Assembly (NCBI GenBank): GCA_903916255.1
Contig: CAIWVW010000082.1
Span: forward strand, 1 to 52,173
DNA: 52,173 nt
Direction: 5' to 3'
Source of the DNA: an uncultured Bacteroidota bacterium
GTDB lineage: Bacteria > Bacteroidota > Bacteroidia > JABEUT01
The position numbers and the translations under genes were made by a program. Below, in pieces: positions 1-52,173 of this stretch. The notes under the pieces are model-generated. The model was not told the DNA's origin. It saw only the letters and a program-made list of their open reading frames with translations, and ran no database searches. How positions within the stretch are numbered: position 1 is the stretch's first letter; every line of letters begins with the position of its first letter.

Positions 1-363
1 CTATACAAGTACCTGGCTTGGTTTATTATAGCCATGGGCTTTTGCGTGTTGCTCTGCGACGGATTACATGGCTTAATGCGTATGCACAATATGCGCGAAG
101 ACAGAATGATGCACCGTGAAGCCATGATGGACCGCAGAATGGGAGGGCCTATGTGCGGACACATGATGAACTGCAACGATGGAAATATGAGTTGCTGTAA
201 CGGCGGGAATTGCTGTAATAGTAATAATTGTTCCGATGGAATGATGAACTGCCACGATGGCGGAATGAATTCTGATTGCAAAAGCGGCATGCCTGCAAGT
301 TGCCCTATGATGGGCGGCGACATGAAATGCTGCAAAAGCGACAGCGGAAAGGGGAAGAAATAA
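1..363 (+). CDS. Met/Cys-rich membrane-anchored putative metal-binding protein (5' partial)
   Basis: The frame is open at the left edge, so the start probably lies outside the window; the first ATG inside is at 34. The first residues read LYKYLAWFIIAMGFCVLL, a convincing membrane helix or uncleaved signal. After it comes a hydrophilic tail dominated by Met, Cys, His, Asp and Asn. From the ATG at 34 I count 20 Met and 14 Cys in 109 residues, with CC pairs and MM pairs, ending in a basic GKGKK tail. Such composition suits binding of soft metals such as copper, but no named family is recognised and this is inference from composition. A strong terminator follows 28 bases after the stop, so it ends a transcription unit. 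The opposite strand is also open here but only as a mirror of this biased sequence. Confidence 0.6.
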   Translation, partial: LYKYLAWFIIAMGFCVLLCDGLHGLMRMHNMREDRMMHREAMMDRRMGGPMCGHMMNCNDGNMSCCNGGNCCNSNNCSDGMMNCHDGGMNSDCKSGMPASCPMMGGDMKCCKSDSGKGKK

Positions 364-390
364 ATTCACGCTATAAATATTGTTACTCCA

Positions 391-418
391 AAAGCCCACG
401 AATATTCGTGGGCTTTTT
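391..418 (+). terminator. Rho-independent terminator after the Met/Cys-rich gene
   Basis: A perfect 26-base palindrome (13-bp arms around AAGCCCACGAA and its complement, 391-416) is followed by a short T run. It sits 28 bases after the stop codon at 363 and 65 bases before the cyclase gene. Confidence 0.85.
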
Positions 419-482
419 AGTTATAAAAGACACCGAAGTGCTTTTTTTCGCATCTTTGTAAGATACCCCATAGATTCAAAAC

Positions 483-2420
483 TTGAAGGAACAAATCAGG
501 ATAACCCTTATTGCCTTATTTTCCCTGTGTACATTTTATGTCAGTGCATCGGGCCCTCTAGGCTTTAGTATAAATGGGCAATCGAATGTTTTATCCATCA
601 CATCTGCACTTCATGATAAAACAGATATTTCACCCTCAATTGAAACCTATATTGATTCCACCGGAGAGCTTTCGCTTAAGGATATATTAAATCGGAAAAT
701 AGCATTCAGCCCAAACGGAGACAAGTATATATCCCAAGCGGCAAACAAAATTATCTGGGCAAGGTTATTGCTGAAAAATGAATCGTCGCTAAACTCCGAA
801 TGGAAATTAATTCCGCATACTTCAACTGCAATTGAATATTGCATTTACCAAAACGGTGATACAATTTCCCAAACAACAGGAACTGACATTCCTATGGACG
901 ACCGCACGGAAAGCGCTCTTTCGCCTGTTATCAGTTTTTCGCTCCGTAAAGGGGAATCGGTTACCATTTACCTTAAAATCACCACCGGAACAAAACAAAA
1001 AAGTACCGGAAAAGTGCTAATAGACCTTAGCCCCGGGCAAGTATTTGAACAGGCCGAGAAAATAGATTTTTCTTTCCAGGGAATGTTTGGCGCGGTGATG
1101 CTTTTCACCAGCATTTTTGCCGTGTTGTTATGGCTTTTCTTGCGAGATAAAAGTATGCTCTATCTGGCATGCATAAGCTTTTTTGCTTTACTTTATACTT
1201 GGGAAGCAAGCGGCATGAACCGCATGGTTTTATTCCCAAATAGTTCTTTGTACTTCCTTGCTTTTATGTCGGTAATAAACCAGGCAGGCGGGTTCATCAG
1301 CGGTTATTTCTTTTACAACAGTATGCTACCCCTGAAGGAGGAAGCCCCGCGCCTGCGGAAAATATTTGCCACACTTACCTACCTGCAATGCCTGATGGCG
1401 CTGTTCAGGTTTATTACACAAAACAATTTATTGCCCTTGGACCTCTTGCATTTTGCAGGAATCCTTTGGTTTGTCTGCATGGTAACGGTAGTGGTTTATT
1501 TCCTGATAAAGAAAAACAGGCAGGCAAAATTCCTTGTTATAGCAACTGTTTTGCTGGCTGCATGTGCTACGTTATATGGGCTGGCGCTGGAGCACATAGT
1601 GCCCGCCATATTTCAGCGTTCATTTCAGGTTGGTATGGTTGTGTATCTTATTTTGCTGGGCGTGGGCGCGGTGGATAAGGTGCGGCAAATACGGCTGGAA
1701 CGGGAAAGGCTAATCCGCGAACAGAATAGTATGCTGGAACAAAAGGTGGAAGAACGTACCCGTGAGTTAAATAGTGAAAAAGAAAAATCGGATGAACTGC
1801 TGCTGAATATTTTACCTTCGGATACAGCGCATGAATTAAAGAAACATGGCAAATCGAAAGCGAGGAGTTTTGAAAAGGTGAGTGTGTTATTTACCGATTT
1901 TAAAAACTTCACCAAGGTGAGTGAAACCATGAGTGCGGAGGAATTGGTGGAAATGATTCACCATATTTATAGTGAGTTCGACAACATCATACATAAGCAT
2001 GGCGTTGAGAAAATTAAAACCATTGGCGACAGTTATATGGCAGCAGGAGGGCTACCGGTTATGAATGACACAAATCCTTTGGATACGGTGAATGCCGCTA
2101 TCGAAATCCTCCATTTCATAGAACATGAAAAACAATTACGGATTGCCGCTAACCTCCCATTTTTAGAAATACGCATTGGGATAAATACGGGCCCGTTGGT
2201 GGCAGGGATAGTGGGTAAAAAGAAATTCGCGTATGATATTTGGGGCGATACTGTCAACATTGCTTCCCGCATGGAATCGAGCGGTGAGCCGGGTAAAATA
2301 AATATTTCAGGCTCTACTTATGAATTTATAAAGGACCAGTTTGAATGCACCTACCGTGGCAAGATACACGCCAAAAACAAAGGCGAAATAGATATGTATT
2401 TTGTGGAGGGGAGGAAATAG
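483..2420 (+). CDS. 7TM-DISM receptor-linked class III adenylate cyclase
   Basis: Likely makes cAMP in response to an extracellular or periplasmic signal. Order of parts: signal peptide (1-23), an extracytoplasmic beta-rich 7TMR-DISMED2-type domain (about 50-185), seven membrane helices of 7TMR-DISM type (about 195-400), a charged coiled coil (405-440), then a class III cyclase domain (about 445-640). In the cyclase, the two metal aspartates are in FTDF and KTIGDSYM. The base-selecting pair is Lys (EKIKTIG) and Asp (YDIWGD), the ATP-type pair, and the transition-state Asn and Arg are in NIASRME. All catalytic residues are therefore present. The start is TTG at 483: a stop lies at 471-473 and the only other candidate upstream is ATT at 474, so the start is non-ATG either way. 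The ligand is unknown; a Crp/Fnr regulator at 37142-37723 is a possible cAMP reader, but only by inference. Confidence 0.9.
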   Translation: MKEQIRITLIALFSLCTFYVSASGPLGFSINGQSNVLSITSALHDKTDISPSIETYIDSTGELSLKDILNRKIAFSPNGDKYISQAANKIIWARLLLKNESSLNSEWKLIPHTSTAIEYCIYQNGDTISQTTGTDIPMDDRTESALSPVISFSLRKGESVTIYLKITTGTKQKSTGKVLIDLSPGQVFEQAEKIDFSFQGMFGAVMLFTSIFAVLLWLFLRDKSMLYLACISFFALLYTWEASGMNRMVLFPNSSLYFLAFMSVINQAGGFISGYFFYNSMLPLKEEAPRLRKIFATLTYLQCLMALFRFITQNNLLPLDLLHFAGILWFVCMVTVVVYFLIKKNRQAKFLVIATVLLAACATLYGLALEHIVPAIFQRSFQVGMVVYLILLGVGAVDKVRQIRLERERLIREQNSMLEQKVEERTRELNSEKEKSDELLLNILPSDTAHELKKHGKSKARSFEKVSVLFTDFKNFTKVSETMSAEELVEMIHHIYSEFDNIIHKHGVEKIKTIGDSYMAAGGLPVMNDTNPLDTVNAAIEILHFIEHEKQLRIAANLPFLEIRIGINTGPLVAGIVGKKKFAYDIWGDTVNIASRMESSGEPGKINISGSTYEFIKDQFECTYRGKIHAKNKGEIDMYFVEGRK

Positions 2421-2438
2421 TTGGGGTTACAATATGTC

Positions 2439-2657
2439 GTCCGCCAGCTGGCGGACTTAAATTCGTTGCCTGTTATTTTGACGCAGGGTTTCACCCTGCG
2501 CTACCAAGATTACATCCCTGCGGGATTTAAATACATACCATGATATACAGACTGGAACTTATTAATGCCCTAAAGCCCCGTCGGGGCGGCATATTGGTAG
2601 CCCAGGGTGAAACCCTGGGTATAAAAGCAACCTACAATATTTAAGCCCTGTAGGGGC
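2439..2657. repeat. Cluster of REP-like palindromes
   Basis: The 335-base gap after the cyclase holds no gene but at least five short GC-rich palindromes in AT-rich DNA: GTCCGCCAGCTGGCGGAC (2439-2456, perfect), CGCAGGGTTTCACCCTGCG (2482-2500), ATCCCTGCGGGAT (2514-2526), GCCCCGTCGGGGC (2575-2587) and CCCAGGGTGAAACCCTGGG (2601-2619), plus a degraded GCCCTGTAGGGGC (2645-2657). The order (SCCCxGxGGGGC, GACATATT or GGCATATT, then the CCAGGGTGAAACCCTGG hairpin) is a pattern I know as dispersed noncoding repeats in Bacteroidota. No transposase is nearby. The first palindrome could also terminate the cyclase transcript. Confidence 0.75.
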
Positions 2658-2755
2658 GACATATTAATAAGCACATATTTAATAAAGGTCATTGACCATT
2701 TCACAAAAGCAATTTTTTTGCATTATGTTTGTAGTATGCAAATGATAAGAGGATT

Positions 2756-3415
2756 TTATCTATTCTTTTTTAAAGTCTTCGCCAAAATAACTATAGTTAA
2801 AGTTAAAACTATTATACCTGAAATCGTTAATGGAATTATTGGAGTATCTTTATACTTTGTAAGAATTGGCAGTGAATCCCCCTCTTTATCGTACTCAACT
2901 CCTAACTTATCTAAAAACTCCTTCTCGAATTCATTTTTCACTTCCTTGTTCTCATTTCCTTGTAAAGCTGCATTGACAGATTTCCAGTTGCCATTATCTA
3001 AGAAAGGGGGTTCATCAACTCCATAAAAAACTACTGCAGACTCGCCTACAACATCTCTTGTATAAAACCGGAAAATATATTTTTTAGACTTGAAATAAAT
3101 TAAAAAATGATGTTCTTTTATGAAATATGACGTGTCATAAACTTCATCTTTTCCATCAAACCCAAAAAATCCAGTACTATCAATAATTTCATTTGGAACA
3201 ACAAATTCAGGATTTGCTTTTTTAAATTCATGTATTTTTTGAATTAGTTTAGGTTCACTTATATGGAACTGATAATTTTCCTCAGGACCACGATGTCCTA
3301 AAGGCATTGTACTATCTACAATTACAAATAATACAAACAACAGCAACAAGCCCAATAAGACTGACGCCAGTATAATACCGAAAATATATAGTTTGCGTTT
3401 ATTTGCTTTTTTCAT
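2756..3415 (-). CDS. Hypothetical two-helix membrane protein
   Basis: Not recognised. About 219 residues from the ATG at 3415; a TTG six codons upstream (3433) is possible but the ATG directly precedes a classic MKKANKRK basic lead. There is a long N-terminal membrane helix (about 7-31), a soluble middle part of about 150 residues rich in Phe, Tyr and charged residues (FHISEPKLIQKIHEFKKANPEF begins it), and a second helix near the C-terminus (PLTISGIIVLTLTIVILAK) ending in KTLKKNR. The soluble part would face the periplasm if both ends are cytoplasmic. It lies alone between the REP cluster and the glycosyltransferase fusion. Base composition is more AT-rich than the neighbouring housekeeping genes, which fits an accessory gene. 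Confidence 0.65.
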   Translation of the reverse strand: MKKANKRKLYIFGIILASVLLGLLLLFVLFVIVDSTMPLGHRGPEENYQFHISEPKLIQKIHEFKKANPEFVVPNEIIDSTGFFGFDGKDEVYDTSYFIKEHHFLIYFKSKKYIFRFYTRDVVGESAVVFYGVDEPPFLDNGNWKSVNAALQGNENKEVKNEFEKEFLDKLGVEYDKEGDSLPILTKYKDTPIIPLTISGIIVLTLTIVILAKTLKKNR

Positions 3416-3456
3416 AAAAGAGCAAAAAATCAAATTAGCATAACAGTCCTACTTAA

Positions 3457-5304
3457 CTATGCCCTCCTCTTATTAGCCCCGCTCCTGCGCGATTGCACAT
3501 CAATAGGAGTAAGGGTAACATCTTTGGCTGCAACGCTGCCTGCTGTGAGAGCGCGTTTCTTCGCTTTGCGATAGAGATAATCGCCTTTCACTTTACGTGC
3601 AAAGCGGGATAAGTTGGTATCCGGGTGGGCAACAATGCGACGGATGTTGAAGATATCTTCATGAATGGCTAATGGGCCAACTACCGTAGCAATGCCATAT
3701 TTAAAGCCTGCGCGTTTTACTAATTCTTTCACGGTTTCATTTACTGAACCATAAGGATATGCAAAGGCATTTACTTTTTTGCCGAGAATATTTTCCAATG
3801 CTTCACGTGAGCCTTCAATTTCCTGTTTGGCTTCTGAGACTTCCACCTTGGTAAGGTCCACGTGGTTCATTGTGTGGGCGCCAAATTCAATACCGTATTT
3901 GTTCATTTCCAATATCTGCGACCTTTCTAATAAGGGGAAAGTACGGCCTTCATCCAAATAATCCCAGGTGTTTTCCTTTTTGCCGGTAACCATAAAAATT
4001 ACAGCTTTAAAGTTGAACTTTTTCAACATGGGAAAAAGAAGGGTGTAGTTATCTTCATAACCATCATCGAAGGTAAGAATTACATATTTTTTATCCTTAT
4101 CGAAGCGGTTAATCATAGACAAGTCATCGAACGTAATAGGCGTGTAATTGTTTTTATGCAAATACTCCAAATGCGCTTCCAATTGCTTGGTGGTTACATA
4201 CGTTCCATGTTTCCCTGCAAGCGATGGGTCATTGATTACACGGTGATAGAGGAGAACAGGAATTTCGTATTTCTCACGCGAGTAGATGCTTTGATAAATA
4301 GATTCGATGCGGTCGGTTACCTTATCTAAATTGAATGAATTTGTAATGGAAGTATAAAGTTGTTCGGGTATTTTCCCCATTTGCAATCCTGCCGAAATAT
4401 CCTGCCCCAAATGGGATGTGTCCCATGAACCTGACTCGGCTATATCGCCAAAATTGCTCCGTAATACGGTTTGGTAATTCTCTGATGTAACTAACCCTTC
4501 ATAGGTAGCTTCGCCAAAGGCAATAGTTGGTTTGCCCATCATAAGGCTTTCCATAGCAACACGGCCGCTTCCAATCACCACCGATGAATTGGCTATCTGG
4601 TCGCTCACCTTACCCACAAATCCCGACAGGGAAACCCGGTCCTGGAATTTTTTAAAGCGTTCAGGTATCACCATTCCACCGACTACATTAATCTTTATAG
4701 AAGGGTCTATTGGGGTTTTAATGCAAATTTCTTCAAGTACTTTATAAGCTACATCTCCTTTAGGCCCGGAAAGCCTGCCAATGATTGATACCATTGGAAC
4801 TTCCGGTTTAATATGAACAGGGCTATAACGGCTGCTGTCTACACCATTCCGGAGGATTTCTATTTTATTTTCGTCCCAGTGGAGTTCTTTTATAATCTGG
4901 TCTCTTACATTTTCGCAAATAGCAAGTGTATACTCTCCGTATGCCGGGAAAAGTTTCTTACTTAAATGTACGTGATGATGCCCGTGTGCGGTATAAATCA
5001 TCGGCACCCCTGTAAGCCTTGATGCAATATAACTCAACTTACACGACACCCGTGAATGCGAGTGTATCACCATGATATTATTATCGCGGATGATTTTTAT
5101 AAGTTTGAAAAGATGCTTAGCCTGCAAATATATTTTCCGCTTGTTTAGTGGAAGCGGAATGTACTTGGCACGGGTGGGAACAGTGAGTGTATCTGAAACA
5201 ATGAACACATTATGCCCTCTGTCAATAAGCTTATCGCTGATGGTAGCCGCATATACTTCGGCTCCCGTAACCTCGACTTGTGATAATACCATTAATATAT
5301 TCAT
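3457..5304 (-). CDS. Glycosyltransferase (GT4-like) fused to polysaccharide deacetylase (CE4/NodB)
   Basis: A 615-residue protein with two catalytic modules. Residues 1-340 look like a GT-B fold glycosyltransferase: an N-terminal Rossmann half starting MNILMVLSQVEVTGAE, IHSHSRVSCKL, ENVRDQI and RNGVDSSRY, then a second half with SIIGRLSGPKGD and a late Glu-containing region. Residues about 350-590 are a NodB-type deacetylase with VILTFDDGYEDNY (metal Asp), EFGAHTMNHVDL (two metal His) and FAYPYGS. The C-terminal 30 residues are basic (SRRSGANKRRA). No signal peptide is seen, so action on a cytoplasmic or inner-leaflet glycan or lipid-linked sugar is inferred. The start ATG at 5304 is clear. 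The two activities in one chain suggest sugar addition coupled to N-deacetylation during surface polysaccharide synthesis. Confidence 0.88.
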   Translation of the reverse strand: MNILMVLSQVEVTGAEVYAATISDKLIDRGHNVFIVSDTLTVPTRAKYIPLPLNKRKIYLQAKHLFKLIKIIRDNNIMVIHSHSRVSCKLSYIASRLTGVPMIYTAHGHHHVHLSKKLFPAYGEYTLAICENVRDQIIKELHWDENKIEILRNGVDSSRYSPVHIKPEVPMVSIIGRLSGPKGDVAYKVLEEICIKTPIDPSIKINVVGGMVIPERFKKFQDRVSLSGFVGKVSDQIANSSVVIGSGRVAMESLMMGKPTIAFGEATYEGLVTSENYQTVLRSNFGDIAESGSWDTSHLGQDISAGLQMGKIPEQLYTSITNSFNLDKVTDRIESIYQSIYSREKYEIPVLLYHRVINDPSLAGKHGTYVTTKQLEAHLEYLHKNNYTPITFDDLSMINRFDKDKKYVILTFDDGYEDNYTLLFPMLKKFNFKAVIFMVTGKKENTWDYLDEGRTFPLLERSQILEMNKYGIEFGAHTMNHVDLTKVEVSEAKQEIEGSREALENILGKKVNAFAYPYGSVNETVKELVKRAGFKYGIATVVGPLAIHEDIFNIRRIVAHPDTNLSRFARKVKGDYLYRKAKKRALTAGSVAAKDVTLTPIDVQSRRSGANKRRA

Positions 5305-5520
5305 CCTCTCCTGCTTATAGACAATAACCCACTATCGGGGAAATTATTATATCCTGATTTATTTATTTGTTGCGGCCGTTAATTCGTTCCCGAAGAATAG
5401 CGTATGTCTCACCATACAATTGTTCAGCTATCCCTGAGAAGGCTCAAATTTATGAAATCCATCTAACTTACAAGTTAATTCGTGGGGAAAATTGCAAAAA
5501 CACCTAAAAATAAGCTGGTT

Positions 5521-5582
5521 TATGGTAAATAATTGAATTATTCTGCATTAATGGCCCTTTACCATAATTTCCGTAAGTTTGT
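5521..5582 (+). promoter_or_regulatory. Promoter with -7 box TAAGTTTG and flanking inverted repeat
   Basis: TAAGTTTG at 5574-5581 matches the Bacteroidota -7 consensus TAnnTTTG and lies 31 bases before the ATG at 5613. Just upstream, TATGGTAAA (5521-5529) and TTTACCATA (5558-5566) form a perfect 9-bp inverted repeat with a 28-base spacer, a possible operator. The 25 bases 5558-5582 closely resemble the rimK promoter at 12212-12236. The rest of the 308-base gap (5305-5520) shows no gene. Confidence 0.55.
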
Positions 5583-5612
5583 CTCAACGGTTTAAAAAAA
5601 CACAATAGTATA

Positions 5613-5957
5613 ATGTTTGAGAACAAAAATCAGCCTTTGGCAAGCCAGAAAGTCTTTATGAACAGGCTTTTTAAGATGGCCGCTATTGCATTTTTTGCAA
5701 CTATGGTTTGCCTGCTGATTGGTATATTTGGCTATCATTATATTGGTCATCTTATTTGGATTGATGCCATACATAATGCAAGCATGATTTTATCGGGCAT
5801 GGGGCCGGTGGCAAATGTGGAAAACGTATCGGGCAAACTATTTTCATCTGCCTATGCTTTATTCAGCGGAGTGGCTTTTATTACCAATATTAGTATATTT
5901 TTGGCACCTGTAATACATCGTTTCCTGCACAAAATTCATTTAGAAAAGAGTTCATAA
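5613..5957 (+). CDS. Small K+-channel-like two-helix membrane protein without a canonical filter
   Basis: 114 residues: a short soluble lead, a first helix (about 21-45, AAIAFFATMVCLLIGIFGYHYIG), a short amphipathic stretch WIDAIHNASMILSGMGPV, a polar turn, then a second helix (about 70-93, KLFSSAYALFSGVAFITNISIFLAPVI) and a basic tail. The order helix, pore-helix-like segment, Gly-containing loop, helix mirrors the two-helix pore module of potassium channels (Ion_trans_2), where DALYFSxxTxTTVGYGD is followed by GRLFAxxYxLxG. Here the TVGYG filter is replaced by SGMGPV, so K+ selectivity is unlikely. The assignment rests on pattern only. Its last Ser codon and stop lie inside the first 9-nt unit of the hairpin that leads to pepP, so the two genes are probably cotranscribed. 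Confidence 0.7.
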   Translation: MFENKNQPLASQKVFMNRLFKMAAIAFFATMVCLLIGIFGYHYIGHLIWIDAIHNASMILSGMGPVANVENVSGKLFSSAYALFSGVAFITNISIFLAPVIHRFLHKIHLEKSS

Positions 5958-6040
5958 AGTTTATAAAGTGGAAAGTTCATAAAGTAAAATTCGTGCTTTC
6001 AACTTTAAAAACTTTACGAACTTTACAAACTTTATAAACT
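5951..6040. repeat. Intergenic hairpin made of 9-nt TTYRTAAAG units (copy 1)
   Basis: The left side carries TTCATAAAG TTTATAAAG and a further TTCATAAAG; the right side carries CTTTACGAA CTTTACAAA CTTTATAAA, the reverse complement of the same unit. The arms can pair into a long imperfect hairpin whose loop is around 5986-5999. It spans from the stop of the channel-like gene to 3 bases before the pepP ATG at 6044. The same design recurs at 10845-10930 and 33750-33831. Confidence 0.8.
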
Positions 6041-6043
6041 CAC

Positions 6044-7333
6044 ATGAAATACACAAAGATTCCATCCAAGTTATTTATTGAAAACCGCAAGCGCTATGCC
6101 AAAGAATTAAAATCAGATTCATTGGCGGTTTTCAATTCCAATGATATTATGCCTACCAATGCTGATGGCAGCATGGCTTTCGTCCAAAACAGCGATTTAT
6201 TCTGGCTAACGGGAATTGACCAGGAAGAAACCATACTTCTTTTATATCCCGATGCAAAAGATAATAGCATGAAGGAAATCCTTTTCTTGCGGGAAACCAA
6301 CGAGCGTATTGCCGTTTGGGAAGGGCATAAATATACCAAAGAAGAAGCCCGTGATGCTTCCGGCATACAGGAAGTAAGGTGGCTGTCGGAGTTTGCTGCC
6401 ACATTCAGGGGGCTGATGGGCCAGTGTAGAAGAGTGTATGTAGATACGAATGAACATGCCCGTGCTGTAGTGGAAGTTGAAACCCGCGAAGCACGATTTG
6501 TAAAGTGGTGCATGGAACATTACCCTGCGCATCGTTATGAACGGAGCGCACCGATTATGCACAAACTGCGCTCCATCAAATCAGAAATAGAAATTGACTT
6601 GATTAAACACGCTTGTTTTATTACCGAAATGGGCTTCCGCAGGTTGCTGCCATTTATTAAGCCGGGTGTTGCAGAATATGAAATTGAAGCGGAACTGATA
6701 CATGAATTTGTGCGCAGGCGCTCGAAAGGGTTTGCTTACGGACCCATTATTGCGTCGGGGTTAGATAGCTGCGTGCTCCACTATGTGCTGAACAATAAAC
6801 AATGCAAAGCAGGCGATGTAATTCTATTGGATGTTGCTGCGGAATATGCCAACTACGCTTCAGATATGACAAGGGTTGTGCCTGTGAGTGGAAAATTTAC
6901 CAAGCGTCAGAAAGAAGTTTACAATGCTGTTCACAGGGTGATGAAAGCCGCGACTAAAATGCTTGTAAAGGGAAATACATTCCCGAAATATAATGCTGCC
7001 GTAGGTGACTTAATCACCGAGGAATTGATAAAATTGAAGGTGTTGAAATTAGCTGATGTGAAGAAACAGGACCCGAAAAATCCTTTGTATAAAAAGTATT
7101 TTATGCATGGCACCTCGCACTTTTTAGGGTTGGATGTGCATGATGTAGGCTTCTTCCAATCGCCTATGCAGGCAGGCAATGTGTTTACCTGCGAGCCGGG
7201 TATCTATATCCCTGCCGAGAAAATTGGTGTACGCCTGGAAAATAATATCCTTATTACCGAAAAAGGTAATATTGATTTGATGGGCAATATTCCGATTGAA
7301 GCGGAGGAAATTGAAGAATTGATGAATTCATAA
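6044..7333 (+). CDS. pepP: Xaa-Pro aminopeptidase (M24B)
   Basis: Removes the N-terminal residue from peptides with Pro at position two; cytoplasmic, two-metal enzyme. At 429 residues it is close to the family length of about 430-440. An aminopeptidase P N-terminal domain (about 5-140) precedes the pita-bread catalytic domain (about 180-425). The five metal ligands are all visible: Asp263 (LLDVAAEY), Asp274 (SDMTR), His359 (GTSHFLG), Glu384 (CEPGIY) and Glu399 (RLENN). The start ATG at 6044 gives MKYTKIPSKLF, the usual beginning of this domain. It lies between the channel-like gene and an alpha/beta hydrolase, all on the plus strand, with hairpin repeats filling both gaps. No signal peptide is seen. 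Confidence 0.93.
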   Translation: MKYTKIPSKLFIENRKRYAKELKSDSLAVFNSNDIMPTNADGSMAFVQNSDLFWLTGIDQEETILLLYPDAKDNSMKEILFLRETNERIAVWEGHKYTKEEARDASGIQEVRWLSEFAATFRGLMGQCRRVYVDTNEHARAVVEVETREARFVKWCMEHYPAHRYERSAPIMHKLRSIKSEIEIDLIKHACFITEMGFRRLLPFIKPGVAEYEIEAELIHEFVRRRSKGFAYGPIIASGLDSCVLHYVLNNKQCKAGDVILLDVAAEYANYASDMTRVVPVSGKFTKRQKEVYNAVHRVMKAATKMLVKGNTFPKYNAAVGDLITEELIKLKVLKLADVKKQDPKNPLYKKYFMHGTSHFLGLDVHDVGFFQSPMQAGNVFTCEPGIYIPAEKIGVRLENNILITEKGNIDLMGNIPIEAEEIEELMNS

Positions 7334-7361
7334 TATGGTCTTTTCTATAAACAACGTTGTT

Positions 7362-7439
7362 CGTCATTGCGAGGAACGAAGCAATCTCTGTCAAAACATT
7401 TATTTAGTAGAGATTGCTTCGCGGAGCCTCGCAATGACG
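7362..7439. repeat. Dispersed palindromic repeat of the CGTCATTGCGAGG type
   Basis: Left arm 7362-7389 begins CGTCATTGCGAGG and ends CGAAGCAATCTCT; right arm 7409-7439 is its reverse complement apart from a small bulge near GCGGAG. The loop is about 19 bases. I know this sequence as a dispersed repeat in many bacterial genomes. It fills most of the 130-base gap between pepP and the hydrolase. Confidence 0.85.
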
Positions 7440-7463
7440 ATTGGGCTATTCATTTATTAGTTT

Positions 7464-8261
7464 ATGATAGGGTTTACCACATTCCGCAAAGCAAAAATCC
7501 GCTACTCTGACGAAGGCAAAGGCAGAGCCCTTGTGTTGGTTCATGGTTTTCCGTTCAACTTAAATGTGTGGGAAGAATTTTCCGCTGAACTTGCCAAGCA
7601 TTTCAGAATGATAACTATTGATTTACCAGGTTTCGGTGAGAGTGAAAATATAGGTTATGTCCACTCTATGGAACTGATGGCGCAATGCGTGAAAGAGGTA
7701 ATGGACAATCTTGGTTTGCGTAGGTATATTTTAATCGGGCACTCGATGGGAGGCTATGCCGGATTGGCTTTTGGCGAGCTTTTCCCCGATAATTTAAGAG
7801 GACTTGTCATGTTTCATTCATCTTCTTATAAAGACTCGGACGAAAAGAAAATTGACCGTGAGCGCAGTATTGAAACCATTAAGAAAAAGAGGAAAAGTTT
7901 CATAAAGGTCTTTATTGGAAATTTGTTTGCAAGTGCTAAAGACCCTAACTTGAAGAAAGTGCAAGATATAGCCAACTCCGCTTCTGCCCGTGCGTTGGTA
8001 GCCGCTACCGAAGGAATGAAAAACCGCAAGGACCGTGAAATTATTTTACGTTTTGCACAATATCCCGTACTTTTTATCTATGGTAAAAAAGACAAAATTC
8101 TGAATTTGGAAACCATGCTCCCGCAGACAGAAACCCCAGCCGATAAGGAAGTTTTAATACTCGAAAACGCAGGACACATGGGCTTTTACGAAGCCAAAGA
8201 AGAAACACTGAATGCAATAATTAAGTTTGCGAATAGGTGTTTCAGGATGAAGGTGGAGTAG
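7464..8261 (+). CDS. Alpha/beta hydrolase
   Basis: A 265-residue single-domain serine hydrolase. It has the oxyanion-hole motif HGFPFN (about 28-33), the nucleophile elbow GHSMGG (Ser at about 93), a lid rich in Lys and charged residues (about 125-190), the acid in GKKDKI and the catalytic His in NAGHMGF (about 236). Family length is typical for BioH- and MhpC-like esterases or lactonases, but the substrate cannot be told from sequence. The ATG at 7464 begins MIGFTTFRKAKIRYSDEG, a standard start. No signal peptide, so it is cytoplasmic. It follows pepP in the same direction across a palindromic repeat and ends 42 bases before the convergent HNH gene. Confidence 0.9.
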   Translation: MIGFTTFRKAKIRYSDEGKGRALVLVHGFPFNLNVWEEFSAELAKHFRMITIDLPGFGESENIGYVHSMELMAQCVKEVMDNLGLRRYILIGHSMGGYAGLAFGELFPDNLRGLVMFHSSSYKDSDEKKIDRERSIETIKKKRKSFIKVFIGNLFASAKDPNLKKVQDIANSASARALVAATEGMKNRKDREIILRFAQYPVLFIYGKKDKILNLETMLPQTETPADKEVLILENAGHMGFYEAKEETLNAIIKFANRCFRMKVE

Positions 8262-8303
8262 GAATTTTATGTTCGTACTTTTTTTATTTAGCCATAAACT
8301 ATA

Positions 8304-8942
8304 CTAGTTGGCAAAAAAATGGATACCTGAGGGAATAAACCCAAATGCAATAACAAATAGAATAATTTGAAATATATAATATACAACATTAGGAATGATT
8401 CTATTCCGATCTGTATACCTATATGGTAACTTATCATAAAACAGGGTTAGAATTAATATGATGACAAAAGATATTACCACAATCCAAAGGCCATTCAACA
8501 GAAAATTAACAAGTAAGCCGCAATAGAAAATTATATCTTCAATTCTCAGTACCGATTTCTTTTTTCGAGTATTTTCATGCAATGATACCCTTGTATTTTG
8601 TTCGGCATTTTTATTATCATGAAAAGCCGTTAAATTCTCATTCCATTGGTTAAGATTATGGACTTTCTCATGGTGTTTCCTACATAATACTTTAAAGTCT
8701 GATATTCGTTCATGGTATAGTCTTTCATATGTCAAATGATGGACTTGAAGATTTGTTGTAGCTCCACAGCCCGGTTCCTCACATTTATGTCCCCTTATAT
8801 CCAATATTTCTTTCCTTTTCTTATGCCAAGCATTTGTTTTTAAATATTTAGCATAATCACTTTTTGAGATATATTTTCTATCTCCCCTATAAAGAGATTT
8901 TAAAAAATCATTGTATACAGTAATACGATTACTTTTAGCCAT
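8304..8942 (-). CDS. Membrane-anchored HNH nuclease-like protein
   Basis: 212 residues from the ATG at 8942; a TTG at 8963 is less likely. The N-terminal half is an HNH/zinc-finger nuclease fold: HKCEEPGC (Cys54, Cys59), NLQVHHLTYERLYHE (His68, His69) and VLCRKHHEKVH (Cys87, His90, His91, His95), a complete Cys4-type HNH motif as in restriction-type nucleases. The C-terminal half holds hydrophobic segments (about 128-165 and 183-208) that look like two or three membrane helices, which is unusual for this family. It lies 45 bases after a PIN-like gene on the same strand and could be cotranscribed with it. The coding DNA is clearly AT-richer than mrp next door, which suggests recent acquisition. 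DNA cleavage is inferred from the motif. Confidence 0.75.
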   Translation of the reverse strand: MAKSNRITVYNDFLKSLYRGDRKYISKSDYAKYLKTNAWHKKRKEILDIRGHKCEEPGCGATTNLQVHHLTYERLYHERISDFKVLCRKHHEKVHNLNQWNENLTAFHDNKNAEQNTRVSLHENTRKKKSVLRIEDIIFYCGLLVNFLLNGLWIVVISFVIILILTLFYDKLPYRYTDRNRIIPNVVYYIFQIILFVIAFGFIPSGIHFFAN

Positions 8943-8987
8943 TAGAAAAATATACAAAGACAAAATTACTCACTTAGAGTAAAACAC

Positions 8988-9725
8988 CTATAATTTTTCA
9001 TATAAATAGTGCTCCATACCAGAATCAGTAATTATTCTTTTCCATCTTTTTTCTTTAGTCCAATATTGATTACCGGGTTGCACATATGCAAGTTGCAATA
9101 AATCGTTCCAATCATTATTTTTAAAAATAAGACCTGAATTAAGTTTTTTAGAGGACTCTTTCATTGTAGCTTCCAGCAACTCTAATTTAGTCCAATCGAA
9201 ATGCATATCCATAACATTATCGTTCGCACTTAGGTTAACATTCTTAATAATAATTTCTCTGATTTCATGCGTATAGTCATGCTTCTTAAATTGGCACATA
9301 ACTGATTTAATTTCTTTAGAGTAATTATTAATTTTACTAGATTCCATTTCTTGAAGTTCCCTTACCTTATCTCCTTTGGTAGAATACTCCGAACGGATTT
9401 CATCAGGCAATCCAACCCAAGATAGCAACTTTAGGTTCGTTAACATATTGCCAATAACAGATTCGCTATAGGAATATGATTCATTATAAAGATGATGTAT
9501 ATGATCAAAAACTGGAAACATATGTGAGTCCGAATATTTTCCATATGAAAAAAGAGAAGAAACTGCCTCTCTGTGGTCTTCTGGCGAATACAATAATTTT
9601 TCAGTAGATAATAACTCTCCGACAGTTAGATAATGGAAACATAATCTGTTTTCAAAAGGCTCAACATTTATACTTTTCCTTCCAATATTGTACCAAATAT
9701 TAGTATCACAAATAATGTCAGTCAT
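8988..9725 (-). CDS. PIN-like domain protein
   Basis: 245 residues. The start MTDIICDTNIWYNIG is a classic PIN opening (Asp7 then Thr-Asn), followed by VGELLS (Glu37) and, near the end, FKNNDWNDLLQLAYVQPG (Asp205 or Asp208) and YWTKEKRWKRII, where PIN proteins usually have T-x-D. Spacing between the acidic positions is much longer than in VapC toxins (about 130 residues), so this resembles larger stand-alone PIN-like proteins rather than a toxin-antitoxin VapC. RNA cleavage is inferred. It starts 17 bases after the mrp stop and precedes the membrane HNH gene by 45 bases, so a PIN-HNH pair sits at the end of the mrp transcription unit. The coding DNA is AT-rich. No small antitoxin gene is seen. 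Confidence 0.65.
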   Translation of the reverse strand: MTDIICDTNIWYNIGRKSINVEPFENRLCFHYLTVGELLSTEKLLYSPEDHREAVSSLFSYGKYSDSHMFPVFDHIHHLYNESYSYSESVIGNMLTNLKLLSWVGLPDEIRSEYSTKGDKVRELQEMESSKINNYSKEIKSVMCQFKKHDYTHEIREIIIKNVNLSANDNVMDMHFDWTKLELLEATMKESSKKLNSGLIFKNNDWNDLLQLAYVQPGNQYWTKEKRWKRIITDSGMEHYLYEKL

Positions 9726-9742
9726 GTAAGAACTTTTATTTT

Positions 9743-10837
9743 CTACACCAACTCCGCCTGCTTCTCCGTCTTCTTGGCATTCGCAATAGCAACCTGTTGG
9801 GCTAAGTTTCCAGCCAGTTCGTTAAACGCTAATGCTTGGGGGGTGTCATTTTGCAATACGGCCGGCCTTCCGGCATCGCCTGCTTCGCATATACTTTGCA
9901 CCAATGGTATTTGTCCAAGGAAAGGCACTTTTAATTCTTCTGCAAGGTGCTTAGCTCCGTCTTTCCCAAAGATGAAATATTTATTGTTGGGTAATTCAGC
10001 CGGGGTAAAGTATGCCATGTTTTCCACGATACCCAATATCGGCACATTAATTCCTTTTTGCTGGAACATCGCAATTGATTTACGAACATCTGTGAGCGCC
10101 ACGTTTTGGGGAGTGCTTACAATCACCGCCCCTGTAATTTGTGCACCGGTAACTAATGAGATTTGTATGTCGCCTGTTCCGGGAGGCAAGTCAATAATCA
10201 GGTAATCGAGCTCGCCCCAAGATGCATCATTAATCAATTGCATCAAGGCCTTACTCGCCATAGGCCCGCGCCAAACCACAGCTTGTGTATCGCTTAAAAA
10301 GAAACCAATCGAAAGTAATTTAACTCCATAATGTTCCAACGGGAGCATCCATGTTTTGCCATCACGGTCTTCCAACAAAGGTTTTTCCTGTATCGCATCA
10401 AACATCATAGGTACGGAAGGCCCATAAATATCTGCATCCAACAATCCAACCTTAGCACCTTGTTTAGCCAATGCAACCGCGAGGTTTGATGCTACGGTAG
10501 ACTTACCTACTCCACCTTTACCCGATGCTACTGCTATAATATTCCGCACTCCTGGAAGTACTCCTTCTTTTTTAATTTCCCGTTTGGAAGTCACCTTCGC
10601 ACTCATGGTTACATTCGGCTCGGCTTCTTTATCCACATAATATATAATGGCGTTCACACAGGCTTTGTGAATCATCTCTTTCATAGGGCAGGCGGGCGTT
10701 GTAAGCATTACGGTAAAGCTGACTTTTTTACCGTCAATTTTCAAATCCTGCACCATTCCGAGCGTGACAATATCCTTATCGAAATCAGGGTCTATTACAT
10801 TTTTTAGGGCTTCAATTACTTGTTCTTCGGTTATCAT
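9743..10837 (-). CDS. mrp: Mrp/ApbC-family iron-sulfur carrier ATPase
   Basis: A 364-residue cytoplasmic P-loop ATPase of the Mrp/NBP35 group that carries Fe-S clusters to apoproteins. The N-terminal DUF59/MIP18-like domain (1-85) has LTTPACPMKEMI. The ATPase domain has the deviant Walker A GKGGVGKST (about 108-116), LDADIYGPS, WRGPMASKAL and DLPPGTGD. At the place where E. coli ApbC has a CxxC cluster-binding pair, this protein reads ENMAYFTPAELPNNKYFIFG, with no cysteine; I recall this as a Bacteroidota form. The start ATG at 10837 is supported by the MITEEQVIEAL lead. Upstream lies the 9-nt-unit hairpin, then the ATL gene; downstream, 17 bases away, the PIN-like gene. Confidence 0.93.
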   Translation of the reverse strand: MITEEQVIEALKNVIDPDFDKDIVTLGMVQDLKIDGKKVSFTVMLTTPACPMKEMIHKACVNAIIYYVDKEAEPNVTMSAKVTSKREIKKEGVLPGVRNIIAVASGKGGVGKSTVASNLAVALAKQGAKVGLLDADIYGPSVPMMFDAIQEKPLLEDRDGKTWMLPLEHYGVKLLSIGFFLSDTQAVVWRGPMASKALMQLINDASWGELDYLIIDLPPGTGDIQISLVTGAQITGAVIVSTPQNVALTDVRKSIAMFQQKGINVPILGIVENMAYFTPAELPNNKYFIFGKDGAKHLAEELKVPFLGQIPLVQSICEAGDAGRPAVLQNDTPQALAFNELAGNLAQQVAIANAKKTEKQAELV

Positions 10838-10844
10838 ATCATTC

Positions 10845-10930
10845 AGTTTATAAAGTTCATAAAGTTTGTAAAGTTCGTAAAGTTTTCAATGATGCTATGG
10901 GTTTTACTTTATGAACTTTACAAACTTTAC
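10845..10930. repeat. Intergenic hairpin made of 9-nt TTYRTAAAG units (copy 2)
   Basis: Four tandem units read TTTATAAAG TTCATAAAG TTTGTAAAG TTCGTAAAG (from 10847), a loop of about 24 bases follows, then CTTTATGAA CTTTACAAA CTTTAC. It fills the gap between the stop of the ATL gene (whose TAA is inside the last unit) and the mrp start at 10837, both on the minus strand. A plus-strand reading gives an FIKFIKFVKFVKF peptide, which is an artefact of the repeat. Confidence 0.85.
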
Positions 10931-11253
10931 ACTTTCAACTCCTTTTCCGGATCCCAGAACACCTTATCAAAGTGGACGATTGTCTCCTTCTTTACCTTTA
11001 TTCCTTCCTTTTTCAGCATGGCTTCCATTCCCGGAGGCGGGAAATGATGCGCGCCTGAAAGTTGTCCCAAGCGGTTTACAACTCTATGCGCCGGCACATA
11101 AGGCTTTTGAGAATGCGAGTTATTCATGGCCCAACCCACCATCCGCGATGATTGCGCCGAACCAAGATACTTTGCTATTGCTCCATAGGAAGTTACTCGC
11201 CCTTTTGGTATCTGGCGGACCACCTCATAAATCATATCGTAAAAGTCGTTCAT
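10927..11253 (-). CDS. Alkyltransferase-like (ATL) DNA-repair protein
   Basis: 108 residues matching the DNA-binding domain of O6-alkylguanine-DNA alkyltransferases: IPKGRVTSYGAIAKYLG (helix-turn-helix region), SSRMVGWAMNN (Arg finger) and the active-site region, which reads VPAHRVV. The acceptor cysteine of PCHRV is Ala55 here, so it cannot accept an alkyl group. Such ATL proteins bind alkylated guanine, flip it out and hand it to nucleotide-excision repair. Length is right for an ATL. The ATG (11251-11253) overlaps the stop of the upstream gene as ATGA, so the two are translationally coupled; mrp lies downstream across a hairpin repeat. Confidence 0.9.
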   Translation of the reverse strand: MNDFYDMIYEVVRQIPKGRVTSYGAIAKYLGSAQSSRMVGWAMNNSHSQKPYVPAHRVVNRLGQLSGAHHFPPPGMEAMLKKEGIKVKKETIVHFDKVFWDPEKELKV

Positions 11254-12086
11254 GATGTAATAAGTTTTTCGTCAGCCTCTCTAGTTCTGTAGCCTATATA
11301 ATCAGAGACTTTAACCCAGAGGTTAAATTTGTTATTTGCTATCCGCTTAATTTCTTCCAGCCAAAATTGGGAAACCTTATCTCCATACTCGGCGAATGCG
11401 ACCAATTGATAGACTCCAAAGCCACGTCCATTATGACCATTTACTGTATCTTGTGGAAGTAGACCAGTATACTCGAAGAACCCCGCATTAATTAGAGTAA
11501 GATTAAATAATTTATCCTCCTTAATTAAGCTAGTTAACTCAAATAGTCGAGACCTATTATAAAAATGCAAGTCAGATAGATTAAACACTAAATCTTCGGG
11601 CTTAAGATATTTCTTTTTCGGTATGTCGGAAATACCACCACCAATTAAAAATCTTGAATTTGACAATTCAACTTGCTTGTCATTATATGAGAGGCGAAAT
11701 ACATTTTTTTCAAATGAATTATCCAATGGATATGGGTTCCCAATTTTGATAAAGGCATATTCAAAGGAAGGTATTTTGACAACAAAGTATCCATAATCCC
11801 CACTTCCGTATATTATTGTAGCTACTGCAAAGTACTTGGAATCACTTGTCCAACAGCAGTGATAAGCAGCAATTCCAACCAAAGGTTCGAAAAGGTCTAT
11901 TATATTATCATCTTTATCTAGTAAGCTGAAAAGACGATGGCAATCACCCATTCTAGGCTCACGATAATGAGAAAAAACTATTTTCCACTTATCATCTGGC
12001 GACTTAACAACATCATATTTATCATCTTGAATATTACCTTTTTCAGTAAATGGTTTTCTAAGAAGTTTTGATGGGTCAATTGCCAT
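11250..12086 (-). CDS. Hypothetical protein with beta-propeller-like opening
   Basis: Not recognised. 278 residues, cytoplasmic (no signal peptide or membrane helix). The first 130 residues have a repeated beta pattern, DVVKSPDDKWKIVFSHY and HCCWTSDSKYFAVATIIYG, like WD or TolB-type blades (SPDDKW and TSDSKYFAV are typical blade phrases). The rest is mixed, with Phe/Tyr/Asn-rich segments (FNLSDLHFYNRSRLFEL) and a final helical part. It is translationally coupled to the ATL gene (ATGA overlap), which points to cotranscription but not to a role in repair. The AT-rich coding sequence suggests an accessory gene; an immunity or effector role cannot be excluded or supported. Confidence 0.6.
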   Translation of the reverse strand: MAIDPSKLLRKPFTEKGNIQDDKYDVVKSPDDKWKIVFSHYREPRMGDCHRLFSLLDKDDNIIDLFEPLVGIAAYHCCWTSDSKYFAVATIIYGSGDYGYFVVKIPSFEYAFIKIGNPYPLDNSFEKNVFRLSYNDKQVELSNSRFLIGGGISDIPKKKYLKPEDLVFNLSDLHFYNRSRLFELTSLIKEDKLFNLTLINAGFFEYTGLLPQDTVNGHNGRGFGVYQLVAFAEYGDKVSQFWLEEIKRIANNKFNLWVKVSDYIGYRTREADEKLITS

Positions 12087-12211
12087 AGACAGAAGGTTTA
12101 ATAAGGCTACTCATATCTGTGTTGAATTTATAATAACAAAAAGTCGTTCATACCCTAAAAGTACGCAATTTATGTGTTTATCCTTTTGGTAACATATTCT
12201 TAAAACGGCTA

Positions 12212-12236
12212 TTTACCGAATTTTCCGTATGTTTGT
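12212..12236 (+). promoter_or_regulatory. rimK promoter with -7 box TATGTTTG
   Basis: TATGTTTG (12228-12235) matches TAnnTTTG and lies 26 bases before the ATG at 12262. TTTACC starts 16 bases upstream of it, and TTTCCGTA overlaps it, exactly as in the promoter of the channel-like gene at 5558-5582 (21 of 25 bases identical). The remaining gap back to 12087 shows no gene. Confidence 0.6.
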
Positions 12237-12261
12237 TGAGTTATAGGAACAAACATACAGT

Positions 12262-13143
12262 ATGAAAATTGCGATATTATCCAGGAGCCCTGCCTCCTAC
12301 TCCACCAAAAGACTTGTAGAAGCGGGTGTAAAAAGAGAACATGAAATGGTGGTGCTCGACCATTTAAAATGTGTATTGGTTATTGAGCAAGGCAAACCCC
12401 ACGTCTTTTATAAAGGTATGGAAGTGGAAGGTGTGGATGCTATCATCCCCCGTATTGGCGCATCGGTTACGTTCTATGGAGCTGCGGTGGTGCGCCAGTT
12501 TGAAATGATGAAAATATTTTCGGCTGTGGAATCACAGGCTTTGGTGCGCTCGAGGGATAAACTGCGTTGCCTGCAATTGTTGGCAAAAGCAGGTATTCCG
12601 ATACCGAAATCGGCATTTGCATATTCTCCAAAAAATGTAGACAATGTGATTGACCAGGTGGGCGGAATACCTGTAATCATTAAGCTTTTGGAAGGAACAC
12701 AGGGGTTGGGAGTAATTTTAGCGGAGACCAGAATCTCTGCCAAATCAGTTATTGAAGCCTTTTTGGATGTGCAGGTAAATATATTGGTGCAGGAATTTGT
12801 GAAAGAAGCCGATGGTGCCGATGTCCGCGCATTTGTAGTAGACGGACAAGTGGTAGGAGCTATGCGGCGTAAAGGCGCTGAAGGCGATTTCCGCTCGAAC
12901 TTGCACAGAGGCGGCACTTCAGAGGTTGTTAAATTAACCACACAAGAAAAAGCCCTGGCGGTAAAATCAGTCAAGCATCTTGGCTTGGGAATTGCTGGAG
13001 TAGATATGTTACCTACCAAACGCGGTTATATTGTCAACGAGGTAAACTCCTCTCCAGGCTTGGAAGGTATTGAAAAAGCCACTGGCAATGATATTGCGGG
13101 GAAGATTATTGAGTACATAGAAAGAAACGAGCACACGAACTAA
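12262..13143 (+). CDS. rimK: RimK-type ATP-grasp glutamate ligase
   Basis: RimK adds glutamate residues to the C-terminus of ribosomal protein S6 using ATP. The 293 residues match E. coli RimK (300) in length and order. The N-terminal domain starts MKIAILSRSPASYSTKRLVEAG, followed by DAIIPRIGASVTFYGAAVVRQFEMM and the ATP-grasp domain (about 95-290) with SRDKLRCLQLLAKAGIPIP, IKLLEGTQGLGVILAE (ATP loop), LVQEFVKEADGADVRAFVV and VNEVNSSPGLEGIEKATG (metal-binding Glu/Asn). The start follows a Bacteroidota -7 box. A methyltransferase gene follows across a hairpin repeat in the same direction. The closeness to RlmI-type rRNA methylation is suggestive of ribosome modification, which is inference. 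Confidence 0.93.
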   Translation: MKIAILSRSPASYSTKRLVEAGVKREHEMVVLDHLKCVLVIEQGKPHVFYKGMEVEGVDAIIPRIGASVTFYGAAVVRQFEMMKIFSAVESQALVRSRDKLRCLQLLAKAGIPIPKSAFAYSPKNVDNVIDQVGGIPVIIKLLEGTQGLGVILAETRISAKSVIEAFLDVQVNILVQEFVKEADGADVRAFVVDGQVVGAMRRKGAEGDFRSNLHRGGTSEVVKLTTQEKALAVKSVKHLGLGIAGVDMLPTKRGYIVNEVNSSPGLEGIEKATGNDIAGKIIEYIERNEHTN

Positions 13144-13221
13144 TAGAGATAAGATATAAGTGATGAGATATAAGCAAATGCTGTAATTTCGCTCATTACT
13201 TATCTCTTATAACTCATCTCT
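13144..13221. repeat. Intergenic hairpin of GAGATAAG/GATATAAG units
   Basis: Left side AGAGATAAGATATAAGTGAT (13145 on) with GAGATATAAG repeated; right side CTCATTACTTATCTC, TTATAACTCATCTCT. The arms pair imperfectly. It starts directly after the rimK stop and ends 6 bases before the methyltransferase ATG at 13228. Same placement as the 9-nt hairpins but a different unit. Confidence 0.75.
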
Positions 13222-13227
13222 AATTAC

Positions 13228-14166
13228 ATGGACTTCTTATCACCTGCTAACTTCCCCGATTACGAACTTATTGATTGCGGCAACTTCGAAAAGCTTGAAC
13301 GCTTCGGGCAATATATAACTATCCGTCCCGAGCCACAGGCAGTTTGGGATAGTGCATTAAACCAAAGCGACTGGCTAAAAAAAGCGCATGTACGTTTTAT
13401 GCCTCATTCAAGCTATGCAGGCAATTGGGAGAAACTGAAAACTATGCCCGATAATTGGGAGGTGGCTTATAATCTTCCAAATGGCCCTACTATCCGTTTT
13501 AAATTATCGCTTACATCTTTCAAACATGTTGGTATTTTTCCTGAACAGGCAGTGCATTGGGATTATATTTATCAAAACATGTTATCGTTTTCGCCCCAAA
13601 CCCCTAAAGGGGCTTCAAAGGCAAATGACTCTACTCAAAGCCCCTTTAGGGGTTTGGGGCAAGAAAAGCCCCGCTTTTTAAACCTGTTTGCATATACCGG
13701 AGGAGCGTCATTAGCCGCGAAAGCAGCCGGAGCAGATGTTACGCACCTTGATTCCGTAAGGCAAGTTGTAAGTTGGGCAAAGAACAATATGGAATTATCT
13801 AAGCTTGATAATATCCGTTGGCTGATTGAAGATGCCATGAAATATGTGAAACGGGAAATAAAAAGAGGCAGCAAATACCAGGGTATTATATTGGATCCAC
13901 CAGCGTATGGACATGGGCCTGATAAAGAGCAATGGAAATTAGAAGATAATCTGAATGAAATGGTAAATTCTGTACTTCAAATTTTGGCTCCCGAAAAACA
14001 TATCCTCATTCTTAACACATACTCCCTCGGATTTTCATCTTTAATTATTGAAAACCTCTTGAAGAAACAGTACAAAAACCTTCAAACGGGAGAACTCTTT
14101 TTAGCCTCCACTTCGGGGTATAAATTACCCCTCGGGGTGTTTGGAAGGGTTGTAGTTGGGATTTAA
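13228..14166 (+). CDS. RlmI-like class I SAM methyltransferase with in-frame repeat insertion
   Basis: 312 residues. The C-terminal part is a class I SAM methyltransferase: motif I LNLFAYTGGAS (from residue 152), acidic loop HLDSVRQVVSWAKNN, DNIRWLIEDAMKYVKRE and LDPPAYGHG (from about 222). These are typical of the RlmI/RlmK family that methylates 23S rRNA cytosine or guanine, although the Cys that RlmI-type C5 enzymes use is not evident next to the DPPAYG motif. The N-terminal part (1-120) has RPEPQAVW and a beta-rich domain. Residues about 122-145 (PQTPKGASKANDSTQ, then SPFRGLGQEK) are encoded by a perfect palindromic repeat and separate the two domains. The start ATG is at 13228. The exact target is uncertain. 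Confidence 0.85.
   Translation: MDFLSPANFPDYELIDCGNFEKLERFGQYITIRPEPQAVWDSALNQSDWLKKAHVRFMPHSSYAGNWEKLKTMPDNWEVAYNLPNGPTIRFKLSLTSFKHVGIFPEQAVHWDYIYQNMLSFSPQTPKGASKANDSTQSPFRGLGQEKPRFLNLFAYTGGASLAAKAAGADVTHLDSVRQVVSWAKNNMELSKLDNIRWLIEDAMKYVKREIKRGSKYQGIILDPPAYGHGPDKEQWKLEDNLNEMVNSVLQILAPEKHILILNTYSLGFSSLIIENLLKKQYKNLQTGELFLASTSGYKLPLGVFGRVVVGI
13593..13660. repeat. Palindromic repeat inserted inside a coding sequence
   Basis: Two perfect 23-bp arms, 13593-13615 (GCCCCAAACCCCTAAAGG, then GGCTT) and 13638-13660 (reverse complement), enclose a 22-base loop. The reading frame of the methyltransferase continues through it. A degraded relative lies at 14869-14897. I know the AAACCCCTAAAGGGGCTT motif as a dispersed Bacteroidota repeat usually found between genes. 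Confidence 0.9.
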
Positions 14167-14173
14167 AATATTG

Positions 14174-14181
14174 TATATTTG
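14174..14181 (+). promoter_or_regulatory. -7 box TATATTTG
   Basis: Matches TAnnTTTG, 40 bases before the ATG at 14222 and 8 bases after the methyltransferase stop, so the next gene can be transcribed on its own. Confidence 0.45.
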
Positions 14182-14221
14182 CTTTGATAGTATAAATTAC
14201 TATTAATATTACTTTGTTGCA

Positions 14222-14797
14222 ATGGAGGTTACCGACGAGAGACCATTCTATACTTCTACTCCACCATACTACATGACAGGTTTTTGGATAATTATCTGCT
14301 TTTTCCCTTATATATATTATAAAGATAAAAATAACATACTCTTTCTAACACCTATTATTCCAATCTTAGTATACCATCTATTTTTTTGGTGGAAAAGAGT
14401 AAGGTTTTATGATAATTACGTAGAGTTTTCATATCCATTCAGGCCTTTCAAACGAAAAATAATAATTCATTATGAAAATATTCAATCAATTTTCATTGCT
14501 AGTTCAGATATTGCCGGAGCACCCTTTAAGATTAATGTAATTGAAAAGGAAGATATTACTGATGGGAACCAAAAGAAGAGATACACTTTCCCCCTTACAG
14601 GACTATACAAAACTAAAGAGTGGCAACTAATTGTAAAATTAAGAAGTAAAGGAATTATCATTACAGACAATTACTTCAATAATCATCCCCCCAATCCGAA
14701 AAGGACTGCAAGAATTCTTTGGATTTTGAGTATTGTATATTTCATTGTTTGTCTTTGCCTGATTTTTTTGATGAAGAGAGGTAAATTGGGATTCTAA
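14222..14797 (+). CDS. Hypothetical membrane protein, PH-like fold possible
   Basis: 191 residues, not assigned. Two hydrophobic segments near the N-terminus (about 19-34 and 39-57) form a hairpin in the membrane. A soluble middle part (58-150) has the beta-strand rhythm of bacterial PH-like domains (RVRFYDNYVEFSYPFRPFKR, IIHYENIQSIFI, WQLIVKLRSKGIIIT). A third hydrophobic helix (about 165-185) ends in KRGKLGF. The arrangement membrane hairpin plus bPH-type strand set is common among small bacterial membrane proteins of unknown role. Very AT-rich DNA and its own promoter suggest an accessory gene between the methyltransferase and topA. Confidence 0.65.
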   Translation: MEVTDERPFYTSTPPYYMTGFWIIICFFPYIYYKDKNNILFLTPIIPILVYHLFFWWKRVRFYDNYVEFSYPFRPFKRKIIIHYENIQSIFIASSDIAGAPFKINVIEKEDITDGNQKKRYTFPLTGLYKTKEWQLIVKLRSKGIIITDNYFNNHPPNPKRTARILWILSIVYFIVCLCLIFLMKRGKLGF

Positions 14798-14868
14798 TTC
14801 CCTAACTCTGAAGTTGCATTTAGGGGTAATTAACTAATAAGTTGTACTTCCCTATTCTATCGTGAATT

Positions 14869-14897
14869 AAACCCCTAAAGTTCCTTTTAAGGGCTTT
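14869..14897. repeat. Degraded palindromic repeat upstream of topA
   Basis: AAACCCCTAAAG (14869-14880) faces CTTTTAAGGGCTTT (14884-14897), an imperfect hairpin related to the perfect one at 13593-13660. The 223-base gap before topA holds no other recognisable signal except a poor -7 match near 14970. Confidence 0.5.
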
Positions 14898-15020
14898 CCG
14901 TATTTTATAAACATCTGATTTTGTGTCATTTTTCAAGAAAGTTTGGTTATTCCGAAATAGATACTCAATTTTGCAAACCGATTCGAAGAATTAACACCGT
15001 ATATATATAGTATAGATTCC

Positions 15021-17366
15021 ATGGTAAAAAACTTATTGATTGTAGAGTCTCCTGCCAAAGCAAAAACGATTGAAAAATACCTTGGGAAGGATTTTATAGT
15101 CAAGTCGAGCATAGGACATATTCGTGACCTTCCGGAAAAAGGAATTGGGATAGATATTGAACATGACTTTGCCCCTGCCTATGAAGTTTCTGCCGATAAA
15201 AAGAAAGTAGTAGCCGAACTTAAAAAGCTTGCCAAAGAAGCAGATACTATTTGGTTAGCGACAGATGAGGACAGAGAAGGAGAAGCTATTGCATGGCATT
15301 TACTGGAGGCGCTCGGAATTAAGGAAAGCAAAACCAAAAGGGTTGTTTACCATGAAATTACCAAGAGTGCTATTTTAAAAGCAATTGAAAACCCTCGGAG
15401 TATTGATAAGGCTTTAGTGGATGCGCAACAGGCACGCCGCATACTGGATAGATTGGTTGGATATGAACTCTCTCCTGTATTATGGAGAAAGGTAAAACCT
15501 TCACTTTCTGCCGGAAGGGTGCAATCAGTTGCAGTTCGATTAATTGTAGAACGGGAAAGGGAAGTAAACAGTTTTGTATCTGTTTCTTATTTTAAAGTGG
15601 ATGGTTTGTTCAACGCGAACAACACCAATTTCCATGCGGAATTAGATAAAAGATATGAAAACGAAAGTCAGGCAAATGATTTTCTTGCCCGAATAAAAGG
15701 CGCAGAGTTCAAGGTTAAAGATTTAGAAAAGAAACCTGCGAAACGCTCTCCATCGGCACCATTTACTACTTCTACCTTGCAACAGGAGGCAAGCAGGAAA
15801 TTAAGTTTTTCTGTTTTGCAGACCATGCGTGTAGCACAGAGTTTGTATGAGAAAGGGGATATAACTTATATGCGTACTGACTCCGTAAACCTTTCACAGC
15901 AGGCTATTGACGGGGCAAAAGCGGAGATTGAAAAATCATTTGGTGCAAAATACGCACAAACAAGGCAATATAAAACCAAGTCATCGGGAGCGCAAGAGGC
16001 CCACGAAGCTATCCGCCCTACTGATTTTTCAGCCAAGGAAATTGCAGGGCATGATAGTAATGAAGCCCGTTTGTATGATTTGATTCGCAAGCGTACCATT
16101 GCTTCGCAAATGGCGAATGCTGAAATTGAAAAAACGGTTATTACCATAGCACAGAATAAAACAGATGATAACTTCATCGCAACCGGGGAAGTAATTACGT
16201 TTGATGGATTTTTGCGTGTTTATTCCGAATCGGATGATGATGCGGAAGAACAGGATAATTCGGAAACACTTCCAATGGTGAAAGCAGGGGATAATTTGAA
16301 CTTTTTGGAAGCAAACGCTACCCAACGGTTCCCCTCTCCTCCACCCAGATATACAGAAGCAAGTCTGGTGAAAAAGCTGGAAGCACTTGGTATCGGAAGG
16401 CCTTCTACCTATGCGCCTACCATTTCAACAGTGCAGAAAAGAGGCTATGTAGTGAAGGAAAATAGGGAAGGTACCCCAAGGCCATATAAAGTGCTTACGC
16501 TTAAAAACGGAGAGATTAAATCAGCTACTAAAACTGAAAATACCGGTGCAGAAAAATCAAAACTTTTCCCTACGGATATTGGTTCAGTGGTAACTGATTT
16601 CCTGATAGAAAATTTTGGGGAAATCCTCGATTATAACTTCACTGCTCACGTAGAGGAAGAGTTCGATATTATTGCCGAAGGTAAATTGTCGTGGACCAAA
16701 ATGCTACATCAGTTCTACGACCCTTTCCATGCTACTGTAACAAAGGCCACTGATGTAAAAAAGAAAACATCGGGTGAGAAATTATTGGGTCAGGATGCCA
16801 ATGGCAAAAACGTATATGCTAAAATAGGCCGCTACGGACCGATGATTCAGATTGGTGATTTTGCTGAAGGGGAAGAAGAAACCAAAGCGGAAGACAAGCC
16901 AAAATACTCCAAAATGCGTGCGGACCAACGTATGGAAACCATTACCTTGGAAGAAGCATTGGATTTATTTAAGATGCCAAGAAACATTGGCAAATTTGAA
17001 GATAAGGACATGGTAGTAGGTATTGGAAGGTTTGGCCCTTACATCCGGCATGATGGGCTTTTCGTTTCCATTCCTAAAACAGATGATGCTTTTACGATTG
17101 GTGAAGAAAGAGCCATTGAGTTAATTAAAGAAAAAAGGCAAAAAGAAATAGAAAAAAATATTAAGACCTTTGCCCATGACCCTGAAATAAGAGTGTTGAA
17201 AGGAAGATTCGGCCCATATATTACAATGGATAAGAATAATTATAAAATACCAAAAGGAAAAGAAGCTGCTGACCTTACATTAGAGGAATGTCTGGAGATA
17301 ATTAAGGCAGAAGATGCCGCGCCAAAGAAGAAAGGAAGATTTGCTCCCCGAAAAAAAACAAAATAG
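15021..17366 (+). CDS. topA: DNA topoisomerase I (type IA)
   Basis: Relaxes negative supercoils through a 5'-phosphotyrosine link. 781 residues. The Toprim domain holds LLIVESPAKAKTIEKYLG (Glu of the metal site) and WLATDEDREGEAIAWHL (the DxDxE triad), then SAGRVQSVAVRLIVERE and the catalytic tyrosine Tyr283 in GDITYMRTDSVNLS. The C-terminal part (from about 590) lacks the Cys4 zinc fingers of the E. coli enzyme. Instead it has three repeated GRxGPxI units (KIGRYGPMIQIG, GIGRFGPYIRHDG, LKGRFGPYITMD), the zinc-free repeat type, and a Lys-rich tail ending APRKKTK that likely binds DNA. Start ATG at 15021 is clear. A GxxExxY gene follows 29 bases downstream. Confidence 0.96.
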   Translation: MVKNLLIVESPAKAKTIEKYLGKDFIVKSSIGHIRDLPEKGIGIDIEHDFAPAYEVSADKKKVVAELKKLAKEADTIWLATDEDREGEAIAWHLLEALGIKESKTKRVVYHEITKSAILKAIENPRSIDKALVDAQQARRILDRLVGYELSPVLWRKVKPSLSAGRVQSVAVRLIVEREREVNSFVSVSYFKVDGLFNANNTNFHAELDKRYENESQANDFLARIKGAEFKVKDLEKKPAKRSPSAPFTTSTLQQEASRKLSFSVLQTMRVAQSLYEKGDITYMRTDSVNLSQQAIDGAKAEIEKSFGAKYAQTRQYKTKSSGAQEAHEAIRPTDFSAKEIAGHDSNEARLYDLIRKRTIASQMANAEIEKTVITIAQNKTDDNFIATGEVITFDGFLRVYSESDDDAEEQDNSETLPMVKAGDNLNFLEANATQRFPSPPPRYTEASLVKKLEALGIGRPSTYAPTISTVQKRGYVVKENREGTPRPYKVLTLKNGEIKSATKTENTGAEKSKLFPTDIGSVVTDFLIENFGEILDYNFTAHVEEEFDIIAEGKLSWTKMLHQFYDPFHATVTKATDVKKKTSGEKLLGQDANGKNVYAKIGRYGPMIQIGDFAEGEEETKAEDKPKYSKMRADQRMETITLEEALDLFKMPRNIGKFEDKDMVVGIGRFGPYIRHDGLFVSIPKTDDAFTIGEERAIELIKEKRQKEIEKNIKTFAHDPEIRVLKGRFGPYITMDKNNYKIPKGKEAADLTLEECLEIIKAEDAAPKKKGRFAPRKKTK

Positions 17367-17395
17367 TAATTAAGACATAATTGTATTTGCAATTT

Positions 17396-17824
17396 ATGCC
17401 ACAAAATCCCGAAAACACCAAATCCCACGAAAAAAACTTTGAGGCCATACCAAACGATTTAGAAGTGATTGGGAAAAAGATTGTTGATTCGGCATATACA
17501 GTGCATAAAAGATTGGGACCCGGGCTTTTAGAAAAAGTTTATGAAATTTGTTTATGCCATGAATTGGAAAAGCGCGGATTAAATTACATACGTCAAATGG
17601 ATATTCCAATAAAATATGATGGAATCACATTTGAAGAAGGGTTACGTTTAGACATTTTAGTGGAAAATGAAATAATCTGTGAAATTAAAGCTGTTGATTT
17701 GATAAACCCTGTCTGGGATGCCCAAGTTCTTAGTCATTTGAAATTAACAAATAAGCGATTAGGTTATTTAATTAATTTTAACGTTGCAAATATTGGTCAA
17801 GGTATTAAACGATTTGTTTTGTGA
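17396..17824 (+). CDS. GxxExxY protein (PD-(D/E)XK nuclease-like)
   Basis: 142 residues from the ATG at 17396 (a TTG at 17381 is less likely). It has the family signature GPGLLEKVYE (Gly43, Glu46, Tyr49) and the PD-(D/E)XK core with RLDILVENEIICEIKA (Asp86, Glu96, Lys98), then WDAQVLSHLKLTNKRLGYLINFNV. The nuclease core is intact, but no activity is established for this family that I can name. The gene is framed by 37-bp imperfect inverted repeats: the left arm begins at its second codon and encodes residues 2-14 (PQNPENTKSHEKN), and the right arm begins at the stop codon. This, and its place between topA and an arginase-like gene, suggests a mobile or passenger cassette. Confidence 0.9.
   Translation: MPQNPENTKSHEKNFEAIPNDLEVIGKKIVDSAYTVHKRLGPGLLEKVYEICLCHELEKRGLNYIRQMDIPIKYDGITFEEGLRLDILVENEIICEIKAVDLINPVWDAQVLSHLKLTNKRLGYLINFNVANIGQGIKRFVL
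17399..17435. repeat. Left inverted repeat of the GxxExxY cassette
   Basis: 37 bases starting with codon 2 of the GxxExxY gene. Compared with the reverse complement of 17825-17861, 31 of 37 positions match without gaps; the core CACCAAATCCCAC is identical. Confidence 0.8.
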
Positions 17825-17861
17825 TTTTTTTGTGGGATTTGGTGCTTTAGTGTTTTAGTGG
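17825..17861. repeat. Right inverted repeat of the GxxExxY cassette
   Basis: Begins directly after the stop codon of the GxxExxY gene (T run, then GTGGGATTTGGTG) and is the inverted partner of 17399-17435. It ends 22 bases before the next ATG at 17884. Confidence 0.8.
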
Positions 17862-17883
17862 CTACGTTGTAATTATTGAAAAA

Positions 17884-19062
17884 ATGGAAATAAAAAATTA
17901 CCTCACACCGGCAGATATATATGAACGCCTTCCAACCGAAGAAGTTCAGGACTGGGAACAATATCAATGGGGTAACCATATCAGGAAATATACGGAATCC
18001 GGTTTCCCAAATTTAGATGGGGTAAAAGTTGCACTTATCGGTATTGGGGAATCTCGCCATTCGCTTGGCAACGAAGGTTGCAATGCCGCACCGGACAAAG
18101 TGCGTGAGCATTTTCTAAAATTATCTGCAATCAATGGAGTGAGCATTGCTGATATTGGTAACCTGATACTTGGACAAACGCCGATAGACACCTATCATGC
18201 AGTAGAATTTGTTTGTTCGGAATTATTAGAGCGGAATATTATTCCTATTATTATTGGCGGCAGCCAGGATATTACATTCGCTAATTATTTAGCTTATCAA
18301 AAATTACAACAAACAGTAAACCTTGTTTGTGTTGACCGCAAAGTTGACCTTGGCGTTTCGGAAGATACCGTTGACAACAACTCCTATTTAAGCAATATAA
18401 TCCAGCACCCTTCGGGTTTGCTTTTCAATTTGAGCCTTGTAGGTTACCAAAGCTACTTTGTAAACGAAGAAGAAATTGAAACATTGAAAAAAATGTATTT
18501 TGATGTTTACAGGCTTGGAGTTATACAATCAAAAAAGGAAGAAGCAGAGCCTATAGTACGAAGCGCCGATATATTAAGCTTTGATATTTCTGCCATACGC
18601 ATGTCGGATGCACCTGCCTGTGCAAACACTACTCCTAATGGGCTTTATGGAGAAGAAGCCTGCCAGATTATGCGCTATGCCGGTATGAGCGATAAACTTT
18701 CGTCAGTTGGGATTTATGAATTGAATCCTTCATTTGATAACCGCGGACAAACGGCCCATTTGGCAGCACAGATGATTTGGTATTTCCTGGAAGGATTTTC
18801 CAATCGTAAAAATGACATACCTGATTTATCAGGGAAAGATTACATGAAATACAGGGTAGCCATTAAAGCACCCGAACATGAATTGGTGTTTTATAAAAGT
18901 TTGAAAACCGACCGTTGGTGGATGGAAGTTCCATTTAAAGTGGATTCCAAATTGAAATTTGAAAGGCACCATTTAGTCGCTTGCTCATACGATGATTATT
19001 TGCTTGCCTGTGCCGAAGAAATGCCCGACCGCTGGTGGCAGGCTTTCCAAAAGTTGAATTAG
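17884..19062 (+). CDS. Arginase/formiminoglutamase-fold protein with altered metal site
   Basis: 392 residues with the ureohydrolase fold: VALIGIGESRHSLGNEGCNAAPDKVREH, IPIIIGGSQDIT, VNLVCVDRKVDLGVS, ILSFDISAIRMSDAPAC and an extra C-terminal domain of about 90 residues. The manganese ligands are only half present: GGDH is GGSQ (His to Gln), DAHxD is DRKVD (His to Lys) and DxD is DIS (second Asp to Ser). An active arginase-type binuclear Mn site is therefore unlikely, and the protein may bind a ligand or have a changed chemistry. Bacteroidota genomes often annotate relatives as formimidoylglutamase; I do not adopt hutG despite hutU at 29005-31017. ATG at 17884 starts MEIKNYLTP. miaA follows 30 bases later. 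Confidence 0.85.
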   Translation: MEIKNYLTPADIYERLPTEEVQDWEQYQWGNHIRKYTESGFPNLDGVKVALIGIGESRHSLGNEGCNAAPDKVREHFLKLSAINGVSIADIGNLILGQTPIDTYHAVEFVCSELLERNIIPIIIGGSQDITFANYLAYQKLQQTVNLVCVDRKVDLGVSEDTVDNNSYLSNIIQHPSGLLFNLSLVGYQSYFVNEEEIETLKKMYFDVYRLGVIQSKKEEAEPIVRSADILSFDISAIRMSDAPACANTTPNGLYGEEACQIMRYAGMSDKLSSVGIYELNPSFDNRGQTAHLAAQMIWYFLEGFSNRKNDIPDLSGKDYMKYRVAIKAPEHELVFYKSLKTDRWWMEVPFKVDSKLKFERHHLVACSYDDYLLACAEEMPDRWWQAFQKLN

Positions 19063-19092
19063 AAATTATTTCTCTTCCCTATTATTGTATCT

Positions 19093-19995
19093 GTGTCTGA
19101 AAAAACGCTTATAGCAATTGTCGGGCCTACAGCAGTGGGCAAAACGGCATTGTCTATTAAATTAGCGGAGATGCTTAAAACAGAAATTGTTTCAGCAGAC
19201 TCGAGGCAGTTTTATAAAGAAATGAAAATAGGAACTGCTAAACCTGCTGCCGAAGAACTCAAAAAAGTAAAGCATCATTTTATTGATTCGCTTTCTATAC
19301 TGGATGAATACTCTGTTGGAGATTATGAAAAAGAGGCTTTGAAACGGTTAGATGAATTATTTAAAAAGCACGATACTTTAATTCTTGTTGGAGGCTCCGG
19401 TTTATTTGTGAATGCGGTTTGTGAAGGGTTAGATACCTTGCCCTCCGGCAATAAAGAAATACGAGAACATTATGAAAAACTATTTTCAGAAGAAGGGTTA
19501 GGGCCAATTCAAACGGAGTTAAAAGAAAAGGACCCTGCCTATTTTGAAACCGTTGACAGGCAAAACCCGAGAAGGCTCATCCGCGCATTGGAAGTAATAA
19601 GCCTGACAGGAAAACCCTATTCCGATTTTAGGAAAAAGACGCCTGCCAAACGAAATTTCTCGGTTATTAAAATAGGATTGAATCTGGATAAAGAAGTTTT
19701 ACGCCAACGAATAGACCAACGGGTGGATGATATGCTTGCCAATGGATGGTTGGAAGAATGTAAAAAGCTTTATCCACTGCGAAATTTAAATGCACTAAAG
19801 ACAGTGGGCTATTCAGAATTGTTTGATTTTATAGAAGGCAAAACAAATTGGGAGACTACAGTGAAAAACATAAAAACCAATACCTGGCACTATGCCAAAA
19901 GGCAACTAACATGGTTTAAAAAGGATAAGGAGATACGGTGGTTTTTACCAACAGAAGAAGCGGAAATTATAAAATATCTGCAATCTGGTTCTTAA
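19093..19995 (+). CDS. miaA: tRNA dimethylallyltransferase
   Basis: Adds the dimethylallyl group to A37 of tRNAs that read codons starting with U. 300 residues, normal length. Visible motifs: P-loop GPTAVGKTALS (11-21), SADSRQFYKEMKIGTAKP (the conserved catalytic Asp and substrate residues), HHFIDSLSILDEYSVGDYE, LVGGSGLFVNAVCEGLD, NPRRLIRALEV and the tRNA-binding NTWHYAKRQLTWFK near the end. The start is GTG at 19093; no in-frame ATG or TTG lies between it and the previous gene. Its last four bases overlap the convergent DUF2279 gene. Confidence 0.95.
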   Translation: MSEKTLIAIVGPTAVGKTALSIKLAEMLKTEIVSADSRQFYKEMKIGTAKPAAEELKKVKHHFIDSLSILDEYSVGDYEKEALKRLDELFKKHDTLILVGGSGLFVNAVCEGLDTLPSGNKEIREHYEKLFSEEGLGPIQTELKEKDPAYFETVDRQNPRRLIRALEVISLTGKPYSDFRKKTPAKRNFSVIKIGLNLDKEVLRQRIDQRVDDMLANGWLEECKKLYPLRNLNALKTVGYSELFDFIEGKTNWETTVKNIKTNTWHYAKRQLTWFKKDKEIRWFLPTEEAEIIKYLQSGS

Positions 19996-20954
19996 AAATA
20001 CAACCAATAAAACTTGAATTTCTTCCGGCTGAAACGAATGGTAGGCATTGGTACCTTTATAAATGAAACCGCACCGAAAGCAGCCTTTAACGGAGCCGAC
20101 TTAGTGGGGATTTTTGTCAAGTCAACATCGAGTGAAACATAATATTTCCTGTAACGGTCAAAAAACAATTCATTTCCGTTAGCATCATATACAGGCGGGT
20201 TGGTTACAGCGCTCACCATTCCTTCGGCACCATAGCCAAAATCGAGGCATGCCCAGCCGGGGATTTTGTAGCCTTTGGGTAGAAATGAAGCGACTGCTAT
20301 GGATACCCAATAAGTTTGCCCGTTATAATCCTTAAGCATTTCTTGCCAGATATTATCGCCCAATTCTTCCGGATGGTACTTGCTATATTCCGAAGGATGG
20401 AAGGAAATTTTAAGCCCTATGCGTTGTTCACCCCAGCCTGTTTCCTGAGATAAAAACAAACTGGCACCGGTGGTATTGGCAATCATATCGCCATACGAAA
20501 ACCCCCATTCCGATGAAAACCCGTCAAATACTTCGATATTAGTTTGAAAGGCCATACCCAAACTTGTGCCATAAACCGCCGCGGGAAGTTGACGAACACC
20601 ACACCATTGGTATAATGCAGCTGTAAGTCGGCTTATAGTATATGCTGTTAGGCAATGCCCAAACTTATCCATTTGTTTCCATTCCTTATTATCATCGAAA
20701 AAGTGGAAAGAAGATTGGGGGTAGTTTTTATACCACAATATATTCAAACCTGCCATCGAAGTTGCATAAAAAGTACCCTCTCCGGCAAGCAAAGGAATTA
20801 AGCGGCTATTGTTTACATTTGGCGAATTAGCAAAAAAATTACCTCCATTTTGACCAATGCAAGTTGATGAAAATAAGCACATTAATGCTATTCCATGAAA
20901 AAATGACGGAGAACATATAGTAGAAATGAAATATTTTATACTTTTGCGACCCAT
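19992..20954 (-). CDS. DUF2279 family envelope protein
   Basis: 320 residues. An N-terminal signal-like segment (about 19-35, FHGIALMCLFSSTC) follows a basic start. The DUF2279 signature is seen in WKQMDKFGHCLTAYTISRLTAALYQWCG (the DKxGH motif), then YGTSLGMAFQTNIEVFDGFSSEWGFSYGDMIAN, the region shared with YfiM-type proteins, followed by an aromatic-rich C-terminal part ending FKFYWLYF, consistent with an outer-membrane strand. Role unknown; an envelope location is inferred. It meets miaA tail to tail with a 4-base overlap. Its first codons contain the -7 box of the divergent Lys-rich gene, so the two starts are closely linked. Confidence 0.82.
   Translation of the reverse strand: MGRKSIKYFISTICSPSFFHGIALMCLFSSTCIGQNGGNFFANSPNVNNSRLIPLLAGEGTFYATSMAGLNILWYKNYPQSSFHFFDDNKEWKQMDKFGHCLTAYTISRLTAALYQWCGVRQLPAAVYGTSLGMAFQTNIEVFDGFSSEWGFSYGDMIANTTGASLFLSQETGWGEQRIGLKISFHPSEYSKYHPEELGDNIWQEMLKDYNGQTYWVSIAVASFLPKGYKIPGWACLDFGYGAEGMVSAVTNPPVYDANGNELFFDRYRKYYVSLDVDLTKIPTKSAPLKAAFGAVSFIKVPMPTIRFSRKKFKFYWLYF
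20939..20946 (+). promoter_or_regulatory. -7 box TACTTTTG for the Lys/Ala-rich gene
   Basis: Perfect TAnnTTTG match 33 bases before the ATG at 20980. It lies inside the first codons of the divergent DUF2279 gene (start at 20954). Confidence 0.6.
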
Positions 20955-20979
20955 TATTAACCAACAAAAATCATTTAAA

Positions 20980-21180
20980 ATGAAAAAGTTATCTATCGTT
21001 GCTGCTATTTTGTTCGCTTTCGGAACAGTTACTTTCGCTCAAAACGCAGCTCCTGCTGCTAAGCCAGCTGACAAGAAAGCTGCTCCTGCTAAGACCGACA
21101 AGAAGATGGACAAGAAAGCTGACAAGAAAGCTTCTGACAAGAAGATGGACAAGAAAGCTGCTCCTGCTGACAAGAAATAA
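20980..21180 (+). CDS. Secreted Lys/Ala-rich small protein
   Basis: 66 residues. A clear signal peptide MKKLSIVAAILFAFGTVTFAQ is followed by a mature part made almost only of Ala, Pro, Lys and Asp: PAAKPADKKAAPAKTDKK, then repeated DKK-M/A/S-DKK units (MDKKADKKASDKKMDKK). The DNA repeats GACAAGAAA and GCTGCTCCTGCT, so length could vary by slippage. A longer frame from 20926 exists but the ATG at 20980 gives the signal peptide. It has its own promoter and a strong terminator, so it is a stand-alone, possibly highly expressed gene. Low complexity prevents a functional call; polyelectrolyte binding in the periplasm or at the surface is only a guess. Confidence 0.82.
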   Translation: MKKLSIVAAILFAFGTVTFAQNAAPAAKPADKKAAPAKTDKKMDKKADKKASDKKMDKKAAPADKK

Positions 21181-21200
21181 TCTTTCTTTACGCATTAAGA

Positions 21201-21238
21201 AAAGTCCCGTTTCGCTTAAGGCGATACGGGGCTTTTTT
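21201..21238 (+). terminator. Terminator of the Lys/Ala-rich gene
   Basis: AAAGTCCCGTTTCGC pairs imperfectly with GGCGATACGGGGCTTT and is followed by a T run (21233-21238), 20 bases after the stop. The remaining 187 bases to 21425 show nothing. Confidence 0.85.
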
Positions 21239-21425
21239 ATTTGTGCTATTCTCATCATAAAGGCGTATAGTGTTTTGGCGCAACAATTAATGTGCATCAA
21301 AACTATATATAAATTGGACAAGCTAACGAAGTACGGTAAGGAATTTTCAAATTCTAATGATAATCTAATGTTTCCCGCTACAATCTATCTGCCGTTAGGC
21401 TGTTTATAGCATTGCGCCAATTTCA

Positions 21426-22682
21426 TTAAAATGTATACAGTAGTTGAATCGATAGGCCTGCTCCTCCAAAATCAGTCGGCAATATCATCCCTTGCAAATG
21501 GTTTATCCACAACTTGATTTCAGTGTTTTTCATTTGCTTTGTTATTCCCACAGAGGCATTGTAAGTTGCATACCCGCCATAGCCAAGTTGTAAATCTGCA
21601 GACCAGTCATGGGTAAATTTCTTATCGCCCTGAACATAAAAATAACCCATTGAATTTCCATTGAAGATGTACCAGAAGCCAACCTCCAGATGCATTTTGC
21701 CTAAATCGGTGTTTGTGTTTACACTTAATGTGGTAGGAATATTGGTATAGAATGATTTACGTGCAAGTGGGAAATATTTGTTTTGCAAACTATCTTTCGA
21801 AAGATTATTAATGGCTGCATTCTGCAAATCGTTCAGGTTGCTTATAGTGATGCCATTATAGGTATAAACAGTATCCTTATTATAGGTAAGCGAATGCGAG
21901 TTCCAACCGATAAAGCCAAGGTCGGTAATACCTACCGTAATTATTCCATCTTTTTTTCCAAGTTTATAGGGTGCGCTGAAATAAAAATCGAGCGAAGCGC
22001 CATAACCATTCAGATAGTTGTGCCCGGGTGTGCTGTCGCTTTCATTAAAGCGTGTATTGGATGTTAACTGAATATATTGCCCATATAGGTCGGTATACAA
22101 TGAACCATTCGACATATTAACAGTTTGCACTTGCTGTCCGGCCAAAAAAGAGATGCCTAATCCGAATTTGGCTTTCCCCCCGAAATTGGTACAAACAGAA
22201 CCAATTTCAAGTTGCTGGTAACTCATATTATTTAAACTGAAAGGCGACAATTGGGCGGATTTTCCGGCATACATTGCATTACCATAAAATGCAAGGTTAA
22301 AAACATCGGGCGGAAAAGCGATATTCAAATAATCTTTATGCTTTAAAGCGACGAAAAAATTAAATGCACGCTTGCCTTTTATGGTATCATTATATAGCAC
22401 CCCGAAGATTCCATAGTTTAATGAATAGCCCAAACGGTTTGCTCCTTTCAAATGAGAAGATACTTGTTGTTTGTGTGTACTGTCGATATAATTTCCCTGT
22501 ATAAAATTTGCGGCAAAAGAACTTGTGATGGCGCCTGAACTATAGTCGGCATTGCCATATAACCCCACCAGGTATTTTCCGGTTCCAGGATTATTTACAA
22601 TTGCATCATCCCACTGTGCCTGCGTTGAAAGAAACATCAACATCATACATATAACAAGGGGAATTATTCTACTGCACTTCAC
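21426..22682 (-). CDS. DUF5723-like outer-membrane beta-barrel protein
   Basis: 418 residues with a signal peptide (MKCSRIIPLVICMMLMFLSTQAQ, cleaved after AQA). The mature protein starts WDDAIVNNPGTGKYLVGLYGNADYSS and consists of alternating aromatic and polar beta strands (LGYSLNYGIFGVLYN, NFFVALKHKDYLNIAF, AKFGLGISFLAGQQVQ, GASLDFYFSAPYKLG), ending in an outer-membrane-type final strand GAGLSIQLLYTF. This matches the DUF5723 group of Bacteroidota barrel proteins. It follows the lipoprotein gene with an 18-base gap, so the two probably form an envelope pair made from one promoter at 24357-24364. The function is unknown. Confidence 0.75.
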   Translation of the reverse strand: MKCSRIIPLVICMMLMFLSTQAQWDDAIVNNPGTGKYLVGLYGNADYSSGAITSSFAANFIQGNYIDSTHKQQVSSHLKGANRLGYSLNYGIFGVLYNDTIKGKRAFNFFVALKHKDYLNIAFPPDVFNLAFYGNAMYAGKSAQLSPFSLNNMSYQQLEIGSVCTNFGGKAKFGLGISFLAGQQVQTVNMSNGSLYTDLYGQYIQLTSNTRFNESDSTPGHNYLNGYGASLDFYFSAPYKLGKKDGIITVGITDLGFIGWNSHSLTYNKDTVYTYNGITISNLNDLQNAAINNLSKDSLQNKYFPLARKSFYTNIPTTLSVNTNTDLGKMHLEVGFWYIFNGNSMGYFYVQGDKKFTHDWSADLQLGYGGYATYNASVGITKQMKNTEIKLWINHLQGMILPTDFGGAGLSIQLLYTF

Positions 22683-22700
22683 TATTCTATACTTGTATTA

Positions 22701-24314
22701 TCAGTTCACCAGGTAATCAAAATTTCCTACAACCTTTATGCCCAGTTGGTAATAACTGTATAATTGACTATAGGTTGAAGGCGAAGAACCCATATTGAAC
22801 CGGGCATATAAAATTACATTTTTGGTATTGAACAATTCCTGTGTGCGGGCAGCATCCAGCGAAATAGTGAGTACCGAATTTACTGGGCTGGTAACTTTTC
22901 CGCTTACGGGATTAACCATTCCGCCGGCAATGGTTTGAGACGGGATAAATATAGAATCGTACACTGCATCATTCTGATTAAGCAAATACATTTGAAGCCC
23001 TGCGCTGAATGGGAACCCGTTGCTGGCATATATCGTCAGCTTTCCGCTTTTCACTTGTTTTGTGGGGCTGCCTGAACCGGAAAAATTTACAGCCAATGTA
23101 TCGGCAAGTGTAAGGTTATTGGCAATAAGCGAAAGTGGAATAGTTACATTAATTGCAGAGTTAATTCCATAGCCATAATAGGCAAAATCATTAAAGCCTG
23201 AAACATTGCCAAGCGGGTCGGTAGTTACTTTAAGGGCATACCCAATTGTTGTAGGCAAATTATCGAGCCATGCAAGAATATTGGAATTGGTTGGATTGAG
23301 TGAAAAATTCATCACAAAAGGATTCACGGGAGCTGCCGGATTATTCGTTTCAGTGGCCCGGTTAACATTTATAGTGGTGTTAATCAACCCCGCATCTGTA
23401 AGGTTAACTGTTGTATTTGTATGGCTGTTATACGATGACAATTGGGAAAGAATAAGGCTTGCATCTACCCCGAAACCATTGGAAAGAGTGAGATTAACAC
23501 TAACATTCTGAAGGCTGAGGCTGCCTGCCACAATTTTATTGAAAATAGGGAATGCCTCATTGGTGGGCCCGTATGCTTTGGTGGCGGTGCCGAAATAGCC
23601 TTTGGCATAATAGGGAATAACATGGGTGAACGATATACTGGCATTAACAAGTGTATCGAATGTGGCTACTGTTAATGCGCTTGCCGAAGAGTCAAGGCTC
23701 ACTTCTATACTTGTGGTAATATCATTATATCCATTATGCATGGGGCCCGTGAAGTCAACATTGTATCCTCCAAGGAAAATAGAATCTTTCACCGTAGTTT
23801 TCGGGCCCAATACCTTATAAATTCCGAGCACCTTCGAACCGTTGGTAATGTTATACACTTTGTATAAATAATCGACAGGTTGCGATAAAGGGTTTCTCAG
23901 CCTGTATACCATATATCCGGATTGCAGTATTCCTTTCACCAGTTCAACGCCCCCTAAATTGTACTGTGTAGTGGTGGGGTTTGTCAGAAACAAAGGGCTT
24001 CCGGGTTGAGCAGTTACTTGTGGCAATGGCCATACAGTATCATATCTGAACACTGTATCAGGTATGCTCAATAATGTATCCAAATTTAAATTATACAGCG
24101 AATCGATATACACCAATGAAACAGTACTGTCAGCATTGGCTGTTATATATTTGGAAGTGATAATATCGTTTATGGAAAGGTTTGCATTTACAAACGGGGC
24201 AAGAATTTGGGTGTTCCAGGAAGCCTGAGCATTCTTCCGGCAGGAAAGAAATATTCCCGCTGAAATAACAAGACAAAAAAATACTGCACTTATTTTAGCC
24301 CGTTTCAAATTCAT
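22701..24314 (-). CDS. Large surface or periplasmic lipoprotein
   Basis: 537 residues. The N-terminus MNLKRAKISAVFFCLVISAGIFLSC ends in a lipobox (IFLSC, Cys25) followed by RKNAQ. The rest is beta-rich with many Thr, Ser, Asn and Val residues (STVSLVYIDSLYNLNLDTLL, SLQNVSVNLTLSNGFGVDASLIL, SINVTIPLSLIANNLTLADTLAV) and no catalytic motif. Repetition of NLSL/NVTL strands suggests several immunoglobulin-like or LEA-like domains. Not assigned to a family. It heads a two-gene unit with the barrel protein 18 bases downstream; co-location suggests the lipoprotein works with the barrel at the outer membrane. Confidence 0.75.
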   Translation of the reverse strand: MNLKRAKISAVFFCLVISAGIFLSCRKNAQASWNTQILAPFVNANLSINDIITSKYITANADSTVSLVYIDSLYNLNLDTLLSIPDTVFRYDTVWPLPQVTAQPGSPLFLTNPTTTQYNLGGVELVKGILQSGYMVYRLRNPLSQPVDYLYKVYNITNGSKVLGIYKVLGPKTTVKDSIFLGGYNVDFTGPMHNGYNDITTSIEVSLDSSASALTVATFDTLVNASISFTHVIPYYAKGYFGTATKAYGPTNEAFPIFNKIVAGSLSLQNVSVNLTLSNGFGVDASLILSQLSSYNSHTNTTVNLTDAGLINTTINVNRATETNNPAAPVNPFVMNFSLNPTNSNILAWLDNLPTTIGYALKVTTDPLGNVSGFNDFAYYGYGINSAINVTIPLSLIANNLTLADTLAVNFSGSGSPTKQVKSGKLTIYASNGFPFSAGLQMYLLNQNDAVYDSIFIPSQTIAGGMVNPVSGKVTSPVNSVLTISLDAARTQELFNTKNVILYARFNMGSSPSTYSQLYSYYQLGIKVVGNFDYLVN

Positions 24315-24356
24315 TTACTTGCCTTTTTATCCGCCACCAATTCAGGTGAATGCATA

Positions 24357-24364
24357 CAAACTTA
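24357..24364 (-). promoter_or_regulatory. -7 box TAAGTTTG for the lipoprotein-barrel unit
   Basis: Minus-strand TAAGTTTG, 42 bases before the ATG at 24314. The gap to the patatin gene also holds two TTCAGGTGAA copies (24341-24350 and 24410-24419), possibly a regulator site. Confidence 0.5.
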
Positions 24365-24434
24365 CTGTTTTTTGTCTTATCATGGCTATCTCTGATTATT
24401 ATTCCTATTTCAGGTGAAAATCTGCTAGCCTGCG

Positions 24435-25403
24435 CTATGTAATACTGTTCACCAATTCAGTCATCGCTTTTTCATTGGTGCTTACGAACTCCAAACCTGC
24501 CTTATAAAGCGCATGAACATTTTCATGGGATACATTATCCATCTCTTTATTTAATCCCAATAAAGATGGTTGCAGGCGGATATATTCAGAACCTGTCTTT
24601 CCTTTAAATATTTCTTCCAATTGAAAGTGGACCATATCGCTATGCGCGGAAAAGCTAATATCAGCGAGTAAACGGGCCCAGTTCTTCTCACTTGTATCTT
24701 CCAGTTGTTCCGGAGTATAAGAAGTTGCCGGCAATCCCGTGCCTAATGATAGCAACATAAATTTTTCAGCATTCGGAAAAATACTTTTTGCCCGGATGTA
24801 TGCCTGCAAAGAAGGATTATAAGCGAATATACTTCCATCTATAAAAGTTCTTTTTCTGCCGGATAAAGAAGAAACAGTGGCAGGCGGAAATATGCCCGGC
24901 AATGCGGAAGTGGCCCTTGCCACATCCTTAACATAAAAATTAGCGCGGGGGTCGCTTATAGCAACATGCGAGAAAAACAAATAGGGTTCACACTGCAGCA
25001 TATCATACGCCGTAATGCAAGTGGGCTTTATCAACTGGCTAAGTTTAAGGCTTCCGAAAAAACTATTCAGCCCTGCTTCTAACCCGGCCGGTGAGTATTT
25101 GTGAAAACCTGTTTCAGTATTCGGTGTAAATGCCGAATCCCCATACCCGAAATAAAACTCTAACGCTTGCCGTGCCGTATATTTGGGTACTAACGCATTA
25201 TTATCTTCAGGTATAAGATACAAGCATGTCAACAATCCGCCGGTACTGGTTCCGGCAATTAAATCGAAATAATTGGCCAATCGGAAATCACTCTTGCCTG
25301 AAACTTCCTGCAATTTTTCTTCAAGCGCACTCAAAAAAGTTGCCGGCAATATCCCGCGAATACCTCCACCGTCAATCGATAATATCCTTATCACTTTACT
25401 CAT
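24435..25403 (-). CDS. Patatin-like phospholipase
   Basis: 322 residues. Lipid acyl hydrolase with a Ser-Asp dyad: oxyanion motif DGGGIRGILP (11-20), nucleophile elbow GTSTGG (Ser at about 53) and FIDGSIFAYNPS (Asp at about 190). No signal peptide or membrane helix, so it is cytoplasmic or a peripheral membrane enzyme. The start ATG at 25403 overlaps the end of the symporter gene by 8 bases, so the two are translationally coupled. The bacterial patatins of defence systems (CBASS, CapV) share this motif set, but no nucleotidyltransferase or other CBASS gene is adjacent, so a housekeeping lipid role is as likely. A detailed substrate cannot be read. Confidence 0.9.
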   Translation of the reverse strand: MSKVIRILSIDGGGIRGILPATFLSALEEKLQEVSGKSDFRLANYFDLIAGTSTGGLLTCLYLIPEDNNALVPKYTARQALEFYFGYGDSAFTPNTETGFHKYSPAGLEAGLNSFFGSLKLSQLIKPTCITAYDMLQCEPYLFFSHVAISDPRANFYVKDVARATSALPGIFPPATVSSLSGRKRTFIDGSIFAYNPSLQAYIRAKSIFPNAEKFMLLSLGTGLPATSYTPEQLEDTSEKNWARLLADISFSAHSDMVHFQLEEIFKGKTGSEYIRLQPSLLGLNKEMDNVSHENVHALYKAGLEFVSTNEKAMTELVNSIT

Positions 25404-26856
25404 TCGTTGTTTTCGGCCGGAAGCCGGAAGCTGTTAATAGCCCTATAAAGGTAAGCAAAGCATTTATGATTAGCATTTCAAACCCGAACTTGTAGCCATT
25501 AAACCACTCCACGGAATAGCTATTTATCACGTAACACACTATTGGTGAAATAATACAAATTGCAGGAATCCAATTGTCGTTTGTTTTCACTTTGGTAAGC
25601 ATTCCGAAAGCATATAAACCAAGCAGGGGGCCATAGGTATATCCCGCCACTTTAAACACTGCATTGATAATTATAGGATTATCAATCATCTTATAAATTA
25701 CGATTACAACAATTAAACTCACCGCCATCAGTATATGTACATACTTACGCATTTTCAGCTGTGAAGGTTGGTCTTTTTCCGAAATATTTAAAATATCAAC
25801 ACAGAAAGAAGTAGTTAATGCCGTTAATGCGGAATCGGCGCTGGCGAATGAAGCCGCTATTAAACCCATTACAAATAAAAATGCGACCGGAGTTCCGAAA
25901 GAGCCTTGAGTTGCTAACGTAGGATATAAATCATCAGGCTTTGCAGGCATTGCAATATGATTTGCTGCCGTAAACGTATATAATAATGAGCCCAATACAA
26001 GAAACATAAATACCACTATTGCCTGAATAATACTGAACGAAAACATATTTTTTTGTGCTTCGCCGATAGATTTGCAGGTAAGGTTTTTTTGCATCATATC
26101 CTGGTCAAGGCCTGTCATTGCAATGGCGATAAATATTCCACTGGCAAATTGCTTGTAAAAAGATTGCGGACTTTTAAAATCCCAAAAGAAAACTTGCGAA
26201 TGCGGTGAATTCTGAACACTTGCCACAAGCCCGCTGACATTGAGATGCAACGATTGGCAAATAAGATAAATAGTGCCGATTAAGGCAGCGATTAAAAAAG
26301 TGGTTTGTAACGCATCCGTCCAGATGATGGTTTTCATTCCGCCTTTGCGGGTATATAGCCAAATAAGTGCAACCATGCCCGAAGCATTCACCAGGAAAGG
26401 AACTCCCCAATGGCTGAATATGCAAATTTGCAATACTTCTACTGCTACATATAATCGGAATGCTGCTCCAATAATTCGTGACAATAGAAAAAAAGATGCT
26501 CCTGTTTTATATCCGAAAAATCCGTAGCGTTCTTTTAAATAAGTATAGATGGACGTTAACTGTAAACGATAAAATAACGGGAGCAGCACTCCACCTATCA
26601 CCCAATAGCCAACCATATAACCCAGCACCACTTCAAAATAAGAAAAGCTGCCACTGCCCACAGCTCCGGGGACAGAAATAAATGTAACACCCGAAATAGA
26701 AGACCCTATCATACCAAATGCAATAAGATACCAGGGCGATTTTCGGTTGGCAAGAAAAAAACTGTCGTTTGTATGTATGCGACCTGTAAGCCATGAAACG
26801 CCCATCAATACAGCGAAATAAATAACCAAACAAATAAATATGGCTGCTGCTGACAC
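25396..26856 (-). CDS. Sodium:solute symporter (SSF/SLC5)
   Basis: 486 residues with about 13 hydrophobic helices. SSF features: FLANRKSPWYLIAFGMIGSSISGVTFISVPG in the first inverted repeat, YWVIGGVLLPLFYRLQLTSIYTYLKERYG (the typical TS-TYEYL-ERF phrase), GGMKTIIWTDALQTTFLI (the conserved GGxxAVxWTDxxQ motif) and ASADSALTALTTSFCVDI. This fits a Na+-coupled transporter for a sugar, sialic acid, amino acid or similar solute; the substrate is not readable. It begins 3 bases after the stop of an unknown 126-residue gene and overlaps the patatin gene by 8 bases, giving a tight three-gene operon. Confidence 0.93.
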   Translation of the reverse strand: MSAAAIFICLVIYFAVLMGVSWLTGRIHTNDSFFLANRKSPWYLIAFGMIGSSISGVTFISVPGAVGSGSFSYFEVVLGYMVGYWVIGGVLLPLFYRLQLTSIYTYLKERYGFFGYKTGASFFLLSRIIGAAFRLYVAVEVLQICIFSHWGVPFLVNASGMVALIWLYTRKGGMKTIIWTDALQTTFLIAALIGTIYLICQSLHLNVSGLVASVQNSPHSQVFFWDFKSPQSFYKQFASGIFIAIAMTGLDQDMMQKNLTCKSIGEAQKNMFSFSIIQAIVVFMFLVLGSLLYTFTAANHIAMPAKPDDLYPTLATQGSFGTPVAFLFVMGLIAASFASADSALTALTTSFCVDILNISEKDQPSQLKMRKYVHILMAVSLIVVIVIYKMIDNPIIINAVFKVAGYTYGPLLGLYAFGMLTKVKTNDNWIPAICIISPIVCYVINSYSVEWFNGYKFGFEMLIINALLTFIGLLTASGFRPKTTNE

Positions 26857-26859
26857 CTG

Positions 26860-27240
26860 TTAATCCTTTTTATCTGAATACATTTTCCGAATAGCAACCT
26901 TCAAAATAATCCGTTTCATAATCATCTCCGAAAGGCATCGGTAATAAATATCATCGGGCACATTTTTCAAGGATGTTACTTGCGCTTCGGGGACATCAAT
27001 ACGATAAAGTATTTCCGAAAGTCGTGGAGTAAAAGTGGGTAATTCCTTTTCAAGTTCTTTTACAAATGTTTCAGCAATGTGGTCGCCTTGCAAATCGGTT
27101 TCCTCGTCCAATTTTACAGAGAACTCATTATTAAAATCCTTTGTCAGTTGCTCACTTACAGCCAACCAAAATTCTTTTCGCGAAACGAATTCTTTGTACT
27201 TATCTAAATAGGTAAAGTCATTTAAAACAATATCGGGCAT
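26860..27240 (-). CDS. Hypothetical small acidic protein, first gene of the symporter operon
   Basis: 126 residues, no signal peptide or membrane helix, mostly helical and rich in Glu, Lys and Asp (MPDIVLNDFTYLDKYKEFVSRKEFW, LSEMIMKRIILKVAIRKMYSDKKD). No motif recognised. It is preceded by a -7 box (27261-27268) and followed after 3 bases by the symporter start, so it heads an operon of unknown gene, symporter and patatin. A regulatory or accessory role for the transporter is possible only by position. Confidence 0.7.
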   Translation of the reverse strand: MPDIVLNDFTYLDKYKEFVSRKEFWLAVSEQLTKDFNNEFSVKLDEETDLQGDHIAETFVKELEKELPTFTPRLSEILYRIDVPEAQVTSLKNVPDDIYYRCLSEMIMKRIILKVAIRKMYSDKKD

Positions 27241-27260
27241 GGAGAAGGATTTTGATTATT

Positions 27261-27268
27261 CAAAGGTA
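27261..27268 (-). promoter_or_regulatory. -7 box TACCTTTG for the symporter operon
   Basis: Minus-strand TAnnTTTG match, 20 bases before the ATG at 27240. Confidence 0.5.
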
Positions 27269-27276
27269 GAAATCTT

Positions 27277-28128
27277 TTACTTCTCCTTCGAATCTATGTT
27301 AGCCAAATTAATTAGGAGATTGTAATAGAATGAACCGTCAATATTTTTAAATAATTGTGGCTTAGCTGATGCACTGTCCTTTTCAAATCCAATTGCATCA
27401 CTATAAGGATGAAATGCTACAATTTTATCAATTTTTATCCTGAAGGTTTTTGAAGGAGAAGTATAATAAATGTATTTATCTGTAATTGCAATTGTGCCTG
27501 TTCCATAGCTTACTATTGCAGTAGTTTGCACGGGATACCCCCTAAAAGAACTTGTTCTATAATAAAGACCTTTCGCAATTCTTACACTGATACCACTCGA
27601 ACCCCCTTGATAGTGCGTCCTTGTTTTTTGTTCGCAATAGACAATATCCTTTTCAGTCCATATTAGTTTCTCATCTTTTAGGAAATTGAAAGAGAGGCTT
27701 TGCTTTAGACTATCAACTTTAGTAGGAATAGCTCCATGTAATAATTCCCGCAATATTATAGATTTTAACATCTTTGAATAGGATTCACCCACCGTAATCG
27801 TCCCGCCTAATGACTTATTCCAAAACCTAAAAAAATCATTTATTTTATTCTCTGCATCTTCTGAAATCACACCGTCCATTGTCAATCTTGCTATTGCCGT
27901 ATCAAATCCTTGACCAAAAAGTTGGCTTAAATTATCTTTAGTAATATATGTCTTATCTGCTAATTCATTAATATTATTTTCTACAGAACCTGAATCTCCT
28001 CCAACAATAATAAAATCCGAAATTTTTTGAATTATTTGCGACTGACCAACCTCATGCTTTTGTTCACATTCCTTGTGCACATGTGAGAAAAAGCCTGCTT
28101 TCTGACCGCAATATTTACAAACTCCCAT
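27277..28128 (-). CDS. Zinc-ribbon and PH-like domain protein
   Basis: 283 residues, soluble. The N-terminus MGVCKYCGQKAGFFSHVHKEC carries Cys4, Cys7, His18 and Cys21, a short treble-clef or zinc-ribbon site. Residues 30-160 are helical. Residues about 165-260 have the strand order of bacterial PH domains: EKLIWTEKDIVYCEQ, YRTSSFRGYPVQTTAIVSYGTGTIAITDKYIYYTSPSKTFRIKIDKIVAFHPYSDAIGF. The combination of an N-terminal zinc knuckle and a bPH domain occurs in many uncharacterised bacterial proteins; role unknown. It has its own promoter at 28151-28158 and lies just downstream of the hutU remnant, on the far side of the GNAT-like cassette. Confidence 0.75.
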   Translation of the reverse strand: MGVCKYCGQKAGFFSHVHKECEQKHEVGQSQIIQKISDFIIVGGDSGSVENNINELADKTYITKDNLSQLFGQGFDTAIARLTMDGVISEDAENKINDFFRFWNKSLGGTITVGESYSKMLKSIILRELLHGAIPTKVDSLKQSLSFNFLKDEKLIWTEKDIVYCEQKTRTHYQGGSSGISVRIAKGLYYRTSSFRGYPVQTTAIVSYGTGTIAITDKYIYYTSPSKTFRIKIDKIVAFHPYSDAIGFEKDSASAKPQLFKNIDGSFYYNLLINLANIDSKEK

Positions 28129-28150
28129 AGTATTATATTTATTTTAGAAA

Positions 28151-28158
28151 CAAATATA
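28151..28158 (-). promoter_or_regulatory. -7 box TATATTTG for the zinc-ribbon/PH gene
   Basis: Minus-strand TAnnTTTG match, 22 bases before the ATG at 28128. Confidence 0.5.
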
Positions 28159-28171
28159 ATATTATTTGAAC

Positions 28172-28231
28172 TCAAAATAGCTCTTCTATCAACTTATCCT
28201 CCACCATATTCGGCAAAGTAATCTGCAAATT
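28172..28231 (-). pseudogene. Remnant of a second hutU 3' end
   Basis: Read on the minus strand it encodes NLQITLPNMVEDKLIEELF and a TGA stop (28172-28174). The intact hutU ends in NLQITLPNRVEDKLLEGLF, so 16 of 19 residues match and the DNA is closely similar with several silent changes. Upstream of Asn the similarity stops. It lies on the same strand as hutU, about 0.83 kb downstream, with the small gene and the GNAT-like gene in between. Confidence 0.85.
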
Positions 28232-28248
28232 CCCAGAAAAATTTACAC

Positions 28249-28419
28249 TTATTTAGCTTCGGTTTTTGCTTTTGTGCGCGAACGGGTTCTTTTTAATGCA
28301 AGTCTTTTTTTCTTTTTACAATTCTGTATATATGCGGATATTTCTTTCCTGTCTTTATCAGTTAGTGGCCTGTCAATAACATAGAAGTCAACATCTAACG
28401 GTTCCCTGATTAATCCCAT
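28249..28419 (-). CDS. Small basic-tailed protein paired with the GNAT-like gene
   Basis: 56 residues, ATG at 28419, stop at 28249-28251. It begins MGLIREPLDVDFYVIDRPLT, continues DKDRKEISAYIQNCKKKKRL and ends in a strongly basic tail ALKRTRSRTKAKTEAK. It starts only 4 bases after the stop of the GNAT-like gene, so both must share one transcript. I recall short Bacteroidota proteins with this same MGLIREPxxVDFYV opening next to such genes, but cannot check this here. The small size, basic tail and tight pairing suggest a partner or antitoxin-like role, which is inference. Confidence 0.75.
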   Translation of the reverse strand: MGLIREPLDVDFYVIDRPLTDKDRKEISAYIQNCKKKKRLALKRTRSRTKAKTEAK

Positions 28420-28423
28420 AAAT

Positions 28424-28951
28424 TTATGATTTAAAGTATTGGTTTATCAATTTATTTGCCTGTTCGTCTTCAATAATCATACGTTGTGAACTGATTAATT
28501 TAGCTCCTAACGTTTCTTTATAATGTTCTATGAGCTTAGTTTTAGCAATAAAAACAACAAAACCATCGTAGCCCACTTCCCTGGATTTTTTACAAGCGAA
28601 TGCAAACATATTTCCTGCAACGCCTATAAATGCTTTATCTTTCCCTATGTTAAATTTTGCGCTTTCTATTAAATGAATTAATATGTGGTCAGTTCCTATG
28701 CTTAGTGATATTAATCCCTGTATAATATTTGCGTTGCCTTTTATTGTCAGTTTATATATTTCCCTATCAGGGTAGCCTATTTCTTTATGCCAATCAAAGA
28801 GCCAATCTTTGCTCTTTATTTCTTTCTTATCCTTTTTTAATAACCTGTAAAACTCCGTATCGAAAATATCACCTGAATACCTGCTTTCAATCGAATTGGT
28901 AAGTTTATCTACCTCAATAGAAACTTCTTTAGATGCTTGTTTCCGTCCCAA
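28424..28951 (-). CDS. GNAT-fold acetyltransferase-like protein
   Basis: 175 residues. The second half fits the GNAT fold: a strand DHILIHLIESAKFN, an acetyl-CoA loop-like segment AFIGVAGNMFAFACKKSREVGYDGFVVF (motif A position, strand 4-loop-helix 3) and HYKETLGAKLISSQRMIIE, equal to the family's FYxKLGF motif B region. The first 50 residues are helical with many Lys and Asp. The start is TTG at 28951; no in-frame ATG is available nearby, and a TATATTTG box lies 23 bases upstream. The small gene at 28249-28419 follows after 4 bases. Together they lie between intact hutU and a hutU 3' remnant. Toxin or peptide acetyltransferase activity is possible but unproven. Confidence 0.7.
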   Translation of the reverse strand: MGRKQASKEVSIEVDKLTNSIESRYSGDIFDTEFYRLLKKDKKEIKSKDWLFDWHKEIGYPDREIYKLTIKGNANIIQGLISLSIGTDHILIHLIESAKFNIGKDKAFIGVAGNMFAFACKKSREVGYDGFVVFIAKTKLIEHYKETLGAKLISSQRMIIEDEQANKLINQYFKS

Positions 28952-28974
28952 AGTAATGGTATTTTCTTATATTA

Positions 28975-28982
28975 CAAATATA
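28975..28982 (-). promoter_or_regulatory. -7 box TATATTTG for the GNAT-like cassette
   Basis: Minus-strand TAnnTTTG match, 23 bases before the TTG start at 28951, inside the 53-base gap after hutU. Confidence 0.55.
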
Positions 28983-29004
28983 CGAATTTTCAGGAAGCAA
29001 CAGG

Positions 29005-31017
29005 TTAAAACAACCCCTCTAGCAATTTATCCTCCACCCTATTCGGCAAAGTAATTTGCAAATTCTTGGAGCGTTTTACTTCCCGTTTTGCGGTAAATAC
29101 AGCACCCTCATTCCTTGCCCAGGCGCGGCGGGCAATGCCGTTGTTCACATCCCAGAATAACATGGATTCTAAATTTTTGTCAGCATCGGCAGAGCCATCC
29201 AATACCATGCCAAAACCTCCGTTCATCACTTCGCCCCAACCTACTCCGCCACCATTATGAATGGAAACCCATGTCGCACCACGGAAAGAATCACCAATCA
29301 CATTTTGTATGGCCATATCGGCTGTGTAGCGTGAACCGTCATATATATTGGCTGTTTCCCGATAGGGTGAATCAGTTCCTGAAACATCGTGATGGTCGCG
29401 ACCAAGCACAACAGGTGCGGATAATTTTTTATCGCGCACCGCTTTGTTAAATGCCTTTGCAATGGCAATCCGCCCATCGGAATCTGCATACAATATGCGG
29501 GCTTGCGAGCCGACCACTAATTTATTTTTCTGCGCTTCTTTTATCCAATGTATGTTGTCGCGCAACTGCTGTTTTATTTCATTAGGCGCTTTTTTGTAAA
29601 GTCCCTCTAACACATTTGCAGCAATAGTATCTGTTAATTGTAAGTCTTTCGGATTGCCCGAAGTACACACCCAACGGAATGGCCCGAAGCCATAATCAAA
29701 ACATATAGGGCCCATAATATCTTCCACATAGGAAGGATAGATAAATGTTCCGTCTTTCTTAAATATATTGGCCCCTGCCCTACCTGCTTCCAATAAAAAT
29801 GCATTTCCATAATCAAAGAAATACATTCCTGCATCCGTCAGTCTAAGAATAGCATTCACCTGTCTTTTCAATGATTCATAGACTTTCTTTTTAAATTCTT
29901 CGGGATTGGAAGACATCATTTTGTTTGACTCTTCCAACGATAAGCCGACCGGATAATAGCCACCCGCAAAAGGATTATGCAGTGAGGTTTGGTCTGAACC
30001 CAATTCAATTTTCAAGTTATCTTTTGCAAACTTTTCCCAGAGTTCAACAATGTTACCCTGATAAGCCAATGAAATAGCCACCTTGCCTTTAACTGCTTTC
30101 TTAATTCGTTCAATCAGTTTATCCAGGTCGGTAAAAACTTCATCTACCCAGCCTTGCTTGTGGCGTTTCTCCACAACTTTGGGATTTATTTCTGCAATAA
30201 CACCTATTGCACCAGCAATTACAGCAGCCTTCGGTTGAGCGCCACTCATACCACCCAATCCTGATGAGACAAATATTTTTCCTGCTAAACTTCCATCTTT
30301 TCCAGCGGATTTTATCTTACGACCTGCATTCAATAATGTAATAGTAGTACCGTGCACGATACCCTGCGAACCTATATACATATAGGAGCCGGCAGTCATT
30401 TGTCCATATTGGGTTACACCCAGCGCATTAAATTTCTCCCAGTCATCGGGTTTGGAATAATTCGGAATCATCATACCATTTGTAACCACTACCCGAGGCG
30501 CATTTTTTGAGGAAGGAAATAATCCCATCGGGTGGCCGGAATACATAACCAGAGTTTGCTCATCTGTCATCTCCAACAAATATTTCATCGTGAGTAAATA
30601 TTGCGCCCAATTTTGAAACACTGCTCCATTTCCGCCATAGGTAATCAATTCATGCGGATGCTGCGCTACCGCTTCATCTAAATTATTTTGAATCATGAGC
30701 ATAATGGCGGCCGCCTTCTTCGATTTATGCGGATATTCTTTTATCGGACGGGCATACATTTTATATTGTGGACGAAAACGGTGCATATAAATACGTCCGT
30801 ATGTTTTCAATTCATCGGCAAATTCTTTGGCCAGTTTGGCATGGTGCTTGGCAGGAAAATAGCGTAGCGCATTCCGGATAGCGAGTTTTTTCTCCTCTTT
30901 TGACAGAATATCCTTGCGTTTGGGGGCATGGTTAATATTTTTGTCGTAAGCGGGCATTTCGGGTAACTTATCCGGAATACCTTTTATTATAGCCTTCTTG
31001 AATGCTTTTGAGTCCAT
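29005..31017 (-). CDS. hutU: Urocanate hydratase
   Basis: Second step of histidine breakdown: urocanate to imidazolone propionate, with tightly bound NAD+. 670 residues, longer than the about 555 of Pseudomonas HutU and in line with the long form found in Bacteroidota. Family regions: LITYGGNGAVFQNWAQY (the family's YGGxGxVFxNW), MYSGHPMGLFPSS, SSGLGGMSGAQPKAAVIAGA (NAD site), GSDQTSLHNPFAGGYYPVGLS, YVEDIMGPICFDYGFGPFRWVCTSG (active-site Cys region) and VSIHNGGGVGWGEVMNGGFGMVLDGS. The ATG at 31017 gives MDSKAFKKAIIKG. hutH, hutI and a convincing hutG are absent from the window. The 3' end of this gene is duplicated downstream at 28172-28231. Confidence 0.95.
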   Translation of the reverse strand: MDSKAFKKAIIKGIPDKLPEMPAYDKNINHAPKRKDILSKEEKKLAIRNALRYFPAKHHAKLAKEFADELKTYGRIYMHRFRPQYKMYARPIKEYPHKSKKAAAIMLMIQNNLDEAVAQHPHELITYGGNGAVFQNWAQYLLTMKYLLEMTDEQTLVMYSGHPMGLFPSSKNAPRVVVTNGMMIPNYSKPDDWEKFNALGVTQYGQMTAGSYMYIGSQGIVHGTTITLLNAGRKIKSAGKDGSLAGKIFVSSGLGGMSGAQPKAAVIAGAIGVIAEINPKVVEKRHKQGWVDEVFTDLDKLIERIKKAVKGKVAISLAYQGNIVELWEKFAKDNLKIELGSDQTSLHNPFAGGYYPVGLSLEESNKMMSSNPEEFKKKVYESLKRQVNAILRLTDAGMYFFDYGNAFLLEAGRAGANIFKKDGTFIYPSYVEDIMGPICFDYGFGPFRWVCTSGNPKDLQLTDTIAANVLEGLYKKAPNEIKQQLRDNIHWIKEAQKNKLVVGSQARILYADSDGRIAIAKAFNKAVRDKKLSAPVVLGRDHHDVSGTDSPYRETANIYDGSRYTADMAIQNVIGDSFRGATWVSIHNGGGVGWGEVMNGGFGMVLDGSADADKNLESMLFWDVNNGIARRAWARNEGAVFTAKREVKRSKNLQITLPNRVEDKLLEGLF

Positions 31018-31109
31018 AGAAATTTTTATTTAATTCAGCCGATAAAGGTAGCTGTTTCAGTAATTCTGCCTAACTTTGACCTGCAAATATCTATAATTAC
31101 CTTAATGGC

Positions 31110-31132
31110 ATCCCGAAGCGATTGTTCGGGAT
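31110..31132. repeat. Hairpin ATCCCGAA/TTCGGGAT between hutU and hemCD
   Basis: Eight-bp perfect arms with a 7-base loop in the 172-base divergent gap, preceded by GGC. It could be a dispersed repeat or a regulator site; nothing nearby decides. Confidence 0.5.
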
Positions 31133-31177
31133 AACAAAACTACGTTATACAGAACATAAAACATGACTTGTTTTGTA

Positions 31178-31185
31178 TAATTTTG
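31178..31185 (+). promoter_or_regulatory. -7 box TAATTTTG for hemCD
   Basis: TAnnTTTG match ending only 4 bases before the ATG at 31190, so the transcript may start at or next to the start codon (leaderless). Confidence 0.55.
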
Positions 31186-31189
31186 CAAT

Positions 31190-32761
31190 ATGGCAAAAAA
31201 AATAATCATAGGGTCGCGGGGAAGTGAATTGGCGCTTTGGCAAGCTCATTTCATTACGAAAGAATTAGAAAAAACAGGCACAAAAGTTGAGTTAAAAATC
31301 ATCAAGACTCGTGGCGATAAGCAGCAGGAAGAACGATTTTCAGAAATGCCCGGCCAGGGGTTTTTCACAAAGGAAATTGAAGATGCACTGTTAAAAAAAG
31401 AAATTGATTTGGCGGTTCACTCCTATAAAGATTTGCCCACCACAACTGTTGAAGGGTTAACAGTTGGAGCCGTATCTTACAGGGAAGACCCATCAGAGTT
31501 GCTTTTAATCAACAAGGACGCCGTAGATGAAAAGCGAAAGTTTTCGTTAAAGAAAAATGCCATATTGGGAACTTCCGCAACACGGCGAAAAGTCCAGATA
31601 ATGGCTATGCGACCGGATTTGACCGTAAAGGAATTACGCGGAAATGTACCCACACGAATCAAAAAATTGAAGGATGGATTGTATGATGCCATTTTTGTAG
31701 CATCGGCAGGGGTAGAACGTTTAGGGCTGGACATTTCAGGTTTTCATAGTGAAAAAATAAGCCCGCAGGAGTTTGTACCTGCTCCCGCACAGGGGGTTTT
31801 AGCCTTACAGATAAGGGAGGGAGATAAAAACATGCAAGCTGTTGTTGGAAAAATAAATCACCCTGAAGTAGAAGAAGTGGTAAAGATTGAACGCAAAATT
31901 TTCAACCTGTTCAGGGGGGGATGTAATTTGCCATTGGGCATTTATTGTGAAAAGCACAGTGACGAAAGCGATAAGCCATTTTTTAAAGCGTGGGCTGCAT
32001 TTGCGCCTGAAGAAAAGGCAATACCACGCTATTATCATTTTCATACTTATATGCCTGAGGGATGGGCGGAAAAAGTGGCAGAAAAAATAAAATCGGAAAA
32101 GCCTGCATCGGTTTTTATAACCCGGGATATTAAAGAAGATGATTTCTTCAGCCGTGTGCTAAAAGCCAATAAATATAAGGTCTCCGGCCGGGCGTTCATT
32201 GAATTTAAAAGTATTCCTATTTCACATATGCCGTTCGGCGATTGGTTATTCTTCTCCAGTAAACATGCGGTAAAATATTTCTTCGAACAGAAACGCGACA
32301 TCGGAAATATGAAAATAGGAGCCATTGGAAAATCTACCGCTGCGGCGATACGTACATATGGTAAAAGAGCTGATTTTATTGGTTATTCCACAGATACACG
32401 ACTTACCGGCAAACAATTTGCAAGCCTTGTAAAATCGGCTAATGTTGTTTTTCCACAAGCAAAAGACAGCATGCGAACTGTGCAGCAACAATTTGTAAAT
32501 AAGAGCCAGACACGCGATGTTATCGTTTATGAAACCATACAAAAACCGGTGGAGGATACTCCTGATGCGGACATTATGTTATTTACAAGCCCTTCGAATG
32601 TGGAAGCCTTTTTTGAAAAGAAAAAAATTAGCTCAAACCAAAAAGTAATAGCCATGGGCGATGCCACTTCTCATACCTTAAAACAATTTGGGGTGAAATC
32701 GGTTTACCTGGTTCCCTCCTTTGATGAAGTGGGATTGTTGCAGGCGATATTTAGTGTTTAA
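31190..32761 (+). CDS. hemC: Porphobilinogen deaminase-uroporphyrinogen III synthase fusion
   Basis: A 523-residue bifunctional enzyme for two successive haem steps. Residues 1-about 295 are HemC: IIIGSRGSELALWQ, KTRGDKQQ, GFFTKEIEDALL, AVHSYKDLPT, LGTSATRRKVQ, LRGNVPTRIKKL and FRGGCNLPLG with the dipyrromethane-cofactor Cys245. Residues about 300-523 are a HemD-like domain: VFITRDIKEDDFF, DWLFFSSKHAVKYFF, IGAIGKSTAAAI, VIVYETIQKP, IMLFTSPSNVEAFF and VIAMGDATSHTLKQFG. No internal start signal separates the two. hemB follows 19 bases later, so hemCD and hemB form one operon for tetrapyrrole synthesis. HemD is poorly conserved, but the domain position and motif rhythm support it. Confidence 0.93.
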   Translation: MAKKIIIGSRGSELALWQAHFITKELEKTGTKVELKIIKTRGDKQQEERFSEMPGQGFFTKEIEDALLKKEIDLAVHSYKDLPTTTVEGLTVGAVSYREDPSELLLINKDAVDEKRKFSLKKNAILGTSATRRKVQIMAMRPDLTVKELRGNVPTRIKKLKDGLYDAIFVASAGVERLGLDISGFHSEKISPQEFVPAPAQGVLALQIREGDKNMQAVVGKINHPEVEEVVKIERKIFNLFRGGCNLPLGIYCEKHSDESDKPFFKAWAAFAPEEKAIPRYYHFHTYMPEGWAEKVAEKIKSEKPASVFITRDIKEDDFFSRVLKANKYKVSGRAFIEFKSIPISHMPFGDWLFFSSKHAVKYFFEQKRDIGNMKIGAIGKSTAAAIRTYGKRADFIGYSTDTRLTGKQFASLVKSANVVFPQAKDSMRTVQQQFVNKSQTRDVIVYETIQKPVEDTPDADIMLFTSPSNVEAFFEKKKISSNQKVIAMGDATSHTLKQFGVKSVYLVPSFDEVGLLQAIFSV

Positions 32762-32780
32762 CAATAAAGAAAAATCTATT

Positions 32781-33749
32781 ATGATACACCGTCCGCGCCG
32801 ATTAAGAAAAAATGCCATTATAAGGGAACTTGTTGCAGAAACCCGTTTCCATAAGGATATGCTTATATATCCCTATTTTGTGGAGAAAGGCAAAAACATT
32901 AAATCGCCTATCAGTTCTATGCCGGGCATCAATCACTTTTCGCCCGACACATTAATAAAAGATGTGGAGAAAGGATTGAAAAACGGAATCAATAAGATTT
33001 TGCTTTTTGGCAGCGGTGAAGAAAAAACCGAAGAGGGAAAATCTGCTTACAAAAAAGATACGGTTGTTGCCAATGCAATAAAACTATTGAAGAAAAATTT
33101 TGCCGATGATTTATACGTCATCACCGATGTATGTCTTTGTGCATATACCTCTCACGGACATTGCGGAATTATTCACGATAAATATGTGGACAATGATTCT
33201 TCAGTGGAAGCGATTGCGAAAATGGCGCTCACACATGCCGAAGCCGGTGCCGATATGGTGGCCCCATCGGATATGATGGATGGCAGGGTTGGAGCGATTC
33301 GCACTTTGCTGGATAAAAATCATTTTGAGAATACCGCACTCATGTCGTATTCTATAAAATTCGCTTCCTCTTACTATGGCCCATTTAGAGAGGCTGCTGA
33401 TTCCGCTCCGCAATTTGGCGACCGCAAATCATACCAGATGGATTACCGCAATCCGAATGAAGCCATGAATGAGGCTTTTCTGGATGAGGAAGAAGGTGCC
33501 GATGTGCTTATGGTGAAACCTGCATTAGCCTATTTGGATATTATAAATCGTATCCGGGCAAATACAAATCTCCCGATTGCATGCTATAATGTATCGGGTG
33601 AATATTCTATGGTGAAAGCTGCCGTTGCTAAGGGTTGGGTTGATGAAAAAGCGGTAGTGATGGAAAACATGAATGCCTTTGTTAGAGCAGGTTCGGGACT
33701 TATCATTACTTATCACGCAAGGGATATTGTTGAGAAAGGCTGGATTTAG
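32781..33749 (+). CDS. hemB: Delta-aminolevulinic acid dehydratase (porphobilinogen synthase)
   Basis: Condenses two 5-aminolevulinate molecules into porphobilinogen. 322 residues from the ATG at 32781, 19 bases after hemCD; a longer frame from 32721 inside hemCD is rejected because MIHRPRRLRKN is the usual HemB start. The zinc cysteines are in DVCLCAYTSHGHCG, so this is the Cys-triad zinc type and not the Asp-rich magnesium type. Schiff-base lysines are Lys193 (SYSIKFASSYYGPFREA) and Lys246 (LMVKPALAYLDI), and YNVSGEYSMVKAA follows. A hairpin made of 9-nt units starts at the stop codon and leads to recG. Confidence 0.95.
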   Translation: MIHRPRRLRKNAIIRELVAETRFHKDMLIYPYFVEKGKNIKSPISSMPGINHFSPDTLIKDVEKGLKNGINKILLFGSGEEKTEEGKSAYKKDTVVANAIKLLKKNFADDLYVITDVCLCAYTSHGHCGIIHDKYVDNDSSVEAIAKMALTHAEAGADMVAPSDMMDGRVGAIRTLLDKNHFENTALMSYSIKFASSYYGPFREAADSAPQFGDRKSYQMDYRNPNEAMNEAFLDEEEGADVLMVKPALAYLDIINRIRANTNLPIACYNVSGEYSMVKAAVAKGWVDEKAVVMENMNAFVRAGSGLIITYHARDIVEKGWI

Positions 33750-33831
33750 TTCATAAAGTTCAAAAGTTTTTAAAGTTCATAAAGTCGAAATTCCGTCTTA
33801 CTTTTTAACTTTACAAACTTTATGAACTTTC
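33750..33831. repeat. Intergenic hairpin made of 9-nt TTYRTAAAG units (copy 3)
   Basis: TTCATAAAG TTCAAAAG TTTTTAAAG TTCATAAAG on the left and CTTTACAAA CTTTATGAA CTTT on the right, with a loop near 33786-33803. It starts directly after the hemB stop and ends 7 bases before the recG ATG at 33839. Confidence 0.8.
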
Positions 33832-33838
33832 TACTGTA

Positions 33839-35953
33839 ATGGCGCTAGTAACTAAATCCACAACACTATTAGAAAGCCCTATTGAATACCTCAAAGGGGT
33901 AGGTTCGCTTCGTGCAGATGCGCTGAAAAAAGAGTTGAACATTCATACCTTTAAAGACCTGCTTTATTTCTACCCATTCCGCTACGTGGACCGCACACGC
34001 ATTTACAAAATAAAAGAAGTGAATGCGGAAATGCCATTCATTCAAATCTGCGGAAAAATTACACACGTTGAAATTACAGGACCGAAACGCCAGCAGAGAA
34101 TGATGGTGGATTTTGCCGATGACACGGGCAGAATAGAATTGATTTGGTTTCAGGGAATAACATGGGTGAGCAAGAATTTACGCCCGAATGTGGAATATAT
34201 TGTATTCGGTAAACCCTCTGTATTTAGGGGAATTCTTACTATCTCACATCCATCCATGGAAGAGATGACCCCGGAAAATTTAGAGATGGTGAAAGGTTTA
34301 CAACCCGTGTATAGCAGCACGGAAACACTCAAATCAAAGAGTCTTGATTCAACCGGCATCATGAAGTTGGAGCGCACACTACTTTCAAAACTGGAAGATG
34401 AGATAAAGGAAACGATGCCAACTTATATGTTGGAAAAACTGCGATTGATGCCGAGAAAGGAGGCTTTGAAAAATATTCATCTTCCTTCAAGTATCGAGAA
34501 ATTGAATCAGGCGCGGTTCCGGTTGAAGTTTGAGGAATTGTTTTACATGCAATTGCGGTTGCTCCGAAATAAATCGGAAAGGGAAGTAACTATCAAAGGA
34601 TTTGTTTTTTCTAAAGTAGATAAATATGTAAATGATTTTTACCGCAGCTATCTTCCTTTTCCATTGACTAAAGCCCAAAAGCGGGTTATCCGAGAAATAC
34701 GTACTGATATGGGTTCGGGCAAACAAATGAACCGTTTGTTACAAGGAGACGTTGGAAGTGGAAAAACACTGGTCGCTTTGCTTTGTATGCTTATTGCACT
34801 CGATAACGGATTTCAATGCTGTATGATGGCACCTACCGAAATCCTCGCTACGCAACACTTTGCAACCCTGAAAGAGTTTGTGAAAGATATGCCTGTGAAC
34901 GTTAAATTAATAACAGGCTCCACAAAAGAATCGGAAAGAAAAATATTACATGAAGAACTCGAAAACGGAACCTTGCAAATTATTGTCGGCACCCATGCAT
35001 TGATTGAAGACCGTGTAAAATTTAAAAATTTAGGACTGGTCGTTATTGATGAGCAACACCGTTTTGGTGTGAATCAACGAGCAAGGCTTTGGGCAAAAAG
35101 TGAATTGCCGCCACATATTCTTGTTATGACTGCAACGCCCATCCCTCGCACACTTGCCATGACGTTATATTGTGATTTGGATGTTTCTGTGATTGATGAA
35201 ATGCCCCCGGGAAGGATTCCGATTAAAACAATGCACAAATTTGACACAAAACGCAGCGAGGTTTTTTCGTTTATAAAAAAAGAATTGGAAAAAGGAAGGC
35301 AGGCATATGTTATCTATCCGTTTATTGAAGAATCAGAAAATTCAGATATTGAGAATTTGATTCATGGCTATGAAGAAATCCAAAAAGCCTTTCCGGGCAA
35401 TACAATCGGAATGATGCACGGACGAATGAAATTTGCTGACAGGGAGAAAACCATGAAAGCATTTGCAGCAAATCAGATACAGATTTTGGTTGCGACAACC
35501 GTGATTGAAGTAGGTGTGAATGTTCCAAATGCAAGTATCATCTTAATTGAGAGCGCACAAAAATTTGGATTATCGCAACTGCACCAACTCCGCGGCAGGG
35601 TTGGCCGGAGCGTACATCAAAGCTATTGCATTCTGATGACACCACATGAACGCGGTGCAGATGCACGGGCAAGAATAAATAGTATGGTTGCAACAAATGA
35701 CGGCTTTGAAATTTCGGAGGAGGATTTGCGTTTGCGCGGACCAGGTGACATGATGGGCACCCAACAAAGTGGAATATTAGATTTGAAAATTGCCAACCTT
35801 GCAAAAGACAGCACCATACTCAGGCAAGTAAGAATAATTGCTTCGGAGATATTGAATGAAGATAAAAATTTAGGATTGGAAAAACACCGCTTGCTTGCAG
35901 AACAGCTTAAGCAGATGGACAAGGAAAGAGGCGACTGGAGCAGGATTTCATAG
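33839..35953 (+). CDS. recG: ATP-dependent DNA helicase RecG
   Basis: Remodels stalled forks and branched DNA. 704 residues, normal length. The N-terminal wedge/OB domain (about 60-150) includes YLKGVGSLRADALKKEL, FYPFRYVDRT and MMVDFADDTGRIELIWFQG. Helicase motifs: LTKAQKRVIREI, GDVGSGKTLVAL (Walker A), MAPTEILATQH, VGTHALIEDRV, VIDEQHRFGVNQR (DEQH box), VMTATPIPRTLAMT, MHGRMKFADREKTM, TTVIEVGVNVPNAS, QLHQLRGRVGRS and the RecG-specific LRLRGPGDMMGTQQSG. ATG at 33839 is the only good start. Its upstream gap is filled by the hairpin repeat. A terminator for the opposite-strand mini-gene lies just after. Confidence 0.96.
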   Translation: MALVTKSTTLLESPIEYLKGVGSLRADALKKELNIHTFKDLLYFYPFRYVDRTRIYKIKEVNAEMPFIQICGKITHVEITGPKRQQRMMVDFADDTGRIELIWFQGITWVSKNLRPNVEYIVFGKPSVFRGILTISHPSMEEMTPENLEMVKGLQPVYSSTETLKSKSLDSTGIMKLERTLLSKLEDEIKETMPTYMLEKLRLMPRKEALKNIHLPSSIEKLNQARFRLKFEELFYMQLRLLRNKSEREVTIKGFVFSKVDKYVNDFYRSYLPFPLTKAQKRVIREIRTDMGSGKQMNRLLQGDVGSGKTLVALLCMLIALDNGFQCCMMAPTEILATQHFATLKEFVKDMPVNVKLITGSTKESERKILHEELENGTLQIIVGTHALIEDRVKFKNLGLVVIDEQHRFGVNQRARLWAKSELPPHILVMTATPIPRTLAMTLYCDLDVSVIDEMPPGRIPIKTMHKFDTKRSEVFSFIKKELEKGRQAYVIYPFIEESENSDIENLIHGYEEIQKAFPGNTIGMMHGRMKFADREKTMKAFAANQIQILVATTVIEVGVNVPNASIILIESAQKFGLSQLHQLRGRVGRSVHQSYCILMTPHERGADARARINSMVATNDGFEISEEDLRLRGPGDMMGTQQSGILDLKIANLAKDSTILRQVRIIASEILNEDKNLGLEKHRLLAEQLKQMDKERGDWSRIS

Positions 35954-35970
35954 TAACAATACAAAAAAGC

Positions 35971-36000
35971 AAAAATAAAAAAGGCCCCTTTCGGAGCCTT
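35971..36000 (-). terminator. Terminator of the Lys/Ala mini-gene
   Basis: On the minus strand AAGGCTCC-GAAA-GGGGCCTT (35981-36000, one mismatch in the stem) is followed by TTTTTTATTTTT. It starts 7 bases after the stop of the 30-residue gene and may also end recG on the plus strand. Confidence 0.8.
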
Positions 36001-36007
36001 CTTAAAC

Positions 36008-36100
36008 CTATTTCTTTTTGGTAGCTTTTTTCTTTGCTACTGGTTTCTTTGCAGCTGCTTTTTTCTTAGGAGCTGCTTTCTTTGCTTTTTTTGTTGCCAT
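36008..36100 (-). CDS. Histone H1-like Lys/Ala mini-protein
   Basis: Only 30 residues: MATKKAKKAAPKKKAAAKKP followed by VAKKKATKKK. Composition is Lys, Ala, Pro and Thr, like the C-terminal tail of histone H1 and the small histone-like proteins of Bacteroidota and Chlamydia; non-specific DNA binding is inferred. The ATG (36100) and TAG (36008) are joined to a well-formed terminator 7 bases downstream on the same strand, which supports a real short transcript. No promoter box was found within 60 bases. The 337 bases from 36101 to 36437 otherwise show no gene. Confidence 0.7.
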   Translation of the reverse strand: MATKKAKKAAPKKKAAAKKPVAKKKATKKK

Positions 36101-36437
36101 GTTGTTGATTTTTTAAATTATGATACGAAATACGACATAATTTTAATGAAAAGAAATCAACACATAGAGTATTTTTTAACATTGGAATGTTCATAAGCAT
36201 AAAATAAATTTTAAAATGTTCACTTCTTATTAATGTAAAATTCTTTGAGAATCCCGCCTGAAGCCTAAACTGAAAGCATTGCATTCGCACAAAACATTTT
36301 TTTCAGAGAAGATTGAAGACCGAACATCATGAAAAAATATTTCAGGTCTTTTTGATTTTTTCTTCAGAATGGCTCTATCGTAATTTCAAAAATGCCGAAA
36401 GAAACATTATACACTGTAGCTGTAAGCCACGCCAATA

Positions 36438-36471
36438 AAGAAAAAGAGAGGGCGATTAACCGCACCTCTCT
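36438..36471 (-). terminator. Terminator of the YceI gene
   Basis: AGAGAGG (36445-36451) and CCTCTCT (36465-36471) form a 7-bp stem; reading the minus strand, the stem is followed by TTTTTCTTTA. It lies 31 bases after the YceI stop. Confidence 0.8.
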
Positions 36472-36501
36472 AAATTAAGTCATCATTTCAAAAAAACAGG
36501 A

Positions 36502-37029
36502 TTAGTCCTGCTTAATCATTTCCACTCCAATTACTAATCTTACTTCGTCACTAACAACTACATTTCCTGCTTCGGTTGTGAAACTCCATTTCAATCCGAA
36601 ATCCTTCCGGTTGATTTTTCCGTTCAGCTCAAATCCCGCGATAGTCTTTCCATAGGCGTTAAGTGTAGTTCCACCATATATAACATCTAATGTTACCGGA
36701 AGTGTTTTATCGCGGATGGTAAGGTTGCCCGTGAGTTTGTAATTTTCCGTATCCGATTTTTTAATGCTTGTCGAAACGAATGTCAGTTTAGGATATGAAG
36801 CGGCATTAAAAAAATCATCTGACTTAAGGTGTCCGTCTCGTTGCTCGTTTCCGGTAGTAATACTATTCACATCCGCTTCGAAAGAAATATTAGCATCCGT
36901 GAAGTCATCGTTATGGCATTCCATAGTTGCATCAAAGGTATTGAAGTGTCCGCCAAGCGTAGTTACTACAAGGTGCTTTACTTTGAATTGGATGTGGCTG
37001 TGTGCGTGGTCAATTTTCCAGGTACTCAT
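36502..37029 (-). CDS. YceI-family lipid-binding protein
   Basis: 175 residues forming a lipocalin-like barrel that binds isoprenoid-type lipids in known members. Typical regions: WKIDHAHSHIQFKVKHLVVTTLGGHF at the start, ISFEADVNSITTGNEQRDGHLKSDDFFNAASYPKLTF, LTGNLTIRDKTLPVTLDV and GKINRKDFGLKWSF. No signal peptide is present, unlike E. coli YceI, so this copy is cytoplasmic. It lies 112 bases downstream of a Crp/Fnr-type regulator on the same strand, a frequent pairing in this phylum, and has its own -7 box at 37093-37100 and a terminator, so the regulator may control it. Confidence 0.93.
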   Translation of the reverse strand: MSTWKIDHAHSHIQFKVKHLVVTTLGGHFNTFDATMECHNDDFTDANISFEADVNSITTGNEQRDGHLKSDDFFNAASYPKLTFVSTSIKKSDTENYKLTGNLTIRDKTLPVTLDVIYGGTTLNAYGKTIAGFELNGKINRKDFGLKWSFTTEAGNVVVSDEVRLVIGVEMIKQD

Positions 37030-37092
37030 TGTTTTTTTAAAATTAAAGGTTATTGTTAAAATGAACTATTTCGCGTTTAAAATTCGACACTG

Positions 37093-37100
37093 CAAAACTA
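37093..37100 (-). promoter_or_regulatory. -7 box TAGTTTTG for the YceI gene
   Basis: Minus-strand TAnnTTTG match, 63 bases before the ATG at 37029, between the regulator and YceI genes. Confidence 0.5.
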
Positions 37101-37141
37101 CTGCGGCTTTTCCGCAACCATCTTAACCTACATTAAGAAAT

Positions 37142-37723
37142 TCAATCGTGGGCTATCTTGCTTCTTATTTTGCTTAGAAATTCGGGAGATATTCCCAGAT
37201 AGGAAGCAATATGTTTTAGAGGTATGTTGAGATAGATATCGGGATATTGCTTTATGAAAACCTTATAGCGTTCTTCCGCCGGAACCGACATTACCTGGCG
37301 AATGCGGCGCATTTGATTCACCATGGAATTTTGAAAAAGAATTCGGAAGAAGCGCTCGAATTTCGGAATTCGCTCAAACACTTTTTCCATATCCCATTTC
37401 ATAATTTCAAATACTTCGGCAGGTACAAGCGCATCGATAGTATGTTCGGCAGGTGTTTCGGTTATATAGCTGTACAAATCCGAAATCCACCAGTCTTTAC
37501 AGGCAAAAGCTATTACATGTTCCTTGCCCTGTTCATCAATGGAATAATTACGCAGGCAGCCATCTATAACAAAAAACTGGCTTTTACTTATTTCCCCATA
37601 CTTGAGAAGAATCTCCCCTTTCTCCAGTTTTTTATAATGAAGAATGCTAAGAAAATATTTTTTCTCTTCTTCATCTAATGAAATGTGTTTCGAAATGTTC
37701 TTAATGATAGTTTCTTCTTTCAT
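37142..37723 (-). CDS. Crp/Fnr-family transcriptional regulator
   Basis: 193 residues. The N-terminal cyclic-nucleotide-binding barrel spans about 20-115 (LEKGEILLKYGEISKSQFFVIDGCLRNYSIDEQGKEHVIAF). The C-terminal helix-turn-helix reads IPLKHIASYLGISPEFLSKIRSKI, as in many Bacteroidota members. The phosphate-binding RxxS/T of true cAMP receptors is not visible, so an effector cannot be named. It lies 14 bases after the start of the upstream meaB stop region (meaB is upstream on the same strand with a 14-base gap), so meaB and the regulator may be cotranscribed. YceI downstream is the likely target. Confidence 0.9.
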   Translation of the reverse strand: MKEETIIKNISKHISLDEEEKKYFLSILHYKKLEKGEILLKYGEISKSQFFVIDGCLRNYSIDEQGKEHVIAFACKDWWISDLYSYITETPAEHTIDALVPAEVFEIMKWDMEKVFERIPKFERFFRILFQNSMVNQMRRIRQVMSVPAEERYKVFIKQYPDIYLNIPLKHIASYLGISPEFLSKIRSKIAHD

Positions 37724-37737
37724 ACTTAAAATAGAAA

Positions 37738-38646
37738 TCAGAATTTATTTATGAAACTATATATATTAAAGGCAGCATTATTTTTCAGTTCCTCCTCTAT
37801 CTTATTCTTTAAATCTGTCTTGCTGACATCAGCCATTCTTTTTTTCAAAATCAGGCGGTAGGCTTTTTCCGCCCATAAACTACTCTTATCTGAAATGGAT
37901 TTATTCTGCAAGTGTTTATTTATGGCTTCTGCCACTTGCTCCGCACCCTGATTTTGCGTGGCAATAGTTTTTACAACTTCTATATCCGAATTTTTGCCAG
38001 CCTTCAATGGCATTGCCTGATAAAGGTTTTTAGAAAATTCATCGGCTCCATCTCTGTCTGCTTTATTTACTACAAATATGTCGGCTATTTCCATTATACC
38101 CGATTTCATGGCTTGTATTTCGTCACCCGCTTCTGGTGTAAGTACCAATAAAGTTACATCGGCCAACCCTGCAATTTCAACTTCCGATTGCCCCACGCCG
38201 GCTGTTTCCACTATTATATAATCGAAACCTGCGCAGCGCATCAGCTCTGTAACTTCGATGGCTTTGGCAGATAATCCTCCTAACGCCCCGCGCGTTGCAA
38301 GCGAACGGATAAACACTTGTTTATTATTAAAATGCTCGTTCATACGAAGCCGGTCGCCAAGAATAGCCCCGTTATGAATTGGAGAACTGGGGTCAACACT
38401 TATAACGGCTATTCCCTGAACTGCAGTTTTTAACAATACCGAAATAAGGCTGTTCACAAGTGTACTTTTCCCCGCACCTGGCGGGCCGGTAACCCCAATT
38501 ACAGGAACATATCCATCTTGTTTAAGGCCGGAAAGAATTTCTTCGTACCCAGAGATTTCATTCTCCACAAGGGTTATTGCCCTTGCAAGCGATTTGCGGT
38601 CTCCGTCAGCTACTCCTGATAATATTTCTTGTATTATTGTTCGCAT
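37738..38646 (-). CDS. meaB: Methylmalonyl-CoA mutase-associated GTPase MeaB
   Basis: 302 residues of the G3E/MeaB group that protects and loads B12 onto methylmalonyl-CoA mutase. GTPase motifs: GVTGPPGAGKSTLVNSL (G1, about 52-68), ISVDPSSPIHNGAILGDRLRM (Mg-binding switch), VETAGVGQSE (G3) and FVVNKADRDGA (G4, NKAD). N-terminal helices and a C-terminal dimer arm (INKHLQNKSISDKSSLWAEKAYRLIL) are present. The mutase itself is not in the window. ATG at 38646; a TATCTTTG box ends 7 bases upstream, so the mRNA may be leaderless. Confidence 0.94.
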   Translation of the reverse strand: MRTIIQEILSGVADGDRKSLARAITLVENEISGYEEILSGLKQDGYVPVIGVTGPPGAGKSTLVNSLISVLLKTAVQGIAVISVDPSSPIHNGAILGDRLRMNEHFNNKQVFIRSLATRGALGGLSAKAIEVTELMRCAGFDYIIVETAGVGQSEVEIAGLADVTLLVLTPEAGDEIQAMKSGIMEIADIFVVNKADRDGADEFSKNLYQAMPLKAGKNSDIEVVKTIATQNQGAEQVAEAINKHLQNKSISDKSSLWAEKAYRLILKKRMADVSKTDLKNKIEEELKNNAAFNIYSFINKF

Positions 38647-38653
38647 TCATCTA

Positions 38654-38661
38654 CAAAGATA
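38654..38661 (-). promoter_or_regulatory. -7 box TATCTTTG for meaB
   Basis: Minus-strand TAnnTTTG, ending 7 bases before the ATG at 38646. A divergent box for the GT2 gene lies 30 bases to the right. Confidence 0.5.
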
Positions 38662-38690
38662 AATTAAAGAGCTGTTCCATGCCAATTTGG

Positions 38691-38698
38691 TACATTTG
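38691..38698 (+). promoter_or_regulatory. -7 box TACATTTG for the GT2 gene
   Basis: TAnnTTTG match 19 bases before the ATG at 38718. Confidence 0.5.
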
Positions 38699-38717
38699 TT
38701 GAAGAAATAAATTTGTA

Positions 38718-39491
38718 ATGCCTAAACTTTCCGTAGTAATTATTACCCACAACGAGGAAAAGAATATCGTTAGGTGCCTTGACTCTGTAAGGGATATTGC
38801 TGACGATATTGTTGTAGTCGACTCCTTTTCTACAGATAAGACCGTAGAAATTTGCAGAAGCAAAGGAGCCCGGTTTTTCCAACATGCTTTTGAAGGGCAT
38901 ATAGAACAGAAAAATTTTGCAGTTACACTTACCCAATTTCCGAATGTGCTTTCGCTTGATGCAGACGAAGCATTAGATGATACGTTGAAAAAAAGCATCG
39001 CAGCTGCAAAAGAAAATTGGAAATATGATGCCTATGAAATGAACCGGCTCACCAATTATTGCGGTACATGGATAAGGCATTGCGGCTGGTATCCGGATAC
39101 AAAGCTGAGAATGTTCGATAAACGCAAAGGCAAATGGGGCGGCACCAATCCGCATGATAAATATGAAATGCAGGCCGGCAGTACAATTGGAAAATTAAAT
39201 GGCGATATTTTACATTACAGCTATTATACCATAGAGGACCATTACAAGCAAATAGAATATTTTACAACCATCAATGCCAAAGCATCGTTCGATAATGGTA
39301 AAAAAGCTCCGCTTTTGAAATTAGTGTTTGCGCCTGCAATTAAGTTTATTAAAGATTATTTTGTTCGCCTCGGATTTTTAGACGGACAGGCAGGTTGGCA
39401 AATTTGCAGGCTATCGGCATGGGCAACGTATGTAAAATATAAGAAGCTGCGAGCCTTATACCGAACCCTAGCTACTCGCAAGGTTCAATAG
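38718..39491 (+). CDS. Family 2 glycosyltransferase (WaaE/KdtX-like)
   Basis: 257 residues, GT-A fold. LSVVIITHNEEKNIVRCLDSVRDIADDIVVVDSFSTDKTVEI is the nucleotide-sugar opening, and LSLDADEALDD carries the DxD-like metal motif. YEMNRLTNYCGTWIRHCGWYPDTKLRMF and HYSYYTIEDHYKQIEYFT are typical of the WaaE/KdtX branch, which adds a sugar to the lipopolysaccharide inner core. A short hydrophobic region near the C-terminus (LLKLVFAPAIKFIKDYFVRLGFLDG) is the usual membrane-association stretch. It ends 20 bases into the convergent GT39 gene. Sugar and acceptor are unknown. Confidence 0.92.
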   Translation: MPKLSVVIITHNEEKNIVRCLDSVRDIADDIVVVDSFSTDKTVEICRSKGARFFQHAFEGHIEQKNFAVTLTQFPNVLSLDADEALDDTLKKSIAAAKENWKYDAYEMNRLTNYCGTWIRHCGWYPDTKLRMFDKRKGKWGGTNPHDKYEMQAGSTIGKLNGDILHYSYYTIEDHYKQIEYFTTINAKASFDNGKKAPLLKLVFAPAIKFIKDYFVRLGFLDGQAGWQICRLSAWATYVKYKKLRALYRTLATRKVQ

Positions 39492-41022
39492 TATCTTTCA
39501 AAAGCATTACCGATTTATCATTGTTCAGATAATCGGGCAGTTTATTATCAGGCGGCATAAAAAGAGCTATCCTTTTTCCTTTGCCTACTAATTCGTTATA
39601 TTGGCTTTCTGAAGGAATAAAACCATAGGCCGTTAACTTTGTATAGAACATAGCTTCTACAAAATGCCTGCCCGGAACATTGCATATTACTGTATTATCG
39701 GGTAGTTTTAATGCCTGAAATATTTTTTTGTTTTTTACCAACCGGTTATAACATTCGACATCCTGGCCCCAAAATCCATAGTCCGGTTTAAGGGAATTAA
39801 AATCAAACCGGAAAAAGGCAACAGAGACAAATACGATTACCATTGCTACCCCATTTAGTTTTACCGGTAATTTTATTTTTCCAATAATCCATTCAAATAA
39901 TGCGGTGATTAAAAATGCTAATGCAAGATACATGGGCACTTCGGCAATGGTAGTAAAGGATTGCATTTTTGTCTTCGCTAATGAGAAGAACAAGTATACA
40001 AACGCTAATGAGATGATAATAGATAGCGCTAATTTCTTGTCTGTTGCTTTCCAATAAAAAACCAACAAAGCCGGAACAATTAAATAAGGGGCAAGAGAAC
40101 CGAAAATCAATCCTATATATTTGAAATGATAACTGAATGGGCCTCCCTGTCCATCTATCACTTGTGTAAAATGGTGCAGGTTAAATTGATATTCCGTTTT
40201 TGCCTCAAACGGATACCTGCTGAAAATAAATAACTGCCAGGGTATAAAAATAACCAGCGAGATAATAAGTGCAATAAGAATAGGTTTATATTCCTTACGT
40301 TTCGATTTATGCTTTTGAAGCGTGTATAAAAACCAAATTAAATAAACCAGCAATCCGACAGCTTCTTTTGTAAGTAAAGCACAGCCGGAAAAAATTCCGG
40401 TTATAATAATCCAATAAAACTTATCAGAATATACATGCTCTACCATGGCCCAGATGCTTAATGATATATACGCCATAAACACAAGGTCATTTTGGTCGAC
40501 CGGTGCAAAGCCCGATATTAACTTCTCCAAATAAAGAGAGGTTGCAATAAGAAAAGCAGTGGTGTATCCCGTTTCATTGCTGCCTAAAAGTTTACCGGTT
40601 CTGTATGCGGCATATATTACAAATGTGCACAGCAATACCCCCGGAAGCCGGAAAGCAAGTTCGTTCACTCCAAATAATTTATAACTCAACGCGGATTGCC
40701 ACATAAAAAGAGGTTGCTTATGCAGCCAAATATGCGCCTGGTCCCAGCGGTAAGGCAAATTCAATAACGCATCATTATATAAGGTAGGCATAAGAGGATG
40801 CTGCATTAAATTCTTAGCCACCAATGCATGAAAACGCTCGTCCCAAACATTAAGGAATGGAATAATTACGGCCGCATAAAGAAAAAACAGGAATGATGCA
40901 ACCATGAGAAATAACAGGGCAGGCTTTGCTTTTTTAGAAGCGTGAAACAAAATGCTTACAAATAGAATACCAAATCCTACCCAGAAGATTTCCTTTCGCG
41001 CATCGAATAGTATTTCCATCAT
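39472..41022 (-). CDS. GT39/ArnT-like membrane glycosyltransferase
   Basis: 516 residues with about 11-13 membrane helices. The first periplasmic loop has the catalytic-type acidic motif WDERFHALVAKNLMQHP; FRLPGVLLCTFVIYAAYRTGKLLG and APVDQNDLVFMAYISLSIWAM follow as in PMT/ArnT proteins that take sugar from polyprenyl phosphate. The C-terminal part is soluble (NRLVKNKKIFQALKLPDNTVICNVPGRHFVEAMFY) and periplasmic. It would modify lipid A, glycans or proteins outside the inner membrane. The gene starts MMEILF at 41022; a TATATTTG box ends 4 bases upstream, so the mRNA may be leaderless. The 3' end overlaps the GT2 gene by 20 bases, tail to tail. Confidence 0.9.
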   Translation of the reverse strand: MMEILFDARKEIFWVGFGILFVSILFHASKKAKPALLFLMVASFLFFLYAAVIIPFLNVWDERFHALVAKNLMQHPLMPTLYNDALLNLPYRWDQAHIWLHKQPLFMWQSALSYKLFGVNELAFRLPGVLLCTFVIYAAYRTGKLLGSNETGYTTAFLIATSLYLEKLISGFAPVDQNDLVFMAYISLSIWAMVEHVYSDKFYWIIITGIFSGCALLTKEAVGLLVYLIWFLYTLQKHKSKRKEYKPILIALIISLVIFIPWQLFIFSRYPFEAKTEYQFNLHHFTQVIDGQGGPFSYHFKYIGLIFGSLAPYLIVPALLVFYWKATDKKLALSIIISLAFVYLFFSLAKTKMQSFTTIAEVPMYLALAFLITALFEWIIGKIKLPVKLNGVAMVIVFVSVAFFRFDFNSLKPDYGFWGQDVECYNRLVKNKKIFQALKLPDNTVICNVPGRHFVEAMFYTKLTAYGFIPSESQYNELVGKGKRIALFMPPDNKLPDYLNNDKSVMLLKDTIEPCE

Positions 41023-41026
41023 GAAA

Positions 41027-41034
41027 CAAATATA
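41027..41034 (-). promoter_or_regulatory. -7 box TATATTTG for the GT39 gene
   Basis: Minus-strand TAnnTTTG, only 4 bases before the ATG at 41022. Confidence 0.5.
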
Positions 41035-41103
41035 CTATCTTATACTAAAGCGTATTAATCTTCGTTCTATCTTTACTTCGTGGCAATAACTCTTCCTTTA
41101 AAA

Positions 41104-42156
41104 ATGAAATTCCTAAAAAGAATTTATTTACTTGTCCTTTTGTTGTTTGGTTATTTTCAATCTATCGGACAAACACCTTCCAATGATTTGAACTGGGTTT
41201 TAGATACTGCTAAAAGCGATGAATTCAACAGCACAACCATTAATTCATCCAAGTGGCATATTCTGGATTGCCCAAGTGGCGACTGCTGCAACTGGGGAGG
41301 AGGCACTGCCTTTGAAAGAGGAAACACAACCGATTCGGGCGGGATTTTACAATTACGCACAGATGGGCCCGGGTTTGCACCTATTCCATGCAACCGGGGT
41401 CAATTTGCCACCGGAGGAATAGCATCCGATTCGGCAAATTATTCTTACGGCTATTATGAAATGTATGCCCAGCTGCCCGGTTTTTATAGCAACGGAAGCC
41501 CTTGCTGCGGCAAAATCCAACCCAGTTTGTGGATGGCATACCAGGTAAACGATACCTCCTGCATTGAAATACATAATGAAATCGACCCTGTAATTCCGGG
41601 TCCTCTTTATACGAATGCCAGCACTATTGTATCGGGCTGGAGCTACCAGAACGGAAATTGCAATTTCAATACGATAGGCGAAGCCCAGTTTAATAGCCCG
41701 GTTCCGTTATTTTCAGGCTATCATAAATATGGCCTTGAATGGAACACGAATAAAATAATTTTTCTTTTTGATGATGCGGCTTATTCCGAAAATTACAACA
41801 GCCCCACCATGACTATGCATCCGTTATTTCTTTATATAGAGGATGGGCTTGCTGACACAACCTATTCCTTTTGCCCCAACACAACCTTTCCGCAATATAT
41901 GAATATCGATTATTTCAGGTATTACAAATTAAACCTTGATTGCGGAACAAGCACTACTATTCTTACTAATGCAGACCTTGCAGCGTATATTTATTCCGTA
42001 AAATCGGACATTACATTTGGCAATGGCAGCAGTTCCGTTACCTTAAATAACACTGACGTAAAATATTTCAGGGCCGTAAATACTATAACCATCAATGGCA
42101 CATTCACCGCTCCTTTGGGAAGCGAGTTTGGCTTGATACCTACGGCATGTCACTAA
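41104..42156 (+). CDS. Secreted GH16-like protein with altered catalytic motif
   Basis: 350 residues from the ATG at 41104 (a GTG at 41080 is less likely). Signal peptide 1-22 (MKFLKRIYLLVLLLFG, then YFQSIG). The GH16 jelly-roll is suggested by SDEFNSTTINSSKW, YSYGYYEMYAQLPG and SLWMAYQ. The catalytic strand, normally E-x-D-x-(x)-E, reads CIEIHNEIDP (Glu155, His157, Glu159), so the assisting Asp is His. HKYGLEWNTNKIIFLFDD and MNIDYFRYYKL fit the end of the domain. A tail (about 290-350, VKSDITFGNGSSSVTLNN) resembles coat-hanger-type surface repeats. Cys pairs (CC at 61-62 and 134-135) suggest disulphides. It is followed after 22 bases by the S74 protein. Confidence 0.72.
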   Translation: MKFLKRIYLLVLLLFGYFQSIGQTPSNDLNWVLDTAKSDEFNSTTINSSKWHILDCPSGDCCNWGGGTAFERGNTTDSGGILQLRTDGPGFAPIPCNRGQFATGGIASDSANYSYGYYEMYAQLPGFYSNGSPCCGKIQPSLWMAYQVNDTSCIEIHNEIDPVIPGPLYTNASTIVSGWSYQNGNCNFNTIGEAQFNSPVPLFSGYHKYGLEWNTNKIIFLFDDAAYSENYNSPTMTMHPLFLYIEDGLADTTYSFCPNTTFPQYMNIDYFRYYKLNLDCGTSTTILTNADLAAYIYSVKSDITFGNGSSSVTLNNTDVKYFRAVNTITINGTFTAPLGSEFGLIPTACH

Positions 42157-42178
42157 CTATAATTTTAACCGGACAAAA

Positions 42179-43126
42179 ATGAAAACATTAAATTCACTTT
42201 TATTATTAGCAACATCGTTTTGCATTTGTCAGCCGATTTTTTCACAACTAAAGCTCTATTCCAATGGGAACCTATCTATTGGCAGCATTACCCAACCTCC
42301 GCCCAATGCCGAATTACAAGTTATTGGCAATACAGTATTTTCACAAAACATTGGAGCTATTGCATCATCAGCCTATATAAAAGGCCTGAATAATTTTTCT
42401 ACCGATAGCTTGCCTGATTATTCATGGAGAGGAGATACGCTTACAGGTATTTTTCATCCGGCGCTTAACATACTTGCATTTTCAAATACAGGCAGGGAAA
42501 GTATGCGGCTCAGTTCCTCCAATAATTTGCTTATCGGCTCCATAGCTGATAATGGTGACAGGCTACAGATAACAGGTGGCTTAAATACAAACCCCCTGGA
42601 CATTTATTCAAATAGTACAATCGCAACAGGATACTCGGGTATAAACTGGCTGAATGATACCAACACGAAAGCCTGGGATGTAAAGTATAACAATGCAGAT
42701 AAATTTTACGTTTATGGAAACGGGCAGGCATATAGTTTCGGTTGGAACACCATGAGCGACTCCACACTAAAAGAAAACATACATGCCATACCCAACGCAT
42801 TGAATAAAGTATTGAAACTGCAGGGTGTTACCTATAATTTAAAGCAATCAACAGAAACAGCCGATATTTCAAATAAAATAATAACCCATCCCTCGCCTGT
42901 AAAAATGGGATTGGTGGCACAATCTGTAGAAAGAGTAGTTCCGGAAGTAGTTACAACTACCGGCGATGGATTAAAAACTGTGGCCTATGGTAATTTAGTT
43001 GGCTTATTAATTGAAGCAATCAAAGAGGAAGATGCTAAAGTGAATTATTTGCAACACCGGTTAGACAGTTGTATTTCAGCAAACAACTTCCACAAAGAAC
43101 TTTCGCCAAATACAATCAATAAATAA
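42179..43126 (+). CDS. Secreted protein with S74 intramolecular chaperone domain
   Basis: 315 residues. Signal peptide MKTLNSLLLLATSFCICQPIFSQ, then a beta-rich repeat part (LYSNGNLSIGSITQPPPNAELQVIGNTVFSQ) like tail-fibre-type trimers. The C-terminal domain (about 205-300) is an S74 chaperone: MSDSTLKENI (the Ser-Asp autocleavage region and Lys), LKLQGVTYNLKQ, KMGLVAQSVERVVPEVV and VAYGNLVGLLIEAIKE followed by a coiled coil. In known members the domain trimerises, helps folding and cuts itself off. It probably forms a surface fibre. It lies 22 bases after the GH16-like gene and overlaps the NHL gene by 11 bases, tail to tail. Confidence 0.88.
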   Translation: MKTLNSLLLLATSFCICQPIFSQLKLYSNGNLSIGSITQPPPNAELQVIGNTVFSQNIGAIASSAYIKGLNNFSTDSLPDYSWRGDTLTGIFHPALNILAFSNTGRESMRLSSSNNLLIGSIADNGDRLQITGGLNTNPLDIYSNSTIATGYSGINWLNDTNTKAWDVKYNNADKFYVYGNGQAYSFGWNTMSDSTLKENIHAIPNALNKVLKLQGVTYNLKQSTETADISNKIITHPSPVKMGLVAQSVERVVPEVVTTTGDGLKTVAYGNLVGLLIEAIKEEDAKVNYLQHRLDSCISANNFHKELSPNTINK

Positions 43127-44477
43127 CCAGCTTCCCTGCTCCATACAAACTGTTGGAGGTTGAAATAATCCGGTAGAGGTAAACTCCTGCCGAACATGCG
43201 CTTAAATTTATTTGTGTTTCCGCCGTATTAAGCGCTACGTAAGCAATTTTTTGACCCAAAACATTATATACCTCCAATTGCAATGAAGGAAAAATATCCT
43301 CTATCTTAATTGTAAATGTTCCTTGGTTCGGATTGGGATAAACAGAAATTTTTGGCAGATTGGCTCCCACCGGAAGCGCGCTTAATTTTTCAATCGTATT
43401 ATTAAATGCATTTGCAAAATATAAATTATCGGATGCATCTGCCGAAATACTTACCGGGTCGAATATAGATGCCAATGTTGCAGTATCGCCAAGCCCTGTA
43501 TATCCTGCAATTCCATTACCTGCAATAGTAGAAATTATTCCATCCCGGTTAATTTTCCGGATGCGGTTATTGAAACCGTCGGTGATATATATATTCCCTC
43601 CATTATCTATTCCGACTCCGGCAGCATTATATAATTCAGATAAAATGGATTGGCCGCCATCACCCGAAAATCCGGGTAATCCATTTCCCGCAATGGTCGA
43701 TATAATGCCTTTCTGGTTTACTTTGCGGATACAGTTATTGCTTTCGTCGGCAATATATAAATTGCCTGCACCGTCAACTGCCACACCCGACGGGTAATAG
43801 AGTGCAGCCTGTATTGCAGCGCCGCCATCACCGGCATATCCTCTTGCACCGCTACCTGCAATGGTCGAAATAATTCCATTGGGATTTATTTTGCGCACCC
43901 GGTTATTAAATTCGTCGGCTACATACATATTACCCAAATCATCTCCGCAAATTCCGGCAGGGTCTTCAAAAGTGGCAGCTATGGCAAGGCCTCCATCGCC
44001 AGAAAAACCGTAATTTCCGTTCCCGGCAAAGGTGCTTATGATGCCGTTAACATCAATTTTCCGTATGCGTTCATTGCCAATATCGGCAACATAAATATTA
44101 CCCGAAGCATCTTCATAAATTCCCATTGGCCCGTTTAGTTCAGCTGCTGTAGAAGGACCGCCATCGCCGGAATACCCATAAATTCCATTACCTGCAATGG
44201 TGGTTATTTCACCCAATACATCTACTTCTCTAAGCCTCGAATTACCCCAATCGGAAATAAATACATTATCCTTGCTATCGATATATACAGAAATTGGGGT
44301 GCTTAAGTGCGCATTTATAGCGGGGCCTCCGTCGCCCGAATAACTTCCATGACGCTGTCCCGCAAAATCATTAATTACATAGCTTTGTGAATACAAGAAT
44401 TTACAACTTGCACAAACCAATAAAACAAGCACGCTGTAGTTTCTCATTCTTTTTCTTACGAAATTCGCCACACGCAT
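43116..44477 (-). CDS. NHL-repeat protein with type A T9SS sorting domain
   Basis: 453 residues. The first ATG is at 44477; a second one at 44447 (MRNYSVLVLLVCASC) also gives a good signal peptide. About six NHL blades repeat the phrase TTIAGNGxxGYSGDGGP, then LxxPxGIxxDxxGNIYVAD, NxRIRKI; together they form one beta-propeller. The last 80 residues (LPKISVYPNPNQGTFTIKIE through AGVYLYRIIS to GKLVIY) are a type A sorting domain for export by the type IX system. A surface-exposed or released binding protein is inferred. Its promoter box is at 44516-44523. Confidence 0.9.
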   Translation of the reverse strand: MRVANFVRKRMRNYSVLVLLVCASCKFLYSQSYVINDFAGQRHGSYSGDGGPAINAHLSTPISVYIDSKDNVFISDWGNSRLREVDVLGEITTIAGNGIYGYSGDGGPSTAAELNGPMGIYEDASGNIYVADIGNERIRKIDVNGIISTFAGNGNYGFSGDGGLAIAATFEDPAGICGDDLGNMYVADEFNNRVRKINPNGIISTIAGSGARGYAGDGGAAIQAALYYPSGVAVDGAGNLYIADESNNCIRKVNQKGIISTIAGNGLPGFSGDGGQSILSELYNAAGVGIDNGGNIYITDGFNNRIRKINRDGIISTIAGNGIAGYTGLGDTATLASIFDPVSISADASDNLYFANAFNNTIEKLSALPVGANLPKISVYPNPNQGTFTIKIEDIFPSLQLEVYNVLGQKIAYVALNTAETQINLSACSAGVYLYRIISTSNSLYGAGKLVIY

Positions 44478-44515
44478 TTAACGGCTTTATAAACTCATAA
44501 AGGGGCAGATTATTG

Positions 44516-44523
44516 CAAATGTA
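44516..44523 (-). promoter_or_regulatory. -7 box TACATTTG for the NHL gene
   Basis: Minus-strand TAnnTTTG, 38 bases before the ATG at 44477. Confidence 0.5.
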
Positions 44524-44576
44524 TGCAATCAGCCACTTTTACAATAAACTAAACACACCAGCTAACATTGGATACT

Positions 44577-44822
44577 ATGGAAACAACCACCCAAAAAAAT
44601 ATCGTATTAAAAGATACCCTGAAACGCTCCATAGTAAAATCGCTTTCCTACAGATTGGTGATAATTATTCTGGACTTTACAACCGTTTATATATTTACAG
44701 GGCAAGTTAAACTGGCAATCGGGTTTATGCTGGTAAGCAATATATACACCACTGTCGCTTATTTCTTACATGAAAGGCTGTGGGATAAAATAAAATGGGG
44801 AAGGGCAACTCCGGTTGACTGA
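44577..44822 (+). CDS. DUF2061 small membrane protein
   Basis: 81 residues from the ATG at 44577 (TTG at 44568 less likely). DUF2061 pattern: LKRSIVKSLSYRLVIIILDFTTVYIFTGQVKLAIGFMLVSNIYTTVAYFLHERLWDKIKWG, two membrane helices with the conserved YFLHERxWxxIxWG end. Function unknown; in many genomes it sits near sulphur-assimilation genes, but no such gene is seen here. Confidence 0.88.
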   Translation: METTTQKNIVLKDTLKRSIVKSLSYRLVIIILDFTTVYIFTGQVKLAIGFMLVSNIYTTVAYFLHERLWDKIKWGRATPVD

Positions 44823-44863
44823 ACTGTTTATGAAAAGTAAATTACATCAACTATTTACTTTTA

Positions 44864-44871
44864 TACATTTG
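44864..44871 (+). promoter_or_regulatory. -7 box TACATTTG for the PagL-like gene
   Basis: TAnnTTTG match 16 bases before the ATG at 44888. Confidence 0.5.
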
Positions 44872-44887
44872 CGCACTATTATTCTCC

Positions 44888-46066
44888 ATGAAGATTCGAT
44901 TTGTTTTCATTTTATGGGCCATCTTGTATTCCTCAATCTGTATTAGTCAAACCGATTCAGGAAAATCATGCCATTCCTTTTTTATCGAGCCGGAAATTCT
45001 GGCAGGTAAAATTGCGCCTAATTATGAACCCTACCCTCCTTCTTCAGCAAAAGAAACTTTTGTGCTCGATTTTGGCGAATCGAATATCGACAATAAACCT
45101 TGGTCCAGATATTATAACCATCCCGATGCAGGTATTTCAGTTGCCTTTTCGCAATTAGGAAATCCGTCTGTTTTCGGAAACGAATTAGATGTAATGCCCT
45201 TCATTACCTTTAATACAACCCGAAGGTTAAAAAACACCTGGTATTTTAAAATTGGCATTGGAGCCTCCTTTTTCACCAAACATTTCGATTCAGTCTCCAA
45301 TCCGGAAGATAATGCCATTGGTTCAACTGTTACCTGGAACTTTAAATTATTTATTTATCGGAGTTTGTGGGTAACTAAAAATTTCAATTTCCGCCTTTGC
45401 GGCGGATATTGCCATAGTTCCGACGGACATACCGCATTGCCTAATTTAGGATTGAATTCAGCGTTAATTGGCATAAGCGCCCAATTTAACAGGCATCCTG
45501 CCGACCCGGATTTTTTATATCCTGAAAAACCCGTTGAAAAAACACCCGATGAATACTTTATTCAGTTGCGCACCGGATTTGGGATGCATGCACGGGGAAG
45601 CCCTTTTGGCCCTTATGACGGGCCAATTTATGGTGTAGGTTCTGCGGCTATTTCAGGTGGAATTATATTTAACAAACATGTAAAAGTAAGGGCCGGATTT
45701 ACCTACCGGGATTATGGAAAACTGATGGATTATACAGGGCAACCCTATTCTACCTGGCAATCTTCCAATATCATCTTCTCGCTTGGCTGTGAGTTTTTGG
45801 TGGGCCATTTTGGTTTGGATATTGAAGGAGGTATTAATCTATACAAGCCTTTTTACCATCATTTTTACGAAGACTACGAAGGTAGCACGACATCTACCTT
45901 TTACTACCTGAAAAGCATCTTCCCTATGCGGTTGGGGTTGAATTATTATTTCATAAATCCGGCTAAAAATACCCGCTTCAATATATTTATGGGAGCTGAT
46001 ATAGATGCCAATTTCGGGCAGGCTGACTTCAGCGAACTCAATTTGGGGTATAGTATTCGCCTTTAA
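44888..46066 (+). CDS. Acyloxyacyl hydrolase (PagL-like lipid A deacylase)
   Basis: 392 residues with signal peptide MKIRFVFILWAILYSSICISQ and an outer-membrane barrel rich in aromatic strands. The PagL catalytic region reads GGYCHSSDGHTALPNLGLNSALIG (about residues 175-198), matching the H-x-S-(N/D)-x(8-10)-P-N-x-G pattern, with His and Ser of the active site kept; the usual Asn after Ser is Asp. A Glu of the triad is not obvious. The protein is twice PagL's length (about 170), with an added C-terminal half of barrel strands (KVRAGFTYRDYG, MRLGLNYYFINP). It likely removes a 3-O acyl chain from lipid A. A promoter box lies 16 bases upstream. Confidence 0.82.
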   Translation: MKIRFVFILWAILYSSICISQTDSGKSCHSFFIEPEILAGKIAPNYEPYPPSSAKETFVLDFGESNIDNKPWSRYYNHPDAGISVAFSQLGNPSVFGNELDVMPFITFNTTRRLKNTWYFKIGIGASFFTKHFDSVSNPEDNAIGSTVTWNFKLFIYRSLWVTKNFNFRLCGGYCHSSDGHTALPNLGLNSALIGISAQFNRHPADPDFLYPEKPVEKTPDEYFIQLRTGFGMHARGSPFGPYDGPIYGVGSAAISGGIIFNKHVKVRAGFTYRDYGKLMDYTGQPYSTWQSSNIIFSLGCEFLVGHFGLDIEGGINLYKPFYHHFYEDYEGSTTSTFYYLKSIFPMRLGLNYYFINPAKNTRFNIFMGADIDANFGQADFSELNLGYSIRL

Positions 46067-46196
46067 AACACCACAAAATGAGGCGGTTGAATTACTGCAT
46101 TGTTTAGTGAAAAATCCCATCCACCGATTTTTCTATGATAATACTCATAAAAAAATAAATATGTGCCTTTTTGTCTAACGCAGCACTTTTTCGTTA

Positions 46197-46204
46197 TAAA
46201 TTTG
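46197..46204 (+). promoter_or_regulatory. -7 box TAAATTTG for kup
   Basis: TAnnTTTG match; a TTTG at 46170-46173 sits 23 bases upstream as a possible -33 element. It predicts a start near 46210 and a leader of about 210 bases before the ATG at 46420. Confidence 0.5.
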
Positions 46205-46217
46205 CTTCCTCAAATTA

Positions 46218-46294
46218 TTTCCTTCCATTGGAAACCATGAATGGGCTCAATTCGCTCTTAATACATCCGCCACCTTGCTGTGGCTGCGAGCCCA
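46218..46294 (+). promoter_or_regulatory. Candidate structured 5' leader of kup
   Basis: Two adjacent structures lie at the front of the predicted leader. The first is TTTCC (46218-46222) with GGAAA (46230-46234), loop 7. The second has an outer stem TGGGCTC (46242-46248) with GAGCCCA (46288-46294), enclosing GCCAC (46269-46273) with GTGGC (46280-46284), loop 6. No run of T follows, so it is not a simple terminator. A metabolite- or ion-sensing role is only a hypothesis. The rest of the 353-base gap (46067-46196 and 46295-46419) shows no gene. Confidence 0.4.
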
Positions 46295-46419
46295 CTATGT
46301 AAAAACACTACAACTCACTTTCCTGTTTTGTACAGGTATTTGAACATTGCATAAAGCAATTAATAATGACTCCATTAACCGGAATTAAGATTAAGATTTT
46401 TTATTGAACATAAATACAA

Positions 46420-48399
46420 ATGACATCAGAACATTTTAAAAAAGTAACTGCCGCAGGAATGCTGATAACAATCGGCATTATTTTCGGAGATATAGGTACT
46501 TCTCCTCTTTATACGCTACAAAACATTATTAAAGACGGAGGTTCATCTTCCAGAGAGGTTATTATGGGAGCCATTTCCTGTGTTTTCTGGACCCTGACCC
46601 TTCAAACCACTTTTAAATATGTATTCATGACCCTTCAGGCCGATAACCATGGTGAAGGTGGTATATTTTCATTGTATGCTTTAGTAAACAAACTTGGCAA
46701 ACGCCTGTTCCTGCCTACCATTATTGGCGCAGGAACATTGCTAGCCGATGGAATTATTACTCCTCCCATAAGCGTTTCTTCTGCTGTGGAAGGGTTGAAT
46801 GGAGTAAAAGGCCTGGAAAATACTATCGTTCCCGGAAACGATTTGGTTATCGGAATTGTTCTTGGCATAATAGTAGCATTATTCCTTTTTCAACGGTTTG
46901 GCACCAAGATTGTAGGCAGCTCTTTCGGGCCCATTATGCTTGTGTGGTTTTCAATGATAGCCGTATTGGGCTTTCTGCAAATTATCCACTATCCTCAAAT
47001 TATTGCATCGTTAAATCCCATGTATGGATGGAACCTTCTGGTAAACCACCCTAAAGGATTCTGGTTGTTAGGCGCCATTTTTCTGTGTACCACAGGTGCA
47101 GAAGCCCTTTACTCTGATTTGGGGCATTGCGGCAGGAAAAACATTCAGGCAAGTTGGGTATTTGTTAAAATCGCCCTTGTGCTTAATTACCTGGGGCAAG
47201 GTGCATGGATTCTGTTGCAGGATAAACCTGTTACCGCTGAAGTAAACCCGTTCTTCTGCATTGTTCCGACTTTCTTCCTTATTCCATGTGTCCTTATTGC
47301 AACAGCGGCTACTGTTATAGCCAGCCAAGCCCTTATCAGCGGGTCCTACACACTTATCAGCGAAGCCATATTGCTCAATTTCTGGCCAAAGGTTACGGTT
47401 AAATACCCCACCAATATCCGCGGGCAAATTTATATCCCCAGCATTAACTGGATATTATGTCTCGGTTGCATATTAGTGGTTCTTTATTTCCGTACCTCGG
47501 AAAACATGGCTGCTGCTTACGGATTCTCCATTACCGTTGCCATGCTTATGACCACCATACTCATGTTTTATTTCCTTCGTTACCGGAAACATTATTCCTG
47601 GGCTATTGTAATTCCTATCCTTGCTATATTTTTAACGGTAGAGACATCTTTTTTCGTTGCGAATGCGGCCAAACTTTTAAAACGATTAATGTTCCTTGTA
47701 TTCGAGGGCGGACTTATTTTTACCATGTATATATGGTACAGGGCCAGGAAAATCAATAACCGCTTTTTGAATTTTGTAAACATTCGCGAACAAATTCCGC
47801 TACTTAAAGATTTAAGCGCCGACCAAACGGTTGCCAAATTTTCCTCCAACCTTATCTATATGAGTAAGGCAAATAATCCTGCCGAGATAGAACAAAAAAT
47901 TATTTATTCCATTTTCAGCCGACAGCCGAAACGCGCCGACATATATTGGTTTGTTCATATTGAGCGCACCAATGAACCTTACACTCTGGAATATAGTGTA
48001 GATGAAATGGAAGACGATAAAGTAATCCGCGTGGAGTTCCGCTTGGGTTTCCGTGTGCAGGCGCGTGTGAATGTGCTGTTCCGCAAAGTAGTGGAAGAAA
48101 TGGTAGCCAATAAAGAATTGAATATCACAAGCCGCTATCCCTCCTTGAAAAAATATCATCTTGCCTCCGATTTCCGCTTTGTAATACTTGAAAAATTCCT
48201 CTCCTTTGAAAATGAATTCAGCTTGCGTGAAAATTTCATTTTGCGCAGTTATTTCTTTATAAAACATCTTGCCCAGTCCGAAGCAAAAGCCTTTGGATTA
48301 GATACCAGTGAAACAAGAGTAGAAAAAATTCCGCTTATTGTAAACCCCGTTTCGAATATTCAAATGAAACGGGTGGAGCCGCGCAATTCAAAGAAATAG
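46420..48399 (+). CDS. kup: KUP/HAK/KT potassium uptake transporter
   Basis: 659 residues: about 12 membrane helices (1-450), then a cytoplasmic domain (450-659). Family motifs: GIIFGDIGTSPLYTLQ at the first helix, LQADNHGEGGIFSLYALV, GAGTLLADGIITPPISVSSAVEGL, FLCTTGAEALYSDLGHCGRKNIQASW, NYLGQGAWIL and SQALISGSYTLISEAILLNFWP. It takes up K+, probably with protons. The start ATG at 46420 gives MTSEHFKKVTAAGM. The predicted leader is unusually long and foldable. A perfect bidirectional terminator lies between it and the convergent SprB gene. Confidence 0.95.
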   Translation: MTSEHFKKVTAAGMLITIGIIFGDIGTSPLYTLQNIIKDGGSSSREVIMGAISCVFWTLTLQTTFKYVFMTLQADNHGEGGIFSLYALVNKLGKRLFLPTIIGAGTLLADGIITPPISVSSAVEGLNGVKGLENTIVPGNDLVIGIVLGIIVALFLFQRFGTKIVGSSFGPIMLVWFSMIAVLGFLQIIHYPQIIASLNPMYGWNLLVNHPKGFWLLGAIFLCTTGAEALYSDLGHCGRKNIQASWVFVKIALVLNYLGQGAWILLQDKPVTAEVNPFFCIVPTFFLIPCVLIATAATVIASQALISGSYTLISEAILLNFWPKVTVKYPTNIRGQIYIPSINWILCLGCILVVLYFRTSENMAAAYGFSITVAMLMTTILMFYFLRYRKHYSWAIVIPILAIFLTVETSFFVANAAKLLKRLMFLVFEGGLIFTMYIWYRARKINNRFLNFVNIREQIPLLKDLSADQTVAKFSSNLIYMSKANNPAEIEQKIIYSIFSRQPKRADIYWFVHIERTNEPYTLEYSVDEMEDDKVIRVEFRLGFRVQARVNVLFRKVVEEMVANKELNITSRYPSLKKYHLASDFRFVILEKFLSFENEFSLRENFILRSYFFIKHLAQSEAKAFGLDTSETRVEKIPLIVNPVSNIQMKRVEPRNSKK

Positions 48400-48442
48400 G
48401 CTTCGGGAAATAATAACAAAAAGCCTTCACCGGTCGATTTAT

Positions 48443-48485
48443 AAATGAGCGAGGCCCTGATATAATGTCAGGGCCTCGCTCATTT
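48443..48485. terminator. Bidirectional terminator between kup and the SprB-like gene
   Basis: Two perfect 18-base arms (48443-48460 and 48468-48485, core GAGCGAGGCCCTGA) with a 7-base loop. The outer AAAT/ATTT ends and the following TTATTTT give T runs on both strands. It lies 43 bases after the kup stop and 16 bases before the SprB-like stop. Confidence 0.92.
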
Positions 48486-48501
48486 TATTTTGCTTTTCTT
48501 T

Positions 48502-51500
48502 TTATTTAATCAGCGTTACCTTGCCTGTGTATGAATGTTGTTCATCCTGGCTGTCGGTAATATTTATCAGGTAAACATAGGTATCCTCCTGACTAATGGT
48601 ATTGCCACCGTTTACCGTGCCATCCCATCCAACATTTATATTGGTAGTATGGAATAGTTTTTGGCCCCAGCGGTCATAGATATACATTTCATACGTTTTG
48701 ATGTATGTACCCTTTGGCATAAAAACATCATTTAAACCATCGCCATTAGGGCTGAATGCATCGGGAATGTAAAATGTAAATAGCGGATTAACTACAAGGC
48801 AGTTTGTAACACTATCGATACAACCATGTATATCCACTACCATCAGGTGCGCACAAAATGTTCCCGTATCTGTATAGGTATGTTCCGGATTTTGCAGGAA
48901 GCTGGAAGAATCACCCTGCCCGAATGTCCAATACCATTCGCTGATAGTATATTTTCCGGTGCTTTGGTCGGTAAACTGCACCTGCGGGTTCATTATATTT
49001 ATGGGATTAGGAGAATATGTAAAGTTGGCTGTTGGTGGCGGATAAACGGTAATCAGGTTTAGCACTTTTAAAGTGCTGCTGCACCCGCTGTCGGAAGTTG
49101 CAGTTAAGCTAACCGAATAAACTCCGGTATCCTTATAGCAATATAGCGGGTCCGTAAGTTTTGAACTGTCTCCGTTGCCAAAATTCCATTCCCATTGAGA
49201 AATTCCGCCGGACGGAATTGTTGTCATATTTCTGAACTGAATGCAAAGCGGTACGCATCCGGTATAAATATCAGAACTGAAAGAAATTTTTGGAAGCGGG
49301 TCAACATTTATTGGTACTGTTAATGTTGCCATGCCTGAATTGCATCCATCTGTCAATTCAACCGTAACAGTTGTATCCTTTGTGGGATTAAATGTAACCG
49401 ATTGAGTCGTTAAATTACTCGGCAACCAAACATAATGATAAATGCCATCTCCTCCTGCACCGCTAGCAATCAAATTGATTGTACCACCGGGACAAACAGA
49501 AGTATTTCCGGAAATACTGAGTGTTAATGGGGCATCTACAAAAACAAACAGCGTTGCTTTAGTTACACATCCATTGGCATCGGTTACGGTAACAGTATAT
49601 GTAGTAGATGAAAGGGGATTAGTAGTTGTATTAGACGTAGTTCCTCCAGCAGGCGACCAGCTATAAATATATGGAGCTGTTCCGCCCGTTGCCGTTGAAA
49701 ATAAATTAGCTGGAGCCCCTGAACAATCAGTCTGAGGGCCGGAGGCAGTAACAACTAGTTTGGTAGGTTCAGTAATGGTAACCGAAGCTGTAGCTGTACA
49801 TCCATCGGCATCGGTAACGGTAAGCGTATATGTGCCGGCCGACAGATTCGATGCATTGGCTGTAATCTGAGCATTGCTCCAACTATATGCATACGGAGTT
49901 GTTCCGCCTGTGGTGGTAGATGTTGCCGAACCGTTGTTTCCGCCAAAACAACTTACATTGGTGGAGGTTAGGGATGTTGCCAACACAGTTGGTTGAGTAA
50001 TTGTAACAGATGCTGTTGCTGTACATCCATCAGCATCGGTAACGGTTACACTATATGTGCCAACTGTTAACCCCGTAATCAACGCATTTGTTCCGCCACC
50101 CGGCGCCCATACATATTTGTAAGGCAGGGTGCCGCCTGCTCCGGCAGCAGTGGCATTGCCATCTGTACCTCCATTACATTTTACATTATTTACTGCACCA
50201 ATGGAAGCTGATAAAGCCGTTGGCTGTGTTATGGCAGCTGTTGAAGTTGCAGTACATCCGTTGGCATCGGTTACGGTGATTGTATATACTCCGGCAATCA
50301 TACCTGTTCCGGTAGCATTTGTCCCGCCTGATGGAGTCCATGCATACACATAAGGGCCTGTGCCACCCGTAACATTTGCGGTTGCGCTTCCATTATTACC
50401 TCCGTTGCAACTTACATTTGCAGTTATTGTGGTTGTAACCGACAGTGCATTGGGTTGGGTGATAGTAACATCGTTCGTAGCCGTGCATCCATTGGCATCG
50501 GTTACGGTGATAGTATAGCTTCCTGCGCCCAGTCCTGTCCCGGTAGCATTGGTTCCGCCTGCGGGTGTCCATGCATAGGTATAGTTCAGGGTACCGCCGC
50601 CGGCAACAGAAATAGCTGTTCCGTTATTTCCGCCAAAACAACTTACGTTTGTTTGTCCGCTAATACTTACAGTAAGTGCTGTTGGCTGAGTTATGGTAAC
50701 TGTGGCCGTAACTGAACATCCGTTATTATCGGTAACTGTTACACTATAATTACCTGCTGCCATACCGGTTCCGGTAGCATTTGTTCCTCCTGATGGAGTC
50801 CACGCATAGGTATAGGGTATTGTTCCCCCTCCGGCGGTTACTGTTGCTGTTCCATTTGTTCCGCCGAAGCAACTTATATTAGTTGAAGAGGTAATGTTGG
50901 CCGTAAGTGCAGCCGGTTCTGTAATTGTAACTGTAGCAGTGGCTGTACAACCACTGGCATCTGTAATAGTGGCTGTATAGGTTCCGGCTGTTAATCCCGT
51001 CGCATTTGCATTGGTTCCTCCCGCTGGTGTCCATGCATACGTATAGTTTGGTGTGCCTCCTCCGGCAGTAACTGTTGCACTTCCTGTTGCACCTCCGTTA
51101 CACAGCACATTCGTAGATGCTGAAATGGTTGCTGTCAACAATGGCGGTTGGGTTATAGTTACTGTTGCTGTCTGTGTACATCCGTTTGCATCGGTTACAG
51201 TTACTGTGTATGTTCCGGCTGTTAATCCTGTTCCTGTAGCATTGGTCCCTCCCGCCGGTGCCCAGGCATAGGTATAGTTTGGTGTGCCTCCTCCGGCAGT
51301 TACTGTTGCTGTTCCACTATTGCCGCCATTACATAATTCGTTTACACTTGCCGTTATATTTGCAGTTACGGCCGTTGGTTGTGTAATCGTTACGGTTGCC
51401 GTTGATACACATCCATTCGCATCCTGAACCGTTACCGTATATATACCTGCGCTCATTCCTGTTCCTGTGGCATTCGTACCTCCCGCAGGGGTCCACGCAT

Positions 51501-52173
51501 AGGTATATGGTGCGGTTCCGCCTGTTGCTGTGGCAGTAGCTGTTCCATCACTGCCGCCATTGCAACTTACACCCGTACTTCCCGTTATACTTGCCGTTAC
51601 CGCTGATGGTTGGGTGACTGTTACATTAGCTGTTTCCGTACATCCGTTTGCATCTGTAACTACCACGGTATAGCTATTGGCTGAAAGTCCCGTTGCCGTA
51701 GAATTTGTGTTTCCACTTGGTGTCCATACATACGTATAGTTTGGTGTGCCTCCCCCTACTACCACCGTTGCACTTCCATTATTTAAATTACAACTGGCCT
51801 GAGTAAAGCTGGTGGTTGCAGTTAAAGCAGGTGGCTGGGTTATTGTTACAGTATTCGTTGCCGTGCACCCGTTTGCGTCCATTACCGTTATCGTATAGGT
51901 TCCGACTGTTAATCCCGTGGCATTTGCATTGGTTCCTCCCGCAGGTGTCCATGCATACGTATAGTTTGGTGTGCCTCCTCCGGCAGTTACAGTTGCACTT
52001 CCTGTTGCACCTCCGTTACACAGTACATTCGTATTTGCTGAAATGGTTGCTGTCAATAATGGTGGTTGGGTTATGGTTACTGTTGCTGTCTGTGTACATC
52101 CGTTTGCATCGGTTACAGTTACTGTGTATGTTCCGGCTGTTAATCCTGTTCCTGTAGCATTGGTCCCTCCCGC
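48502..52173 (-). CDS. Giant SprB-repeat adhesin with type B T9SS sorting domain (5' partial)
   Basis: The frame is open to the right edge, so the N-terminus is missing; more than 1200 residues are seen. It contains at least ten SprB-type repeats of about 77 residues (CNGGxxGxATVTxxGGTPNYxY, AWTPAGGTNAxATGLxAGTYTVTVTDANGCT, TVTITQP), one divergent repeat and an Ig-like part (SISGNTSVCPGG). Next come two PKD domains (FGNGDSSKLTDPLYCYKDTGVYSVSL and FGQGDSSSFLQNPEHTYTDTGTFCAHL) and a gliding-associated C-terminal domain: FYIPDAFSPNGDGLNDVF, EMYIYDRWGQKLF, GWDGT, YTGKVTLIK. This is a type B signal for type IX export, leading to surface attachment. SprB-like proteins act as adhesins in gliding. 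Gliding itself cannot be shown from this window. Confidence 0.94.
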   Translation of the reverse strand, partial: AGGTNATGTGLTAGTYTVTVTDANGCTQTATVTITQPPLLTATISANTNVLCNGGATGSATVTAGGGTPNYTYAWTPAGGTNANATGLTVGTYTITVMDANGCTATNTVTITQPPALTATTSFTQASCNLNNGSATVVVGGGTPNYTYVWTPSGNTNSTATGLSANSYTVVVTDANGCTETANVTVTQPSAVTASITGSTGVSCNGGSDGTATATATGGTAPYTYAWTPAGGTNATGTGMSAGIYTVTVQDANGCVSTATVTITQPTAVTANITASVNELCNGGNSGTATVTAGGGTPNYTYAWAPAGGTNATGTGLTAGTYTVTVTDANGCTQTATVTITQPPLLTATISASTNVLCNGGATGSATVTAGGGTPNYTYAWTPAGGTNANATGLTAGTYTATITDASGCTATATVTITEPAALTANITSSTNISCFGGTNGTATVTAGGGTIPYTYAWTPSGGTNATGTGMAAGNYSVTVTDNNGCSVTATVTITQPTALTVSISGQTNVSCFGGNNGTAISVAGGGTLNYTYAWTPAGGTNATGTGLGAGSYTITVTDANGCTATNDVTITQPNALSVTTTITANVSCNGGNNGSATANVTGGTGPYVYAWTPSGGTNATGTGMIAGVYTITVTDANGCTATSTAAITQPTALSASIGAVNNVKCNGGTDGNATAAGAGGTLPYKYVWAPGGGTNALITGLTVGTYSVTVTDADGCTATASVTITQPTVLATSLTSTNVSCFGGNNGSATSTTTGGTTPYAYSWSNAQITANASNLSAGTYTLTVTDADGCTATASVTITEPTKLVVTASGPQTDCSGAPANLFSTATGGTAPYIYSWSPAGGTTSNTTTNPLSSTTYTVTVTDANGCVTKATLFVFVDAPLTLSISGNTSVCPGGTINLIASGAGGDGIYHYVWLPSNLTTQSVTFNPTKDTTVTVELTDGCNSGMATLTVPINVDPLPKISFSSDIYTGCVPLCIQFRNMTTIPSGGISQWEWNFGNGDSSKLTDPLYCYKDTGVYSVSLTATSDSGCSSTLKVLNLITVYPPPTANFTYSPNPINIMNPQVQFTDQSTGKYTISEWYWTFGQGDSSSFLQNPEHTYTDTGTFCAHLMVVDIHGCIDSVTNCLVVNPLFTFYIPDAFSPNGDGLNDVFMPKGTYIKTYEMYIYDRWGQKLFHTTNINVGWDGTVNGGNTISQEDTYVYLINITDSQDEQHSYTGKVTLIK
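51013..51255. repeat. Higher-order repeat copy A in the SprB-like gene
   Basis: 243 bases nearly identical (about nine mismatches by eye) to 51931-52173. The offset is 918 bases, exactly 306 codons or four SprB repeats, so a four-repeat block was duplicated. Confidence 0.85.
51931..52173. repeat. Higher-order repeat copy B in the SprB-like gene
   Basis: Partner of 51013-51255, running into the right edge of the window, so the identical stretch may be longer. Confidence 0.85.

Follow-up and report, generated by a model that had tools for sequence, protein, structure and literature searches.

GxxExxY nuclease genes between inverted arrays of short repeats, a possible class of single-gene mobile elements

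Why should a small gene lie between inverted repeats, one of which also encodes the start of its own protein? The question is raised by a GxxExxY gene in the window, by which we mean the whole stretch of DNA analysed (52,173 nt, from an uncultured Bacteroidota bacterium). To our knowledge, the GxxExxY family has no known role. The gene and its surroundings are as follows.

15021..17366, + strand: topA, left neighbour, ending about 30 nt before the GxxExxY ATG
17396..17862, + strand: probable mobile unit, its ends set by comparison with elements at unrelated loci, L071 (genome G036) and L076 (genome G017)
17396..17824, + strand: GxxExxY gene, 142 amino acids from the ATG; predicted PD-(D/E)XK nuclease (TIGR04256 and PF13366)
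17398..17435, + strand: left arm, with repeats CACAAAA, CCCGAAA, CACCAAA and CACGAAA; doubles as codons 2-13
17825..17862, - strand: right arm, an inverted copy, with repeats CACTAAA, CACTAAA, CACCAAA and CACAAAA on the - strand
17884..19062, + strand: arginase-like gene, right neighbour

The unit in the window and its protein

The two arms are ungapped inverted repeats that are identical at 32 of 38 positions. The earlier note had reported the same alignment as 31 of 37 positions (17399-17435 and 17825-17861), and its placing of the left arm from codon 2 and of the right arm directly after the stop agrees with the start codon at 17396-17398 and the TGA at 17822-17824. The arm alignment scores 47, against a best of 35 and a mean of 18 in 5000 shuffles of both flanks; with none of the 5000 near 47, chance pairing was ruled out. 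Both arms contain four short CACNAAA-type direct repeats, and those of the left arm are spaced by 8, 8 and 10 nt, as they are in related elements of genomes G002, G036 and G017. The unit measures about 467 bp (median of 493 bp in 162 relatives) and has no Rfam match. The window's own genome (G000) carries three GxxExxY genes, all with inverted arms and with a different motif each time (CACTAAA, CACGGAG and CGCGGAT). A strict-pattern search of this genome found no further copies of the window's arms, and a looser pattern found 21 sites, which are of other arm types. Elsewhere in the window, a short ORF (20926-21180) starts like a signal peptide and ends in a low-complexity tail of Lys/Ala/Asp repeats (DKKMDKKADKK).

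The protein belongs to the GxxExxY family by its matches to TIGR04256 (E=1.4e-40; 138.3 bits, cut-off 35) and PF13366 (PDDEXK_3; E=1.1e-38; 132.6 bits, cut-off 22). Its active-site residues are D86, E96-x-K98 and Q110. An AlphaFold2 model (pLDDT 89) has the PD-(D/E)XK fold, and its best match among solved structures is the Cas4 protein SSO0001 (Z 9.6, rmsd 3.3 over 98 residues); the model also resembles Hjc resolvases, and the fold search gave Cas4/Hjc-like matches of middling Z. A sequence search of the PDB found no match. By fold and by its D...ExK residues, the window protein is a member of the PD-(D/E)XK superfamily, and DNA cleavage is predicted from the model and the sequence. Among 162 GxxExxY proteins, the catalytic D and E are each present in 161 and the K in all 162; the Q is found in 154, and 161 have Y or H at the position of the tyrosine that follows. 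The dN/dS ratio between related copies is 0.08-0.11, which indicates purifying selection. GxxExxY shares with Cas4 and RecB-type nucleases the fold and the D, ExK and QxxxY residues, and it has been reported in place of a cas4 gene call (PMC8934634). Unlike those nucleases, it stands alone, with no helicase domain and with no cas genes adjoining the window copy. No match was found to PADLOC models of anti-phage defence (at E <= 0.1) or in phage records, and eight matches in plasmids were weak.

Arms across the family

The gene is present in 187 of 296 near-complete Bacteroidia genomes sampled, and a collection-wide scan also found it in Proteobacteria, Chloroflexi, Planctomycetes, Acidobacteria, Cyanobacteria and archaea. 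The earlier note had proposed a survey of many GxxExxY genes for an inverted partner, and most of them have one: at an alignment score of 30 or more, inverted arms flank 162 of 220 genes, pooled from three samples that range from Bacteroidia to archaea. In the first sample (27 Bacteroidia genomes), arms were found at 66 of 83 loci, compared with 3.6% of 6428 upstream-downstream pairs drawn from different genomes. The second, collection-wide sample of many phyla gave 56 of 72 (control 9.6%), and a further Bacteroidia sample gave 40 of 65 (control 4.8%). About a quarter of the loci have no arms at this threshold. None of 30 ParE genes from the sampled genomes has inverted arms. Neighbouring ORFs passed in 4 of 129 cases, all of them other small repeat-flanked genes: two four-helix-bundle genes, one DUF559 gene and one IS200-like transposase.

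Similar layouts were seen around other small genes. Genes of the four-helix-bundle family PF05635 (L236-L265) have inverted direct-repeat arms in 13 of 26 cases (control 0.5%), and such arms also surround four-helix-bundle genes at L080:4856-5255 and L086:1325-1685, in both cases with motifs different from those of GxxExxY elements (AGTTTAAAGTT, TTAGGTATTAGG and GTCAGTTATCAGT across these genes). At L086:4177-4507, inverted arms rich in CCCCCTTTTAAAGGGGG flank a DUF559 gene, which is from another PD-(D/E)XK-like family.

An arm usually consists of two to four units of CRCNRAK or a similar motif, with a period of mostly 7-10 nt. The two arms of one element differ at 10.5% of unit positions compared with 36% of spacer positions. 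Elements from different genomes have more similar arms the more alike their proteins are (Mantel r 0.54, with none of 2000 permutations as high), and the same correlation holds over 162 elements (r 0.44, none of 1000 permutations as high). Conserved units between freer spacers, together with arms that follow the protein, suit sites that are read by the protein in DNA. The repeats are most simply explained as putative binding sites of the GxxExxY nuclease, judging from sequence comparison.

The window's left arm translates as MPQNPENTKSHEKN, and residues 1-14, which the arm encodes, are predicted to be disordered (pLDDT < 50). The genes of closely related elements begin with the same arm. The suggestion that the recurrent N-terminus is a translated arm rather than a protein motif holds for the window's arm class; the start at codon 2 is special to that class. 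Of the 162 elements, 39 have an arm that runs into the first codons, and in 89 it stops upstream, at a distance of up to 60 nt.

Empty sites, boundaries and gene-less copies

The topA/arginase-like junction is occupied by the unit in G000 and G002 and is empty, with about 10-18 nt between the genes, in the same-genus genomes G007, G004, G009 and G008. The empty sites sought at this junction thus exist, and the gene is not fixed there. The insertion most simply took place in the common ancestor of two sister species. Likewise, the trpE-trpG junction is occupied in L174 and L196 and empty, with a few nucleotides, in L170. The boundaries of the unit are sharp. The window unit and L071, an element of another family at an unrelated locus, match from ATGCCAC to GTGGC, that is, over 17396-17862 and no further, which supports the reading of gene and arms as one transposable or gene-conversion unit. 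Two copies in G017 at different loci, with genes 91% identical, match to 15 nt and 4 nt outside the arms. In 59 pairs of related elements at unrelated loci, no match extends more than 40 nt past an arm.

Units lie between genes of operons. Where the orientation of the neighbours was readable, both run along the unit in 80 cases and both against it in 3. The occupied junctions, whose genes were named by inspection of flanking protein sequences, include topA-arginase-like, nuoJ-nuoK, nuoK-nuoL, trpE-trpG, trpD-trpC and the two halves of metH. The co-orientation would be explained if units were expressed by read-through, or if insertions against the direction of transcription were lost. In several Proteobacteria, differing units occupy differing junctions of the trp operon (L143, L146, L170, L174 and L196). 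A junction with an upstream aldehyde-dehydrogenase-like gene is occupied in several Bacteroidia families (L031, L302, L304, L305, L309, L297 and L349), either by an old insertion or as a repeated target.

The strong co-orientation would also be expected if the arms acted in RNA, as a long-range stem like that of 23S rRNA intervening sequences, excised from transcripts so that insertion into an operon is tolerated. The genes associated with those sequences, which encode a four-helix-bundle protein (PF05635, TIGR02436), are likewise small ORFs between inverted direct-repeat arms. Their protein, however, is unrelated and their repeat motifs are different, and the GxxExxY arms have no G-U signature of an RNA stem: mismatches in 129 elements comprise 117 of the sense G-U type versus 174 of the antisense type and 368 transversions. 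The arms are arrays of direct repeats whose spacers are free to differ, and the window unit lies between protein genes. An RNA stem is therefore very unlikely, and the reading was rejected on mismatch type and spacer freedom.

Many arms occur without a gene. A generic three-unit arm pattern was hit 207 times in the 28 genomes that have the gene and once in the 12 that lack it (Fisher p = 0.0015), and the reversed pattern, used as a control in the surveyed genomes, has none. Many of these hits are hairpins of one arm and its inverted copy. The gene-less hairpins of G036 have arms equal to those of its resident full unit L078, and the solo copies in the window's genome have the arms of its resident C31 unit. 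Tandem units of about 147 bp, each such a hairpin, follow directly downstream of a GxxExxY unit at L221 (G030:C13:27600-28450), and similar tandem layouts lie beside L020 and L296.

The outer ends GTWACTACTCAG are common to hairpins and full units in G017, G036 and contig L126. Loci with these ends and 8-bp duplications are L071, L087, L056, L010, L082 and L126, with the short units L461-L466 and L491-L496. Target duplications of 8 bp (matching at 7 of 8 positions or better) accompany 25 of 33 pairs of GTWACTACTCAG ends and are absent from shifted control positions. Pairs with exact duplications fall into two sizes: 17 hairpins of 90-250 bp and 4 GxxExxY units of 430-700 bp; the ranges 250-430 bp and 700-4000 bp are empty. 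The sole gene between the exactly duplicated ends is GxxExxY. Some G017 hairpin units (L461, L465) contain a palindrome, CCTGCCTGCCGGCAGGCAGG, that is missing from near-identical others, as if a second repeat had inserted into them.

Beyond these ends, a plain scan for duplications beside the arms found no general duplication, and a wider local-alignment scan found two. L016 (G031) has an 8-bp duplication with ends other than GTWACTACTCAG, which leaves intact the overlapping stop and start codons of its two neighbour genes. L027, inserted inside an hsdS-like gene, has a 23-bp direct repeat instead of 8 bp, and hsdS homologues in plasmids match too weakly to confirm the rejoined reading frame. 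Candidate duplications at L020, L296, L193 and L123 were set aside as tandem or repeat-derived in appearance. An insertion sequence has inverted ends with a constant target duplication; here the length is 8 bp in G017, G036, G031 (L016) and L126 and 23 bp in L027, and none is recognisable at the window copy.

Taken together, the generality of the arms, their coupling to the protein, the boundaries, the empty sites, the hairpins and the 8-bp target duplications make it probable that gene and arms form one mobile unit, as these traces suggest. A resident, immobile housekeeping nuclease with regulatory repeats around it would account for the purifying selection and for junctions occupied in several families. 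It is contradicted by the empty sites, as well as by unrelated flanks, intragenomic copies, hairpin derivatives and target duplications, and we consider it highly improbable.

Candidate mechanisms of spread and nearest known designs

In the boldest reading, to which we give a little under an even chance, GxxExxY genes define a very widespread class of single-gene mobile elements without a classical transposase, in which the element's own PD-(D/E)XK nuclease recognises the iteron-like arms and drives the spread of units and hairpins by transposition or homing. In the main explanation, which we hold as probable, the arms, as inverted arrays of two to four short direct repeats, would be bound by the nuclease. 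The unit has inserted between co-directional genes of operons and spawns gene-less hairpins, and DNA cutting by GxxExxY would drive the spread, either through transposition of the unit or through copying of the unit into hairpins by break repair.

The chemistry that joins ends at GTWACTACTCAG and generates the 8-bp duplications may belong to another enzyme. GxxExxY proteins that are just 25-67% identical have these ends in common within a genome, and close relatives elsewhere do not have them; the ends thus belong to the genome and not to the protein lineage. This favours a transposase acting in trans with homing by GxxExxY, or fast decay of ends after insertion. An ordinary DDE transposase could accordingly move the unit in trans, with GxxExxY as a passenger that spreads through homing: its nuclease would cut the arms of gene-less hairpins, and repair would then copy the gene into the loop. 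This is a serious possibility, if somewhat short of an even one, and it suits both the arms, which follow the protein, and the hairpins and full units that have the same ends and duplications in two size classes. However, no transposase gene was found between GTWACTACTCAG ends in the stretches examined, which were chosen around known ends, and these ends are confined to a few genomes, most units, including the window's, having no recognisable outer ends.

Alternatively, GxxExxY may itself be the transposase of a single-gene PD-(D/E)XK transposon, and the hairpins would then be non-autonomous copies of that transposon. No gene other than GxxExxY was found between the ends, the arms follow the protein, hairpins are almost confined to genomes that have the gene, and the nuclease residues are conserved. 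Yet the outer ends do not track the protein, which has no known transposase (strand-transfer) fold, and we know of no PD-(D/E)XK enzyme that joins DNA ends on its own. We regard this alternative as a real possibility, only a little less likely than movement in trans.

The nearest known designs are REP/RAYT and insertion sequences with their MITEs, and neither uses an enzyme of the GxxExxY type. As in REP/REPIN systems with a RAYT (TnpA-REP, a Y1 HUH transposase), a single gene lies between inverted, palindrome-forming repeats, many gene-less hairpin copies occur in the same genome, and the repeats follow the enzyme. In contrast to RAYT, the GxxExxY enzyme is a Cas4/RecB/Hjc-like PD-(D/E)XK protein and not HUH, its arms are arrays of 7-mers, and some lineages have 8-bp target duplications; no Y1 HUH transposase lies beside the repeats at the window unit. 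With insertion sequences and MITEs, the elements of G017, G036 and L126 share inverted ends, 8-bp duplications and short gene-less forms. The GT-starting GTWACTACTCAG ends with 8-bp duplications recall the IS66 family; of the features of that family (GTAA ends, 8-bp duplications and an IS66 transposase), the first two occur in only a few genomes, and the stretches examined showed no transposase. The sole ORF between the window's arms is the PD-(D/E)XK nuclease and not a DDE, HUH or serine/tyrosine transposase, and, unlike the ends of insertion sequences, GxxExxY arms co-diverge with the nuclease. PD-(D/E)XK homing endonucleases share the nuclease fold, and the coupling of arms and protein would follow from site-specific cutting that leads to copying of the gene; GxxExxY differs in having no intron, intein or single fixed site, and its arms are inverted repeats at the ends of the unit. 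No description of arms around GxxExxY genes was found in the open-access papers searched, and an earlier description elsewhere may exist.

The arms give the GxxExxY protein a likely substrate. They would also account for some CACAGAG/CGCAAAG-like repeats that lie between genes in environmental genomes, and part of the annotated GxxExxY N-termini would be repeat sequence in translation. That four-helix-bundle genes have the same layout points to single-gene units with repeat boundaries as a wider set, and the 'uncharacterised' GxxExxY family seems to be the gene of a jumping element of a kind that has drawn little notice.
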